A stretch of 64,000 nt of DNA from Oceanococcus sp. HetDA_MAG_MS8. GTDB taxonomy: Bacteria; Pseudomonadota; Gammaproteobacteria; Nevskiales; Oceanococcaceae. The stretch spans positions 434,001 through 498,000 of the forward strand of contig JAHCMK010000003.1 in the NCBI GenBank assembly GCA_019192445.1. Direction: 5' to 3'. The notes beneath the pieces were generated by a model. That model saw only the letters and a program-made list of their open reading frames with translations. It was not told the DNA's origin and made no database searches. The position numbers and the translations under genes are program-made. Shown one piece after another: positions 1 through 64,000 of the stretch (positions within the stretch are counted from its first letter, which is position 1; every line of letters starts with the position of its first letter).

Positions 1-3000
1 TCATCATTTACACCTCAGGCTCTACCGGCAAGCCTAAAGGCGTGGTGCACACCCACGGCGGTTGGTTAGCTGGCATCAGCCACACCATGCGTATGGTCTT
101 CGCAGCGGGGCCGGAGGATCGGCTCTATGTGATTGCTGACCCCGGCTGGATAACCGGACAGTCGTATCTCATCGCCGCACCACTGGCCTTGGGCATGTCG
201 ACAGTGGTCGCGGAGGGCTCGCCCTTGTTTCCGCACGCAGGGCGTTTTGCCTCCATCATTCAGAGGCATGAGGTCACCATTTTTAAGGCTGGCTCCACCT
301 TCCTCAAAGCCGTGATGACTGACCCGGCCAGTACAGCCGATCTACAAAGCTACTCCATGGCGGCATTGAAGGTGGCAACCTTCTGCGCCGAGCCGGTATC
401 ACCGGCCGTGCAGCAATTTGCCATGCAGCAGGTCTGCGAGCGTTACATCAATTCGTACTGGGCCACCGAACATGGAGGCATGGTGTTTTCCTGTCCTTGG
501 GGAGATCACAAGAATCTTGCCCCGGATGCCAAGACCTGGGCTTTACCCTGGATCGATGCCCAAGTGCGAATCGCCGAGGAGCAAGATGAGCAAGGGCAGG
601 CCACACAGTGGCGCCTAGCCGAAGAGGGTGAAAAGGGTGAACTAGTCATCCAGCAGCCCTATCCCTATCTGGCACGCACCATTTGGGGCGATGCGCAGAA
701 CCTGCACAGTGAGCAGTGGAAAGGTGATTTGGAGCGCTTCAGCCAAGTCTATTTTCAACGCTGGTCTGGCGGATGGGCCTACACCCAGGGTGATTACGCG
801 CGCCGACATGCCGATGGTGGCTTTACCCTGCATGGGCGCTCCGATGATGTGATTAATGTCTCCGGCCACCGCCTAGGCACCGAAGAGATCGAAGGCGCTA
901 TCCTACGTGACAAGGTGCTCCGTGCAGACTCGCCCGTGGGTAATGCCGTAGTCGTCGGAGCGCCCCATGCCGAGAAGGGCGAAACGCCCGTCGCCTTTCT
1001 GATCCCCGCGCCTGGCGCACGGATCAGCGATGATGATCTGGACCGGCTCAAGGGTTTGGTGCGGGACGAAAAAGGCGTGACCGCAGTGCCCGGGGACTTT
1101 CTGGTGGTGTCGGGTTTTCCCGAAACCCGTTCCGGCAAGTACATGCGCCGCACCCTGCGCGGCATTTTGCTGGATCAACCCCTGGGCGATTTATCCACCT
1201 TGCGCAACCCGGAAGTGGTGGAGGAAATTCGCGAGGTGGTGGAGGCTTGGCGCAATCTCGGACAGCTGGGCGAGGTGCGCAATATTGTGCAGACCTACCG
1301 CTATTTGCGCTGGGAGACGCATAGCCTCAGTGCCGACACCAGTGTCGCTCTGCTTTGGGTCAATCACCCGCCCGTGAACGCGCTCAATGAACGGGCTCTG
1401 GATGAGCTGAACACGGTTCTGCAGCATATTCGCGACAAGCCAGACATCCGGGGGTTGGTGATATCTGGCGCCGGCCGGGCCTTTGTGGCCGGGGCCGATG
1501 TCAAAGAATTGCTCGACGTGGGCGAGGCCGGCGATATGGATAGCGCTCGCACCCCTCCAAATGCTGCGCAAACAGCCTTTGCTGCCTTGGAGAATCTGCC
1601 GATTCCGGTGCTGGCGGCTGTGAATGGCCCTGCACTGGGCGGTGGCTGTGAGTTAGCCCTGGCCTGCGCCTACTTGGTGGCGGATGGTCATGCTCAATTT
1701 GGGCAACCCGAAATTAACCTGAACCTATTGCCTGGCTACGGTGGCACCCAGCGCCTGCCGCGGCGTTTGTACGCTCGGCGTGGCGAGGAGGGGCTGCGCG
1801 ATGCTGCGCAAGTCATTCTCAGCGGGCGCTCTATGACCGCAGCCGAGGCCAAGCAGCTGGGTCTGGTGGATGAAGTGGTAGGCGATCAGGCCCGTAGTCC
1901 AGTGGCGGTGGCCGTGCAACGGCTGCGCGAATACCTGGCTGGTGCTGGCCCCTTGGTCGCCGCCATGGAACAACGGCATGCCTATCTGGAACAGCGGGAG
2001 CAGGTCTTACCCTGGCAACCGGATTGGCTCCAGCAACAGCCACTGGCAGGCTTGCTGCAGCAGCTGGAAGGCAGCGGTCGCCGCGCCTCCAGAGATCGCA
2101 TTGTGGAGGCCATCCAAAGTGGTGCTAGCCAAGGGCAAAGCGCAGGCTTAAGACGAGAAGCGCAGCTTTTCGCTGAGGCCGTCTGCGATCCGCAATCCGG
2201 GCCGGTGGGGATTCGAGCCTTTCTGGAAAAGCGCAGTGCACCGCTGCCCTTGAAACCCGGAGGACTGGTCAATCCGGTCGACCCGGCCACTCAGGAGCAA
2301 CTCCAGGCCCAGGGGCAATTATTGCCACTCGACGCCAGCTTTTATCCGGGGGTGACGCCCATACCCGCATGGCAGTACGGCATGGGGGTGCGCAAAGACC
2401 CGCACACCGGGGCGGCTTTGCATGCAGACCCGGCTCAGGCCGAGGAACTGCTGATTCTTCCCACTCCGCAGCCTGGGCCGAATGAGGCTTTGGTCTATGT
2501 GCTGGCCTCTGAGGTGAACTACAACGATATCTGGGCCATTACCGGAATTCCGGTATCGCCTTTTGATAATCGTGATGCCGATGTGCAGGTGACCGGCTCC
2601 GGTGGTGTGGCCCTCATCGCGGCTCTGGGCAGTGAACTGGTGCGCGAGGGGCGTTTGAGCGTGGGTCAACTGGTCACGATTTACTCGGGGCAAAGCGAGC
2701 TACTGTCGCCGGATCAGGGCTTGGACCCCATGGCCGCCGATTTTCATATTCAAGGCTATGAAATTAACGACGGCAGTCATGCTCAATTTTTGGTGGTGCA
2801 GGGCCCGCAGCTACAACCCAAGCTAAATGGTTTGACGATTGAGGAGGCCGGCTCCTACGCCTTGACCCAGGGCACCATCCACCGCGCGCTCTATCGCACC
2901 TTGCAGGTTCAGCCTGGCAAACGTCTGTTTGTGGAGGGCGCCGCTACCGGCACCGGGCTGGAATGTCTGCGCGCTGCACAGCAGTCGGGTTTGCCTGTGG

Positions 3001-4214
3001 TGGGCCTGGTGTCCTCGGCAGAGCGTGCTGAGCGGGTCAGCGCCTACGGCGGGTCTGCGGTCAGCCGCAAAGATCCGCGCTGGGAACAGGCTTTCACGCC
3101 GGTTCCTGATGATCCCGCCACCTGGGCCGACTGGGAGGCTGCGGGTGAAGCTTTTGTGGAAGAGGTCCATGCGCGGGCCGGTGGCCCCATCGACTATGTG
3201 GTGTCCCATGCTGGCGAAGCTGCTTTTGGCCGCTCCTTCCAGGCCTTGGGCCCGGATGGTGTACTCACTTTCTTCGGCGCGTCCTCTGGCTATCGCTTCA
3301 GCTTCATGGGCAAGCCCGGCGCAGTGAGCCCAGAAGAGATTCTGCAGCGAGCAGCCTTGCGCGCCGGCCAGGCCTTGTTGGTGCGCTACGGGGTTGGCGC
3401 TGCAGATGGCATCGTGGACCAGCTGGCGATACAGGCCATTGAAGTGGGCTTGCAGCGCGGAGCGCGTGTGGCCGTGCTCACCGATACCTTGTCGCAGCGC
3501 GAGTTCGTGAACTCCCTGGGTTTTCGCGCACCCTTCGCGGGTGTGGTCAGTGTGGAGCAATTGCGGCGCCGTTATGGAGACGATTTCGACCCTCCGGGCC
3601 CCTTGGCCCCTATGCCGGACCCATTTACAGAGTCGGCTGCCTTCAAAGAAGCGGTGCGCCAGTTTTCGGATCGCACTCTGAAACCCATTGGCAGTGCTAT
3701 TGCCCCCTTATTACGCAACACCCTAGATCGGCGCGGTCTCCCCGATGTGATTTTTTCCCGTGGTGGTCAAGACGAGCTGGCCCTGGCTACCTCTTTGGTG
3801 AAACCGCATGTGGGCTGCGTGGTGTATGCCGAAGATTTGCAGGGACAGCGGCTGAGCTTTTACGCCCCGCAGGTGTGGATGCGCCAACGCCGCATCATGA
3901 TGCCGACGGCGGAAATTCGCGGTACGCACTTGAACACCGCGCGCGAATTCGCCGAAGTCCAGGAACGCATTGCCTCCGGCATGTTGGATGTGGTGACACC
4001 CACCGCAATACCCCTGGCAGAGCTTGCCGATGCACATCAGGCCATGTGGGATAACGCGCATGCCGGTGCCAACTATGTGGCCATACACGCTCTTCCACGA
4101 TTGGGGCTGAAAACTCGTGATGAGCTGTACCGAGCCTGGGCTTTGCGCGATGCGCAGGCCCAAGGTATTGCCTGGGAAAAAATTGACACTGGCTCAGCAG
4201 GAACATTGCGATGA
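1..4214 (+). CDS. pcs: Propionyl-CoA synthase (trifunctional), 5' end outside window
   Basis: Multidomain enzyme that turns 3-hydroxypropionate into propionyl-CoA: CoA ligation (ATP), dehydration to acryloyl-CoA, then NADPH-dependent reduction. The frame is open from base 3 and enters inside the adenylate-forming P-loop (YTSGSTGKPKG), so the N-terminal part of the ligase lies left of the window. The ligase runs to about nt 1200 and ends with the C-terminal lysine motif ETRSGK (Lys codon 1137-1139). A crotonase domain (about 1330-2150) keeps both catalytic glutamates (codons at 1650 in GGGCELA and 1710 in GQPEINL). A medium-chain reductase domain of the crotonyl-CoA reductase type (NYNDIW) fills about 2450-4150. 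The visible 1403 codons plus a typical missing N-terminus match the roughly 1820 residues of the Chloroflexus enzyme. It overlaps the next gene by ATGA, so the two are translationally coupled. Confidence 0.93.
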   Translation, partial: IIYTSGSTGKPKGVVHTHGGWLAGISHTMRMVFAAGPEDRLYVIADPGWITGQSYLIAAPLALGMSTVVAEGSPLFPHAGRFASIIQRHEVTIFKAGSTFLKAVMTDPASTADLQSYSMAALKVATFCAEPVSPAVQQFAMQQVCERYINSYWATEHGGMVFSCPWGDHKNLAPDAKTWALPWIDAQVRIAEEQDEQGQATQWRLAEEGEKGELVIQQPYPYLARTIWGDAQNLHSEQWKGDLERFSQVYFQRWSGGWAYTQGDYARRHADGGFTLHGRSDDVINVSGHRLGTEEIEGAILRDKVLRADSPVGNAVVVGAPHAEKGETPVAFLIPAPGARISDDDLDRLKGLVRDEKGVTAVPGDFLVVSGFPETRSGKYMRRTLRGILLDQPLGDLSTLRNPEVVEEIREVVEAWRNLGQLGEVRNIVQTYRYLRWETHSLSADTSVALLWVNHPPVNALNERALDELNTVLQHIRDKPDIRGLVISGAGRAFVAGADVKELLDVGEAGDMDSARTPPNAAQTAFAALENLPIPVLAAVNGPALGGGCELALACAYLVADGHAQFGQPEINLNLLPGYGGTQRLPRRLYARRGEEGLRDAAQVILSGRSMTAAEAKQLGLVDEVVGDQARSPVAVAVQRLREYLAGAGPLVAAMEQRHAYLEQREQVLPWQPDWLQQQPLAGLLQQLEGSGRRASRDRIVEAIQSGASQGQSAGLRREAQLFAEAVCDPQSGPVGIRAFLEKRSAPLPLKPGGLVNPVDPATQEQLQAQGQLLPLDASFYPGVTPIPAWQYGMGVRKDPHTGAALHADPAQAEELLILPTPQPGPNEALVYVLASEVNYNDIWAITGIPVSPFDNRDADVQVTGSGGVALIAALGSELVREGRLSVGQLVTIYSGQSELLSPDQGLDPMAADFHIQGYEINDGSHAQFLVVQGPQLQPKLNGLTIEEAGSYALTQGTIHRALYRTLQVQPGKRLFVEGAATGTGLECLRAAQQSGLPVVGLVSSAERAERVSAYGGSAVSRKDPRWEQAFTPVPDDPATWADWEAAGEAFVEEVHARAGGPIDYVVSHAGEAAFGRSFQALGPDGVLTFFGASSGYRFSFMGKPGAVSPEEILQRAALRAGQALLVRYGVGAADGIVDQLAIQAIEVGLQRGARVAVLTDTLSQREFVNSLGFRAPFAGVVSVEQLRRRYGDDFDPPGPLAPMPDPFTESAAFKEAVRQFSDRTLKPIGSAIAPLLRNTLDRRGLPDVIFSRGGQDELALATSLVKPHVGCVVYAEDLQGQRLSFYAPQVWMRQRRIMMPTAEIRGTHLNTAREFAEVQERIASGMLDVVTPTAIPLAELADAHQAMWDNAHAGANYVAIHALPRLGLKTRDELYRAWALRDAQAQGIAWEKIDTGSAGTLR

Positions 4215-7200
4215 CACATTCCGATTCTCATCAACGCCTGCAAGGCCGTCATGTCATTTTGACCGGGGCCGCCGGCAACATTGGCTCGGTGATTTCCAGG
4301 CATCTGCTGCGCGAAGGCGCTCGTTTGGTGCTGACCGGGCGCAACCTAAACAAGCTGCAAGGCTTTGTAGAAACGCTGGTTAGCGAGGGTTTTGCGCAAG
4401 ATCACATGGCCGTGGTGGCGGGGGATTGCGCCGATGCCCAGGCTTGCCGCGATATCGTGGCGCAGGCCGTAGAAACCTTCGGCCCCATTGATGTACTCAT
4501 CAACAACGCTGGTGGTGCTGGCCCCAAGCGCACCCTGCGTGAAATTCCCTTTGCCGAGGCTGAAAAGAGTAGCCTGGGTGAAGCCGAAACCATGTATGAG
4601 TCGGCGCTCAACCTGCTGGGTGGTCCTTGGAATATGGTCCGCGCGGCGGTGGCGCAGATGTCAGCAGGTGGATCCATCATCAATGTGTCCACCATTTTTT
4701 CGCGTACCGGTTACTACGGCCGTATTCCTTATGCGGTGCCGAAGTCTGGATTGAACGCCTTGTCGCAAGGTTTGGCCCAGGAGCTCGGGGCAGAGGGTCG
4801 CGCCATTCGTGTGAACACCATTTTCCCAGGGCCCATTAAATCTGAGCGTATCGACACGGTTTTTGCTGCCATGGACCAGCTCCAGGATCTGCAGCCTGGG
4901 AGCACTTCGGCCCAATTCCGCGGCTTGATGCTGTTGCAACGGGCAGAAGGAGACTCTCCCCCAGATTTCCGTTATCCCACGCCCACAGATGTGGCTGGTG
5001 CCGCCGTGTTTTTGTCCAGCGACGAGTCCGCAGCGTTGTCCGGGCATGCCATCGAGGTCACCAATGGCATGCAGGTGCCGGCCCAGAGCCGCTCCAAACT
5101 GGTGTCCTGGCCCGATGAGCGTTTGGTAGATTTGCGGGGCCGCGTGATTCTGGTGCTCGGTGGTGAGGATGTAGAAGAGGCCTTGGTCTTTGCCGAGCAC
5201 AATCAGCGGCGCGGGGCACAGGTGGTGCTGGCCTTCAGAAACTTGGATGCTGCCGGTGCAGCGCGTGCGCGGGCCCAGGGCCGGCTCAAGGGAACGGCTC
5301 ATGTGCAGTTGCTAGATCCGCTGCGTCCAGAAACCATGCAGCGTAGTTTGCAGTTTGTCCGAGATCACTTTGGCCGTTTGGATGGCGTGGTGTTTTTACC
5401 CGCGCTGCGCAATGGCGAGCATGGGTATTCGCTGGCCCAGGCCGAAGATGAAGACGTTGCGCACTTTATTCGCCGTGAGGTGGTGGCGCCGGTGGCCTTC
5501 GCTGCTGCATTAGCGAAGCATTTGCAAAGCTGGGATCCCCAACCGCCGCCACCGCCGGTGACCTTTGTGACCAATGGCGACGATGGCCGCGGCAACCGCC
5601 TCAATGAGATTCGTCGCGCCGCCGTTGAGGAGTTAATCCGAATCTGGCGCGATGAGGAAGAGCACCGTGTATCCAAGGGCGAGTGGGGTTGGTCGGCATT
5701 GCCGAACCAATTGGTGCGCTATGCCAATGCCGAAGACGACAATCTCGCCTTTAGTGCAGATTGGACCGCGACGCTGAACAACGGCGCGCGCAAGATGGAT
5801 GCGATCAACCTCTGGGTGCCAAAAAGCATCCAGCGCGCCACCGGGAAGTCGGCTATGCCGCAGCCCATACAGCGGGTGTTACCTGGTCTGCATCATGGCA
5901 AAACGGCCCTCATTACCGGGGGCAGCTTGGGCATCGGCATGCAACTGGGTCGTTACTTGGCAATGGCCGGCGCGCGGGTGCTACTGGCCGCGCGGAGTGC
6001 TGAAAAACTCCAGGCTGCCCGTGAGGAGATCATTGCGGAGCTGCGCGGCGTGGGATATGCCAGGCCCGAGCAGCGGGTGTTCGTACTGGACAATATTGAT
6101 GTGTCGCGGGAAGCGGATCTGCAAAGGCTGTACGACCACACCTTGGCGGTGTTTGGCGAGCTGGACTATCTGATCAATAACGCAGGTATTTCTGGCGCCG
6201 AAGAAATGGTGGTGGATATGAGTCTGGAGGCCTGGGATATGACCATGGAGGCCAACCTCGTATCCAACTATTCGCTGATTCGAAAATTTGCGCCGCGCAT
6301 GAAAGAGCGTGGGCGCGGCGTGGTACTCAATGTCTCCAGCTATTTTGGCGGCGAAAAATACGTCGCTGTGGCTTATCCGAACCGCGCGGATTACACGGTC
6401 TCCAAAGCGGGGCAGCGCGCTCTGGCAGAGATTCTCTCGCGGCATCTCGGGCCGGAAATTCAAATTAATGCCATGGCGCCAGGGCCGGTAGATGGAGCGC
6501 GTTTGCGGGGATTGGGAGGCAAGCCGGGTTTATTCGAGCGGCGGGGGCGCTTAGTCAAAGAGAATCAGCGCCTGAACCAAGTGCATGGAGCATTAGTCGC
6601 CGCACTCAATGCTGGCGCCTCAGCCAATGACATTCTGCAGACCCTGGCCTGTAACGACATTGAACAGTTGCAGCGATGGGAAGATGCCCCCGCGGCGATG
6701 CAAAAACTATTTGCCAAAGTGGCCCAAGGCGACCCAGCGTCGGGGGCCAGCCACTCTTTGTTAAGCGCGGCTTTGGTTCCCAAGTTGTTGAACAGACTGC
6801 GCGCCGTAGCTCTCATTTCCGCAGCAGACGCGCAGGCTTTTGAGTCAGCCTTCGTGCCTCCAAGTGGGGACTTTTTCAGTGCCTCTGAGGTGCAACGCGC
6901 AGCGGAGAAAATTGAGGCGGGCATTTTGGATCGGCTGCACTTACACAAAATGCCCACCGATGAACAAGTGGGCTTGTCCACGGTGTTCAGCTTGGCCGAC
7001 GACAGCGTCAGCGGGGAAACCTTTCACCCATCCGGTGGCTTGAAGTTTGATCGCTCCGTGACCGAAGGCGAGTTAATGCTCAAGCCTGGCGCGGCCGATC
7101 TGGAGCGCTTGCAGGGCAAGCATGTGTTGTTAATCGGTGACGCCATGCGCGAGGAAATTGTGGCCATTGCCGAGGGCTTCCTGCGTCACCGTGTGGCGCG

Positions 7201-7840
7201 GATTAGCATGCTCACCCGTACCGAGGAAGTCGCCGAGTATTTGCGACATCGGGTGGAGGGTCCAGGTGGGGCTTTGTTCGAGGTGCGCGCTAGCAGCGCC
7301 GATGTTGAAGAGGACATCCGGCAACTGATTGAGCGCCATGGCCCGCCAGATGTGGTGGTCAATACGCCCTGTGTGCGTTTGCCGTTGAACGCCTTGGCCA
7401 GCGAGGCAGGCGGTGATTGGAGCCGAGTCCTTAGCCGGGATGAGTTTGCGGGCGTGGTACGCGATCAGCTCACGCATCATTTCCGGGTGGCGCGTGTTGC
7501 GGCTTTGCTGCCGCGCTGCCAGGTTGTTCTTCTGACTCCCGACACCTCCCGCGCCTCAACGCGCGAAGAGTTTGCATTAGCGCTGTTCATCAAAACGGCT
7601 TTGCACGCCTTCACTGTCACCCTGGGTGTAGAAGGCGAGCGCCTGCCAACGGCGCCGGCCGTGAATCAAGTTCAGCTCACCCGCCGAGCCAGAGCAGAAG
7701 AGCCCGGTACCGATCAGGAGTTGGCTGAAGAAATGGAGCGCGTGGTAGACGCTGTGTTGGCGTGTTCGGTACCAGCCCCCACGCCTAGCCAAAGTCGTTA
7801 TCTATCGCGTATCTTCCGGGGCAATGCAGTGACCGTGTAG
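4211..7840 (+). CDS. mcr: Bifunctional malonyl-CoA reductase
   Basis: Reduces malonyl-CoA to malonate semialdehyde and then to 3-hydroxypropionate, using NADPH. The protein has 1209 residues, close to the 1219 of Chloroflexus Mcr. It has two halves built from SDR folds. The first begins with a Rossmann motif TGAAGNIG (about residues 18-25) and has the active-site pair Tyr174/Lys178 (YAVPK). The second starts near residue 555 with TGGSLGIG (about 568) and has Tyr728/Lys732 (YTVSK). By family knowledge the N-terminal half reduces the semialdehyde and the C-terminal half reduces malonyl-CoA. Both YxxxK pairs are intact, so both steps are probably active. The start overlaps the stop of the propionyl-CoA synthase gene. 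No strong terminator was seen before the convergent purN. Confidence 0.94.
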   Translation: MTHSDSHQRLQGRHVILTGAAGNIGSVISRHLLREGARLVLTGRNLNKLQGFVETLVSEGFAQDHMAVVAGDCADAQACRDIVAQAVETFGPIDVLINNAGGAGPKRTLREIPFAEAEKSSLGEAETMYESALNLLGGPWNMVRAAVAQMSAGGSIINVSTIFSRTGYYGRIPYAVPKSGLNALSQGLAQELGAEGRAIRVNTIFPGPIKSERIDTVFAAMDQLQDLQPGSTSAQFRGLMLLQRAEGDSPPDFRYPTPTDVAGAAVFLSSDESAALSGHAIEVTNGMQVPAQSRSKLVSWPDERLVDLRGRVILVLGGEDVEEALVFAEHNQRRGAQVVLAFRNLDAAGAARARAQGRLKGTAHVQLLDPLRPETMQRSLQFVRDHFGRLDGVVFLPALRNGEHGYSLAQAEDEDVAHFIRREVVAPVAFAAALAKHLQSWDPQPPPPPVTFVTNGDDGRGNRLNEIRRAAVEELIRIWRDEEEHRVSKGEWGWSALPNQLVRYANAEDDNLAFSADWTATLNNGARKMDAINLWVPKSIQRATGKSAMPQPIQRVLPGLHHGKTALITGGSLGIGMQLGRYLAMAGARVLLAARSAEKLQAAREEIIAELRGVGYARPEQRVFVLDNIDVSREADLQRLYDHTLAVFGELDYLINNAGISGAEEMVVDMSLEAWDMTMEANLVSNYSLIRKFAPRMKERGRGVVLNVSSYFGGEKYVAVAYPNRADYTVSKAGQRALAEILSRHLGPEIQINAMAPGPVDGARLRGLGGKPGLFERRGRLVKENQRLNQVHGALVAALNAGASANDILQTLACNDIEQLQRWEDAPAAMQKLFAKVAQGDPASGASHSLLSAALVPKLLNRLRAVALISAADAQAFESAFVPPSGDFFSASEVQRAAEKIEAGILDRLHLHKMPTDEQVGLSTVFSLADDSVSGETFHPSGGLKFDRSVTEGELMLKPGAADLERLQGKHVLLIGDAMREEIVAIAEGFLRHRVARISMLTRTEEVAEYLRHRVEGPGGALFEVRASSADVEEDIRQLIERHGPPDVVVNTPCVRLPLNALASEAGGDWSRVLSRDEFAGVVRDQLTHHFRVARVAALLPRCQVVLLTPDTSRASTREEFALALFIKTALHAFTVTLGVEGERLPTAPAVNQVQLTRRARAEEPGTDQELAEEMERVVDAVLACSVPAPTPSQSRYLSRIFRGNAVTV

Positions 7841-7981
7841 GGGGCGACGCCGCATTTTGCACAAGGCGGCCTAGGCTCAGTTCGGTTCACCAGCGTCCCA
7901 GGCTGTGTGCCAGCCAGTGCTGTATGCACTCGCCTTGATCATGCTCGAGGCGCAGCGTCGAGCGCGTGGAGGAAACCCGTG

Positions 7982-8629
7982 CTAGTAGTCACTCAACAAG
8001 GGGCTGTGTAAGGCTTCGCCGTCCAGGGCGGGGCGGCCATGACGCAGCTCAAGGCGTCCGCTGGCCAACCAGTCCACTACTTCTGGGTAGAGCTTGCACT
8101 CCACTTCGGCGAATACCCGCTGGGCTAAGCTCTCCGGCGTGTCTGTCGGGGATATCCGCAGGCGGCCTTGCTTGATGACCGGACCTCCATCAAGTTCAGG
8201 AGTGACGAAGTGAATACTCGCACCATGCCATTGCTGCCCATCCTCGAGTGCTCGTTGATGGGTTTTTAGGCCACGATACAGAGGCAACAAGGAGGGGTGA
8301 ATATTCAGCATGCGACCAGCGTAGCGCTGAACGAACTCTGCTCCCAGTACGCGCATGAAGCCGGCCAAAATCACTGCATCACTGGGGATGCTCTCAATGG
8401 CTAGGGCCAGGGCCGCATCAAAGTCGATGCGGTCCTTGTACTGACGGTGATCAACGACGGTGGCCGGAATGCCAGCTCGCTGCGCAATCTCGAGTGCCGC
8501 CACTCCAGGCTTGTTGCTGATGACCTGCACCACCTCCCAGCGGCGCTTGGCTTGACTGCGGAATTTCAGCAAGGCATCGAGATTCCTCCCAGTGCCCGAC
8601 ACTAGGACCGTAAGTCGACGCCGTTTCAC
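7982..8629 (-). CDS. purN: Phosphoribosylglycinamide formyltransferase (GART)
   Basis: Transfers a formyl group from 10-formyl-THF to GAR, the third step of de novo purine synthesis, in the cytoplasm. The 215-residue protein has the family start ([16 protein letters not shown]), the catalytic region around [12 protein letters not shown], and the [10 protein letters not shown] segment. Its start codon overlaps the end of purM by ATGA (8626-8629), so purM and purN are translated as a coupled pair. It faces mcr tail to tail across about 140 bp with no convincing terminator. Confidence 0.95.
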
Positions 8630-9660
8630 AAGATTTCGACGTGGCCGTTACCTGCAGTCACTTCCCCGATGGTCCAGACGGTTTCGCCTTGCTTTTCAAG
8701 GCATTGTTTGGCCGCGGCAGCACTGGCGGCCGGTACGATGACGGTCATGCCAATGCCGCAGTTGAAGGTGCGCCACATTTCATCCGCCGCGACGCCGCCA
8801 GTGTCTTGCAGCCACTGGAATACGGCGGGGCGCGGCCACGCCGAGGAATCGATTCTGGCGTCCAGACCCTCGGGTAAGATGCGCGGCAAGTTCTCGCTGA
8901 GGCCCCCTCCGGTGATATGGCATAAGCCTTTTACCGGAACCTCCTTCAGTAACTCCAGCACCGGCTTCACGTAGATCCGTGTTGGAGCCATGAGTTGCTC
9001 AATCAGAGGGCGCTCGTCGCCAGGTATGAGCTGGCTATGCTCGGTGTTCGAGGCTTCAAGAATGCGCCGGATGAGCGAATAACCATTGCTGTGAGGCCCG
9101 CTAGATGCCAAGCCCAGGATCTGATCACCAGCGGAAATCGATTCGCCGCTGAGGATTTTGCTGCGTTCTACAATGCCGACCGTGAAGCCGGCCGCGTCAA
9201 AGTCCGACCCGTGATAAAGGCCCGGCATTTCCGCGGTTTCACCCCCGACGAGTGCGCAGCCAGCCTGTTGGCAGCCACGAGCCACACCAGCAATGATGCG
9301 CGCTGCCACGGCGCGATCCAGCTTGCCCGTGGCGAAATAGTCCAGGAAGAACAATGGCTCAGCCCCGCTCACCAGCACGTCATTGACGCACATGGCGACC
9401 AAGTCAATACCCAGGCCGTCGAGCCGATCGCTATCGATGCCTAACCGCAGCTTCGTGCCTATACCATCTGTACCAGACACCAATACGGGTTGCTCATAGC
9501 CCGAGGGCAGGGCAAACAGGCCGCCAAAGCCCCCCAAACCACCAATCACTTCCGGCCGCTGGGTGGCGGCAATGAGTGGTTTGATGTCTTCGACGAGTTG
9601 GTTCCCAGCGTCAATATCAACGCCAGCGTCACGGTAACTAAGATTTAATGGGGTGGACAT
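8626..9660 (-). CDS. purM: Phosphoribosylformylglycinamidine cyclo-ligase (AIR synthetase)
   Basis: Closes the imidazole ring (FGAM to AIR, ATP-dependent) in purine synthesis. The family landmarks are present: [13 protein letters not shown] at the N-terminus, [18 protein letters not shown] and [14 protein letters not shown] chose ATG at 9660, giving 344 residues, the normal family length. An in-frame TTG 12 bases upstream would add four residues. First gene of the purM-purN pair and divergent from the DUF2066 gene, so the promoter should lie in the roughly 80 bp between them. Confidence 0.95.
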
Positions 9661-9744
9661 GGTGGACCACAAAGCATGGCAAGGCAGCAGCTATTGTAAT
9701 CTGTGCGCCCTGATTTATTGGTTGTTGTCGGGGACGGGAAGTCG

Positions 9745-10884
9745 ATGAGACGAAAGCTGTGGAGTTGCATACAGGCGCTAGCGCTGCTGCTGGTGGCCTG
9801 GGCCTATGGGCCGCTAGCGGCCGCAGAGCCTGATTCACCGGCCGAGTTGGTGCAGGTGGCGGTGGCGGATCGCAGTCGCGAGGCGCGCGATGCGGCCTTG
9901 CGCGCTGCGCTGGACCAAGCCGTGGTTCGCCTCGCAGGAGAGCGCGGTTTGCGCGAATTCTGGATTGCGCCGGGGGCGGTTCTCACCAGTTATCAGTATC
10001 GCCGTGTGTTTGATGGCCAGACCGCAGAAAACCTGGCTTTGGATGTGCGCTTCGATGTGCCGGCCTTACGTCAGGCCCTGGCCGATGCCGGGCTTCCAGT
10101 GTGGAATCAGGCCCGACCCGATGTTTTGCTCTGGCTCCATGCAAACAATGACTGGCTCGATGCCATGGCCGCAGCCGAGCGGGTTCCCGAGGTGATTGAA
10201 GTCAGCCAAGGCTGGGGCTATGGGCTGCGCTTTCCGCAGCTGGATTTGGCCGAGCGCCGGCAGGTGTCCATCAATGACTTACAGGCCGGTTTTCAGCAAC
10301 CCTGGATCGAGGCCAATGCGCAATACGCCATGCCCTTGAGCTTGGCGGTGGCCCTGGAGCCTGCCTCCCCCCCTGCGCCTTCAGCATCCATGCAGCCTGC
10401 AGAGGGCGCGGGCCCCGTTGAGGCGCAGTACACCAGCTACTGGTGGCTGCTGGCGGGTGATCAGCTTTTGGCCGAATTTGGCTTAGCAGCGGCGCCCTTG
10501 GCGCAGGCCCTGGATCAAGCCTGGAGCCGCATGAACGGGCAGATCCTGGAGTATCAGTTATTCCTCCGTCAGAGCACTCCTACCGAGGTGTGGACCCTGC
10601 GACTCGAGGGCGTGAATCAGGCTGATGATTACCTTCAGGCCTTGCATGAACTCCGAGCCCTTGAGGCCCAACCCGAAGTGCAAGCGGTGCGGCCTGGGGA
10701 GCTGGTCCTGCAAATTCGCTGGCAGGGAGAGATTGAAAAACTGCACCGTTTAGCCACCCAGTGGGGCTGGGAATACGTACCCCCAGCCCTTGCGCAGCCC
10801 CTGCAAACGCAGGCCAGCTTGCAGAGTTATGGCTTGCAAGCCGCCCCCTCGCGGCAGCAGCGTTTCCGCCTGGTGAGTCCATGA
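9745..10884 (+). CDS. DUF2066 exported protein
   Basis: Conserved gammaproteobacterial protein of unknown function, usually found between purM and perM/hda as it is here. The ATG at 9745 follows a GGGA-type ribosome site and gives 379 residues. Upstream GTG codons in the frame have no such support. The N-terminus is a good Sec signal peptide (two basic residues, a Leu/Ala-rich core, cleavage near LAAA), so the mature protein is periplasmic or membrane-associated. A proline/alanine-rich linker sits near the middle. Its stop overlaps the start of the PerM-like gene by ATGA. The DUF2066 family assignment rests on context and overall sequence character. Confidence 0.8.
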   Translation: MRRKLWSCIQALALLLVAWAYGPLAAAEPDSPAELVQVAVADRSREARDAALRAALDQAVVRLAGERGLREFWIAPGAVLTSYQYRRVFDGQTAENLALDVRFDVPALRQALADAGLPVWNQARPDVLLWLHANNDWLDAMAAAERVPEVIEVSQGWGYGLRFPQLDLAERRQVSINDLQAGFQQPWIEANAQYAMPLSLAVALEPASPPAPSASMQPAEGAGPVEAQYTSYWWLLAGDQLLAEFGLAAAPLAQALDQAWSRMNGQILEYQLFLRQSTPTEVWTLRLEGVNQADDYLQALHELRALEAQPEVQAVRPGELVLQIRWQGEIEKLHRLATQWGWEYVPPALAQPLQTQASLQSYGLQAAPSRQQRFRLVSP

Positions 10885-11951
10885 GTCATGCCCCATGGCG
10901 GGTGCCGCCTATGCTGTGGTGGTTGCTCGCAGCCGCTGCTATTTTTTGGCTGCTACATTTGCTGGGGCCGATCTTGATGCCCTTTGTGCTTGGCGCGGCA
11001 ATGGCCTATGTGGGTGACCCCATCGTTGATCGCCTGGAAGGTCGCTATATCAGTCGCACCGCAGGCGTGGCCTTGGTCTTTTTACTCTTTGGTCTACTCG
11101 GCCTCGGCTTGACCCTGGTGCTGGTGCCGCTGCTGTTCGACCAGATCGCGGAGGCTCTGAAGCGCATACCGATATTGTTGGATTGGGTGCAGAACCAAGC
11201 GCTTCCGGCCCTGGGGCTGGAGTTGCCTGATGGCGCCAAGCTCGACAGCCAGGGCGTGCGCGATTTACTCCTGCAAAACTGGCAAGCGCTGAGTGGGAGT
11301 GCCCAGAATCTGCTTGCGCCCCTGTCGCGCTCCGGAGCGGAGCTGTTGGCGGTTGGGCTGAATCTGGTCATGGTGCCGGTGGTGACCTTTTATCTGCTGC
11401 GTGACTGGGATGTACTCGTAGCCCTGATTGGGCGCTACCTGCCGCGGCGTCAGGAGCCAATGATCCGGCGATTCTTCCTGGATGCCGACCAGGTGCTGGG
11501 TTCCTTCATCCGGGGGCAACTCCTGGTCATGGCAGCCCTGGGCACCATTTACACCTTGGGTTTATGGGCTCTAGGCCTGAATTTGGCGCTGTTGGTGGGC
11601 TTGAGCGCGGGCCTGCTCAGTTTTGTCCCCTATTTAGGTACCTTCTTGGGCGTGGTGATGGCTTTCATCGCGATGTTTCTACAAGACCCAGGGCTATTGT
11701 CCTTATTAGGAGTCGGCGCCGTGTTCGCCGTAGGCCAGGTACTTGAAGGTGCGGTACTGACTCCGTGGTTGGTGGGTGATCGTATTGGCCTGCATCCGGT
11801 CGCGGTGATTTTCGCCGTCATGGCGGGTGGTCAACTGTTTGGGTTCCTGGGCGTGCTATTGGCTCTGCCAGCGGCCGCGGTATTGGCCGTCGGCGTCCGC
11901 CGCGCCAGTGCAATGTGGTTGGCCTCGGCCGCGTATCGCGGCGAGGTCTGA
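10881..11951 (+). CDS. AI-2E/PerM family membrane permease
   Basis: Polytopic inner-membrane protein of the AI-2E exporter/PerM family (356 residues). The substrate cannot be told from sequence, and the family includes transporters and ion antiporters. The family layout is visible: two N-terminal membrane helices, a central amphipathic region, then a cluster of helices ending in the conserved PYLG (FVPYLGTFLG) and GQVLEG motifs. I chose the start at ATG 10881, which overlaps the DUF2066 stop. Longer in-frame versions run back into the upstream gene. hda follows 7 bp downstream, so the three genes form one operon. Confidence 0.88.
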   Translation: MSHAPWRVPPMLWWLLAAAAIFWLLHLLGPILMPFVLGAAMAYVGDPIVDRLEGRYISRTAGVALVFLLFGLLGLGLTLVLVPLLFDQIAEALKRIPILLDWVQNQALPALGLELPDGAKLDSQGVRDLLLQNWQALSGSAQNLLAPLSRSGAELLAVGLNLVMVPVVTFYLLRDWDVLVALIGRYLPRRQEPMIRRFFLDADQVLGSFIRGQLLVMAALGTIYTLGLWALGLNLALLVGLSAGLLSFVPYLGTFLGVVMAFIAMFLQDPGLLSLLGVGAVFAVGQVLEGAVLTPWLVGDRIGLHPVAVIFAVMAGGQLFGFLGVLLALPAAAVLAVGVRRASAMWLASAAYRGEV

Positions 11952-12594
11952 GGCAAAAATGCCAGAGCAATCTCGTCTGCTGCTGGAGTCGGGGCGCAAG
12001 CTGCGGCTGGATAATTTTCTATCCACTGCGAACCCCGGGGTCATTGGCGCATTGCGCGACTGGCTGGCTTCGGAGCAGGCCGATATCTGCCTCATACTCG
12101 GGCCGGCCGGCTGTGGAAAGTCGCATTTGCTGCAGGGCTGCGCTGCTGCATGGGCCGAGCAGGATCGTCCATGGCGATATGTGCCGGCCGCCGTACAGCC
12201 CATACCACAGGCCAGTGAGTGCGCCGGCGGACTGCTGGTGCTGGATGGCTTGGAAGCTCTGCCTCAAGAGCAGGCTTTACCGCTTATGCGCGCTATCGAT
12301 GATGCCCGTCAGGGGCGCTGGCGCATTCTGCTGAGCAGCCGTTTGCCGGTCAGTCAACTCTCGTTGCCGGTGGAGGATCTGCGCTCGCGCCTGCAATGGG
12401 GTGTGAGCCTCAGTGTGCGTCCGCTGGATGACGCCGGATTGAGCGAGCTGCTGCAGCAACAGGCGCAGGAACTCGGCGTCCATTGGGCACAACGGAATAC
12501 TGACTATGTGCTGCGCCGCCTGCCGCGTTCGCCGGGAGTATTGCTCGCAGTGCAGGCCAAGGCCGTAGACGAGGCTATACGGCAGCAGCGTCAG

Positions 12595-14197
<1,603 letters not shown>

Positions 14198-15869
14198 ACG
14201 ATATCTTCCGCGCTATCAGCGCCGCGCCGCTTGTACTCTAAGGTTTGGGTGGAAAAACCCCGTGCCCCGGCGACAATGCGATGGGGAATGCCGATGAGAT
14301 CCGCGTCGGCAAAACGGTGGCCGGGGCGCAGATCGCGATCATCCAAGGCGACGTCCACACCGGCAGCGATTAAACCTTGGTAAAGATCCTCGATGGCCTG
14401 TTCCACTTCGGGGTCTTTCTTGGGGTTCAAGGCCACGATCAAAACCTGGAACGGGGCGATGGATTGGGGCCAACGAATACCGAACTCGTCATGACATTGC
14501 TCGATGACCGCGCCCACAATGCGACTCACGCCCACGCCATAACAGCCCATAAATGGCACCAGAGGCTGGCCCTGTTCGTCAGGCACGGACAAATGCATGG
14601 ATTGCGAGTACTTCTGGCCTAGCTCGAAGATGTGCCCCACCTCAATACCGCGCTTGAGTTCGATGCGGCCGCCGTCTGGAGCCAACTCTCCGGCTTCGAT
14701 GTTGCGCAGGTCGGCCACTTCGCCCAGGGGCAGGTCACGCTCCCAATTGACATGCTGCAGATGCTGACCCTCGGAGTTGGCACCGCACACAAAGTCGGCC
14801 ATCACGCTGGCGTCCCGGTCCACCAGGATACGCATGGTGTCGATCCCCACGGGGCCTACAAAACCTGGGACGGTGCCGCATTCTTTTTGCACGCGGGCCT
14901 CGGTCGCCAAACCGCAATTCACGCCGAGGTGGCGGCTGACCTTGATGAGGTTGAGTTGGTGGTCGCCGCGTAAAACTACGAGCACGGCCTCGTCGTTGTC
15001 GGTACGTAGCACCAAGGCTTTGAGGCAGCGCGCGAGGGGGACTTTCAAAAAGCTGCTGACATCTTCCAGAGTCCGCTGCTCTGGTGTGCTCACCGGCTCC
15101 ATCGCGACGCCTGGTGCTGGTCGTGCCGGGAGCGGGTGGGTGCAGGGTGCCGCTTCCACATTGGCGGCGAAGTCCCCAGAGTCTGAAATCGCCAAGAGAT
15201 CTTCGCCGGTATCGGCGAGAACGTGAAACTCCTCCGAGGCCGAGCCACCGATGTTGCCGGAGTCAGCCGCGACCACGCGGAAATCCACACCAATCCGCCG
15301 CAGGATATGGGTATACGCCGTGCGCATGGTGGCGTAGGTGTCGCGTAAGCAGTCGGGGTCGCGATGAAAGCTGTAAGCGTCCTTCATCAAGAACTCGCGG
15401 GAGCGCATCACCCCGAAGCGCGGGCGGGTTTCGTCGCGGAATTTGGTTTGAATTTGAAACAAATTCAAAGGAAGCTGGCGGTAGCTTTTCAGCTCCCGGC
15501 GCATGAAGTCTGTGACCACTTCTTCGTGGGTAGGGCCCAGGCAAAAATCGCGATGATGACGATCCTGAAGGCGCAATAGCTCAGGGCCCATCTTGTCCCA
15601 GCGCCCCGACTCTTGCCAGAGCTCGGCCGGTTGAACCATGGGCATCAGCACTTCCAGTGCGCCCGCAGCCTCCATTTCCTCGCGCACGATGCGCTCTACA
15701 TGGCGCAGCACCTTGAGGCCCAACGGACTCCAGGTGTACACGCCGGCGGCAATACGGCGGATCATGCCGCTGCGCAGCATCCACTGATGGCTAGGAATCT
15801 CGGCATCCGCCGGGATGTCCTTACTGGTTGTGATTGGGAAGCGACTTAGACGCACAGTGAGTCAATCCG

Positions 15870-16229
15870 TCAAAACAGGGTGATGGGAATGCCCTGGGCA
15901 TCCGCTTGATGGTTATCGAAGGCGCGCATCTCCAACACGCCTCGGGTGTTGAGCGACGCGATGAGCAGGAGTTGGCTTTGCGGGCGAGGTAGCTCGCGCT
16001 CCGCCACGCTGGGCTCCGGTGGGGTGTCTGGGTGCGTGACCAATGTGGCCAAAGCATCCGGATGTTGAGCGAGGGTCGTATCCAGAGCAGACAATTCCAC
16101 CCAAAGCACCCTAGCCGCCTCGAAGTTTGAGCCGCAGATGAGTCCGCAGCGAGTGTCGTTCGGGCAGTCCTGCGCGCCAGCCAGGATGTCCTGCACGAGG
16201 CTGCGAGAGAAAACAAAAGACGAAGTCAT
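15870..16229 (-). CDS. Degenerate JAMM/MPN (Mov34-like) protein
   Basis: A 119-residue protein that follows the moeB-like gene by 17 bp, the usual place of JAMM metallopeptidases that trim ubiquitin-like sulfur carriers. The fold signature is recognisable: a CGLICG strand, then VTHPDTPPEPSVAE, which aligns with the canonical HSHPDxPPxPSxxD zinc motif. The first zinc histidine is Val and the last aspartate is Glu, so two of three ligands are changed. I infer a non-catalytic or altered-metal relative, perhaps a structural partner. The family call itself is moderate. Confidence 0.6.
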   Translation of the reverse strand: MTSSFVFSRSLVQDILAGAQDCPNDTRCGLICGSNFEAARVLWVELSALDTTLAQHPDALATLVTHPDTPPEPSVAERELPRPQSQLLLIASLNTRGVLEMRAFDNHQADAQGIPITLF

Positions 16230-16246
16230 CAGCAGTCAGGGTGAAC

Positions 16247-17005
16247 TCAAGATCGAGGAAGTGCCGCTGTCCCCAGGCCAGCGGAGCCACAGCTGACGCA
16301 TTCCGGATCTTTGCTGACTTGCGCTGAAGTCAGTCGGCCGGAAGCGGCAGACCAACGCCACAGAATGTCCGCTTGGCCTCGCCCCGTCAAGATTTGCAAT
16401 GCCAAAGCCGCCTGCCAGCTGGCAACCACCCCAACGCTAGGCCCCAATACGCCGCTGTCACTGCAGCTTTCCGCGCGCGCTTGCTCGGCTTCGGGGAAGA
16501 CGCAGGCATAACAGGCGCGTCCTTGGCGACCAGGCTCCAAAGCCAGCACCAAACCGTCCAAGCGAATCGCCGCTGCGCTAACCAGACTCACTCTGTGTTG
16601 AACGCATTGTTGGTTAATCAAATACCGCGTGGGGTAGTTGTCGCAGCAATCCAACACTAGGTCTGACTGAGCGAGTAGCTCTTTGAGCAATGAGGCCTCC
16701 GCGCGTTGGGTATGCGCCACCACATCGACTTCTGAATTGAGCTGAGCCAGGCGCCGCGCCAGTTGCTCGGCCTTGGGCAGGGCGACATCGTCTTCGGTGT
16801 AGAGCACCTGCCGGTGCAGGTTATCCAGGCTAAGGTGGTCATGGTCGACAAGGTTGATTCGGCCGACGCCGGCGCCTGCCAAGTAGGCCGCCGCGAGATT
16901 GCCCAGGCCGCCACAGCCCACCAGGGTGACACTGGCATCGCTTAAAGCCGTTTGTCCGGCCTCTCCGAGTTCCGGGAGTACAAGTTGCCGCCCATAACGA
17001 TTCAT
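16247..17005 (-). CDS. moeB: HesA/MoeB/ThiF family adenylyltransferase
   Basis: E1-like enzyme that adenylates the C-terminus of a sulfur-carrier protein (MoaD- or ThiS-like). The 252 residues include the nucleotide motif GCGGLGN, the LVDHDHLSLDNLHRQ segment with its conserved Asp and Arg, and two zinc cysteine pairs (CYAC and CVSC). ESCSDSGVLGP marks the crossover-loop cysteine. Whether it serves molybdopterin or thiamine synthesis cannot be decided here, as no moaD or thiS is nearby. The start overlaps the prmC stop by ATGA. Confidence 0.88.
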   Translation of the reverse strand: MNRYGRQLVLPELGEAGQTALSDASVTLVGCGGLGNLAAAYLAGAGVGRINLVDHDHLSLDNLHRQVLYTEDDVALPKAEQLARRLAQLNSEVDVVAHTQRAEASLLKELLAQSDLVLDCCDNYPTRYLINQQCVQHRVSLVSAAAIRLDGLVLALEPGRQGRACYACVFPEAEQARAESCSDSGVLGPSVGVVASWQAALALQILTGRGQADILWRWSAASGRLTSAQVSKDPECVSCGSAGLGTAALPRS

Positions 17006-17838
17006 GGGTGGACTCCCACACTGACGCGCTCCAAGCCCGCCATGTCGGCTTGGGTGCGAATGTTTTGGTAGCCCGCGGTGGCAAGTTGCTCACGGACCGC
17101 CGCGCCTTGTTCGCTGCCATGCTCGATGAGCAGCGGCCCCTGAGGCATCAGATGCGAAGCGGCCTGCGTAATGATCTGCTGGATGTCGGCCAGGCCGTCC
17201 TCGGCGGCTACCAGGGCGCTGATGGGCTCATGCTCTAAGGCGCGCAGGTGGGGGTCGCCTGGAGCCACGTAGGGAGGGTTGCTAAGCACCATATGCACGG
17301 ACTGCCCGCCCAGCGGATGCAGCCAGTCGCCCAGGCGCCAATCGACCTCTAGCCCCAGTCTTTGACCATTGCGCTGGGCGACTGCCAGGGCCTCGGGGCT
17401 GCGCTCCACAGCAATGATCTGCCATTGCGGCTGCGCCTGCGCGAGTGCCAAAGCGATGGCCCCAGATCCCGTGCCTAGGTCAACCACGGTTGCGTCTGCA
17501 GGGAGCTGTGCGGCTTGCGCCAGAGCCATGTCGACCAGTACTTCGGTATCGGGGCGTGGGATCAGCACAGCTGGCGTCACTTCAAGCTCAAGCCCATAGA
17601 AGCCTTGGTGCCCGAAAATATAAGCCTCTGGCTCGCCGGCCAATCGACGACTCCAAGCGCTGGCCGATAGCGCTCGAGGAGGAGCTTGGTTTAAGCGCGC
17701 GAAGAGTTGGGCGCGGCTCCAGCCGTATTCCTGGCAGAGCCAGCGCTGTACTTCCTGCTCCGGGGCCGCGCTCAGCTCGCCCAGCTCCTCAGCCAGTGCG
17801 CGTAGATACGCACGCACCGTGGGCGCAGGGGCTGTCAA
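17002..17838 (-). CDS. prmC: Peptide chain release factor N5-glutamine methyltransferase
   Basis: Methylates the glutamine of the GGQ motif in release factors, using S-adenosylmethionine. The 278-residue protein has the N-terminal helical substrate domain, then the SAM motif [14 protein letters not shown] and the catalytic NPPY (SNPPYV). Its start overlaps the stop of prfA, its substrate, by 4 bp (17835-17838), the standard prfA-prmC coupling. Confidence 0.95.
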
Positions 17839-18926
17839 TCGCCTAAGGCCGCCAGGGCCAAAGCCTGGCTTTCTTGGGTGAGTGGGTCGATCAGCAAGTT
17901 GAGCTCACCAGCGAGCACCGCGTCCAGCCTATACAAGGTGAGGTTGATGCGATGGTCGGTCACTCGGCCCTGTGGGTAGTTGTAGGTGCGAATTCGCTCC
18001 GAGCGGTCACCACTGCCGACCATGGCTTTGCGGTCGGCCGCCTGCGATGCGCTTTGGGCCTGGCGCTGCTCGTCCAGCAGTTTGGTTTTGAGCAAGGACA
18101 TGGCCCGCGCGCGGTTTTTATGCTGGGAACGCTCTTCCTGACACTCCACCACTGTGCCGGTAGGGAGGTGGGTAATGCGCACGGCGGAGTCGGTCTTATT
18201 CACGTGCTGGCCGCCGGCACCGGAGGCGCGGTAGGTGTCGATGCGCAAATCGCTGCTGGCAATGTCCACATCTTCTACATCGTCTGCCTCGGCCAAAATG
18301 GCGACCGTACATGCCGAGGTGTGGATGCGCCCCTGAGACTCGGTATCTGGAACGCGCTGCACGCGGTGTGTGCCGGCTTCAAATTTCAGCCGCGAGTAAG
18401 CCCCGTGGCCAACGACTCGGGCAATCACTTCTTTGAATCCGCCATGCTCGCCCTGATTGGCGGACAACACCTCCAGTTGCCAGCCCAGCTCGGTGACGTA
18501 ACGTTCATACATGCTGAAGAGGTCGCCAGCGAAAATCGCGGCTTCATCCCCGCCGGTGCCAGCGCGTACCTCGAGGTAGATGTTGGCGTCGTCTCGCGCA
18601 TCTTTGGGCAGGAGCTGGACGCGGAGTTCTTCGACCAGAGCTTGTTCTTGCTCTTGCAGCGCAGGTAGCTCGGCGCGGGCCATATCGCGCAGCTCAGCAT
18701 CGTCGCCCTGCGACCAGCTGGTGAGCTCGGCTTGCTCCTTCTGCACCGATTGCAATTGTTGCCAATTCGATACGACCGGCTCCAATTGCGCATATTCCTG
18801 CGAATACTTGCGGAACCGCGCTTGGTCGGAAATGACTTCCGGGTCGCTGAGTTCGGCGCCAAGGTCTTCGTGGCGGGCCAGCAGGTCATTTAGCCGGGCG
18901 GTAATAGAGGGGCTCAGTGAAGCCAA
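17835..18926 (-). CDS. prfA: Peptide chain release factor 1
   Basis: Recognises UAA and UAG stop codons and triggers peptide release. The 363-residue protein has the GGQ motif in [15 protein letters not shown] near residue 230 and the RF1 type domain order. The best start appears to be TTG at 18926, five bases after the hemA stop, with a weak AGGA about 12 bases upstream. A non-ATG start and an over-long spacing imply modest initiation, probably coupled to hemA translation. Confidence 0.95.
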
Positions 18927-18931
18927 GGTGC

Positions 18932-20206
18932 TTAGATGTCCTGGTCGTCGGAGGGGTCGATGGGAGGCAAGTCAAACAGGCTTTGCAGCTGATTCACTGC
19001 GCGGCCGCGCAGTTCTTGCGGTAATTCACGCACATGTCGGCGTGGAGCATGCAGTAAACGCCGAATGGCTGCATGCTGCATCCGCTCCAGTACGGCTTGG
19101 GGATCGTCGCCAGCTTGCAGCCTCGTGAATGCGCGCTCGCGCAGGGTGTTGAGTTCCTCTTGCCAGCGCTGCTCCAGGGTCGTGAGGCCGAGGTCTAGCT
19201 CCCGACTTTGCAGCCAGCTGCTGAACTCTTCACTGCGTGCGGTCACAATTCGGCTTGCTTCTTCGGCGGCCGCAGCACGGCCGGCAGCGCCCAGGTCGAC
19301 CCGGCTTTGCAGGTCGTCTACGCCGTAGAGGAACACATCTTCACTGTTGGCCACATCATCGGCAAAGTTTCGCGGAACGCCCAGGTCGAGCATGAGCACT
19401 GGCTTGCGTTTACGCCGTCCAATCGCGGCGCGCAGCCGCTCGGCGTCCAAGATGGGGTGTTCCAGGGCGGCGCAACCCACAATAACGTCGGCCACACCGA
19501 CAAATTGCGGTAGCGCATCCAGCCCGCAGCTGGCGCCGTTGAATTCCTGAGCCAGCGCCTGGGCGCGTGGCTGGCTACGGTTGGCAATGGTGATGCGTGG
19601 CCGCCCGTTGTCGGCCAAATAGCGGGCCATGAGCTCCGCAGTTTCACCGGCGCCGATAATGAGTACGTCGCGGCCACGCAAGCTGCCGAAGATCTCGCTA
19701 GCAATGCGCGCGGCGCAGGCCGCCACCGAGACCTGTCCAGCACCTAGCGCCGTGGCGTGGCGGACAACCTTGGCTGTACCGAAGGCATGCTGAAACAAGC
19801 GTTCCAATACCGGGCCTAGGGCGCCACCGCGCCGGGCGTGCTGCCAGGCCTGCTTCATTTGCCCCAGGATCTGCGGTTCTCCCAACACCAGAGAGTCCAG
19901 CCCGCAAGCCACGCGCAGGGCGTGTTCGGCTGCGTCGGTGTCTAGCTTGACGTAGCTATGCTCGCGCAAGTCCGCCAGCGGCAAGCCGCGTTGGCGCGCC
20001 ACCCAGTCATGTATCTGTTCGGGGGCTCCGCCGAAGGTGTAAATTTCGGTGCGGTTACAGGTCGAGACAATCAGCCCCTCCTGCACATCGGGCTGGCTCA
20101 ATAGATCATCCAGCGCAGCGGGCAGCGTGTCCTGTTGGAACGCAGCCTGTTCGCGCAAGTCTATGTGAGCGGAGCGATGATTCAGCCCGGTAGCGAGGAG
20201 CGGCAC
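18932..20206 (-). CDS. hemA: Glutamyl-tRNA reductase
   Basis: Reduces glutamyl-tRNA to glutamate-1-semialdehyde, the first step of C5 tetrapyrrole synthesis. The 424-residue protein carries the catalytic Cys50 in STCNRTEIY, the [10 protein letters not shown] motif and an NADP-binding [12 protein letters not shown]. The start is GTG at 20206 ([13 protein letters not shown]), the standard N-terminus. It is the first gene of a nine-gene minus-strand run and is divergent from the TPR lipoprotein gene, with the shared promoter region in about 90 bp. Confidence 0.95.
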
Positions 20207-20298
20207 GGAGTCTTGGTTAACCTAAACATCTTTATTCTCGTGCTGTTCTCGCACAGACTCAAGCTATTCGGGCCTGTTAGTCCGGGCCATGCACTACC

Positions 20299-22020
20299 AT
20301 GCGCAGCATGAAGATTGAGTTTTACCTATTCAGCGCAGCCCTATCGCTGGGGTTGGCGGGCTGTGCACAGCTCGGTCCCAACAAGCCTTGGGCGCCGGCG
20401 ACAGCAGATGCTCAGCTCGGTTCTGCCGCGGACATGGGGCCGGGGACGCGGGCTACCGCTCTGGTTTTGGCGGGCGAGGTGGCAGCCGGGCGTGGTCAAC
20501 TTGGAGTGGCCGCAAAGGCATTGCTGGAAGCAGCGCAGCTGCGCAAGGATGGCGCCTTGGCTGAACGGGCTGCGCGCATGGCCTTTGCCGCAGAAGACCC
20601 TGAGTTGGCGCTTAAAGCCAGCAAGGTCTGGCGCGACCTGGTTCCCGAGAATCATCTGGCGGCCAATCTCGAGCTGCGTGCGTTGCTGGGTTTGGGACGG
20701 GCCCAGGTCGAGGATTTGGCGGCCTGGTTGGACTCGGATCATGGCTTGCAGACAGCAGAGGCCGAGCGTCAGTTAACCGCAGTTGTGGCTGCGGCTAGCC
20801 CGGATGCGCAGGCGGCTCTGGGCCTCATGGGGGCGCTGGAAGCACAACGGCCTAGCGCGGCTCTGGCCTATGGGCTGGGGGTGTTGGCAGTGCAGTTTGA
20901 GCGTCCGGATATTGCGCTCGATGCCTTGGGGCGTGCGCGTCAGCGCGGCTGGCCCGCAGAGCAATGCGATGAACTGATGCTGCGCGTGCATCTGGCTCAG
21001 GCTGAGCTTGACGCGGCGCGGGCCGTGCTTTCCCGTTTACAGCAGCAGCGCAGCGATGATCGCGCGGCGCTGCTTGGCTTGGGGCAAATTTTACTGGATG
21101 CCGAAGCCTGGGATCTGGCGCAGGCGCATTTTGAGTTATTACAGCAGCGTTGGGCTGACGATCCGGCCTCGCTGTTGGCGTTAGGGCTACTCGCGGCCCA
21201 GGCTGGGGACGATGCCCAGGCGGGAGACTATTTTGAGCGGCTATGGGAGCAGGGTACGCGCTCGGATGAAGCCGCTTGGCAGCTCGGGCGTTTGGCCGCG
21301 AGGGCCGAAGACTGGGACGCCGCCGCCGATTGGTTTGCGCGCGTCAGTGGTGGTAGTCGGGCCGTCGATGCTGAACTGGGTTTGGCGCAAGCTCTGGCGC
21401 GTCAAGGTCAGTTATTACAAGCGCGAGCGCGCCTTGCGGCGCTGCGCGCCGCGCAACCGGCGGAGGCCGCACGAAGTTTTCAGGCCGAGGCGGAGCTTTT
21501 GCAGGCTCTGGGGGATGCGGGTGAAGCTTTGCTGGTGCTGGATGCCGGCATTGCGCAAACCGGTTCCTTAAGCCTGCTGTACACCCGCGCCCTTGTTCGC
21601 GCCGATGCAGGCCAAATTGAGGCCGCAACCGCTGACTTAGAGTCGATCCTCGCCGAGGAGAGTGACAATGTGCAGGCGCTGAATGCCTTGGGCTACATGT
21701 TGGCGGACTCTAATCGGGACCTGCCGCGAGCACGCAAGCTCATCGAGCGGGCCTTGCGTATGCGTCCCGATGACCCTGCTATTCGCGACAGCTTGGGCTG
21801 GGTGTTGTTCCGTTTGGGAGAGCTGGACCGTGCGCGCGAGCTGCTAGCGAGTGCTTACGCGGATTACCCTGACCCAGAGGTGGCGGCGCACTTAGGCGAA
21901 GTGATGTGGCGGCAGGGTGACCTCAGTGCGGCGCGGGAGTTTCTGCGTGAAGCCTTGCGTCAACACCCACAAAGCGAGCCACTGAACCGTGTTTGGCAGC
22001 AGATGTTGCAGTCCCCCTAA
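20299..22020 (+). CDS. TPR-repeat lipoprotein
   Basis: Putative outer-membrane or periplasmic lipoprotein of 573 residues made mainly of tetratricopeptide-like helical repeats. The signal ends in a lipobox LGLAGC at about residue 22. An internal ATG at 20308 would give an equally good signal, so the start is uncertain by three codons. The C-terminal repeats are clearest (ALNALGYMLADSN, IRDSLGWVLFRLGEL). The position before lolB-ispE matches a conserved pseudomonad arrangement. The role is unknown; TPR lipoproteins typically scaffold envelope complexes. Confidence 0.85.
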   Translation: MRSMKIEFYLFSAALSLGLAGCAQLGPNKPWAPATADAQLGSAADMGPGTRATALVLAGEVAAGRGQLGVAAKALLEAAQLRKDGALAERAARMAFAAEDPELALKASKVWRDLVPENHLAANLELRALLGLGRAQVEDLAAWLDSDHGLQTAEAERQLTAVVAAASPDAQAALGLMGALEAQRPSAALAYGLGVLAVQFERPDIALDALGRARQRGWPAEQCDELMLRVHLAQAELDAARAVLSRLQQQRSDDRAALLGLGQILLDAEAWDLAQAHFELLQQRWADDPASLLALGLLAAQAGDDAQAGDYFERLWEQGTRSDEAAWQLGRLAARAEDWDAAADWFARVSGGSRAVDAELGLAQALARQGQLLQARARLAALRAAQPAEAARSFQAEAELLQALGDAGEALLVLDAGIAQTGSLSLLYTRALVRADAGQIEAATADLESILAEESDNVQALNALGYMLADSNRDLPRARKLIERALRMRPDDPAIRDSLGWVLFRLGELDRARELLASAYADYPDPEVAAHLGEVMWRQGDLSAAREFLREALRQHPQSEPLNRVWQQMLQSP

Positions 22021-22598
22021 TGCCAGGCAAGGCTGGGGTTTGGCGACACCTATGGCTGGGCTGGTGGTGTGCGGCGCTTGCTAGCTGTGCGATCTGGCCG
22101 GGTTCTATGCGCCCTGCGCTAGAACAGCGCCCGCCGCAGTGGGAGAACTGGGATTTGCGCGCCACACTATTGGCGCGGGGGCAGCGTAACGCCCGTTTGA
22201 ACATGCTTTGGGAGCAGCGCGGGGGGGTGTTTCGCTGTGTGCTCTCCGGACCATTCGGCTTGGGCGCCACGGAGCTGAGCGGTAGCCCCGAGCGGGTAGA
22301 AATCCGACACGGCGAACAGCGTTGGCTGAGTTTGGATCCGGCCGCAGATTTAGCGCAAATGACGGGGGTAGAGTTGCCCGTGGAAACCTTGCAAGCGTGG
22401 TTGTTGGGGACTCCTCGCGCCCAATTTCAAGGGGCGCTGGTGGATGAATGGTCAGCCCAGGGCTGGACGGTAGAGGTCGGAGCTCGGGAGCAGGTAGAGC
22501 AAGCCTGGGTGCCAACGGAGCTGCGCTTGTACAGTGCGGAGCAAGAGCTGAGCTTGAGCCGGATGCGTTGGTCGCCGCTGCCCGCGCTGGCCCCATGA
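22020..22598 (+). CDS. lolB: Outer-membrane lipoprotein receptor LolB
   Basis: Receives lipoproteins from LolA and inserts them into the outer membrane. The 192-residue protein has a lipobox LASC at about residue 23 after an unusually Trp-rich signal (WRHLWLGWWC). The start ATG overlaps the stop of the TPR gene (TAATG), and its own stop overlaps the start of ispE (ATGA). Sequence conservation in LolB is low, so the call leans on the lipobox, size and the classic lolB-ispE-prs context. Confidence 0.85.
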   Translation: MPGKAGVWRHLWLGWWCAALASCAIWPGSMRPALEQRPPQWENWDLRATLLARGQRNARLNMLWEQRGGVFRCVLSGPFGLGATELSGSPERVEIRHGEQRWLSLDPAADLAQMTGVELPVETLQAWLLGTPRAQFQGALVDEWSAQGWTVEVGAREQVEQAWVPTELRLYSAEQELSLSRMRWSPLPALAP

Positions 22599-23464
22599 GT
22601 GCGCAGTTAGCGGCCGGGCAACGCTTTGCGGCTCCGGCCAAGGTGAACCGATGTCTGCATGTGCTGGGGCGCGGTGCCGATGGTTACCACCGCCTGCAAA
22701 CCGTGTTTCAGTTCCTGGACTGGGGCGATGAGCTTGAGATCGAAGCCCAGCCTGAGCCTGCCATCAGCTTGGCCGGTGATCTGAGCGGGGTCGCGGTGCC
22801 AGATAATTTGGCCTGGCGTGCTGCTACGCTGCTTCAGCGCGCGGCAGGAGTGCGGCGTGGGGTGCATATTCGACTGTTCAAGCGCATTCCTCCCGGTAGT
22901 GGGCTAGGCGGGGGAAGCTCCGATGCTGCCACGGTGTTGTGTGTGCTCAATCGCCTTTGGGGCTTGCATTGGCCCTTGAGCCGATTGGAGCAACTCGGTC
23001 TGGAGCTGGGCGCCGACGTGCCTGTGTTTGTTCGCGGTCGAGCTTGCATTGCCGAGGGGAGAGGCGAGCATATGCAGCCTGTGGAACTACCGGAATCCGC
23101 AGTGTGTGTAGCGTTGCCCGCCGTGCATTGCTCAACGGCTAAGGTGTTCGCACGCCCTGAAGTGAGGCGGAATACGGCGCGTTTCGAGTGCTCTGATTGG
23201 CCGCAGGCCGTGGCGCAGGCGCGCAATGATTGCCTTCCGGGGGCCCTGGCCTTGTATCCGCAGCTAGCCTCGCTGGAACAACGCTTGCATGACTGTCATA
23301 ACAATTTCACAATGAGCGGAACTGGCAGCGCGTTTTTTTGCACTATGCAAAACCGTGAAGAAGCGCGTACAATTGCGGGCTTCGTTAAGGCGGCAGGCAT
23401 TCAAGCAGTCGTTACCAATCTGAGCAATGTTTCGGCGTTGCATCAGGCCTGGGATCAACTGTGA
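22595..23464 (+). CDS. ispE: 4-diphosphocytidyl-2-C-methyl-D-erythritol kinase
   Basis: Phosphorylates CDP-ME in the MEP pathway to isoprenoids. The 289-residue GHMP kinase starts at ATG 22595 inside the lolB stop. It shows FAAPAKVNRCLHV at the N-terminus, the ATP loop PPGSGLGGGSSDAAT and the C-terminal MSGTGSAFF block. tRNA-Gln begins 39 bp after the stop. Confidence 0.95.
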   Translation: MSAQLAAGQRFAAPAKVNRCLHVLGRGADGYHRLQTVFQFLDWGDELEIEAQPEPAISLAGDLSGVAVPDNLAWRAATLLQRAAGVRRGVHIRLFKRIPPGSGLGGGSSDAATVLCVLNRLWGLHWPLSRLEQLGLELGADVPVFVRGRACIAEGRGEHMQPVELPESAVCVALPAVHCSTAKVFARPEVRRNTARFECSDWPQAVAQARNDCLPGALALYPQLASLEQRLHDCHNNFTMSGTGSAFFCTMQNREEARTIAGFVKAAGIQAVVTNLSNVSALHQAWDQL

Positions 23465-23503
23465 GGGCAAGCCTTTAGCTTTGACAAGCCAGAGACCAAA
23501 TAC

Positions 23504-23578
23504 TGGGGCGTAGCCAAGTGGTAAGGCAGCGGGTTTTGATCCCGCCATGCGCAGGTTCGAATCCTGCCGCCCCAGCCA
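23504..23578 (+). tRNA. tRNA-Gln (anticodon TTG)
   Basis: A full cloverleaf of 75 bases: acceptor TGGGGCG pairing with CGCCCCA, a D arm around GCCAAGTGGTAAGGC, anticodon stem GCGGG/CCCGC with loop TTTTGAT (anticodon TTG), a T arm GCAGG-TTCGAAT-CCTGC, discriminator G and an encoded CCA. It lies between ispE and prs, as in pseudomonads. The TTGACA just upstream lies too close to be its own promoter, so it is probably processed from a longer transcript. Confidence 0.97.
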
Positions 23579-23634
23579 TCTCCATGTCTAGCGCGGGGTC
23601 TCTGCTCTGGCTCCGTGACCTCTCGGGGGCCATC

Positions 23635-24585
23635 GTGCAAGATTCTTCGTTAATGTTGTTTAGCGGCAATGCCAACAAGCCGCTCGCTTTGCAGATTGCT
23701 GAAGCCATGCGTTCGCGCTTGGGCAAGGCGACCGTGGGTCGATTCTCGGACGGTGAAGTTGCCGTCGAAATCGAGGAAAACGTCCGCGGAAAAGACGTGT
23801 TTGTGGTGCAGCCAACCTGCGCACCCACCAACGACAACATCATGGAGCTGCTGACCATGATCGACGCCTTACGGCGTGCGTCAGCGGGTCGTATCACGGC
23901 TGTCATTCCGTACTTTGGCTACGCCCGGCAAGATCGCCGGCCGCGCAGTGCGCGTGTGCCGATTACGGCCAAGTTGGTTGCCGACATGATTTCTGAAGCC
24001 GGCGCTAGCCGGGTGCTCACCGTGGACTTACACGCGGAGCAGATTCAAGGCTTCTTTTCTGTTCCTGTCGACAATGTCTATGCGTCTCCGGTGTTGCTAT
24101 CCGATATCTGGAAGCAGAAATACGCCAGCCAAATTGTGGTATCGCCCGATGTTGGCGGTGTGGTGCGGGCGCGAGCCGTGGCGAAGCGCTTGGATGCCGA
24201 CCTGGCCATCATCGACAAGCGCCGGCCGCGCGCCAATGAGGCCGAAGTGATGCATATCATCGGTAGTGTCGAGGGGAAAACCTGCATTATCGTTGACGAC
24301 TTAGTCGACACGGCAGGCACCCTGGCGCAAGCCGCCAAGGCCCTGAAAGATCGCGGCGCGTTGGCTGTGCATGCTTACGTGACTCACGCCGTTTTGTCGG
24401 GCAAGGCTCCGCAGAACCTCGTGAGCTCTGCGCTGGACTCTTTGGTTGTTACCGACACCATCCCGCTCTCCGAGCCCATTATCGCCACCGGAAAAGTGCG
24501 GACCTTGCCCATTGCTACCCTGTTAGCCGAAACCATTCGCCGGGTGTCTGCAGAAGAGTCGGTGAGTTCGCTGTACATGGACTGA
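23635..24585 (+). CDS. prs: Ribose-phosphate pyrophosphokinase (PRPP synthetase)
   Basis: Makes PRPP from ribose-5-phosphate and ATP for purine, pyrimidine, histidine and tryptophan synthesis. I take the GTG at 23635 (preceded by a run of G bases as ribosome site), giving 316 residues. An ATG at 23653 would remove six. The class I PRPP synthetase features are all here: [27 protein letters not shown], and the PRPP loop [11 protein letters not shown]. Confidence 0.95.
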
Positions 24586-24631
24586 GGCCCTAGGCCACAC
24601 GCTCCTGCAGCAGGGCTACGTAGGCCTTCAC

Positions 24632-24661
24632 TTGCTGGCGCCGTGAACAAGCCGCTAAAAT
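24632..24661 (+). promoter_or_regulatory. Sigma70-type promoter for rplY
   Basis: TTGCTG (24632-24637), an 18-bp spacer and TAAAAT (24656-24661), followed by the GC-rich stretch GGCGGGC. The same -10 and discriminator (TAAAATGGCGGGC) recur before tRNA-Met. GC-rich discriminators are typical of stringently controlled stable-RNA and ribosomal promoters; applying that here is inference. Confidence 0.55.
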
Positions 24662-24792
24662 GGCGGGCTGACCAAGCTGAGCTGGTCGGTTTAGATGTGG
24701 CGCTTAAGCTGGTCGCGGCTAAGGCCCACAATATTTCTCCATAGCTATACCCCGGCTGGAAGACCTTCCTCCGAGGTAGTAGGACATATCTC

Positions 24793-25422
24793 ATGCAAGA
24801 AGATTTCATCATTAATGCGCAGCCGCGCACCGCGCAGGGTAAGGGTGCGAGCCGCCGCCTGCGCCGTGAAAACCTGGTGCCGGCTATTCTCTACGGCGGT
24901 CATGCGGAACCGGTGAACCTGCAGGTCAACCGCTTCGAGCTCGACAAGCATCTGGAGCACGAGTCTTTCTACTCACATGTGCTCACCGTGAAACTGCCGG
25001 ATGGCGAAGAAAAAGCCGTTCTCAAAGACGTACAACGCCACCCAGCTAAGCCTTTGGTGCTCCACCTGGACCTGCAGCGTGTTGTTGCTGGCGAAGCCAT
25101 CAAAATGCAGGTGCCTGTGCACTTCATCAACGAAGGCGGTAGCCCGGCCAAGAAAGCTGGCGGCGTGATCGAGCACTTGGTAACTGAAGTGGAAGTGACC
25201 TGCCTGCCTAGCAAGCTGCCGGAGTACATTGAAGTGGATTGCGCCAATTTGGAATTGGATGCGTCTATTCACATGACTGAGCTGGCACTGCCCGAGGGTG
25301 TGAAGCTGGTCGCCCTGATGCATGGTGACGATCAAACCATTTGTGTAGCTCACAAAACGCGTGCACAGGTTGAGCCGGATGCCGAAGACGCTGAAGAAGA
25401 AGAGGGCGGCGACGAAGACTGA
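24793..25422 (+). CDS. rplY: 50S ribosomal protein L25, long (CTC/TL5) form
   Basis: Binds 5S rRNA in the central protuberance. The 209-residue form has the N-terminal L25 domain (about 1-95) and a C-terminal TL5/CTC beta domain, ending in an acidic tail (DAEDAEEEEGG). This is the long version found in Pseudomonas and many other bacteria, not the short E. coli protein. It has its own candidate promoter and a terminator-like hairpin before pth. Confidence 0.94.
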   Translation: MQEDFIINAQPRTAQGKGASRRLRRENLVPAILYGGHAEPVNLQVNRFELDKHLEHESFYSHVLTVKLPDGEEKAVLKDVQRHPAKPLVLHLDLQRVVAGEAIKMQVPVHFINEGGSPAKKAGGVIEHLVTEVEVTCLPSKLPEYIEVDCANLELDASIHMTELALPEGVKLVALMHGDDQTICVAHKTRAQVEPDAEDAEEEEGGDED

Positions 25423-25453
25423 TCAAAGATCAGTTCTCATTGCAGCACATGCG

Positions 25454-25493
25454 GGGCCGGTGGGCGATAGTCCATCGGCCCTGTGTTGTTTTT
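25454..25493 (+). terminator. Terminator-like hairpin after rplY
   Basis: GGGCCGGTGG pairs with CCATCGGCCC (one G-U) around an 8-base loop, followed after CTG by TGTTGTTTTT. The T tract is interrupted, so it may attenuate rather than fully stop transcription into pth. Confidence 0.5.
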
Positions 25494-25507
25494 AGGAGGC
25501 CCTGAGC

Positions 25508-26089
25508 ATGCCAGTACAACGCACTCTCATCGCCGGCCTGGGTAATCCGGGTGACAAGTATTCACGAACCCGGCACAACGCTGGATTCTGGATGGTGGAT
25601 CTCTTGGCTCGTTCCGGACATACCAGCTGGAAGCTTCAGTCAAAGTTGCATGCCGAGGTGTGTGAGATTGAATTGGCTGGTGGGCGGCGCGCGCTACTGG
25701 CCAAACCCCAGACATTCATGAATAAATCCGGGCTCGCGCTGCGCGCCATCATGGATTTCTACAAAATCGACCTCGCTCAGGTGCTGGTCGCTCATGATGA
25801 ACTGGATCTGCCACCAGGGCGGGTGCGGATGAAACGGGGTGGGGGAGCTGGCGGACACAACGGCCTTAAAGACATCATCCAACACTGTGGCCCCGACTTT
25901 CTGCGGATGCGCATAGGCGTCGGTCACCCCGGACGTAAGGAAGCGGTGCTGGGGTACGTGTTGTCTGCGGCGGGCGCAGAGGAACAAGCGCAGCTTGATC
26001 AAGGCTGTGACTTGGCGGCCGGCGCCGTTGAGGACTGGATGCTTGCGGGTTGGGACGCTGCCGTGCAAAGGCTGCATAGTGCTTGCTAA
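25508..26089 (+). CDS. pth: Peptidyl-tRNA hydrolase
   Basis: Recycles peptidyl-tRNA released from stalled ribosomes. The 193-residue protein has the catalytic histidine in NPGDKYSRTRHNAG, the FMNKSG motif, and HDELDLPPGRVRMK followed by GGGAGGHNGLKDI. Starts at ATG 25508 behind the ribosome site AGGAGG. Sits between rplY and ychF, the widespread gene order. Confidence 0.96.
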   Translation: MPVQRTLIAGLGNPGDKYSRTRHNAGFWMVDLLARSGHTSWKLQSKLHAEVCEIELAGGRRALLAKPQTFMNKSGLALRAIMDFYKIDLAQVLVAHDELDLPPGRVRMKRGGGAGGHNGLKDIIQHCGPDFLRMRIGVGHPGRKEAVLGYVLSAAGAEEQAQLDQGCDLAAGAVEDWMLAGWDAAVQRLHSAC

Positions 26090-26168
26090 GGCGAATTTAG
26101 GCCCACACACACTCTCAAACAAGGGCGGGGCTCCCGCGCTGGTCAAAGATTAGGATAGGACATCAAAT

Positions 26169-27260
26169 ATGGCGATTCGTTGCGGCATCGTAGGTCTTCC
26201 CAACGTGGGTAAGTCGACGCTCTTTAACGCGCTGACCAAGGCGGGTATTGCAGCCGAGAACTACCCCTTCTGCACCATTGACCCCAATGTTGGCATTGTC
26301 CCGGTGCCCGATCCCCGTCTACAGTCCTTGGCCGACATTGTTTCGCCGCAGAAAATTTTGCCGGCAACCTGCGAGTTTGTGGACATTGCAGGCTTGGTTG
26401 CTGGGGCGTCAAAGGGCGAAGGGCTAGGCAATCAGTTCTTAGGGCATATTCGGGAAACCCATGCCATCGCCCATGTTGTGCGCTGCTTTGAGGATGATGA
26501 TGTCATTCATGTGAGTGGCAGCATCGGCCCTGTGCGCGACGCAGAAGTGATTAATACCGAGCTGGTGCTGGCCGATTTGGAAGTTGTCATGCGTACCCGC
26601 GAGCGGAGCGCCAAGGTGGCCAAAAGCGGCGACAAATCGGCACGCGCAAGGGTTGAGCTGCTGGATCAGCTTATTGCGCATATGGATGAAGGCAACCCTG
26701 CGCGCACCTTGGAGCTGGGCGACGAGCAGCGCCTGAGTTTGCGGGACCTCAACTTGCTCACGCTCAAGCCAATTCTGTACGTGGCCAACGTTGCCGAAGA
26801 TGGCTTCAGCAATAACCCGTTGCTCGACGCCGTGCATGCTATGGCGGAGCGTGAAGGGGCTCAGGTGGTGGCCGTATGCGGTGCTATGGAAGCGGAGCTG
26901 GCGGTCCTGGACGCTGACGAACAAACGGAGTTTCTGGCCGACCTTGGCCTGGAAGAGCCTGGCCTCAACCGGTTGGTGCGCGCTGCTTACGAGCTGCTCG
27001 GGCTGCAGACCTATTTCACTGCAGGCGAAAAAGAAGTGCGCGCCTGGGCCGTGCGCAAGGGTGCGACTGCTCCGCAGGCCGCTGGCGTCATTCATACCGA
27101 TTTTGAAAAAGGTTTCATCCGGGCCGAAGTGGTGGCCTATGATGATTACATCGCCTGCGGTGGCGAGGCCAAAGCTAAAGAGGCCGGAAAGTGGCGCCTG
27201 GAGGGCAAGGATTACATTGTCCAAGAAGGCGATGTGATGCACTTCCGCTTCAATGTTTGA
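26169..27260 (+). CDS. ychF: Redox-regulated ATPase YchF (Obg-related)
   Basis: Ribosome-associated P-loop ATPase implicated in stress responses and translation quality. The 363-residue protein has the P-loop [20 protein letters not shown](A)[13 protein letters not shown] with the NxxE-type nucleotide specificity of YchF, and a C-terminal TGS domain. Start ATG 26169 follows an AGGATAGGA ribosome site. tRNA-Met follows 62 bp downstream. Confidence 0.96.
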
Positions 27261-27268
27261 ATTATCTT

Positions 27269-27297
27269 TTGACCAGAATTTAAAAGCCCGCTAAAAT
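27269..27297 (+). promoter_or_regulatory. Sigma70-type promoter for tRNA-Met
   Basis: TTGACC (27269-27274), a 17-bp spacer and TAAAAT (27292-27297), then a GGCGGGC discriminator and tRNA-Met 25 bp on. The -10 lies in the loop of a perfect inverted repeat AAGCCCGC/GCGGGCTT (27284-27306), so the same bases can fold into a hairpin in the ychF transcript. Confidence 0.65.
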
Positions 27298-27322
27298 GGC
27301 GGGCTTGCCAAAGTGGCACCGT

Positions 27323-27399
27323 GGCTACGTAGCTCAGCTGGTTAGAGCGCGGCACTCATAATGCTGAGGTCGGTGGTTCGAGTCCACCCGTAGCCACCA
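27323..27399 (+). tRNA. tRNA-Met, elongator (anticodon CAT)
   Basis: A 77-base cloverleaf: GGCTACG/CGTAGCC acceptor, D arm GCTCAGCTGGTTAGAGC, anticodon loop CTCATAA, T arm GGTGG-TTCGAGT-CCACC, encoded CCA. It closely matches the E. coli elongator tRNA-Met in the acceptor and D arms, which favours Met over a lysidine-modified tRNA-Ile. Confidence 0.95.
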
Positions 27400-27513
27400 T
27401 CTAATATTCCCTAGTGGAAAAACGGGGCTGTCCAGTCCACCCAACACGGGTGTGGTGCAAGCCAAGCATGGTGCTTTGCTCTTTGATCCCTTGGAAGACT
27501 CTTCCAAACGTCC

Positions 27514-28341
27514 CTAGAACATCTGCTCCAGGCCTTCACTGAGCTCGGCCAGGGGCGGCATTTCATCCAGCGCTTCTATAGGGATGCTGGCTTTGCGTAG
27601 CCGCTCCAATAAGCCTGCGTGCTCTTCCTTTTCTAGCTCACGCCCGGCCTCTTCTTGACCTACGATCCATGCGCCGACAGCGACGGCCGTGCCCAAGGGG
27701 CTGGCGGAGGCGTATTGGCTAGTGTCCGACTGGGCCAGGATAGCGATGAGCTCTTCGGGAAAGTTCCACTGGCGCGCCAGGGCACAGGTGATGTCAACGT
27801 AGTTAAAGCCCAGAGTCTGCGTTTCTTGGTGCAAACGCTCAGCCTCATAAAACGGGGTTTGTCTATTGATCTCCATCATTTGATCTTGCATGGCGGAGGC
27901 GGCCAGCGGCTCCCCAATCGCCCGAATGAGTCCAGTGGCGAAGGCTGTTTCTGGGTCTTTACGCCCACTACGAGCGAAATAGCGCGCCGCTACACCGGTA
28001 TGCAGGCTAAAGCGCCAAAAGTCTTTTTTAGGAAACCAATTGGGGAACCGAATGCTGGCGGCCAGCCCAGTTGCCAACACGAGGTTACGAGTGGCGTGGG
28101 TTCCAATGAACACCACGGCGTCGTCAATACGGCTCACTGTGCGCGACCGATGATAGAAAGCAGAGTTCGCTAAACGGAGCAACTTGGCTGCAAGCACAGG
28201 GTCGGCGCCGATCAACGCCGCAATCCGGTCGATGTCGGCCTCCTCCTGGTTAAACTCGTCCATCAGGGCGAGGATGGTTTTGGGCATCATCGGTAGGTCA
28301 TTGATGCGGGCGAGTAGGCTGTCGACGTCCGATTGGCTCAT
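27514..28341 (-). CDS. HDOD domain protein
   Basis: A 275-residue protein consisting essentially of one HDOD domain, a catalytically inactive HD-phosphohydrolase relative used in signalling. The N-terminal PMMPKTILALMDEFN and LLRLANSAFYHRSRTVSRIDDAVVFIGT segments are typical. There is no attached response regulator, EAL or GGDEF domain, so its input and partners are unknown. It stands alone between tRNA-Met (convergent) and the DUF6351-like gene (divergent). Confidence 0.88.
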   Translation of the reverse strand: MSQSDVDSLLARINDLPMMPKTILALMDEFNQEEADIDRIAALIGADPVLAAKLLRLANSAFYHRSRTVSRIDDAVVFIGTHATRNLVLATGLAASIRFPNWFPKKDFWRFSLHTGVAARYFARSGRKDPETAFATGLIRAIGEPLAASAMQDQMMEINRQTPFYEAERLHQETQTLGFNYVDITCALARQWNFPEELIAILAQSDTSQYASASPLGTAVAVGAWIVGQEEAGRELEKEEHAGLLERLRKASIPIEALDEMPPLAELSEGLEQMF

Positions 28342-28641
28342 GAGTTCTGGGCTCCGGTAATACAGTCTTTAGGCCGGGGTAGGCGGGGTTGGTGCTAACC
28401 CTGGCTAGCGCTGGCCGTGAACATGGGGCGCCTTGCTGAAGCTCAAAACAGCAATGCGCTGAATCTGCCGGGATGCAAGCGCTGGGCACTCAGGGCCGCA
28501 GCCTAAGCAGCCGCACTGCTGCGGAGTAAGGGCTAGCAATATTTATGACTCTCTAGTGCCATAAAACCACCTAGACTTAAGTGCTTGGCACGCGCGGGTT
28601 TATTAGTCGCGTGGCCGCGAACCTGACAACGAGGAGACACC
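28342..28641. other. Divergent intergenic region, 300 bp
   Basis: No gene, repeat or RNA seen. It separates the HDOD gene from the DUF6351-like gene, so it should hold both promoters. The only structure noted is a small hairpin CCGCA/TGCGG near 28510. The right end carries a good ribosome site (GAGGAGA) for the lipoprotein gene. I could not pick convincing -35/-10 pairs. Confidence 0.5.
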
Positions 28642-30957
28642 ATGAAAACCCAACTCACGCTGGCCGGCGTGTTGGCCCTATTGCTGGCCTGTACGCCAGG
28701 CGGGCGCACAGACTCTGCCCTGGACGGGCGGGCTGATGGAACAGGTTCGCGCGACAAACTGACTCTAGAAGTTTTATCCAACCGCGCAGACCTGGTCAGT
28801 GCCGGTGATGTGCTAGTGGCTGTAAAGGGTGCAGATGCGGCGCAAGCGCCCCTGCTTCAAGCCTGGTTGAACGGAGACGAGGTCAGCGACCGCTTTGCCT
28901 GGCGTGGCGCCGAATTTGGGATCATGGCGCTGCTTGAGGGCTTGCGCTTGGGGTCTAACCAGCTGCGGGTGAGCTTGGCTGGTGCGGGTGATGATGAGAT
29001 CGTGATTCGTAATTACCCCAACGAGGGGCCAATTTTCTCCCGGCCTGAGATCAAGCGTTTACGCTGTCAGGATGGGGCTGTAGATATGTTTTGCAACCAG
29101 CCGGCGGAGTACAGTTTTCTCTACCGTCCGCAGGCGGCCTTGCAGGATGGGCTCAATGATGCGCTTGGTCCGCTGGCTCCGGCCCGTCTGGGGGTTGAGC
29201 TGCAGCCCTATGATCCGGCGAACCCACCAGGTGATGTGGCCATGACCACCACGCAGACTGGCGAAACGGTGCCATTCATTGTGCGCCAGGAAGTGGGCTA
29301 TCAAGATCGCGATCAGTACAAGATCCTGACACTGTTCAACCCTGAGGATGACTGGCAGTCCTGGGCGCCACAACCGCAATGGAATGGCAAGCTATTCATT
29401 CCTCATGGCGGCAATTGTGGGGCATCGTATACGCCGGGTCGGGCGCCGCTGAATGATTACTCCGGCACCTTGAATGATGTGCCGCAAGTCGAGCAAAGCT
29501 ATGTCTACGCTCTGAGCCAGGGATATGCGGTGCTCTCCACCGCCTTGAACAACGGGGGCCATAACTGCGACCCCATCCTGCAGGCCGAGTCGATCATGAT
29601 GGCCAAGGAGCGTTTCGTTGAGCAATATGGGCCGCTGCGCTACACCATTGGCTCGGGCTGCTCCGGCGGTGCCATCGCGCAGTTGACCATGGCGAACGCC
29701 TATCCAGGGCTGTATCAGGGGCTGATTACTCAGTGTGCCTACCCGGACTCATTGTCTCCAGGTTTGCAGTTCTTCGATTTGCATCTCATGCGCCTGTACT
29801 TTGAAAACCCTCAGAATTGGGGGCCAGGCGTCGTTTGGAGCCCACACCAATGGGGTCTCGTAGAAGGGCATATTTCTCATGTCAATGCCGTCACGGCTGA
29901 TGAGGGTCTGTTCAAGGCGGCCACTCGTACGACGGGAAGCTGCTTTGGCGACAACAGTTATGACCCCGACACCAATCCCAGCGGGCAGCGCTGCGGCATC
30001 ATCGAGTGGATGCCACATGTTTTTGGCCAACGCCCGCCGGAGGTATGGTTTGCACCAGAGCAGCAGGTCGGTTTTGGTTTCACCGGCATCCCGCTCGGGA
30101 ACGTCGGCGTGCAGTACGGCTTAGAAGCCCTGCGGAACGGGCAGATCACCACCACCCAATTCGTAGACCTCAATCAGCGTATTGGTGGCCTGACCTTAGA
30201 TATTCAGCCACAAGCCGAACGTACCCAAGCCGACCCCATGGCGGTTGCGAATGCCTACAAGAGTGGTGCGATCAATATGGCCAATAACCTGGATACCGTT
30301 CCCATCCTGACGCTGGTGGGGCCGGACCCAGGTATTGCCCACGACTCTGTGCACGCCTGGTGGGTTCGCTGGCGTATTGAGCGCGAGCATGGCAGTGCTC
30401 GCAACCATGTGATGTGGGCAGGGCCCGCGCCTTTAGTGGGCGATCTGGATTATGTGTATTCGGGCTTAGATGCCATGGACCGCTGGTTGGCCGCTATAGA
30501 GGCAGACAACAGTGCCACGCCGCTGGCCGACAAAATTTCGCGGAGTCGACCCGCAGATATCGAAGACCAATGTGCGCTCCTGAGCGGGCAGAGGGTGCTC
30601 GGTGAGGTTTGCGTCGACCTTCTTCGTCCTCTGTATGCTTATGGCACGCCGCGCACCGTGGCGGGAGATACCCGTACCGCCGACAACTTCAATTGCCAAC
30701 TCAAGCCCTTCTCCAGAGACTTCGATTATGGGCCGGTGCCTTTCACCGAAGAGCAGTGGAGCGTGTTGGAGGAGGTGTTTGCCGATGGCGTTTGTGATTA
30801 CCGCGCACCGGGGCAGGGCAAACAGCCCACGCAGACATGGTTGCGTTATGTGGATGACAGTGGCCGCATGATTGTGGGTGGCGAGAAGCTACCCGCTCCT
30901 CCTATGCAGTCAGGAACAGGCCTTTACGCCCCGGCTTTCGTCTACCCGCAGCGCTGA
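28642..30957 (+). CDS. DUF6351-like secreted lipoprotein, putative alpha/beta hydrolase
   Basis: A 771-residue protein with a lipobox LLLAC near residue 17, so probably anchored in the envelope. After an N-terminal Ig-like region, a central segment has the nucleophile-elbow-like GSGCSGGAIAQ (Ser341), a pattern reminiscent of tannase/feruloyl-esterase and PHB-oligomer hydrolase relatives. A candidate acid/histidine region lies around VGPDPGIAHDSVHAWW. Many cysteines (CGASY, NCD, SCFGD, RCG, QC) suggest disulfides. I recall such proteins as DUF6351. The substrate is unknown; an ester hydrolase role is inference. Confidence 0.65.
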   Translation: MKTQLTLAGVLALLLACTPGGRTDSALDGRADGTGSRDKLTLEVLSNRADLVSAGDVLVAVKGADAAQAPLLQAWLNGDEVSDRFAWRGAEFGIMALLEGLRLGSNQLRVSLAGAGDDEIVIRNYPNEGPIFSRPEIKRLRCQDGAVDMFCNQPAEYSFLYRPQAALQDGLNDALGPLAPARLGVELQPYDPANPPGDVAMTTTQTGETVPFIVRQEVGYQDRDQYKILTLFNPEDDWQSWAPQPQWNGKLFIPHGGNCGASYTPGRAPLNDYSGTLNDVPQVEQSYVYALSQGYAVLSTALNNGGHNCDPILQAESIMMAKERFVEQYGPLRYTIGSGCSGGAIAQLTMANAYPGLYQGLITQCAYPDSLSPGLQFFDLHLMRLYFENPQNWGPGVVWSPHQWGLVEGHISHVNAVTADEGLFKAATRTTGSCFGDNSYDPDTNPSGQRCGIIEWMPHVFGQRPPEVWFAPEQQVGFGFTGIPLGNVGVQYGLEALRNGQITTTQFVDLNQRIGGLTLDIQPQAERTQADPMAVANAYKSGAINMANNLDTVPILTLVGPDPGIAHDSVHAWWVRWRIEREHGSARNHVMWAGPAPLVGDLDYVYSGLDAMDRWLAAIEADNSATPLADKISRSRPADIEDQCALLSGQRVLGEVCVDLLRPLYAYGTPRTVAGDTRTADNFNCQLKPFSRDFDYGPVPFTEEQWSVLEEVFADGVCDYRAPGQGKQPTQTWLRYVDDSGRMIVGGEKLPAPPMQSGTGLYAPAFVYPQR

Positions 30958-30982
30958 GGCTGAAGGCGCTTGGACATGGCGC

Positions 30983-31414
30983 TTAGCGCCGCCAGTCCAG
31001 GCGCATATGCCATTGCACGGTGGGGTCATCCATAGGTGTGCGTCGTCCATCTGAGCTCCATTGGCCGTAGCTCAGTTCGGTGTATACACGGTGGCCCCGC
31101 CAAGGCATATTGGCGCGAACTCTGGGAATGGGCCGAATGAGATTTTGCCCATCCCATGTGCGATAGCCCTTAATGACGGTGCCCAGCGACCAGCGCAGGC
31201 GGTTGTCGCTACGCGGTTCAATGCGCCTAGACCAGCGTAGGGGTTGCTTGTCCGGGTTGTTGCGCTCATGCAGCTGCAGATGCAGATTGCCCTGGCTAGT
31301 AATGGGCCAAGCGATAGCAATGCCATTTTTGATGGCGCCCGTTGCTGGCGCCGCGCTGGCAGCGCCACTTGTACAAAGCACTAAGCTTGCTAAACCCAAC
31401 AGCGTGGATCGCAT
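30983..31414 (-). CDS. Small exported protein of unknown function
   Basis: A 143-residue protein with a clear signal peptide (cleavage near ASA-AP). The mature part of about 120 residues is basic and aromatic-rich, with alternating beta-strand-like segments (LHLQLHERN, LRWSLGTVIKGYRTWDG). I recognise no family. It is convergent with the DUF6351-like gene, 25 bp away, and about 130 bp downstream of the stop of putA, so it may be expressed alone. Confidence 0.7.
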   Translation of the reverse strand: MRSTLLGLASLVLCTSGAASAAPATGAIKNGIAIAWPITSQGNLHLQLHERNNPDKQPLRWSRRIEPRSDNRLRWSLGTVIKGYRTWDGQNLIRPIPRVRANMPWRGHRVYTELSYGQWSSDGRRTPMDDPTVQWHMRLDWRR

Positions 31415-31545
31415 GCTGCACCGTCCCGGCAGCCGGCGGCTGCGCTTGAAAAGGATGGCTCCTAGTCAAGCGCAGCAGCTGTAATAGAAACGTTAAAGGG
31501 CAGTAAAATCAGCGGCTTGTAGCGCGTCTGGGTACGCTGGCTGCG

Positions 31546-34500
31546 TTACTCAGCGATCCTGAACAACTCCGTGTTGCCACCGATGGCGGTGGTATTCACG
31601 CTCAGGCAGCGTTCCGTTGCGAAGCGGTACAAGTAGTGCGGGCCACCCGCTTTGGGGCCAGTGCCTGAGAGGCCACTGCCGCCGAAGGGCTGTGATCCCA
31701 CGACTGCTCCTACCATGCTGCGGTTGATGTAGGTGTTACCCACACCCATGAAACGCGCCCAATTATCCTGGCGCCGGTCCAGTCGGCTATGCACACCAAA
31801 AGTGAGGCCATAGCCGGTGGCTTTGAGATCCTGCATATGTTGATGTAGGTTGCGGGCATTCCAACGCAGCACGTGAAGAACCGGGCCAAACACTTCTTCC
31901 GGAGCTTGGTTGATGCCATCAATCTCGATGATGTGCGGCCCCACAAAGTTTCCGCTGCGCAGGCTGCTGGGCACGCCGAGATGGGCCACGGGACGCGCTT
32001 CAGACTGCATGCGCTCGAGGTGAGCTTGAATTCCTTGCCGGGCCTTTTGATCAATCACCGGCCCCACATCTGTGGACAGCTCCCAGGGTTTGCCCAGGCG
32101 CAGCATCTGCAGCGCTTCCTTGAGCATGGCTAGGAGATCTTTGGCGATGTCTTCTTGCACCAACAGCATTCGCAATGCAGAACAGCGCTGACCGGCTGAG
32201 CCAAAGGCCGAGGCCAAAATGTCGTCGCAGGCGCGTTCCAGCAGGGCGGTGGAATCAACCACCATGGCATTTAAGCCGCCGGTTTCAGCAATTAGCGGCA
32301 AGATGGCCCCAGAACGTTGCGCCAAAGCCAATTGAATGCGCTTGGCGGTGGCGGTAGAGCCAGTAAAGGCCACGCCATCGATGTCACCTTGCGCGATCAA
32401 TGGAGCAGCGACCTCGGCCCCGGTTCCGAGCAGAAGCTGCAAGACCTGGGGCGGCAGGCCTGCTTCGAAGAAGCGTTGTACTGCGACCTGCGCAATGATG
32501 CTGGTCTGCTCGGCGGGCTTCGCCAATACGGTGTTTCCCGCGGCCAAGGCGGCGGCGACTTGGCCGGTGAAAATTGCCAGCGGAAAGTTCCAGGGCGAGA
32601 TGCAGACGAACACACCCCGGCCATGCAAACTCAGAGAGTTAGCTTCCCCTGTAGGTCCAGGTAGCACCTGTGGCTGCTCGAACTCCGCCTCCGCCTGTGC
32701 GGCATAGAAGCGCAGGAAATCCACAGCTTCGCGGACTTCGCTAATGGCATCCGGAATGGTGCGCCCGGCTTCCCGGCTAATGAGATCCAAAAGCTGGGCA
32801 GGTTCGGCTTCCAGGGCGTCAGCCATGGCTCGCAAGATGCGCCCGCGGTCCACACCGCCACGCGCATCCCATGCGGGCTGCGCGGCACGCGCCACGCGCT
32901 GGGCTTCGTCCAGTTCGGTGGGCGTTGCCAAGCGCACGCTGCCCACGCGCATCTGCTGATCAACGGGTGAATACACGTCGATGGGGTCGCCGCCGCAGGG
33001 GAGGCCATTCACCAAACAGCTCGCCTCGGGGCTTGCTGCGCGCCGGTGACGCTCCAAGGCTGACTCCAAAGCCTGTCGGCTCATGGTGCCAAATACATCC
33101 ATGCCTTTGGAGTTCTCGCGGCTTTCTCCATACATCTCATGGGGCAAGGGAATGCGGCCATGAGCATGGTCGTGCGCGTGCGCCCGGCTCTCTCGGATGA
33201 GTTCAGCGGGGTCGGCGATCACATCGCTAATGGGAAGCTGCTCATTGAGGAAGCGGTGGACAAAGCTGGAGTTCGCTCCGTTCTCTAATAGGCGACGAAC
33301 CAGATAAGGGAGAAGGTCGGCGTGCTCGCCCACAGGGGCGTAAACGCGGATTGGAACCTTGGGGTCAACCGCATGTTCTCGGGCCGCCTTGTAGAGCAGC
33401 TCACCCATGCCGTGCAAGCGCTGGAACTCAAATGGCCGCCCCTTGGACATGGCCATCACAGCCGCCATGGTGTGAGCATTGTGGGTGGCGAACTGAGGGT
33501 AGACGCAGTCGCCACAATCGAACAGCATTTGGGCGCACACCAAGTAACTCAGGTCAGTGGCGGCCTTGCTGGTGTAGACCGGGTAGCCCGGATGGCCCTG
33601 CTCCTGGCTGTGCTTGATCTCGGAATCCCAGTAGGCACCCTTAACCAAGCGCACGGGAATCTGATGCGCGGTGTCTTCAGCAAGCTGTTGCAACCATTCG
33701 ATAATGGCCGGTGTACGGAGTTGGTAGGCCTGTAACGCAAGCCCCAAGCCGTTCCAGCCACGAATCTTGGGCTCTTGCAGCAGCTGCTCCAGAATTTCCA
33801 GGCTGGTCTCCAGCCGGTCAACTTCTTCAGCATCCAGCGTGATTGGAACATCGCGCTCCGCGGCTTGAACGATGAGACTACGGATGCGCGGATAGAGCTC
33901 ATCCCAGACCCGCTGGGGCTGCGTGGCCTCGTATCGTGGATGTAGAGCCGAGAGCTTGATAGATACCGAAGCGCGGCGTGTCAGCGGTTCGGAGCTGTTT
34001 GCGTCGCGGCGGCCCACGGCCTGAATAGCATTGGCGTAATGCTCGAAATATCGGCTGGCCATGCTGGGTGTGCGTGCGCCTTCCCCAAGCATGTCGAAGG
34101 AGAATAGTCCTGGCACGTAGCCTTTTTTGGGGCGACGCTCCAGGGCGTCTTCAATGCGCTCGGCATAGACAAACTGGCCGCCCATAATGGCCATCGCTTG
34201 GCGCACCGCCCCACGAATGGTGCTTTCGCTGCTTTTGGCGACCCACTTGCGGATACGGGTGCCCAAGGCGTGGGCTTCTTGTTGCTCAGATTCGAGTAGC
34301 CGCCCGGTCAGCATTAATGCCCACACGCCAGCGTTGACAAATATTTTCTCCGAGTGGCCGCGGTGTTCAGACCATTTGCCAGCCAAGATTTTTTCCGCAA
34401 TGAGTGCATCTTGGGTAGGGGCATCTGGCACGCGCAGTAACGCCTCGGCCAGACACATCAAGGCAACTCCCTCCTGATTGCTCAAACCGAATTGATTCAA

Positions 34501-34731
34501 GAAGGCGTCTAATGTTCCCTGCCGGGAACGTTGCTCCCGGGATGCAGCAACCACTTGCTGGGCAACCTCTCCCACATCTGCGGCAGGGTAGGGCTTGGCT
34601 TTGACACGCCGGAGTAGTTCATCAACGGCCAGCTCTTCGCTGAGGTGCTTTTGCTTAAGCACACGGTTCCAGCGTTGGGTGCGTTGGGGGAGGTCGGCGT
34701 TGTCCATCGGTATGGTTCGCATTGGTATCAC
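31546..34731 (-). CDS. putA: Bifunctional proline dehydrogenase / glutamate-semialdehyde dehydrogenase
   Basis: Oxidises proline to glutamate in two steps (FAD then NAD). The 1061-residue protein has the PRODH barrel (about residues 130-470: SIKLSALHPRYE, RLVKGAYWDSEIK) and an ALDH domain (about 560-1040) with SPWNFPLAIFTGQ, the FTGS motif and the catalytic Cys850 in GSAGQRCSALR. It lacks the N-terminal ribbon-helix-helix domain of trifunctional PutA, so it should be an enzyme only. Several Met codons (34731, 34722, 34707) are possible starts. No putP or regulator is adjacent. Confidence 0.95.
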   Translation of the reverse strand: MIPMRTIPMDNADLPQRTQRWNRVLKQKHLSEELAVDELLRRVKAKPYPAADVGEVAQQVVAASREQRSRQGTLDAFLNQFGLSNQEGVALMCLAEALLRVPDAPTQDALIAEKILAGKWSEHRGHSEKIFVNAGVWALMLTGRLLESEQQEAHALGTRIRKWVAKSSESTIRGAVRQAMAIMGGQFVYAERIEDALERRPKKGYVPGLFSFDMLGEGARTPSMASRYFEHYANAIQAVGRRDANSSEPLTRRASVSIKLSALHPRYEATQPQRVWDELYPRIRSLIVQAAERDVPITLDAEEVDRLETSLEILEQLLQEPKIRGWNGLGLALQAYQLRTPAIIEWLQQLAEDTAHQIPVRLVKGAYWDSEIKHSQEQGHPGYPVYTSKAATDLSYLVCAQMLFDCGDCVYPQFATHNAHTMAAVMAMSKGRPFEFQRLHGMGELLYKAAREHAVDPKVPIRVYAPVGEHADLLPYLVRRLLENGANSSFVHRFLNEQLPISDVIADPAELIRESRAHAHDHAHGRIPLPHEMYGESRENSKGMDVFGTMSRQALESALERHRRAASPEASCLVNGLPCGGDPIDVYSPVDQQMRVGSVRLATPTELDEAQRVARAAQPAWDARGGVDRGRILRAMADALEAEPAQLLDLISREAGRTIPDAISEVREAVDFLRFYAAQAEAEFEQPQVLPGPTGEANSLSLHGRGVFVCISPWNFPLAIFTGQVAAALAAGNTVLAKPAEQTSIIAQVAVQRFFEAGLPPQVLQLLLGTGAEVAAPLIAQGDIDGVAFTGSTATAKRIQLALAQRSGAILPLIAETGGLNAMVVDSTALLERACDDILASAFGSAGQRCSALRMLLVQEDIAKDLLAMLKEALQMLRLGKPWELSTDVGPVIDQKARQGIQAHLERMQSEARPVAHLGVPSSLRSGNFVGPHIIEIDGINQAPEEVFGPVLHVLRWNARNLHQHMQDLKATGYGLTFGVHSRLDRRQDNWARFMGVGNTYINRSMVGAVVGSQPFGGSGLSGTGPKAGGPHYLYRFATERCLSVNTTAIGGNTELFRIAE

Positions 34732-34818
34732 GCGGGATACGAGTGATATCCCACCCTAACAGCCAGCGCAAGCGAAATGGTGTAGTTGCGCCTTTGAGGT
34801 CCGCAAATAGCCCTAAAG

Positions 34819-35508
34819 TCAGGAGGCGTGTTTAATCCAGCGAAAGGTGAGATTGATGCGCCAGTCCTTGACCCGCAGGCGTTTGGGAATAGCGTGTTGC
34901 CAAAGCTGCTGGGTGCGGCCAGACATTACTACCAAGTCGTCATGAGCCAGTTCAATGCTCCACGGTGGGGACGGCCTGGGCCGAGATTTGGGGCGCATTT
35001 GGAAGCTCCGTGTGGCCCCTAGCGAGTAGGAGGCTATAACGGGACGCTCTCCAAGCTCGGCCTCGTCGTCCGCATGCCAGCCCATACTGTCATGGCCGTC
35101 CCTGTAGGCATTACACAACACGCTGTTGAATGTGTGCCCAGTCAAGGTTTCCAGGCATTTTTGAATCCGCAATAGAGAATCTGGCCAGGGACGCGGGTGA
35201 AACCGGGTTCCTGAATAGGAATACGCTGCCTCAGGGTCGCCGATCCAGCAGCTTAGCCTGGGCTGCAGATGCTGTTTGCCGTAGATTTGGATGGACTGTT
35301 GTTCCCAGGGGAGTGTCGCGCGTAATTCCGCCAACGTGCGCGCGGCATGCTCTGCGCCCAATGCTTCGCGGTAAAGTACGAGGCTGGCCCCGTCACCCGG
35401 TTGCAAGGCTACTGGCGTCGATAGTGTCGAGCGTTCGGGATCATTCACGCGACTAGTTGCCACCTTGGCGTCCATAGAGTTGTCATGCGGGTAACACATC
35501 ATAGGCAC
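34819..35508 (-). CDS. AlkB-like 2-oxoglutarate/Fe(II) dioxygenase
   Basis: Probable DNA/RNA demethylase of the AlkB family (ALKBH2/3-like). The 229-residue protein has the iron ligands in WHADDE (His and Asp) and a distal His in QHAIPK, plus the 2-oxoglutarate arginine pattern RINLTFR. RLSCWIGD and YSYSG match the nucleotide-recognition region. The start is uncertain: GTG at 35508, ATGs at 35502 and 35499, or ATG at 35475. It sits upstream of putA on the same strand, 87 bp from it. Confidence 0.9.
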   Translation of the reverse strand: MPMMCYPHDNSMDAKVATSRVNDPERSTLSTPVALQPGDGASLVLYREALGAEHAARTLAELRATLPWEQQSIQIYGKQHLQPRLSCWIGDPEAAYSYSGTRFHPRPWPDSLLRIQKCLETLTGHTFNSVLCNAYRDGHDSMGWHADDEAELGERPVIASYSLGATRSFQMRPKSRPRPSPPWSIELAHDDLVVMSGRTQQLWQHAIPKRLRVKDWRINLTFRWIKHAS

Positions 35509-35566
35509 ATGACTATGTTCACTCGCGTAGGTTGAGGCCCGCGTCGCCCATACTAAAGGCTACCTT

Positions 35567-36382
35567 ATGGTCCATGAATGGATGTTCCTTGGCAGCGGCA
35601 ACAGCCAAAGCCCAGATTTAGGAAATGCCGCCGCCGTTTGGCTAAGTGACGGCAAGCCGCGTTTGTTGGTGGACTGCGGCTGGTCGGTTCCCCAGCTGTG
35701 GCAGCGAGATTTTGATGCGCTGCCACCGGCGATATTTCTGACTCATGTGCACATGGACCACTGCGCTGGCTTGGAGAGTTGGTACTACCAGCTTGCCGTG
35801 GCAGCAGAAAATGGCAATCCGCAGCCACTGCTGAAATTGTTCTGCCCGGCGGAGTTGGTGCCCTTACTTCAACAGCGGTTGGGCTCTTATCCGGAGGCTC
35901 TGGCCGAAGGTGGAAGCAACTTTTGGGATGTTTTCCAGCTCATACCTGTGCATCGCCAGTTTTGGCTGGATGGAATCCGCTGCGAGGTCTTCCCTACGCG
36001 CCACCATCGCCCAAACTCGGCCTTTGGCCTTGCTGTGCCCGGCTTGTTTTTCTACAGCGGAGACACCCGGCCGATTCCAGAATGGGTGACTGCCTTGGCT
36101 GGAGCTGGGGAGACTATCTTCCATGACGCTGGGCTTAGCGGGAATCCGGCGCACACCGGCATCGAGGACCTAGTACGCGAGTACAGCCAGGGGCAGCGGG
36201 AGCGCATGGTGCTCTACCATTTGGAGAACGAGTCGGCGGTACAGCAGGCTGAAGCGGCAGGCTATCGTGTGGCGAGACCAGGAGATGTTTTTGATTTGGG
36301 CCGCCATGGACAGGCAACCACGCACAGCTCTCACCCGGCTTCCGCTCAAGAGCCCCGCTCCAAAGATCCCGGCCCTGCTTAG
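35567..36382 (+). CDS. MBL-fold metallohydrolase
   Basis: A 271-residue metallo-beta-lactamase-fold enzyme with the zinc motif HVHMDHCAG near residue 64, further ligands in SGDTRP and HDAGL, and a C-terminal His region (VLYHLEN). The layout resembles RNase Z-like or phosphodiesterase-like members rather than beta-lactamases. The substrate is unknown. The last 30 residues are low complexity. Divergent from the AlkB-like gene and about 100 bp before glmS. Confidence 0.85.
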   Translation: MVHEWMFLGSGNSQSPDLGNAAAVWLSDGKPRLLVDCGWSVPQLWQRDFDALPPAIFLTHVHMDHCAGLESWYYQLAVAAENGNPQPLLKLFCPAELVPLLQQRLGSYPEALAEGGSNFWDVFQLIPVHRQFWLDGIRCEVFPTRHHRPNSAFGLAVPGLFFYSGDTRPIPEWVTALAGAGETIFHDAGLSGNPAHTGIEDLVREYSQGQRERMVLYHLENESAVQQAEAAGYRVARPGDVFDLGRHGQATTHSSHPASAQEPRSKDPGPA

Positions 36383-36485
36383 AGATTGATGCTGACTTTA
36401 GCCCTGGGTGCGGCAGGAGTGGAGCAAGCCTCGGTACACTAGCGCTCTTGACCAGGGACGTGTTCAGTAGAGTGAGAACGAGCTG

Positions 36486-38318
36486 ATGTGTGGAATCGTA
36501 GCGGCGGTTGGCAGCCGAAATGTGGTGCCAATCTTGATGGAGGGCTTACGCCGTTTGGAGTATCGGGGATACGACTCGGCAGGTTTGGCCATCCAAGATT
36601 CGCCCTCGACACTGACAACGGTTCGGGCCGTGGGCAAGGTGGCTGCGTTGGGGGAGGCTGTTGAGCAGGCGAAGACGCAGGGCAGTTGCGGCATCGCGCA
36701 TACTCGATGGGCCACTCACGGTGGGGTCAGCGAGAACAACGCGCATCCGCAAACCGTCGCTGACCAGCTGTCGGTCGTGCATAACGGCATTATTGAAAAC
36801 GATGTGGAGCTCCGCGAGGAGCTGCGCGCCGACGGCGTCGTCTTTCACTCGCAGACAGATACGGAAGTGGTTGCCCACCTCATCGCCCGCGCCCTGCAGG
36901 GGGGCGATCTCCATGCCGCCGTGCAGGCAGCGATAGAACGTTTGCGGGGCGCTTATGCCATCGCGGTGATGTGGTCTCATGCTCCGCAGCAGTTAGTGTG
37001 TGCCCGAATGGGTTCGCCGTTGGTTCTCGGCCTTGGAGTGGGGGAGCATTTTGCTGCCTCCGATGCCCAAGCCCTATTGCCAGTCACCCAGCGCTTCATT
37101 TATTTGCAGGACGGGGATACTGCTGAGCTTAGCGCCGATAGCTTGACAATCTACGATCGCGACAAGCAGTTGGTGGAGCGCCCCGCCAAAGAGCTGGCGG
37201 CATTGGGCGATGCCTCCGACAAGGCCGGGTATCGTCACTACATGCTCAAAGAGATATTTGAGCAGCCACAGGCTTTGCTCGACACCTTGCAGGGGCGTTT
37301 GACCGAAGCGCAGCTGCTGGAGAGCTCTCTGGGGCCCGCGGCCACCGATATTCTCAGTCAGGTGCAGCAAGTCCATATTGCGGCTTGTGGAACCAGCTGG
37401 CATGCCGGATTAGTCGGGGGAGGTTGGATAGAGCAGTTGGCACGACTTCCTGTACAGGTGGAGCTCGCCAGCGAGTACCGCTATCGCGAACCTGTTGTGC
37501 CTCCCAATACTTTGTTTATCACCCTCTCACAGTCTGGGGAAACGGCTGATACCTTGGCTGCGTTGCGCTACGCCAAGCAGGCGGGCTACCTGGCGACACT
37601 CACGATCTGCAATAGCCCGCAGTCGTCTATGGTGCATGAGAGTGATCTGGTGATGCTGACGCGTGCCGGTGTCGAGATTGGTGTGGCCAGCACCAAAGCC
37701 TTCACCACGCAGTTGCTCAGCATGCTTTTGGTCGCCGGCTATGTCGCCAAGCAGCAGCAGCGCTTGTCGGCGCAGGCTGAGTCAGCGCTGTGCCGAGATT
37801 TACTCAGCGCTCCGGGTGTTGTTGAGCGTGCCCTGCACATGGACCGCAGCTTGAATGTATTGGCTGAGCAGTTCGTGGAGAAACACCATTGCCTGTTTTT
37901 GGGGCGCGGATTGCATTATCCCGTCGCCATGGAAGGAGCTCTTAAGCTCAAAGAAATCAGTTATATCCACGCTGAAGCCTATGCTGCGGGGGAGTTGAAA
38001 CATGGCCCGCTGGCATTGATTGACGAAGACATGCCGGTGGTGGCGGTCGCCCCTGGAGATGCACTGGCGGATAAGCTGCGCGCCAACCTCCAGGTCGTGC
38101 GCGCTCGCGGCGGCCAGCTATACGTGTTTGCAGATCCAGGTGCAGCATTAGAGTCCGAACCCGGCGTGCACGTTATCCACATGCCGGAGGCGCCAGCCAG
38201 TATTGCGCCACTCTTGTTTACTGTGCCGCTGCAGCTTCTCTCTTATCATGTAGCGGTATTGAAGGGTACGGACGTCGATCAACCACGTAATTTGGCGAAG
38301 TCGGTGACAGTGGAATGA
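36486..38318 (+). CDS. glmS: Glutamine--fructose-6-phosphate aminotransferase
   Basis: Makes glucosamine-6-phosphate, the entry to UDP-GlcNAc. The 610-residue protein has the N-terminal glutaminase with Cys2 (MCGIVAAVG) and RWATHGG, then two SIS domains (CGTSWHAGL; SQSGETADTL) and the usual C-terminal end (KSVTVE). In many gammaproteobacteria glmS follows glmU; here the two are about 15 kb apart. I saw no glmS ribozyme-like element upstream. Confidence 0.97.
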   Translation: MCGIVAAVGSRNVVPILMEGLRRLEYRGYDSAGLAIQDSPSTLTTVRAVGKVAALGEAVEQAKTQGSCGIAHTRWATHGGVSENNAHPQTVADQLSVVHNGIIENDVELREELRADGVVFHSQTDTEVVAHLIARALQGGDLHAAVQAAIERLRGAYAIAVMWSHAPQQLVCARMGSPLVLGLGVGEHFAASDAQALLPVTQRFIYLQDGDTAELSADSLTIYDRDKQLVERPAKELAALGDASDKAGYRHYMLKEIFEQPQALLDTLQGRLTEAQLLESSLGPAATDILSQVQQVHIAACGTSWHAGLVGGGWIEQLARLPVQVELASEYRYREPVVPPNTLFITLSQSGETADTLAALRYAKQAGYLATLTICNSPQSSMVHESDLVMLTRAGVEIGVASTKAFTTQLLSMLLVAGYVAKQQQRLSAQAESALCRDLLSAPGVVERALHMDRSLNVLAEQFVEKHHCLFLGRGLHYPVAMEGALKLKEISYIHAEAYAAGELKHGPLALIDEDMPVVAVAPGDALADKLRANLQVVRARGGQLYVFADPGAALESEPGVHVIHMPEAPASIAPLLFTVPLQLLSYHVAVLKGTDVDQPRNLAKSVTVE

Positions 38319-38422
38319 GGTTCAAGGCCTTTGCCTAAGCTATTGAATCTACGTATGATCGACGAGGTTATGTTTTTACCCAGGGGAATCACCCGTTCTG
38401 GGGTGCTGAGGGAACCAAAGTA

Positions 38423-41377
38423 ATGCGACGCTTAACCAAATTTTCGGCCCTGTGGGCTGTGCTGCTCGTGCTCACAACCGCATGCGGTGGGGGCAGTGGG
38501 GGGAGTTCAGATAACCCCGACCCGAACAACATCCCACCAGAGGCTGATGCTGGCGCTAATCGTTCAGTGAACAGCAACGCTACGGTTCCTCTTGTCGGGT
38601 CTGCGAGTGACCCTGATGGTGATGACGGTGAGTTAGAGATCAGCTGGAGGCAGATTGAAGGATCGCCGGTAGTAACCATCTCAAACGCGAACTCTGTAAG
38701 CGCCAGTTTCTTCGCCCCGGAGGTCAGCAGCACTCGGACTTTGGTGTTTGAGTTAGCGGTGACCGATGAGCGCGGCGCGACTGTGAGACGCACTGTGGCT
38801 ATCACCTTGTTGGTTCCTGAAAGCCCAGTAGCACCCACAATTGTTACGCCGATCCCGGAACAAACCGCCAATGAAGGCGACACGGTTACCTTAACGGCTG
38901 AGGCTTCAGATGCCGATGGCAGTATTACTCGATACCAATGGTCCTTCGAGGGAGCAGAGCCTGCCCTTCTTGAAGGTGTAGCACTGGGACCAATCCTAGG
39001 CAATAACGACGATACGGCGGCGGCGACATTTACTGCGCCTGCTGTTGCGGAAGTGACCATACTCGAGTTCGAACTAACGGTTGTCGATAACTCGAATGCA
39101 CAAAATACCGCCTCAGCCAGCGCATTCGTGACGGTATACCCGCTACCTGCAGAGGCCGACGATAGTGACCTTTACGTCCTATCCTCAGCCGGGGAGATTC
39201 TGCGGTATCAATATCGACCTGGGCCGCAAACCAACTTGTTCATTGCAGACCAAAATTTTGGGAACCTCCAACTTGGAGGCACTGACGGAGCCATCATCAA
39301 TGACGGCATGCGGATGCTTCCTGACGGTAGGCTCGTCGCTGTAGATGATGATGACAATAATGGGGTGCGTGAACTTTGCGCGGTGCCGCGTAGGACGGCC
39401 GTCTCATCATTCGATGATTCCGAAAGTACCGGCTACGATCGAAGCTTCTCGCAAGAGACCCTTGTTGAAAATTATGGAGACGTGACTGTAGCGGTGAGCA
39501 AGGGCTATTTGATTGCCCTTGATAACTTCACCGATGACTCCGAATTACGTGGCATACACGTCTATGGGTCAACGGCCGCAGCGGGGACCCCGCCTCTTGT
39601 AGCGAGTATCCCCTTAGGCCCAGTTGCGAACGGAGTGATGTATTTAGAGGATGTCGACCAACTCTTTGTAACTTTGGCGACAGGGCGCATCGCTATCTAC
39701 GATGACTTTATCGCGGAGGTCGAATTTGCAAGAGCTGCGGTCGAAGCCGACGAAACGCCCGGTTCTACGATCTTGGCTGACGCCGTGGTTGCTGTGCGGG
39801 AGCCCGCCAGTGGTGAAGAAGTCGGCATTAATCCACAGGGCATGGCATATCACGCTCCCAGTGATCGCCTAATCGTCGTCGATGCCGGTCTGCTGATTGA
39901 CCCCGCGGCGCCTCAAAGCGCAGCTGACGGTCAACTTTTTGTGATTGGCGAAGCCACAGCTCTTGTTGAGGGTGGGTTTGGGACCAATGCTGTGGCTGAC
40001 GCCGTACTATCCATACCCGGTGGGGATAATCGTCTTGGTGATCCTGTTTCCGTAGTGCTCAACGGACGCGATGCGGTCGTCGCAGATGCGGGCAATGATC
40101 GAGTGGTTGTCATCGAAGATGTCTTTGCGTTGGACGGCGTTAGCCCGCCCACGGTCGCTCAAGCCATTGTTGTGAGTACACCCACAAGCCTAGTGCTGCG
40201 CCCACTGGATCTAATCGCTCAGCCCAGCGTTGATACGCTAGGTTCGGATCAGGCTGCGGTTGCTGGCGACGCTTCATTTGTGCTCACAACGCAGTTCGAC
40301 AGTGCCAACAACCAGATGCGCATTCAAAGGCTGTCGCGCGATTTGGGCGATCTTGGCATGGTGCCTGCGTTGAACGTCCCGCTCACGGGTGACTTGCAGC
40401 CAGCCGGTTTGGCCCTGGATGTTTTGGGTAATGTATATGCTGCCAGCTTCATTGAAGCGGAGCAGGGCCTGTTCCCGCCGCTGGACCCCGATGTTCCAGG
40501 TGTCACTCGGCTCGATGTGTTGAACGCGGCTGCAAAAAACCGACTGAGCCCGGAAGGGGTTTCAACCCAGGACTTTCGTGACCGAACCATACTGGCGCAG
40601 GAAACGACTGCTCAGGTCGAGACCCCTTTAGGAATGACCATTGTTGATGAGTTCGGAGTGGCTCTGATTGCCGACGGCGGAGGTGCCGGCCCTGCGGGTA
40701 TCAAAGTGGTGAGTCTATGCGGCGTGGGAGGCACGCTGGGTGCGAATATTCCGGTGGAAGGGAATATTCCCACTGGCGTTGACTTTGATAGTCGCACGGG
40801 AACCCTTTATGTCAGCCTTGCGGCAAATGCCACCAACTCAAGTGTTGGTCGCTTTGCCGTATACCAGAACTTCTCTTCTTACTTGGGTAGCCTGATTGCA
40901 GGTAGTCAAGACAACACGCCGCCAAACCCCTCTGAAGTGGTGTCGGTGGTACGTAACGATGGCTTTGATACCGCAGCGGCGGCTGGCTACACGGCGATTG
41001 AGTACATCCCAGGTGCAGATGTTTTGGTGTTGGCCACGAATACTCAGGGGCAAGAGGCAAGTGTTGGAGGCCTGCATGTGATTCGTTCAGCCAATCTTGC
41101 ACCTCCGCAGCTACTCGACGGGCAGACTTTCGTGGACGCGGAGATCACTGGCGATGGCACCTTCCTCCAGAACCCTGTCGATCTTGCATTTGATGGCAGC
41201 AACCTTTTTGTGGCCGAGCTTGGCAACGGTCGGGTCCTATCTTTTGCTGACATCACTGAAACCTCAGGCGGTAACCTCGCTCCCCAAGCAGAGCGAGATG
41301 CGGTGGGTGTACGCGGCGTAGTCCCCGTTCCTGAATATGTGGGGACCCTGCGGCAACGAGCTGTCGCAGCACCGTGA
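38423..41377 (+). CDS. Large lipoprotein with Ig/PKD repeats and a beta-propeller-like region
   Basis: A 984-residue exported lipoprotein (lipobox LTTAC, about residue 20) followed by a Gly/Ser linker (GGGSGGSS). Two Ig-like PKD/K319-type domains lie at about residues 38-135 and 140-235 (each with DPDG or DADG and a conserved Trp). The remaining 730 residues are strand-rich repeats with phrases such as VYAASF, LYVSLA and NLFVAELGNGRVL, as in NHL/SMP-30-type propellers. Surface or periplasmic binding is plausible. Base composition looks more AT-rich than its neighbours. A strong terminator follows. Confidence 0.75.
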   Translation: MRRLTKFSALWAVLLVLTTACGGGSGGSSDNPDPNNIPPEADAGANRSVNSNATVPLVGSASDPDGDDGELEISWRQIEGSPVVTISNANSVSASFFAPEVSSTRTLVFELAVTDERGATVRRTVAITLLVPESPVAPTIVTPIPEQTANEGDTVTLTAEASDADGSITRYQWSFEGAEPALLEGVALGPILGNNDDTAAATFTAPAVAEVTILEFELTVVDNSNAQNTASASAFVTVYPLPAEADDSDLYVLSSAGEILRYQYRPGPQTNLFIADQNFGNLQLGGTDGAIINDGMRMLPDGRLVAVDDDDNNGVRELCAVPRRTAVSSFDDSESTGYDRSFSQETLVENYGDVTVAVSKGYLIALDNFTDDSELRGIHVYGSTAAAGTPPLVASIPLGPVANGVMYLEDVDQLFVTLATGRIAIYDDFIAEVEFARAAVEADETPGSTILADAVVAVREPASGEEVGINPQGMAYHAPSDRLIVVDAGLLIDPAAPQSAADGQLFVIGEATALVEGGFGTNAVADAVLSIPGGDNRLGDPVSVVLNGRDAVVADAGNDRVVVIEDVFALDGVSPPTVAQAIVVSTPTSLVLRPLDLIAQPSVDTLGSDQAAVAGDASFVLTTQFDSANNQMRIQRLSRDLGDLGMVPALNVPLTGDLQPAGLALDVLGNVYAASFIEAEQGLFPPLDPDVPGVTRLDVLNAAAKNRLSPEGVSTQDFRDRTILAQETTAQVETPLGMTIVDEFGVALIADGGGAGPAGIKVVSLCGVGGTLGANIPVEGNIPTGVDFDSRTGTLYVSLAANATNSSVGRFAVYQNFSSYLGSLIAGSQDNTPPNPSEVVSVVRNDGFDTAAAAGYTAIEYIPGADVLVLATNTQGQEASVGGLHVIRSANLAPPQLLDGQTFVDAEITGDGTFLQNPVDLAFDGSNLFVAELGNGRVLSFADITETSGGNLAPQAERDAVGVRGVVPVPEYVGTLRQRAVAAP

Positions 41378-41410
41378 CTGAGCTCAAAAAGTAGGACAGT
41401 GTCTTATTCA

Positions 41411-41437
41411 GGCGGGCCTTCGGGCCCGCCTTTTTTT
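41411..41437 (+). terminator. Rho-independent terminator with UUCG loop
   Basis: GGCGGGCC and GGCCCGCC pair perfectly (8 bp) around a TTCG tetraloop and are followed by seven T. It ends the transcript of the large lipoprotein gene. Confidence 0.92.
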
Positions 41438-41468
41438 AAAGCACTATTGCAGGGTATTGAACGGCGCG

Positions 41469-41501
41469 GCCGCTCATGCCGCAATAACGGTCATGAGCGG
41501 C
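41469..41501. repeat. 10-bp perfect inverted repeat
   Basis: GCCGCTCATG (41469-41478) and CATGAGCGGC (41492-41501) flank a 13-base loop. It lies 50 bp past the end of the MMPL gene on its transcript. No T tract follows on either strand, so it is not a standard intrinsic terminator; a transcript-end stabiliser or binding site is possible. Confidence 0.6.
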
Positions 41502-41553
41502 TGAGTGACGGCTAGGGGCGTTTCCCCAGGTCCAGTCGTTCGTCGAGCAAGCA

Positions 41554-44022
41554 CTATGTGCGCAGACGGAGTAATGCTGGCAACAAAGTGAGGTTCGCAA
41601 CAAAGGCCAGCAGCATGGCCAGTCCCGTCAATAGCCCAAAGAGGATGATGGGCGTGAAATTGGAGAAGCTCAGCACCGAAAACCCCGCTGTGACGATGAC
41701 GGATGTGAGGAAGATGGAGCGGCCCACGCTGGCATGGCTGCGCAAAATGGCGACGCCGACCTCATCTACGCGGGCCTGTTCTTCACGGTAACGATGCAGA
41801 TAGTGAATCGTGTCGTCTACGCCAATGCCAATGGTGATGGCTGCAATGGTAATGGTCATGATATCCAGCGGAATCCCCAGCCAGCCCATGAGGCCGAGAA
41901 TGGTACTGGCGGTGAGCAGGGTGGGAATGATGCCGATAGCCGCAAAGCGCAGCGATCGAAATAGAACCGCGAGCATCAGAGTAATGGCCGCAAAGACCAG
42001 CCCTAAAGTCATGATCTGGGAGGAGAACAGGCTTTGCAGGACATTGTTGTACAGAACCAAGGCCCCGGCCAGGCGGAGTTGCTCTGGCTCCAGGTCGAAG
42101 TTGGTAATTAAGTCCTGGCGAATCTTCTTGAGAAGATCGTTGCGGTTGAGGTTCTTGTCGGAGTCGATCACGCGCAGGCTAAAGCGAACCTCATTGCCAT
42201 CTGGGCCCAAATATGGGTCGAATAATGTGCTTTTGATCTGCGCTGGAACGCGGTTGTAGAGAATCGCTAAGCTGAAATTGTCCAGTGGCTCATTGTTGTT
42301 CAGCTGTTCTAGCAGGCCCATCGTTGACGCCATGGACAGTACCTTGCCTGTTTCAGGCAACTGGTCGAGGTAGCTATGAATGGCGTCGACGCGTTCCAGG
42401 GCAAAGCGGTTAAACCAATAACTAGAGCCCGAGATGCCGCCGCTTCCAAAGTCGTCCCCGAATTCCTCCGCGAATAGGGCTTGTTCTTCATAGAAGCTCT
42501 GCGGAGCGTCGATGATGATGTCCAGAGGGGTGGTTCCGCCAAGCTCCTTATCGATGAGCACCAAGCCCTGGTAAATCTCGGTATCTTCCTGGAAATAATC
42601 GATAAAGCGGTTCTCAACGCCTAGGCGACTGATTCCTAAACCCATGGCAAGGGCCAAGACGGAGTAGCCAAGCAAGACCGCATTGCGACGCCGTAAGACC
42701 AACTGCCCCAGGCCAACAACAAGCCCCTCTGTGCGATCGTGCTCTTCCTGGGGCAAACCTGGAGCCGGTAGCGCTAGAGCGAGGAGGGGGAATAACAAAA
42801 ATCCAAAACTAAAAGCACAGGCAATGGAGGCCACCATCATCAAGCCAAAGTCGATTACTGGCCGAATGTCGGCGATGAGCAATGACGCAAAGCTAATCAT
42901 CGTGGTCATGGTGGTAAACAGCGAGGGGGCTAATTTGTTGGTCAGCGTCCCTTTGAGCCATTCCATTTTGCTGGCATTGGGTGTTAGCCGTTGGAGTTCG
43001 CGATAACGCACCACCAAGTGGACCATTAATGACAGGCTGAGAATCAAGGTCAATGAGGTGAAGTTGCTCGACACCACAGTTACGGGCCAGCCGCGCCATG
43101 CAATCAACCCAACAACAATGCATAAAATCGCCGCGCATACGGTCACCGGCACCAGTACCCATTGCCATTGTCGAAACGCCAGGCCCAGTAATACCACCAA
43201 GACCACGAGCACCAGGCCGCCGAAAAGCTTGAGGTCCTGCTCCACAAAGCGAATCATGTCGGCCGCAATCATGGGCACCCCACCCAGGAATATTTCGGCC
43301 TCATCTTCGTAGGTCATGAGGATGTCGCGGACCTCAGCAACCAGCTCTCGCTGCTGAGCTTGGCGCTCAGCACTCAATGCTTTGTAGCGCTGCTCAACTT
43401 GCTCCAGGCGTTGCGCCTCATCGGGGGGCAGTTGCTGAGCTTGCTGCCGGGCCCGCAAGTTTTCGCGCTCCTGCAGTAATGACTGGGTCGCGGAATCCTT
43501 GCTGAGGGTCGCCAGGATAGCCGTCACTTCACCATCGGTATCGGTCAGTAAGCTTCGATAAAGCGGACTGTTCGCGAACTCATCGCGCGCCATGTCTCGA
43601 TTGGTTCCAGGGTCCAACAACGTGCGCGTGCCTTTTTGAATTTCGCTCAGTGACATTGGCGGGCTGGCTACCAGCGGCACATCTAAGATGGACGTCACCT
43701 CGGCAATACCGGCTTCAGCAGCAAGCTCATCACGTAATGCCTTGAGCTGCTGCAGGGTGGCATCAGCGAACAAATCGCCATAGGGGCGGTAGGTGATGAT
43801 GAGGAACTCAGACTCTGAGTAGCGCTTGCTCAGCTCACGGTAGTAGCGCAGGTCGTCATCGTTCTCCAAGATCAAGGAATCGGCCGATGCATCTAAGCGG
43901 AACTGGGGTATTTGACTGGCGGCCAAGGCTAATAAGCCCAATACCAGCAGCCAGCCTAGCCAAGCGCGGTGCAGCATAATCGCGAAGTAGGCGCGCCAAA
44001 GTCGCTCGGTCATGGTGGTCAT
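41554..44022 (-). CDS. MMPL/RND superfamily transporter
   Basis: An 822-residue inner-membrane protein with the RND single-chain layout: one N-terminal helix, a large periplasmic loop (about 40-265, including a coiled-coil-like Gln/Glu-rich stretch), five or six helices with GGVPMIAADMIRF before them, then a second copy of loop plus helices (GIGVDDTIHYLHRYREE). These hydrophobe-exporter-like proteins often move lipids or hydroxylated hydrophobic molecules and commonly pair with DUF1302/DUF1329 proteins; that pair lies 10 kb away here. Confidence 0.88.
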   Translation of the reverse strand: MTTMTERLWRAYFAIMLHRAWLGWLLVLGLLALAASQIPQFRLDASADSLILENDDDLRYYRELSKRYSESEFLIITYRPYGDLFADATLQQLKALRDELAAEAGIAEVTSILDVPLVASPPMSLSEIQKGTRTLLDPGTNRDMARDEFANSPLYRSLLTDTDGEVTAILATLSKDSATQSLLQERENLRARQQAQQLPPDEAQRLEQVEQRYKALSAERQAQQRELVAEVRDILMTYEDEAEIFLGGVPMIAADMIRFVEQDLKLFGGLVLVVLVVLLGLAFRQWQWVLVPVTVCAAILCIVVGLIAWRGWPVTVVSSNFTSLTLILSLSLMVHLVVRYRELQRLTPNASKMEWLKGTLTNKLAPSLFTTMTTMISFASLLIADIRPVIDFGLMMVASIACAFSFGFLLFPLLALALPAPGLPQEEHDRTEGLVVGLGQLVLRRRNAVLLGYSVLALAMGLGISRLGVENRFIDYFQEDTEIYQGLVLIDKELGGTTPLDIIIDAPQSFYEEQALFAEEFGDDFGSGGISGSSYWFNRFALERVDAIHSYLDQLPETGKVLSMASTMGLLEQLNNNEPLDNFSLAILYNRVPAQIKSTLFDPYLGPDGNEVRFSLRVIDSDKNLNRNDLLKKIRQDLITNFDLEPEQLRLAGALVLYNNVLQSLFSSQIMTLGLVFAAITLMLAVLFRSLRFAAIGIIPTLLTASTILGLMGWLGIPLDIMTITIAAITIGIGVDDTIHYLHRYREEQARVDEVGVAILRSHASVGRSIFLTSVIVTAGFSVLSFSNFTPIILFGLLTGLAMLLAFVANLTLLPALLRLRT

Positions 44023-44209
44023 TGAATGTCCTTTCCGTCTATGAAGGCGCGCCGTACAGGCGAGGTCGCCGGCGCGATATCAGCGTGATTCAAATACGGT
44101 CGCCTGAGCGTGATGCTGGGTGTCTGCCGCCCTGCGTACTGAGTGGGTGAGCAAGCCGACTATATCCTGCGCCGTAACAGCCATAGCGGCCTGTGTTGTT
44201 GCGGCGCGC

Positions 44210-45298
44210 CTAATCGGTCGTGCAAAAAGCTTGTAGGGTGGCACCCAACGCGGCGGCATCATAATCACTGCTCACCCGAGTTTGGCCAATGCCATCGAAG
44301 AGCACCAAGCGAATCTGCCCGTCCACATTTTTCTTATCGCCGCGCATGAAGTTCAGCATACTGGCGGCGCTTAGGCCTGCCGGAGGCGCTAGGGGAAGTC
44401 CGGCACGCTCTAGGAGTCTGGCGATACGGTGCACAGCATCGGCATCCAGCCAGCCCTGGCGGGCTGAGCAGTCAGCAGCCATCAGCATTCCGCAACCCAC
44501 AGCTTCTCCATGCAGCCACCCTTTGTATTGCAGATGCGCTTCAATGGCGTGGCCGAAGGTGTGACCTAAATTGAGAAGTGCGCGTTGGCCAGCTTCGCGC
44601 TCGTCTCGCGCAACCACGCGGGCCTTATGTGCGCAGCTGTTGTACACCGCTTCTAAAAGAAGCTTGGGGTCGCGCTCTAACAAGCCTTCGATGTTATTTT
44701 CCAGCCACGCAAAAAAATTGGCATCACCAATCAAGCCATATTTAATGACTTCCGCTAGGCCTGCCTGAAGTTCGCGCTGGGGCAGAGTGTCCAAGGTGGC
44801 CAAGTCGGCAATCACCACTTGCGGTTGATGGAAGGCGCCAACCATGTTTTTTCCGGCCGGGCGATTGACCGCCGTTTTGCCCCCCACCGAGGAATCCACC
44901 TGTGCCAACAAAGTGGTGGGCACTTGGATGAAGGAAATGCCACGTTGGTAAATTGCCGCCACGAAGCCACAAAGGTCCCCGACAACGCCACCGCCTAAGG
45001 CGATGAGTGTGGTATCGCGGCCGAGCTTGTGCTCGAGCAAAAAGTCGATCAGCGCAGCGGCCGTATCCAGTGTTTTGAAGGCCTCGCCATCTTCTATCAA
45101 AAAGTGCAAGACCGGCTCCGACCACGTGGATTTCAGTGGCGCCAAATAATGCTGGGCGATGGTGGCATTGCTGATAATGACCGTAGATTGCGCGCGCGCT
45201 TGATGCGGCAGCAAATCGGCTTGGCCGATTAACCCTTGCCCAATATGAATGGGATAGTGCCGTCCAGGGATATTGACGTCCAAACGAACAGGTTTCAT
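44210..45298 (-). CDS. aroB: 3-dehydroquinate synthase
   Basis: Second step of the shikimate pathway (DAHP to 3-dehydroquinate; NAD and zinc). The 362-residue protein has GGGVVGDLCGFVAA and PTTLLAQVDSSVGGKTAVN, and the zinc-binding region around LNLGHTFGHAIE. The start overlaps the aroK stop by 4 bp, the normal aroK-aroB coupling. Confidence 0.97.
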   Translation of the reverse strand: MKPVRLDVNIPGRHYPIHIGQGLIGQADLLPHQARAQSTVIISNATIAQHYLAPLKSTWSEPVLHFLIEDGEAFKTLDTAAALIDFLLEHKLGRDTTLIALGGGVVGDLCGFVAAIYQRGISFIQVPTTLLAQVDSSVGGKTAVNRPAGKNMVGAFHQPQVVIADLATLDTLPQRELQAGLAEVIKYGLIGDANFFAWLENNIEGLLERDPKLLLEAVYNSCAHKARVVARDEREAGQRALLNLGHTFGHAIEAHLQYKGWLHGEAVGCGMLMAADCSARQGWLDADAVHRIARLLERAGLPLAPPAGLSAASMLNFMRGDKKNVDGQIRLVLFDGIGQTRVSSDYDAAALGATLQAFCTTD

Positions 45299-45864
45299 GA
45301 CTTCATAGTTTGGGGCAGGGGTGCATTGAGGCGGCGCTGAAGGTGGCGGCTTAAATCGTCGATGAGCTCACGGGTGCTGCGCATGGCGCTGGCCACGATG
45401 AGGTCTGAACATTGTCTATATAGGGGGTCGCGCTGACAGAACAAATCGTTCAGCCGGGAGCGCGGGTCCGCGGTCTGCAATAAAGGTCGGTGGGTGCTGT
45501 TGCGAGTACGCTTGTACTGTTGGTCCACGCTAGCCAGTAGATAAATCACGTACGGGCCGCTGCGCAGCAGCTTGCGGTTCTCTTCTTGTGTTACCACTCC
45601 ACCACCGGTCGCGATGACGCTATCGGGGAGAGCGACAAGCTCACGGAGGAGCTCGGTTTCGCGTTGCCGAAAACCCGCTTCACCCTCTTTTTCGAAGATA
45701 AAGGGGATCTCTACACCGCAGCGTTGCTCGAGCTCTTGGTCGGCGTCGATAAAGTCAAAGCCCAAACTCCGTGCGAGCGCGCGCCCTACGGTGGTCTTTC
45801 CCGCTCCCATGGGCCCAATGAGAATCACGCTGCGCATGCGCGCAAGGCTACCAATTTCCGTCAT
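45295..45864 (-). CDS. aroK: Shikimate kinase
   Basis: Phosphorylates shikimate at C3. I use the ATG at 45864 (189 residues). The family-typical N-terminus MRSVILIGPMGAGKTT begins nine codons later (45837) and may be the real start. The P-loop GPMGAGKTTVG, the DADQELE shikimate-binding Asp and the GGG motif (ATGGGVV) are present. It is divergent from the atp operon. Confidence 0.94.
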   Translation of the reverse strand: MTEIGSLARMRSVILIGPMGAGKTTVGRALARSLGFDFIDADQELEQRCGVEIPFIFEKEGEAGFRQRETELLRELVALPDSVIATGGGVVTQEENRKLLRSGPYVIYLLASVDQQYKRTRNSTHRPLLQTADPRSRLNDLFCQRDPLYRQCSDLIVASAMRSTRELIDDLSRHLQRRLNAPLPQTMKS

Positions 45865-45904
45865 TTCGCGCTCGTGCGCAGTGCTCTGCCAGCTGGAGGA
45901 GGAA

Positions 45905-45934
45905 TTGACGCACTGCCGCAATATCAGCTATATT
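45905..45934 (+). promoter_or_regulatory. Promoter of the ATP synthase operon
   Basis: TTGACG (45905-45910), an 18-bp spacer and TATATT (45929-45934), 30 bp upstream of the chosen atpI start. It is the only good sigma70 match I see in the aroK-atpI gap. Confidence 0.6.
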
Positions 45935-45964
45935 TGACTGGATTTGGTCAGGGGTGCAGCGCTG

Positions 45965-46342
45965 GTGCACGGTTATCCTCGCACCGCCCGCGCAATACTA
46001 AAGTGGCAAGGCAAGTTGGCAGTGTTTGCTGCCATAATCTGCGCGCCCTTTGGATGGGATGCAGCTCTGGCCTCACTGGCGGGTTCAGTCATCGCAATCG
46101 TGCCAACAGCGTTAGCCGCTTGGCGAGTTTACGTTGCGCTAACTCGGGTCGGAGCGCGAAATCCTCGAGATTTCGTGCGGCTTGTGCAGCGGGCGCAATT
46201 GCTTCGGCAGGTGCTCACACTATTGCTACTCGCGATGGTGATGGCGCAAGCGGCAGAACATTTTGTACCTATCATGACGGGGTTCGTCATGTGTTTGGCG
46301 GCGTATTGGCTAGTAGCCAGTAGCCGTGGTCATCGAACGTAA
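45965..46342 (+). CDS. atpI: ATP synthase subunit I
   Basis: Small four-helix membrane protein that helps assemble the c-ring. The GTG at 45965 has AGGGG ten bases before it and gives 125 residues; a TTG 21 bases earlier is less likely. The hydrophobic pattern and the place before atpB identify it; the sequence is poorly conserved, as usual for AtpI. Confidence 0.85.
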   Translation: MHGYPRTARAILKWQGKLAVFAAIICAPFGWDAALASLAGSVIAIVPTALAAWRVYVALTRVGARNPRDFVRLVQRAQLLRQVLTLLLLAMVMAQAAEHFVPIMTGFVMCLAAYWLVASSRGHRT

Positions 46343-46346
46343 TTAG

Positions 46347-47521
<1,175 letters not shown>

Positions 47522-47580
47522 GACGGTTCTTGCTCGCCAAGACCCGTTTGCCGACCAAACCTCTAGCAGGAGCCTGATTA

Positions 47581-48051
47581 ATGGCTATTAACGTCACGCT
47601 CATCGGCCAGATGATTGCCTTTGCAATCTTCGTCTGGTTCACGATGAAATACGTCTGGCCGCCCATTGCTCAAGCAATGGCGGACCGCCAGCAGAAAATT
47701 GCCGATGGACTGGCCGCGGCCGAGAAAGGAGCGCGTGCTTTGCAGGACGCCTCTGCCCAAGCCGATGCTGAACTCGCCAAAGTCCGTGAGGAAGCGCGTG
47801 AAATCGTCGCCAGTGCGAACCGTCAAGCCACGGCACTGGTTGAAGAGGCGCGTGAGCAGGCCAAAGTCGAAGCCGAACGCATCCGCGAAGCAGCTCAAGG
47901 CGAGGTGCAGCAGCAGGTGTCACAAGCACGTACGGCCTTGCAAAAAGAGGTGGGGCGTTTGGTTATTGAGGCCAGCGAGAAGATCTTGCGTAAGGAGGTC
48001 AATGCCGATACGCATGCCGACCTTCTGAAGCAAGTTGCTGAGCAGGTATAA
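47581..48051 (+). CDS. atpF: ATP synthase F0 subunit b
   Basis: Peripheral stalk. The 156-residue protein has one N-terminal membrane helix ([21 protein letters not shown]) and a long Ala/Glu/Lys/Arg-rich helix that dimerises. Starts at ATG 47581, three bases after a TGA-containing AGGAGCC ribosome site region, and ends three bases before atpH. Confidence 0.96.
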
Positions 48052-48054
48052 CCG

Positions 48055-48585
48055 ATGGCAGACGTCCAAACCCTTGCTCGTCCATACGCCGTAGCGGCCT
48101 TCAAGCACGCTCAAGCTTCCGGCAAGGTGGCCGAGTGGGGCCAAGCCCTGGAAAAGCTAGCCGAGGTTGTGAGCAGCGATGTGATGCAGGTTGTTATCCG
48201 TTCGCCTCAGGTGAGCGGTGAGCAGGCGGCGGCCGTATTGGCCGCCACCGTTGAAGGTCAGTCTGCTGACGTTGGAACCTTCATCAAGCTGCTGGCCGAG
48301 TACGACCGTTTGGCTCTGTTGCCTGCCATCTCGCAATCATTCGCTGAGCAAAGCGCCGCAGCTGACAATCGCCTTGAAGCCGTTGTACGCACTGCGTTCG
48401 CTCTTAGCGATGACCAGGCCAAAGCGCTTCAGGACGGTTTGGCCAAGCGTTTGGAACGCACGGTGGAGTTGGAGTTCGAAGAAGACACCAGTCTGATTGG
48501 CGGTGTATTCATCGAGTCTGGCGACATTGTGATCGACGCATCCATCCGAGGGGACTTGGACCGCTTGGCCCAACAACTTCACTGA
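48055..48585 (+). CDS. atpH: ATP synthase F1 subunit delta
   Basis: Links the stalk to the top of F1. The 176-residue protein shows the N-terminal six-helix domain (TLARPYAVAAFKHAQ) and the C-terminal motif LIGGVFIESGDIVIDASIRGDL. Positioned between atpF and atpA as expected. Confidence 0.96.
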   Translation: MADVQTLARPYAVAAFKHAQASGKVAEWGQALEKLAEVVSSDVMQVVIRSPQVSGEQAAAVLAATVEGQSADVGTFIKLLAEYDRLALLPAISQSFAEQSAAADNRLEAVVRTAFALSDDQAKALQDGLAKRLERTVELEFEEDTSLIGGVFIESGDIVIDASIRGDLDRLAQQLH

Positions 48586-48615
48586 AGAACTAGATATCAA
48601 ATTGAGGATTGCTTC

Positions 48616-50160
48616 ATGCAGCCGTTGAATCCCGCAGAGATCAGTGAACTGATCAAGGCGCGTATAGGGAACTTCGAATCTCTGACCGAAACCCGGAATA
48701 CCGGCACCATCGTCAGCTTGGCTGACGGCATCGCTCGCGTTCATGGCCTGTCCAACGCCGTGCTGGGTGAAATGCTGGAATTTACCGGCGGTGTTTATGG
48801 TCTGGCTTTGAACCTCGAGCGCGACTCAGTTGGTGCCGTAATCCTGGGTGATTACAAAGGCCTTTCTGAAGGCGACACCGTGAAGACCACGGGTCGTATT
48901 CTTGAAGTGCCCGTAGGCGAAGGCTTGCTCGGCCGCGTTGTTGATGCCCTGGGTAACCCCATCGATGGCAAAGGCGAAATCAAAGCTGATTTGACCTCCC
49001 CCATCGAGAAAGTCGCCCCCGGCGTTATCGATCGCAAATCTGTGGACCAACCCGTTCAGACCGGTTACAAATCGGTGGACGCCATGGTTCCAGTCGGTCG
49101 TGGCCAGCGGGAGCTGATCATCGGTGACCGTCAGACTGGTAAGACGGCTCTGGCGATTGACGCGATCATCAACCAGAAAGACTCTGGCATTAAGTGTATC
49201 TACGTCGCGATTGGCCAGAAGGCCAGCTCCATCGCCAACGTAGTGCGCAAGCTGGAAGAGAACGACGCCATGGGCCACACCATTGTGGTAGCGGCGACGG
49301 CCTCTGAAACGGCAGCCATGCAGTTCATCGCACCTTATGCGGGCTGCTCCATGGGTGAGTACTTCCGCGACCGCGGCGAAGACGCTCTCATTATCTACGA
49401 CGATCTTTCCAAGCAGGCCGTAGCTTATCGCTCGGTGTCCTTGCTGCTGCGTCGTCCCCCAGGTCGTGAGGCCTACCCAGGTGACGTTTTCTACCTGCAC
49501 TCTCGCTTGCTCGAGCGTGCGGCACGCGTGAACGAAGATTACGTCGAGAAGTTCACCAACGGTGAAGTCAAAGGCAAAACCGGTTCCTTGACCGCTTTGC
49601 CCATCATTGAGACTCAAGCTGGTGACGTGTCGGCCTTCGTGCCCACCAACGTGATCTCGATCACCGATGGTCAGATCTTCTTGGAAACTGACCTCTTCAA
49701 CGCGGGTATCCGCCCAGCTATGAACGCCGGTATTTCGGTGTCTCGTGTGGGTGGCGCAGCTCAAACCAAGATCATTAAGAAGCTTGGTGGTGGTATTCGT
49801 CTGGCCTTGGCTCAGTACCGAGAGCTCGCAGCCTTTGCGCAGTTTGCTTCGGATTTGGACGAGGCGACCCGTCGTCAGTTGGAGCGCGGGCAACGTGTGA
49901 CCGAATTGATGAAACAGCAGCAATACGCGCCGCTGTCCGTTGGCCACATGGCGGTTTCGTTGTACGCCGCTGACAAGGGCTACCTCGACGATGTGCCGGT
50001 GGACAAGGTTGTGGCCTTTGACGAGGCTCTGCACCGCTATCTGGCCAGCGATCAACAGCCGTTGATCGACAACATCAATGCTAGTGGTGCCTACAACGAC
50101 GAGATCGAGTCCGGCATTAAGTCGGCACTGGAGTCATTCAAAAAACAGTGGGCCGCGTAA
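48616..50160 (+). CDS. atpA: ATP synthase F1 subunit alpha
   Basis: Non-catalytic nucleotide-binding subunit, 514 residues. P-loop [14 protein letters not shown] and the [28 protein letters not shown] block are present, and the N-terminus ([14 protein letters not shown]) is standard. Codon use looks optimised, as expected of a highly expressed gene. Confidence 0.98.
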
Positions 50161-50175
50161 GGCGAAGGGGCTGAC

Positions 50176-51039
50176 ATGGCAGGCGCCAAGGAAATTCGGA
50201 CCAAGATCGGAAGTGTAAAAAATACGCAGAAGATCACCAAGGCGATGGAAATGGTCGCGGCGAGTAAGATGCGCCGCGCTCAGGACCGTATGGCCGCATC
50301 GCGTCCGTACGCGGAGCGCATGTTACGCACGATTGGGCATCTTTCTCAGGCCAACCCTGAGTACCGTCATCCATTTATGGTGGAGCGGCCGGTGAAGCGG
50401 GCCGCAGTGGTTGTGGTGAGTACCGATCGCGGCTTATGCGGCGGCCTCAACGTGAACCTGTTCCGCCAAGTGCTGAGCAAACTGCGCGACTATCAGGACG
50501 CTGGTGTAGAAGCAGAGCTGCTGCTGATTGGCAGTAAAGCAATTGCCTTCTTTAAACGCATGAAGTTTAAGTTGGCGGGTACGCTGGCCAACCTTGGCGA
50601 TAACCCCCACTTGGACAGCCTCCTGGGCAGCATCAAGGTGGCTTTGGATGGGTACCGTGAAGGGCAGTATGACGAGGTTGTGCTGTTTGGTAACCGCTTC
50701 GTCAACACCATGACCCAGCAGCCCACTCCATTGACTTTGCTGCCTTTGCAGCCGGCCGACAACACTGACGCACTGCCGAACTTGTGGGATTACATCTACG
50801 AGCCAGAGCCGGTCGAATTGTTGGACGCAGTTCTATCTCGCTACATCGAAAGTCAGGTGTTCCAAGCTGTGGTCGAAAATGTGGCCTGTGAAATGGCCGC
50901 ACGGATGATTGCCATGAAGGCCGCTTCCGATAACGCCGGTGACATCATCGACGGGCTGCAGCTCGAATACAACAAGGCTCGTCAGGCTGCGATTACCCAA
51001 GAATTGGCGGAAATCGTTGGTGGCGCCGCCGCGGTTTAA
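50176..51039 (+). CDS. atpG: ATP synthase F1 subunit gamma
   Basis: Central shaft of F1, 287 residues. The N-terminal coiled coil ([31 protein letters not shown]), the [10 protein letters not shown] motif and the C-terminal helix ([12 protein letters not shown]...[20 protein letters not shown]) are all present. Confidence 0.97.
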
Positions 51040-51069
51040 ATCTCGAATTTCAAGAAATTGGTCCGATAG

Positions 51070-52503
<1,434 letters not shown>

Positions 52504-52588
52504 TCCAAATTCCTTGCTTCACGGTGTTGCGGCAAACTCCCTCTGAGAGCTTGCTCGCGGTGTGGAATAGGTCCAGGATAATTACGCT

Positions 52589-53002
52589 ATGAAATTGCAT
52601 GTAGATATCGTCAGCGCTGAAGGAGAAATCTTTAGTGGTGACGCAGCAATGGTCTTTGCTCCGGCCGTGATGGGTGAGGTCGGTATTGCTCCACGCCATG
52701 CGCCTCTACTGACGCAGCTCAGTCCAGGTGCCGTGCGCGTGCGCGACGCGGAGGGCAAGGACGAAGCAATCTTTGTAAACGGCGGGATCCTGGAGGTTCA
52801 GCCTCACCACGTCACGGTCATGGCGGACAGCGCTGAGCGTGCTGCGGACATCGACGAGGCCCGTGCAGAGAAGGCGAAGCGCGATGCTGAAGATGCGGTG
52901 GCAAATGCGAAGGCCGATGTGGACCTGGCGCGCGCCCAGGCAGAGCTTATTGAAGCGGCGGCCCGTTTACACCTGATCAAGAAGATCAAGGGTCGCAATT
53001 AA
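52589..53002 (+). CDS. atpC: ATP synthase F1 subunit epsilon
   Basis: Rotor subunit that also inhibits ATPase activity. The 137-residue protein has the N-terminal beta sandwich (EGEIFSGDAAMV, GEVGIAPRHAPLLT) and a C-terminal helical hairpin rich in Ala, Glu and Lys. Last gene of the operon before a strong terminator. Confidence 0.96.
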   Translation: MKLHVDIVSAEGEIFSGDAAMVFAPAVMGEVGIAPRHAPLLTQLSPGAVRVRDAEGKDEAIFVNGGILEVQPHHVTVMADSAERAADIDEARAEKAKRDAEDAVANAKADVDLARAQAELIEAAARLHLIKKIKGRN

Positions 53003-53033
53003 GCGCCCAGCTTTGGTTCTCATGTTTGTATTG

Positions 53034-53059
53034 AAACCCCGCCCAGTGCGGGGTTTTTT
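53034..53059 (+). terminator. Rho-independent terminator of the atp operon
   Basis: AAACCCCGC pairs with GCGGGGTTT around CCAGT; the T run continues to six T. glmU begins 18 bp later, so glmU expression must come from read-through or a promoter hidden nearby. Confidence 0.92.
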
Positions 53060-53077
53060 GTTGTAGAGAGTATTGTC

Positions 53078-54442
53078 ATGAATCTGCATATTGTGATTCT
53101 TGCTGCCGGTGCGGGGACTCGCATGAAGTCGGCACAACCTAAGGTGCTGCACTGCCTAGCTGGGCGTCCTTTGTTGGGGCATGTCTTGCACACCGCACAG
53201 TCCTTAACACCGGCGCAAACCCATGTGGTGTATGGCCATGGCGGCGACATGGTGCGTTCCGAGTTTGCCGGGTATGACCTCAACTGGGTGCTGCAAGATC
53301 AGCAGCTTGGGACCGGTCATGCCGTACAGCAGGCCATGCCCGCGATACCAGATGAGGCCCATGTGTTGGTGTTGTACGGCGATGTGCCAGGGCTACAGCC
53401 CGACACTGCGAAGGAGCTGCTGCGAGCGGCTGCCGATGGATTGAGCATCTTGACCGTGCACATGGAAGACCCCAGCGGTTATGGAAGAATTATTCGCTCC
53501 GCTGATGGAACGGTCCAAGCCATTGTTGAGCATAAAGATGCCGACCCAGCGCAATTAAGTGTGCAGGAGGTCAACACCGGGTTTATGGCTGCCCCGGCGA
53601 AGCGGCTGCGCAATTGGTTGGGTCAGCTTTCCTGCAACAACGCCCAAGGCGAGTATTACCTGACCGACTGTGTGGCCTTGGCCCGCGCGGATGAGCAGAT
53701 GGTGGAGGCGGTTCAAACCGCCGACCATATGCAGGTGCAGGGCGTCAATGATCGTGTTCAATTGGCCGATCTTGAGCGCCGTTGGCAGCGTCGCTGTGCT
53801 GAGACCCTGATGCGTCAAGGCGTCACCCTGGCGGACCCGCACAGACTGGACCTAAGGGGGTCCCTCAAGGCGGGAGAAGACTGTTTCATCGATGTGAACT
53901 GCGTTATCGAAGGTGAGGTGCAACTGGGAGCCGGTGTGCGAATCGGTCCGCATTGTGTGCTGCGCAACTGCACATTAGAGAAGGGCGTTGAGGTCAAGGC
54001 CTTCAGCCATATTGAGGGCGCCCAACTCGGTGCTCACTGCGTTATCGGTCCTTATGCTCGACTGCGGCCGGGCACCAAGCTTGCCGAGCAAGTTCGCGTG
54101 GGTAACTTTGTAGAGACAAAGAAGGCTGAGGTGGGTAAAGGCAGCAAAATTAACCACCTGAGTTATGTTGGAGATGCGCAGCTTGGCTCTGGCGTCAATG
54201 TTGGGGCAGGCACGATCACCTGTAACTATGACGGGGTGAATAAGCATCAGACCCATATCGGCAATGATGCCTTCATCGGGTCGAACTCTGCCCTCGTTGC
54301 ACCCGTGTCTATAGGTACCGGGGCGACCATTGCGGCTGGAAGCACCATCACCAAGGATGCACCAGAAAATGCACTCACGGTCGCTAGAACGAAGCAGCGC
54401 AGCATTGCCGACTGGGCCCGCCCCCAGAAAAAACTGAAGTAA
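53078..54442 (+). CDS. glmU: Bifunctional GlcNAc-1-P uridyltransferase / GlcN-1-P acetyltransferase
   Basis: Makes UDP-GlcNAc for peptidoglycan and LPS. The 454-residue protein has the N-terminal pyrophosphorylase domain (ILAAGAGTRMKS, YGDVPGL) and the C-terminal left-handed beta-helix acetyltransferase (VGAGTITCNYDGVNKH). It follows the atp operon as in pseudomonads, but glmS does not follow it. Confidence 0.97.
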   Translation: MNLHIVILAAGAGTRMKSAQPKVLHCLAGRPLLGHVLHTAQSLTPAQTHVVYGHGGDMVRSEFAGYDLNWVLQDQQLGTGHAVQQAMPAIPDEAHVLVLYGDVPGLQPDTAKELLRAAADGLSILTVHMEDPSGYGRIIRSADGTVQAIVEHKDADPAQLSVQEVNTGFMAAPAKRLRNWLGQLSCNNAQGEYYLTDCVALARADEQMVEAVQTADHMQVQGVNDRVQLADLERRWQRRCAETLMRQGVTLADPHRLDLRGSLKAGEDCFIDVNCVIEGEVQLGAGVRIGPHCVLRNCTLEKGVEVKAFSHIEGAQLGAHCVIGPYARLRPGTKLAEQVRVGNFVETKKAEVGKGSKINHLSYVGDAQLGSGVNVGAGTITCNYDGVNKHQTHIGNDAFIGSNSALVAPVSIGTGATIAAGSTITKDAPENALTVARTKQRSIADWARPQKKLK

Positions 54443-54584
54443 ACGTAGGGAAAAACTGACAAAGCTCTTTAGGAAGTCGTACAGATTGTCTGCCTCCACC
54501 TATGAGCGAATGCCGTAGTAGTTCGTGATGCTCGCGTTCCGGCGTGGTGTAACAGCCGCGTCGAGCTAGGCATCAGCTACACGG

Positions 54585-54610
54585 AGCGTAGTTAGCAAGC
54601 TGACTACGCT
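54585..54610. promoter_or_regulatory. 26-bp palindrome upstream of DUF1302 gene
   Basis: AGCGTAGTTAGC and GCTGACTACGCT form a near-perfect inverted repeat (one T-G) with only AA between, 26 bp before the ATG and just before the ribosome site AGAGGAG. Its size and symmetry suit an operator for a dimeric repressor, or a 5' UTR hairpin. The regulator is unknown. Confidence 0.55.
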
Positions 54611-54635
54611 AATCGTTATCAGAGGAGACAACATA

Positions 54636-56579
54636 ATGAAGAACTGGTCCTATTGGGGGACGGCGAGTCTGTTGCTGGGGAGCAGCGCGCTAGCCGTGCC
54701 AGCCTTCGCGGCGACGTATGAGTGGGGCGAGGCCTCACTACAAGTCGATACGGTACTGAGCGTCGGCGCTTCGATTCGCATGGAAGACATGGACGAAGCC
54801 CTCATCGGCATCGCCAATGGCGGTACCGCGCGTTCGGTCAACGGCGATGATGGCAACTACGGTTTCGAAAAGGGAGACTTAATCGCTGGCGTGGCCCAGG
54901 GTACGGTAGACCTAGATTTTGTATCCGGGCGCCGCTGGGGCGCCTTTTCCCGGATTTCCGGCTTTTATAACTACCAAGCGGATCAGGCCGGGAATCTGAA
55001 CGATCGCCTAGCCGCCAATGATGGTTTGGGCCGAGCGCGAGCCCGGGGCGAAGACGAGCTTGGGGATCGCGGCCAAGAGCGCACCGAAATGGAAGGTGAG
55101 CTGCTGGACCTTTTTGCCTGGGCCGATCTAGATGTCCTCGGCCGGCCCATGCTGGTGCGGGCCGGGCGTCAGGTGGTGAACTGGGGGGAGGGCACCTTTA
55201 TTCAAAACGGCCTCAACGTGGTCAACCCCATTGATGTGGCGCGTTTTCGCCTGCCCGGAGCCGAGCTCCGGAATGCTCTTCGCCCCATCAGCATGCTTTG
55301 GGCCAGTACGGCGCTGACCAGCTCGCTGAGTATCGAAGCCATGTGGATCACCGAGTTTCAGGAGATCGAAATCGATCCCCGTGGCAACTACTTTTCCACC
55401 AATGACTTTGCCTCTGACGATGGCGACAAAGTGGTGGTGAGTTTTGGGCGTCGCCAGGACGATAACTCCCGACCCTTTGCCGTGCTCACTCCAGACCCGA
55501 CTGATGACGGTGCCCAGCAGGTGTGGGCGCCGCGGGAAGGCAACCGTATGCCCGAAGACGCTGGTCACGAAGGTGGTTTTGTGCTGCGGTATTTCTCGAC
55601 GGCACTCAATTCCACCGAGTTCGGCCTGTACTACCTGAACTACCACAGTCGCATTCCCTTCGCGTCCGCGATCCGGGGCGATGCGACAACGCCAGGGAAT
55701 CTGAGTGCACCGCTGTGCTCGCAGGACCCGGCTGCTGAGGGTTGTAGGGCCAGCTACTTCGTGGAGTATCCCGAGGATATTTCCCTATACGGCCTGAGCT
55801 TCAACACCAATGGCCCGCTGGGCATTGCGGTCCAGGGTGAGGTCAGCTATCGCCCCAACAATCCGGTACAAATCAGCGGAGCAGAGGTGGTGCTCGCCGC
55901 CCTGGTTCCCGCTGGTTCGCGTTTGCGGCCCGCCGGCGCCGCCCCGGGCGAGACCATCACCGGCTTTGATCGCGTCGCCACGACACAGGCCCAGGTCACC
56001 TTTACCCAGATTTTTGGGCCCAGCTTTGGGGCCGTGCAATGGGTGGTGCTGGGCGAAGTAGGCTATACCCATCAAGACCTCAGCGACGTGCCCTTTAATG
56101 GCCCCGGCGCCGCCCTGCCATCCTGTGCGCAGCCCGGTGGCGCCGCCTTGCTGGCCGCGGTGTCCAATGGCTCCTGTCAGGAACAAGTCGGTGGCGGCTT
56201 CGCAACAAACTCATCTTGGGGTTATCGCTTAGTCAGCCGCCTGGACTACAACAATGTCTTCGGCTCCATCAATGTGTCCCCCCGGGCCATCTTCTTCCAC
56301 GACGTGAATGGCGTGAGCCAAAACTTCAACGAAGACACCATGGTGGCCGGTCTGGGTGTGCGCTTTGACTACCTACAGCGCTGGCAGGCCGACCTCTCTT
56401 ACACCGCCTACTTTGGTGGCCGTACTTTCCGTGGCACCGACCCCGTAGCACCGGGTACTCAACTCAACGAGACCACCTTTGCACCGGGCTCTCCGGATCA
56501 GGCACAGAGCTTCGCAACCTCGGCCAACCCCTTTGGCGACCGCGACTTTGTCTCGCTCTCCGTCAGCTACGCCTTTTGA
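54636..56579 (+). CDS. DUF1302 family exported protein
   Basis: A 647-residue protein with a signal peptide (cleavage near AFA-AT), starting ATYEWGEASLQVDTVLSVGAS. The mature part is rich in alternating strands with aromatic girdle residues and ends in an aromatic residue (SVSYAF), as in outer-membrane beta barrels. DUF1302 proteins usually pair with DUF1329, as here (27 bp to the next ATG), in lipid, sterol or alkane-related loci. The function is not established. A strong GAGGAG-type ribosome site precedes the start. Confidence 0.9.
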   Translation: MKNWSYWGTASLLLGSSALAVPAFAATYEWGEASLQVDTVLSVGASIRMEDMDEALIGIANGGTARSVNGDDGNYGFEKGDLIAGVAQGTVDLDFVSGRRWGAFSRISGFYNYQADQAGNLNDRLAANDGLGRARARGEDELGDRGQERTEMEGELLDLFAWADLDVLGRPMLVRAGRQVVNWGEGTFIQNGLNVVNPIDVARFRLPGAELRNALRPISMLWASTALTSSLSIEAMWITEFQEIEIDPRGNYFSTNDFASDDGDKVVVSFGRRQDDNSRPFAVLTPDPTDDGAQQVWAPREGNRMPEDAGHEGGFVLRYFSTALNSTEFGLYYLNYHSRIPFASAIRGDATTPGNLSAPLCSQDPAAEGCRASYFVEYPEDISLYGLSFNTNGPLGIAVQGEVSYRPNNPVQISGAEVVLAALVPAGSRLRPAGAAPGETITGFDRVATTQAQVTFTQIFGPSFGAVQWVVLGEVGYTHQDLSDVPFNGPGAALPSCAQPGGAALLAAVSNGSCQEQVGGGFATNSSWGYRLVSRLDYNNVFGSINVSPRAIFFHDVNGVSQNFNEDTMVAGLGVRFDYLQRWQADLSYTAYFGGRTFRGTDPVAPGTQLNETTFAPGSPDQAQSFATSANPFGDRDFVSLSVSYAF

Positions 56580-56609
56580 TCCATGCCCCGAACAAACAAG
56601 GACAACCCT

Positions 56610-57974
56610 ATGTTGATATCTGATCACTTGCGGCGGCTGGCGTTGATGCTCGCTGCCACTAGCCTGCCGGCCCTGGCCGCCGTCCCCGCCGAAGAGGCTG
56701 CACGTCTCGGCAAAGATCTCACCCCCGTTGGCGCTGAGCGCGCCGCCAATGCCGAGGGGAGTATTCCAGCCTGGACCGGCGGCTATGACAAAATTCCAGC
56801 CGGCTTTAAGCCCGGTGGGCATTACCCCAACCCCTTCGCGGATGACGAGCCTCTGTTTGTCATCGATGCCAGCAACTATAAGCAGTACGCCGACAAGCTC
56901 AGTCCGGGGCAGATCGCCCTCTTCGAGCGTTATCCGGACACGCGCAAAATGAAGGTGTATCGCACCCGGCGTAGTGCGCGTTATCCGCAGGGGATTTATG
57001 ACGAGACACGCGCCAACGCCACCAAGGTAGAGCTGGTGGACGGCGGGAATGGCTTTCGCGGCACCTCTGGCGGCTATCCCTTCCCGATTCCACAAGATGG
57101 CGTCGAAGCGATCTGGAATCACCTGACGGTGTACAAGGGCGATACCTATGCCACCAGCTGGGCCCAGGCCCCGGTGACGGCTAATGGGGATTACAACCTC
57201 GTCACCTTCGATTACGAATACGACTTCGTCTATGGGCACCAGGGCAAGCGCCCGGAAGAGCGTCAGGACAACCTGCTGTTCTATTTCTTGCAGGCGGTCA
57301 CCGGGCCCGCTCGTCTGGCCGGCTCGATCTTGCTGGTTTACGACTATGCGGATCAGGTGGCTCAGCAACGTAAGGCCTGGGTCTACAACCCCGGTGCCCG
57401 CCGGGTGCGCCTGGCTCCAAACGTGGCTTATGACAACCCCGGGACGGCTTCAGATGGGCTGCGCACCAACGATGATTTTTTCATGTTCAATGGTGCCACC
57501 GACCGCTACAACTGGGAGCTCGTTGGTAAAAAGGAGATGTACATCCCCTACAACGGCTACAAGATCAATGGCCCCGATCTGAAGTTGTCGGATGTGCTCA
57601 CGCCTGGACATGTGAATTCCGAGCATGCTCGTTATGAACTGCATCGGGTCTGGCATGTGCGGGCCACCTTGAAGAAGGGCACCAGCCACATCTACAAGAC
57701 CCGTGACTTTTTCCTGGATGAAGACAGCTTCGTGGTGCATGTCACCGACAAATACGACAACCGCGACAGCCTCTGGCGGGTGTCCGAGCAACATAGCTAT
57801 TTGTACTACGACGTGCCCTTCCTGGCGCCGGGGCTGGAGGTGCACCATGACCTCAACGCCGGACGCTACGTGGCGCTGTCGCTGCGTAACGAGGAAAACA
57901 TCGTCTACAAGCCGATTGAGCGCGAGCCATCGGACTTTCGTCCGGACGCGCTAAGAATGCGCGGGCGTCGTTAA
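56610..57974 (+). CDS. DUF1329 family exported protein
   Basis: A 454-residue periplasmic or outer-membrane-associated protein. I chose ATG 56610 because it has AAGGA nine bases upstream and starts a proper signal peptide (cleavage near ALA-AV); an ATG 27 bases earlier lacks both. Family features: AARLGKDLTPVGAERAANA after the signal, and WVYNPGARRVRLAPNVAYD. The fold of this family resembles the LolA/LolB lipoprotein carriers, so lipid handling is plausible. Ends just before a strong terminator. Confidence 0.92.
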   Translation: MLISDHLRRLALMLAATSLPALAAVPAEEAARLGKDLTPVGAERAANAEGSIPAWTGGYDKIPAGFKPGGHYPNPFADDEPLFVIDASNYKQYADKLSPGQIALFERYPDTRKMKVYRTRRSARYPQGIYDETRANATKVELVDGGNGFRGTSGGYPFPIPQDGVEAIWNHLTVYKGDTYATSWAQAPVTANGDYNLVTFDYEYDFVYGHQGKRPEERQDNLLFYFLQAVTGPARLAGSILLVYDYADQVAQQRKAWVYNPGARRVRLAPNVAYDNPGTASDGLRTNDDFFMFNGATDRYNWELVGKKEMYIPYNGYKINGPDLKLSDVLTPGHVNSEHARYELHRVWHVRATLKKGTSHIYKTRDFFLDEDSFVVHVTDKYDNRDSLWRVSEQHSYLYYDVPFLAPGLEVHHDLNAGRYVALSLRNEENIVYKPIEREPSDFRPDALRMRGRR

Positions 57975-57991
57975 TCGCTCCCTGCGAAGAC

Positions 57992-58019
57992 AAGCCGGCC
58001 TGCGGGCCGGCTTTTTTTT
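57992..58019 (+). terminator. Rho-independent terminator of the DUF1302-DUF1329 operon
   Basis: AAGCCGGCC pairs with GGCCGGCTT (9 bp) around TGCG, followed by an eight-base T run. Confidence 0.93.
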
Positions 58020-58464
58020 GATTATTTGTGCGGGTATTGCGTTTCTCCCACCTCTATCGAGGGGAGTGGAAGCTGTGGGCGGCCAGGACGGGTGTTTCTC
58101 AGGCCGGTAACGGAGGTTGAAGGCATGTTGGCCCATTAGGACCGCTGTCCTCCGCGCCGCTTCGCGGTCCCCTCCGGCGCCTTGCGCTTGGTGTGGCCGG
58201 CTTGACGCGACGTCGTGTCGCGGCAAGCCTCAATCGGCCGTCCGTGGCCGATTGACCACAGTCACTCCAGGCACCGGAGGCGCGCCGGAATGCGGCCCTA
58301 ACGGGCCAACATGCCTCTAACCCACGAGCCGAGAAACGCTGGCCCCTCCGTCGATGCCGGGTTTAACGCTAACTCCACTGTCTGTCGAGGACGCGGATGC
58401 AGACTCAAACAGCCATCTCGGGCGAACCCAGTCCAAGATCCTGCTGCATAGCGAAGCATCTTTT
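58020..58464. other. 445-bp gene-free region holding a multi-hairpin element
   Basis: No convincing coding sequence. Its central half (58115-58322) is the nested inverted-repeat element listed separately. The flanks (58020-58114 and 58323-58464) show nothing I can name. The right flank lies downstream of the DUF938 gene, which runs leftward. Confidence 0.6.
58115..58322. repeat. 208-bp nested multi-hairpin element (MITE-like or structured RNA)
   Basis: Outer arms 58115-58140 and 58297-58322 match as inverted repeats at 23 of 26 positions, and the outer mismatches include G-T wobbles. Inside are GGACCGC/GCGGTCC (58139-58145 with 58164-58170), CCTCCGGCGCC with GGCACCGGAGG (58171-58181 with 58270-58280), a 13-bp hairpin at 58199-58229 with one mismatch, and a perfect 9-bp hairpin CAATCGGCC/GGCCGATTG at 58231-58254. 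Together they fold as a closed multi-branch structure. No clear target-site duplication or known family. Confidence 0.7.
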
Positions 58465-59082
58465 CTATGCCCCTGCGCTTTGGAAATGCAGCAAAAGATT
58501 ATTAGCCGGCATGGGTATCACTTCGGCCAGGTCCAGTCCGGCGTCTTGGGCCAGTTCCGACACTTGGCTCAGCTTACGCAATCCCATGGCCGGGTCTTGT
58601 GCTTTGAGCTGTGCATCAAAGGCGAGATTGGAGGGGCTGGTGGGGGCATCCTCACGCACGAAGGGGCCATAGACCAGCAGCCCTCGGTTCAACTGCAAAT
58701 GGGTCTTCAAGCCCGCAAAGGTGGCCTGGACCTGCTCCCAGGACATGATGTGAAAGGTGTTGGCGGTGTACACCCAGTCCACATCCGCGGGCAGGGCGGT
58801 CCAATGCTCGGCATGGTCTACATCCCAGGGTAATGCTGGTGGAGTGTTACGACCGGGATTCTGCGCCAGCCAGGCCGCGATGCCGGATAGGGCCGATGGC
58901 CGATCGGCGGCCTGCCACAACCATTCAGGCTGCTGGGTTGCGAAGTACAGTGCATGCTGTCCGGTGCCTGAACCCAGTTCCAGAAAGTGCTGCTGACCGG
59001 CGCCGCAGATGCGCAGCAGCTCGGTATGGATGACCGATTTGTTGCGCTCGCAGGCCGGAGAAAAGGGCGGGTTCATGGGCAT
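58465..59082 (-). CDS. DUF938 SAM-dependent methyltransferase-like protein
   Basis: A 205-residue protein of the DUF938 family with a class I SAM fold: ELGSGTGQHALYFA (motif I), DRP in place of an acidic strand-2 end, WVYTANTFHIMSW (motif IV region) and GLLVYGPF. The substrate is unknown. A second ATG two codons in (59076) is an equal start. It lies downstream of the kinase-fusion gene on the same strand, 85 bp away. Confidence 0.88.
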   Translation of the reverse strand: MPMNPPFSPACERNKSVIHTELLRICGAGQQHFLELGSGTGQHALYFATQQPEWLWQAADRPSALSGIAAWLAQNPGRNTPPALPWDVDHAEHWTALPADVDWVYTANTFHIMSWEQVQATFAGLKTHLQLNRGLLVYGPFVREDAPTSPSNLAFDAQLKAQDPAMGLRKLSQVSELAQDAGLDLAEVIPMPANNLLLHFQSAGA

Positions 59083-59167
59083 CTATAAATAAAGCCTGTG
59101 AGGCAGGGGTTGGTTGTCCTGCTGGGTATTGCTGGTGCACCCCATCTGGCAGGAGGCGAAGCGGGCC

Positions 59168-62100
59168 TCACGCCTCGGCCAACACGGCTTGAATCCCACG
59201 TCGATTGCGCTCCCAGCTCTGGGCGCACTCTTGTTGAATATAGTCCTGAGCGGCTTCTACGTCCCAAATGGCTTGGCGTTCCAAAGCGAAGGGGACTCCA
59301 CATAGGCTCAGGCTCTTGAACTCAGACGTCGCCAAGGTTTGCAGGCGTTGCAGCGCCAGATCCTCCTGCCCCAGCAAGGCGTGCACGGTGCTGGCTTCCA
59401 GCAGCCGTTCGGCACCCTCGATGTAGTCACGTTCAAGAGGCTGCGTTGCGAGGATATCCGACACCAGAGTCGTTGCCTCTCCCGTACGGCCCAGCAGAGC
59501 CAAAGCCTTGGCCATGGTACTGCGGCGCGTTTGGCTATCGGACTCGGCGCGCCAGCGCGTGATCTTTTGCAGGGCGGCTTCGGCTAATTCCTGAATCTCG
59601 GCTTGCGGCGCCCGGGCCGCATGCAGCGCCAGCGCGGCACGCAACTCTGGGGGCTCACGCCCATGGCCGGAGGAGGGCTTGCTTTGATCCTTGGCCTCAT
59701 CGACCAAACGCCGTACTTGCTCCCAGTCCCCTTCCCGCCGGGCTAACTCAATGTCGACGTAGACCACCATGTTCTTGTAGTGAGCATTTTCCGCAACCGC
59801 GGAGCGTCCAGCCCGAAGAAAGGGAAGATGCCCGCTAAGTTGATAAGCAAAGCTGGCGATCTTGACCGCCGCGTCACTGTTCTGACCGAAGCGTTCAGCC
59901 ACCACCTGCAGCGTCTGGACGGCCTCAGCCCCACGTCCTTGAAAGGCCAAAATTTCCGCCTTGGTTTCCAGTGCCACCATGGCGGAGGGGTCCTGGTCAA
60001 TGATTTCATCGAGGATCTCGAAGGCCTCATCTACGCGGCCGATCCGTCGCAGCATGTAGGCATAAAACATGGCCGATTCGGTATTGCGCACCAGTTGACG
60101 GCGAAACGGGGCCAGTATTTCGACCCCTCGGCGTGGGTCGTGGTCCAGGTAGTACCGCCGAACCGCCCGCGCCGTTGCCAGCTTCAGTGGCGGCGTATCT
60201 TGGGCTTCGAGCACGCTCAGATGCTTGGCGATGATGTCTTCAGACTCCGCGCGGGTGGCGAAGGAGAACCAGTAGTCGCGTGCGGCCTTGAGCAAGGCCA
60301 ACAGATGGGCGTCGATGAATCGAGGGTCCAGGCTCAGCGCCCGGTCGAGGGCCTGGGCCAGCCTGTCGTCTTCGGCTAACCCTAAACCCTGCTTCCAAAG
60401 TGCTAAAGCCGCCAAGTAGGCCTCATAGGCCGCATTGTTGGCTGCGGCATCGGTGGGTGTGGCGAGCTGCGTGCCCAGTCCGCTGGCGAGGGCCTGGGCA
60501 ATCTGCGCTTGCACGGCAAAGAGGTCGCTGCGCGTTCCTTCAATGGCCTGGCCCCATGTGGCCTCTCCACGAGCGGCATCCACAATTTGCAGGTTGACCC
60601 GGACTTGCTCACCCAGCTGCTGAATGGAGCCACGAACGAGTTGATCGGCGTTCAGGGCCTCGCCGATTTGCGGCGACGGTGCGCCGACCAAGCCCAGAGC
60701 ATCCAGATTTTGTCCATGGACCAAGCGAATGCCGTCCAGGTTGGCCAAGTCCGCCATCAAGGCATCTTGAAGCCCGCCCATGACCGTTTGGGTTTGGGCG
60801 TCCAGCCCGAGCAGCTCGAAAGACAAAATAGCGACCCGCTGATTCGCAGATGTCAGGTCTCCGGCAGGAGAACTCCCGAGGTGGTTCGGCGGACTGGACT
60901 GCTCGCCTCCCCAGATCATCCAGGTTATGCCGCCCAGAGCCAGCAGGAGCATCGCCAGGGCCAGAGCCGGAGTGCGCGAGGGCGTCCGCACAGTGGAGGG
61001 CTGTTCAACAGCAGACTTTGGCGACCCGAGCGCTTCGCCGGGCTTCCAGGCGCGCAGCCGTTGGGCCAAGGCTTCCATGCTGGAAATCCGTCTGGACGGC
61101 TTGCCTGCACAGGCCTCAGCAATGATCGCGCGCAGGCCTACATCCTCAACATCCTCTTCCCAGCCTGCGGCTAGCGGCTCATTCAAATTGCCGATCACAA
61201 GCTGGTACAAGAGGATACCCAGGGCATAAATATCGGACTGCTCCGAGAACACGCCCCCTTTCAGGACTTCCGGCGCCATGTAGGCCGGTGTGCCGCTGGT
61301 TGATGGGTCAGCCAGTACGGTCTGGGTAAACCCCATTACGGTCACGCCCACCTGATCCAAGCGGTCGCGGCTCTTCACCGTGCCACTGCCAAAATCGCAG
61401 AGCAGCAGCCGGAGTTCGTCCGTACCATCTTCGACCAGTAAATTCCCGGGCTTAATGTCCTTGTGCATCACGCCCAAGGCATGTGCGCGCGCTAGCGCAT
61501 CGGCCGCTTCAGCTACGATCATCAGACGCCGCTGCAAGGGCAATTGCGCGGGGCCGCCATGGGCGTTCAGCCAGTCGGCCAGGCTGCCCTTGGCATACCA
61601 GGGCATCTGAACCCAGGCCGGGCTGCTGTCAAAATTCCACTCCAGTAATGGCACCACCGGGAATTCGTGGCCCAGTTCGTTGCGCAGCACCTTATTCAGA
61701 GTGACCTCGCGCTTGAGAGCTCGCTGGGCGCGTTCATCCAGAGCCAGCTTGACCACCCGGCGCTCGTCTGTGGCTGCATGCCGCACCCGCCACAGCTCAT
61801 TGGCTGGTCGAGTTTGCAAGCGCTCTTCTAGTAACCAATCCGGCAGATTGGGCAAACACTGGCCGGCTTCGAGCTCCAGACGTGTGCCCGGATCGTCCCG
61901 GCCTTCAATCTCGATGGGTACATCTAATCTATAGCCATAGCCGTGCACCGTACGCAGCATGGTCTTGCCATGATCCGCCAACACTTCACGGATTCTGCGG
62001 ATCGCCTGCGAGAGCACACCGTCGGTCACCACGCGTCCGGCCCAGACGGTGTCAAAAATTTCTTCCTTGGTAACTAGCTCCCCTTCTGCGCGCAGCAAGC

Positions 62101-62356
62101 AGAGCAACACAGCCAGCGGCTTGGCCTCCAAGGCAACCGCCGCGCCATCCACAACCAGTTCATGGTTGCGTTCATCGAGTTCGGCGTTGGCGAAACGCCA
62201 TCGCAGTGGTGGGCTGTCCTCGGTCGACGGGCGATCTGATGCTTGCATCTCGGGTCCTTGGCCAAGCGCGGAGTCATTGGCGAGACTTCCGAGTGTAGCC
62301 GAGGCCTTCCATCCAAGAGAAAAGTCGGAGTCTTTGTCGGTCACAGAGTTGACCAT
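59168..62356 (-). CDS. Winged-helix / Ser-Thr kinase / TPR membrane fusion protein
   Basis: A 1062-residue regulator. Residues 51-148 are an OmpR/CadC-type winged helix (TKEEIFDTVW, VLSQAIRRIRE, VHGYGYRLD). Residues 175-437 are a Ser/Thr kinase: Lys203 (VVKLAL), HKD 298-300, Asn305, DFG 321-323, APE 361-363. The glycine-rich loop is not recognisable, so ATP binding may be atypical. One membrane helix is at 463-482. Then comes a TolB-N/FlgO-like domain (RVAILSFELLG..., 507-600) as in CadC-like adenylate-cyclase relatives, and helical TPR-like repeats to the end. The DNA-binding and kinase domains would be cytoplasmic and the repeats periplasmic. ATG codon 37 is an alternative start. Confidence 0.85.
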   Translation of the reverse strand: MVNSVTDKDSDFSLGWKASATLGSLANDSALGQGPEMQASDRPSTEDSPPLRWRFANAELDERNHELVVDGAAVALEAKPLAVLLCLLRAEGELVTKEEIFDTVWAGRVVTDGVLSQAIRRIREVLADHGKTMLRTVHGYGYRLDVPIEIEGRDDPGTRLELEAGQCLPNLPDWLLEERLQTRPANELWRVRHAATDERRVVKLALDERAQRALKREVTLNKVLRNELGHEFPVVPLLEWNFDSSPAWVQMPWYAKGSLADWLNAHGGPAQLPLQRRLMIVAEAADALARAHALGVMHKDIKPGNLLVEDGTDELRLLLCDFGSGTVKSRDRLDQVGVTVMGFTQTVLADPSTSGTPAYMAPEVLKGGVFSEQSDIYALGILLYQLVIGNLNEPLAAGWEEDVEDVGLRAIIAEACAGKPSRRISSMEALAQRLRAWKPGEALGSPKSAVEQPSTVRTPSRTPALALAMLLLALGGITWMIWGGEQSSPPNHLGSSPAGDLTSANQRVAILSFELLGLDAQTQTVMGGLQDALMADLANLDGIRLVHGQNLDALGLVGAPSPQIGEALNADQLVRGSIQQLGEQVRVNLQIVDAARGEATWGQAIEGTRSDLFAVQAQIAQALASGLGTQLATPTDAAANNAAYEAYLAALALWKQGLGLAEDDRLAQALDRALSLDPRFIDAHLLALLKAARDYWFSFATRAESEDIIAKHLSVLEAQDTPPLKLATARAVRRYYLDHDPRRGVEILAPFRRQLVRNTESAMFYAYMLRRIGRVDEAFEILDEIIDQDPSAMVALETKAEILAFQGRGAEAVQTLQVVAERFGQNSDAAVKIASFAYQLSGHLPFLRAGRSAVAENAHYKNMVVYVDIELARREGDWEQVRRLVDEAKDQSKPSSGHGREPPELRAALALHAARAPQAEIQELAEAALQKITRWRAESDSQTRRSTMAKALALLGRTGEATTLVSDILATQPLERDYIEGAERLLEASTVHALLGQEDLALQRLQTLATSEFKSLSLCGVPFALERQAIWDVEAAQDYIQQECAQSWERNRRGIQAVLAEA

Positions 62357-62397
62357 GGCGACCGGGTCTTTTCGTATGCGGTGGTGGCCAAGCCCTA

Positions 62398-62688
62398 CTA
62401 TTGCGCAGCACCAGCGCTGCTGAACGCCACCACAGCAGTGTGAGTTGGGCTGGCTCCGGTTGCGAGCCCCTGTGGGAGCGCTCTGTCCAGCATTTGACCC
62501 ATGGACTTGGGAATATCCTGGGTCAAACTCTGGCGAATCTCGACCAAGGCGGCGTCACCCTGGAGCGCAATTGCCAGGCCCAGAGGGACCTCGGTCACGA
62601 GGTTGTCGCGGTTATCCTGGGCCAGAGCAGTATTCGCGCAGCTCAGCAGAGTTAGGGAAGCGGCTATCATTTTGAGGGGGTGGTTCAT
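62398..62688 (-). CDS. Small exported protein upstream of the kinase fusion
   Basis: A 96-residue protein with a signal peptide (MNHPLKMIAASLTLLSCANTALA, cleavage before QDN) and a mature part of about 72 residues of no known family (LGLAIALQGDAALVEIRQS). The ribosome site AGGA lies 7 bases before ATG 62688. The kinase-fusion gene starts 41 bp downstream on the same strand, so they are probably one operon and the small protein might be sensed by the kinase's periplasmic repeats. Confidence 0.65.
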   Translation of the reverse strand: MNHPLKMIAASLTLLSCANTALAQDNRDNLVTEVPLGLAIALQGDAALVEIRQSLTQDIPKSMGQMLDRALPQGLATGASPTHTAVVAFSSAGAAQ

Positions 62689-63048
62689 GTTGAAAGTCCT
62701 TTTTCGACATTGCGGGTGGCGTACCCATCGCAGCGGGTGAGGCTCGCCGATGAGCTGGACTCTAGATTGCCGGTAGGGGGGCGGAATCGCTTGAGAGATT
62801 CCCTAAAGATTTCTGAAATTTTTCTGAAGCCAGATAATTCGCTGAATAAATGAGAAAAACGTCACTTTGTGGCGAGGTGATAGAGCGTTGAGGGGGAATG
62901 CCGACGGCCCCTGATCTACCTGCTAGCCGTCGCGGCGCGAGCGCACGGGACGGCGTGTCGTTGCTGCTCGCCGCTGGGCCTTTGGATAGGTCGCCGCACA
63001 ACCGCCGTTGCTTCGGTTTGCCAGCACAGCGATTTATTCAGCCTTTCC
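62689..63048. other. 360-bp intergenic region with regulatory repeat
   Basis: Upstream of the small exported protein and kinase operon (minus strand). The part 62795-62880 is clearly AT-rich compared with its surroundings and contains the direct repeat listed separately, as expected for a promoter zone. The part from 62881 to 63048 looks like ordinary GC-rich sequence with no gene I can support. Confidence 0.5.
62799..62828. promoter_or_regulatory. Direct repeat with 11-bp period, candidate OmpR-type operator
   Basis: TTTCTGAA occurs at 62810-62817 and 62821-62828, exactly 11 bp apart, with a weaker copy TTCCCTAA one period earlier at 62799-62806. OmpR/PhoB winged-helix proteins bind head-to-tail repeats of about 10-11 bp spacing, and the operon's own kinase fusion carries such a domain. 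Autoregulation is inference. Confidence 0.4.
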
Positions 63049-63960
63049 TTAGGAGTTCAGAGCGAATTGCAGGCTCACATAGGTCGCGGCGGGGCCCAGT
63101 AGTAGTAGGCCGCGCGAGCACCAAGTCGCCCAGGCTAGGGCTTGGTCAAGAATCTGGGCCTGGCTGTGCGCTACAGATTGCCAGAGGGCCTGGTCTAGGC
63201 GACCGGCGGCTTCGGCCGTGAGGATCCATTGTTGTTGCGTGGCATCGACCAAGCTCAGCGCCGGAAGCATGTCGCCCAGGTTGGCTCCTGCCGCAAGGCC
63301 CGTAGACAGCCTTCGCCATTGTTCGGCCAGCTTGGGCTGCGGGCAGAGTTTGGCAGCGCTGGCGGCGGCTTCACTGATCGGGAGGCCAGCACTATAGGCC
63401 AAGGTGAATTGCTGCATGGCCTCTAATCGCAGCCGATGCTGCCATCCCAGACCCGTGCAGCGCCGCGAGGGGCATAGCGCGGCTAATCGAGCCCGCCAGC
63501 GACTAGCTGCAGGAGCCAGCCACACCCAACGCGTAAGACGAATGCCCACCAACAGGCTCACCCAAAGGCTGAAGGCGTGTTGACAGTAAGCCGTCCAGTT
63601 CGCCGGGCCGCCAAAGAGGGCCGGCAAGGGGGCAAGCAGGGTTGCGAGAAGCATGGCCGCCAGCGGAAGGCTGAGGCCACTACGCCAGCGGTATAGGATC
63701 TGAGCGCGGTCCCGCAGGCTTGTGGCCAGACTGCGGAGCAGAGCTTCCAACTGGCCGTGGTCCTGAGCCAGTCGCAACTGCTGGCTGAAGCGACGCGCCC
63801 AAAGCCCCTGCAGCTCTGCTTGTCGAATCCAATCACGGTCCGCTCTTGCGCATGCTTTTGGTAGCACTGCGCCTAGCGGCAGGCCAGCCTGTTGGGCGGC
63901 GAGCAAACCTTGGAAGAGGGCCGCGAGAGCGGCTGGAGAATCCCTCGGGGGCTGGCTCAT
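63049..63960 (-). CDS. GspF/PilC-type secretion membrane protein
   Basis: A 303-residue protein with a duplicated GspF (T2SSF) pattern: an N-terminal helical domain (ALFQGLLAAQQAGLPLGAVL), two membrane helices around residues 95-140, a second helical domain (QFTLAYSAGLPISEAAASAA) and a C-terminal helix. It is shorter than typical PilC or GspF (about 400) because the first cytoplasmic domain is reduced. No other pilus or secretion gene is fully visible; the rest of the system would lie past the right edge. Confidence 0.8.
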   Translation of the reverse strand: MSQPPRDSPAALAALFQGLLAAQQAGLPLGAVLPKACARADRDWIRQAELQGLWARRFSQQLRLAQDHGQLEALLRSLATSLRDRAQILYRWRSGLSLPLAAMLLATLLAPLPALFGGPANWTAYCQHAFSLWVSLLVGIRLTRWVWLAPAASRWRARLAALCPSRRCTGLGWQHRLRLEAMQQFTLAYSAGLPISEAAASAAKLCPQPKLAEQWRRLSTGLAAGANLGDMLPALSLVDATQQQWILTAEAAGRLDQALWQSVAHSQAQILDQALAWATWCSRGLLLLGPAATYVSLQFALNS

Positions 63961-64000
63961 CGCTGCATCACATCGCAGTTAAGCAACCAGCAATGGCTGC
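63957..64000 (-). CDS. C-terminal tail of an upstream gene (partial)
   Basis: A frame entering from the right edge ends at TGA 63957-63959, overlapping the GspF-domain start by ATGA. The visible tail reads NCDVMQR at its end. The 4-bp overlap, common in this genome, is the only support; no family can be assigned. Confidence 0.35.
   Translation of the reverse strand, partial: SHCWLLNCDVMQR

Follow-up and report, generated by a model that had tools for sequence, protein, structure and literature searches.

The window, a 64,000-nucleotide stretch of the Oceanococcus sp. HetDA_MAG_MS8 genome, carries on its minus strand an element that, judged by its covariance-model match, is a member of the TwoAYGGAY RNA family (Rfam RF01731) with a longer outer stem. 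We read it, with a probability of about one half, as one copy of a dispersed REP-like repeat whose minus strand would be kept as TwoAYGGAY RNA, the copies together forming a putative sink for CsrA. The family is present in many copies, covaries in its stems, shows a strand asymmetry, is paired divergently and lies mostly between genes. TwoAYGGAY was described in 2010 and no function was found for it in the literature on the motif. Rfam gives RF01731 the type 'Cis-reg', while a table in the accessible part of PMC2864571 lists the motif as probably RNA and probably not cis-regulatory, with occurrences in the human gut, gamma-Proteobacteria and Clostridiales.

Folding of positions 58095-58340 gave a minimum free energy of -161.4 kcal/mol on the minus strand (z = -10.7 against dinucleotide shuffles) and of -143.6 kcal/mol on the plus strand (z = -8.2), and none of 200 shuffles folded as well on either strand. 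This confirmed that the cluster of nested, non-crossing hairpins, which the initial annotation had placed at 58115-58322 between a terminator and a methyltransferase gene, is real and not due to chance, with the minus strand being the better fold; the core, the limits of which were set by a covariance model (R1) of the own-genome family, lies slightly inside that interval at 58120-58317. On the minus strand the fold of this 198-nt core starts with 26 consecutive nested pairs, corresponding to the 26-bp imperfect outer inverted repeat described previously, while the interior is formed of an inner stem, a three-way junction and two apical hairpins with loops ACGGAC and ACGAC (Table 1). R1, which was built from 17 own-genome copies with the window copy among them, scored the site at 205.1 bits on the minus and 43.7 bits on the plus strand. 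The G-T wobbles that had been pointed out in the outer stem are G-U pairs when read on the minus strand, but on the plus strand they become A-C mismatches. In the interval 57900-58700 we found neither a sigma-70-like promoter nor a terminator-like site between the DUF938 gene and the element, and when the element itself was considered as a Rho-independent terminator, only the separate site downstream of the DUF1329 gene scored.

Table 1. Features of the element and its flanks in the window.
Feature	Position	Strand	Basis
Element core (long outer stem, inner stem, three-way junction, two apical hairpins)	58120-58317	minus	own-genome covariance model R1 and fold
Rfam RF01731 TwoAYGGAY match	58156-58301	minus	55.7 bits
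Outer stem (outer repeat, helix 1), 5' arm	58292-58315	minus	compensatory changes in 22 of 24 pairs, 17 copies
Outer stem (helix 1), 3' arm	58122-58145	minus	covariation and fold
Apical hairpin 1, hexaloop ACGGAC at 58240-58245, C-G closing pair	58231-58254	minus	loop parse and fold
Apical hairpin 2, pentaloop ACGAC at 58212-58216, CGA, without GGA	58200-58228	minus	loop parse and fold
DUF1329 gene terminator-like site (Rho-independent), located 3' of the element	57992-58019	plus	
Flanking DUF1329 gene, convergent, 3' side of the RNA	56583-57974	plus	
Flanking DUF938 gene, methyltransferase-like; read-through gives the element in sense	58465-59082	minus	

The RF01731 match lies well above the gathering score of 43 bits (E = 2.6e-8). 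The family is expected to display AYGGAY loops twice, and in the window the first loop, ACGGAC, fits this while the second is ACGAC; other own-genome copies have AGGAN. We parsed the loops of 80 copies (17 from the own genome, 34 from the related genome G036, 17 from Clostridia and 12 from elsewhere in the order and family), which had partly been picked by models or patterns that include the loop, and excluded the Pseudomonas copies because their search pattern itself contains the loops. This yielded 149 apical A..GA. loops, with GGA in 135, ACGAN in 13 and ATAGAA in one. At least one GGA loop was present in 78 of the 80 copies and two in 57, while only a single hairpin was parsed in 11. Most of the parsed loops have the form A(N)GGAX, and so would belong to the CsrA/RsmE type of site.

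Covariation, which had been proposed as a check on the fold, was clearly present. Among the 17 distinct own-genome copies 95.2% of 1114 cells were paired and 36 of 66 pairs showed double compensatory changes, compared with only 7-13 compensatory pairs in slid-structure controls, and no shuffle of 500 reached any of the five covariation measures, although the structure was derived from the same alignment and is somewhat favoured by this. The strand was assigned from those pairs, predicted on one strand or the other, in which 60% or more of the cells are Watson-Crick, by comparing the number of G-U with that of A-C, which is how the same change appears on the complementary strand. By cells, which are not independent, the ratios were 40:18 in the own genome, 25:0 in G036, 87:33 in Pseudomonas, 14:2 in G001 and 25:8 in G002 and G003 together; by pairs, they were 25:12 in the own genome, 7:0 in G036 and 19:16 in Pseudomonas, where the case is weak on this count and the alignment is gappy. 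As G-U exceeds A-C in all five sets, the folded strand is the TwoAYGGAY strand. The suggestion of a structured RNA in the initial annotation is therefore well supported by the Rfam match, the covariation and the G-U asymmetry. Pseudomonas copies have an extra 3' domain containing an H-type pseudoknot, the first stem of which covaries in register, with a mean of 4.8 pairs formed with its own partner strand against 2.3 with the strands of other types (54 copies, 23 distinct, with no stem found in three). By eye, the G036 copies contain a similar 3' domain.

BLAST of the 3.53-Mb own genome returned 21 places, made up of 17 aligned copies, two places where the arms of the element match each other, and two partial matches (L018 and L019), which we dropped because the model did not confirm them; in the flank of the second lies the 6S RNA of the window's genome (L019:2679-2861, 88.6 bits). 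RF01731 alone detected 14 own-genome copies above its cut-off. R1 gave 32 rows, corresponding to 18 strong sites, two short weak sites and 12 weak rows in which these palindromic sites are matched on their other strand, so that a search for other copies of the element, as had been advised, produced 18 strong and two short sites. Three copies (L004, L007 and L009) have in common a longer unit of 492-505 bp with 83-92% identity, and since their flanks are unrelated, a defined unit appears to have been copied to new places. The full-length units of L007 and L009 border immediately on seven consecutive A, with a GC hairpin next in L007, as in a terminator of the opposite strand, and sites next to terminators may be favoured for insertion.

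A tree of 39 copies drawn from four related genomes, with several long branches flagged, placed the 18 own-genome rows in two groups (14 and 4), a degree of clustering that exceeded all 500 label shuffles; five of the six G002 rows had a G003 sister, one of these five joining on long branches. Read from the tree, this pattern is one of probable amplification in the lineage of the own genome and retention in that of G002 and G003. Five of the nine matches in G003 (C96, C6, C63, C55 and C27) are positioned within ~400 bases of a contig end, which suggests that a longer repeat adjoins them.

RF01731 matched in 23 of 61 related genomes, the own genome included, with up to 38 matches (in G036) and 19 in G044. 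A loop-and-stem pattern applied to named genomes led, among the matches listed, to Pseudomonas, Pseudoalteromonas, methanotrophs and Clostridia, with likely chance matches in Corynebacterium, Wolfebacteria, Verrucomicrobiales and actinobacterial records; these enter the 180 sites of the 'named' rows and not the Pseudomonas strand or neighbour counts. When 15 genomes selected by pattern were scored with RF01731, eight were carriers with 4 to 47 matches and seven had no match. P. graminis is one of the Pseudomonas carriers. Three methanotrophs and Thiohalomonas lack an Rfam match, yet by eye their pattern matches look real. Within a clostridial family (centre record, Lachnospiraceae) TwoAYGGAY was present in 43 of 299 genomes. 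Five BLAST queries detected no plasmid copies, although diverged copies would escape them, and phage sequences gave one weak 57-base match. The own-type pattern had no match on viral contigs, and six viral contigs with the loop pattern were rejected, as by eye they represent one near-identical stretch without paired flanks.

Copies are frequently paired. Among the matches listed there were at least 37 inverted pairs within ~1 kb, and by eye 37 of 37 were divergent and none convergent, with a few close same-strand neighbours also present (for instance in G032, G064 and G241). Likewise, in units with both strands the minus copy preceded the plus copy in 29 of 29 units at Pseudomonas loci, where the units come from few species and are not all independent, in 14 of 14 in G036 and in 3 of 3 in the own genome. 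Some Pseudomonas loci, such as L116, contain runs of up to seven element pieces, as BLAST matches, and in runs with both strands the minus block came first without exception. In G036 (L039-L058) the close pairs join two unlike halves (types A and B) through a linker; both apical hairpin stems swap whole sequence blocks between copies and the flanks are nearly identical, as if the stems were exchanged or diversified as cassettes.

With genes called by a simple ORF and GC3 rule instead of annotation, none of 69 Pseudomonas units and none of 20 G036 units were inside an ORF, one of 15 own-genome units overlapped a doubtful ORF, and 15 of the 180 sites in the 'named' rows, which include likely chance matches, were inside one. 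Flanking genes were convergent at 18 of 47 element-flanking Pseudomonas gene pairs compared with 36 of 187 background pairs of these loci (p = 0.011), and at 6 of 14 in the own genome and 11 of 18 in G036, where the background is too small for a test.

The placement of single copies bears on the reading implied by the Rfam type, namely that the element is a cis-regulatory RNA or a 3' UTR element of the adjacent gene, acting in stability or termination. The window copy would fit this, being in sense after the DUF938 gene with no terminator-like site between them. However, single copies between tandem genes numbered 7 in sense and 10 in antisense across three sets, with few cases in each (sense:antisense 4:5 in Pseudomonas, 3:4 in the own genome and 0:1 in G036), and each divergent pair places one copy antisense to each neighbour. 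We relied on single copies because paired copies force equality in the count of all copies, which likewise showed no orientation preference. The lack of preference among these 17 copies agrees with the accessible table of PMC2864571, where the motif is marked 'probably not' cis-regulatory, and not with the Rfam type, and we consider a cis-regulatory role very improbable.

The initial annotation had also raised a non-autonomous mobile element, and here the dispersed repeat is established by the 18 strong and two short sites, but mobility we only infer, from copy number, from the 492-505 bp units at unrelated sites and from what looks like lineage-specific amplification. No empty site, target duplication or mover was found; a same-genus relative of the window locus is too distant for an empty-site comparison (48% at the flanking protein), and orthologous Pseudomonas loci each hold elements, but all were fetched for holding one. 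We rejected RAYT (Y1, PF01797) as the mover, as it had no match in 8 of the 23 carriers, or in 9 if a below-cut-off match in G048 is not counted; the own genome has one match. The IS91-type Y2 transposase (PF04986) was rejected too, being present in 7 of 61 genomes of which the own genome is the sole carrier. Nor do wide pairs as a rule contain a transposase: by eye, the gene within L138 is short-chain dehydrogenase-like and that within L182 acetyltransferase-like, while in the clostridial divergent pair L209:1103-4282 Pfam identified both an IS91-type transposase gene and a gene for a GNAT acetyltransferase. Nothing emerged in favour of the third proposal of the initial annotation, a recombination or attachment-like fold, which may be considered less likely.

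TwoAYGGAY repeats resemble REP/BIME repeats in their behaviour, and no transposase of their own was found. One alternative is that they are simply REP/BIME-like DNA repeats, in which the fold would serve, as a hairpin in single-stranded DNA, their copying by a transposase or replication enzyme, with any binding of RNA or protein being incidental. Such repeats would likewise be dispersed, mostly intergenic, in inverted pairs and amplified by lineage, and the enrichment between convergent genes in Pseudomonas parallels that of P. fluorescens repeats (PMC2718517, available in part), to which the lack of plasmid copies in five BLAST queries can be added. Against this, the tolerance of G-U is strand-specific, as RNA predicts, RAYT has no match in the two richest carriers, G036 and G044, the Y2 transposase occurs in one carrier, and the loop letters are conserved from phylum to phylum, as if recognised by a binder. 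We consider the DNA-hairpin reading doubtful.

A binder is suggested by the loops themselves. According to the accessible text of PMC4005645, a high-affinity RsmE site is a hexaloop ANGGAX placed directly on a stem, is weaker if N is missing, and tolerates variation in N, X and loop length at lower affinity. The window loop ACGGAC on its C-G pair fits this consensus, and other copies vary in N, in X and in loop length, which is 5 or 6. Binding of CsrA by TwoAYGGAY was proposed earlier, as far as the available part of PMC4333381 goes, from motif matches alone. We found CsrA (PF02599) in 152 of the 299 clostridial-family genomes, comprising 42 of the 43 TwoAYGGAY carriers and 110 of the 256 non-carriers (Fisher p = 5e-13, phylogeny not corrected). 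Flagellin was present in 156 of these genomes, including 43 of 43 carriers, and together with CsrA in 151. TwoAYGGAY therefore tracks the motile, CsrA-bearing clostridial set, and because CsrA is almost collinear with flagellin and descent may be shared, the association cannot be pinned on CsrA. CsrA was also detected in 15 of 16 further genomes and in 11 of the 12 of those with Rfam matches (G068 occurs in both sets); G061, G066, G067 and G071, also among the 16, have no Rfam match. G060, which is 91% complete, has 13 TwoAYGGAY copies and no CsrA match. CsrA binding is the best-supported candidate function, at about even odds.

In P. putida KT2440, pull-downs with RsmA, RsmE and RsmI each enriched RNAs of intergenic regions adjoining ISPpu8 or at putative ISPpu8 sites, among them regions downstream of PP_3547 and beside PP_1865, PP_2114 and PP_4318; one region was called a long palindromic region (PMC7937890, accessible part). 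By its description this palindrome would resemble the TwoAYGGAY family, and PMC7937890 is the only source naming ISPpu8 among the matches listed. The element might be a non-autonomous derivative of an insertion sequence such as ISPpu8, or a site where one prefers to insert, these palindromes being its ends or landing sites and Rsm binding serving or restraining it. The intergenic sequences common to ISPpu8 flanks in the same source would suit this, as would the G003 matches at contig ends, which look as if they adjoin longer repeats, and the transposase and acetyltransferase genes enclosed by L209. However, L138 and L182 enclose what by eye are ordinary-looking host genes and five queries revealed no plasmid copies, and we judge this origin unlikely.

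Under the reading we prefer, a dispersed RNA repeat acting as a CsrA sink, read-through transcription (here past the DUF938 gene) would generate an RNA that folds into the long stem, and this would present A(N)GGAX loops, on one apical hairpin or on two, for binding by the CsrA/RsmA dimer. Many copies together would constitute a distributed sink, and each may in addition mark the end of the transcript where it sits. From whichever side transcription enters a divergent pair, the transcript would contain one copy in sense, which would suit the gaps between convergent genes in which pairs collect. The window copy has one good candidate site (ACGGAC) and lacks the second (ACGAC), and the lack of orientation preference among single copies is what a trans-acting sink would allow. 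We tentatively entertain, as a possibility short of even odds, a broader form in which these are cross-phylum selfish or domesticated repeats in strictly divergent pairs that upon read-through become a CsrA sponge, with copy number setting CsrA activity. In this form the repeat would be REP-like and carry an RNA decoy as its cargo.

TwoAYGGAY is recast here as a dispersed, divergently paired repeat with tens of copies in Gammaproteobacteria and Clostridia, which makes the CsrA idea directly testable and offers a link to the unexplained Rsm binding of intergenic RNAs, one a long palindrome, reported in the accessible part of PMC7937890. If true, repeats would buffer a global post-transcriptional regulator, and differences in repeat number would add a new way for strains to vary.

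The element is a confirmed multicopy TwoAYGGAY member with extra architecture. It shares with RF01731 the three-way junction and its two neighbouring apical hairpins, which have A(N)GGAY-type loops (ACGGAC in the window copy, the second loop there being ACGAC), and it scores above the gathering threshold here and in relatives. However, the window family adds a long covarying outer stem and in the own genome its second loop is often degenerate, while copies are numerous, dispersed and divergently paired, and those in Pseudomonas have the covarying 3' pseudoknot domain. None of these features was found in the available parts of the TwoAYGGAY descriptions or in the Rfam label, and among the matches listed from the mostly open literature on TwoAYGGAY, on CsrA and repeats, on repeats of Lysobacter and Xanthomonadaceae, on P. 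fluorescens repeat families and on REPIN/RAYT there was no account of dispersed, divergently paired TwoAYGGAY. Like the CsrA/RsmA-titrating RNAs RsmZ, RsmY and CsrB and, in the accessible text of PMC4894983, the Campylobacter flaA leader, the element has A(N)GGAX loops placed directly on stems, with two sites close together, but it occurs as dozens of dispersed repeats with one or two sites per copy, unlike single regulated sRNA genes with many.

With REP, BIME and REPIN sequences it shares dispersed intergenic palindromes, inverted pairs, a bias towards convergent genes and lineage-specific amplification, and differs in its 200-500 bp length, its RNA-strand-specific fold, the presence of divergent pairs only, and its occurrence without RAYT in some genomes and also in Clostridia. 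By eye, a palindrome that reads GTAG-GGCGG on the opposite strand forms the outer end of many G036 copies (L039-L058 3' flanks). We take this GTAG-type palindrome to resemble the REP motif, and despite it no Y1 transposase match was found in G036. The P. fluorescens repeats R0-R200, compared by description only in the accessible part of PMC2718517, likewise include several folded intergenic repeats with a tail-to-tail gene bias, and R200, at 320 bp and 47 copies in SBW25, is similar to our element in both size and number.
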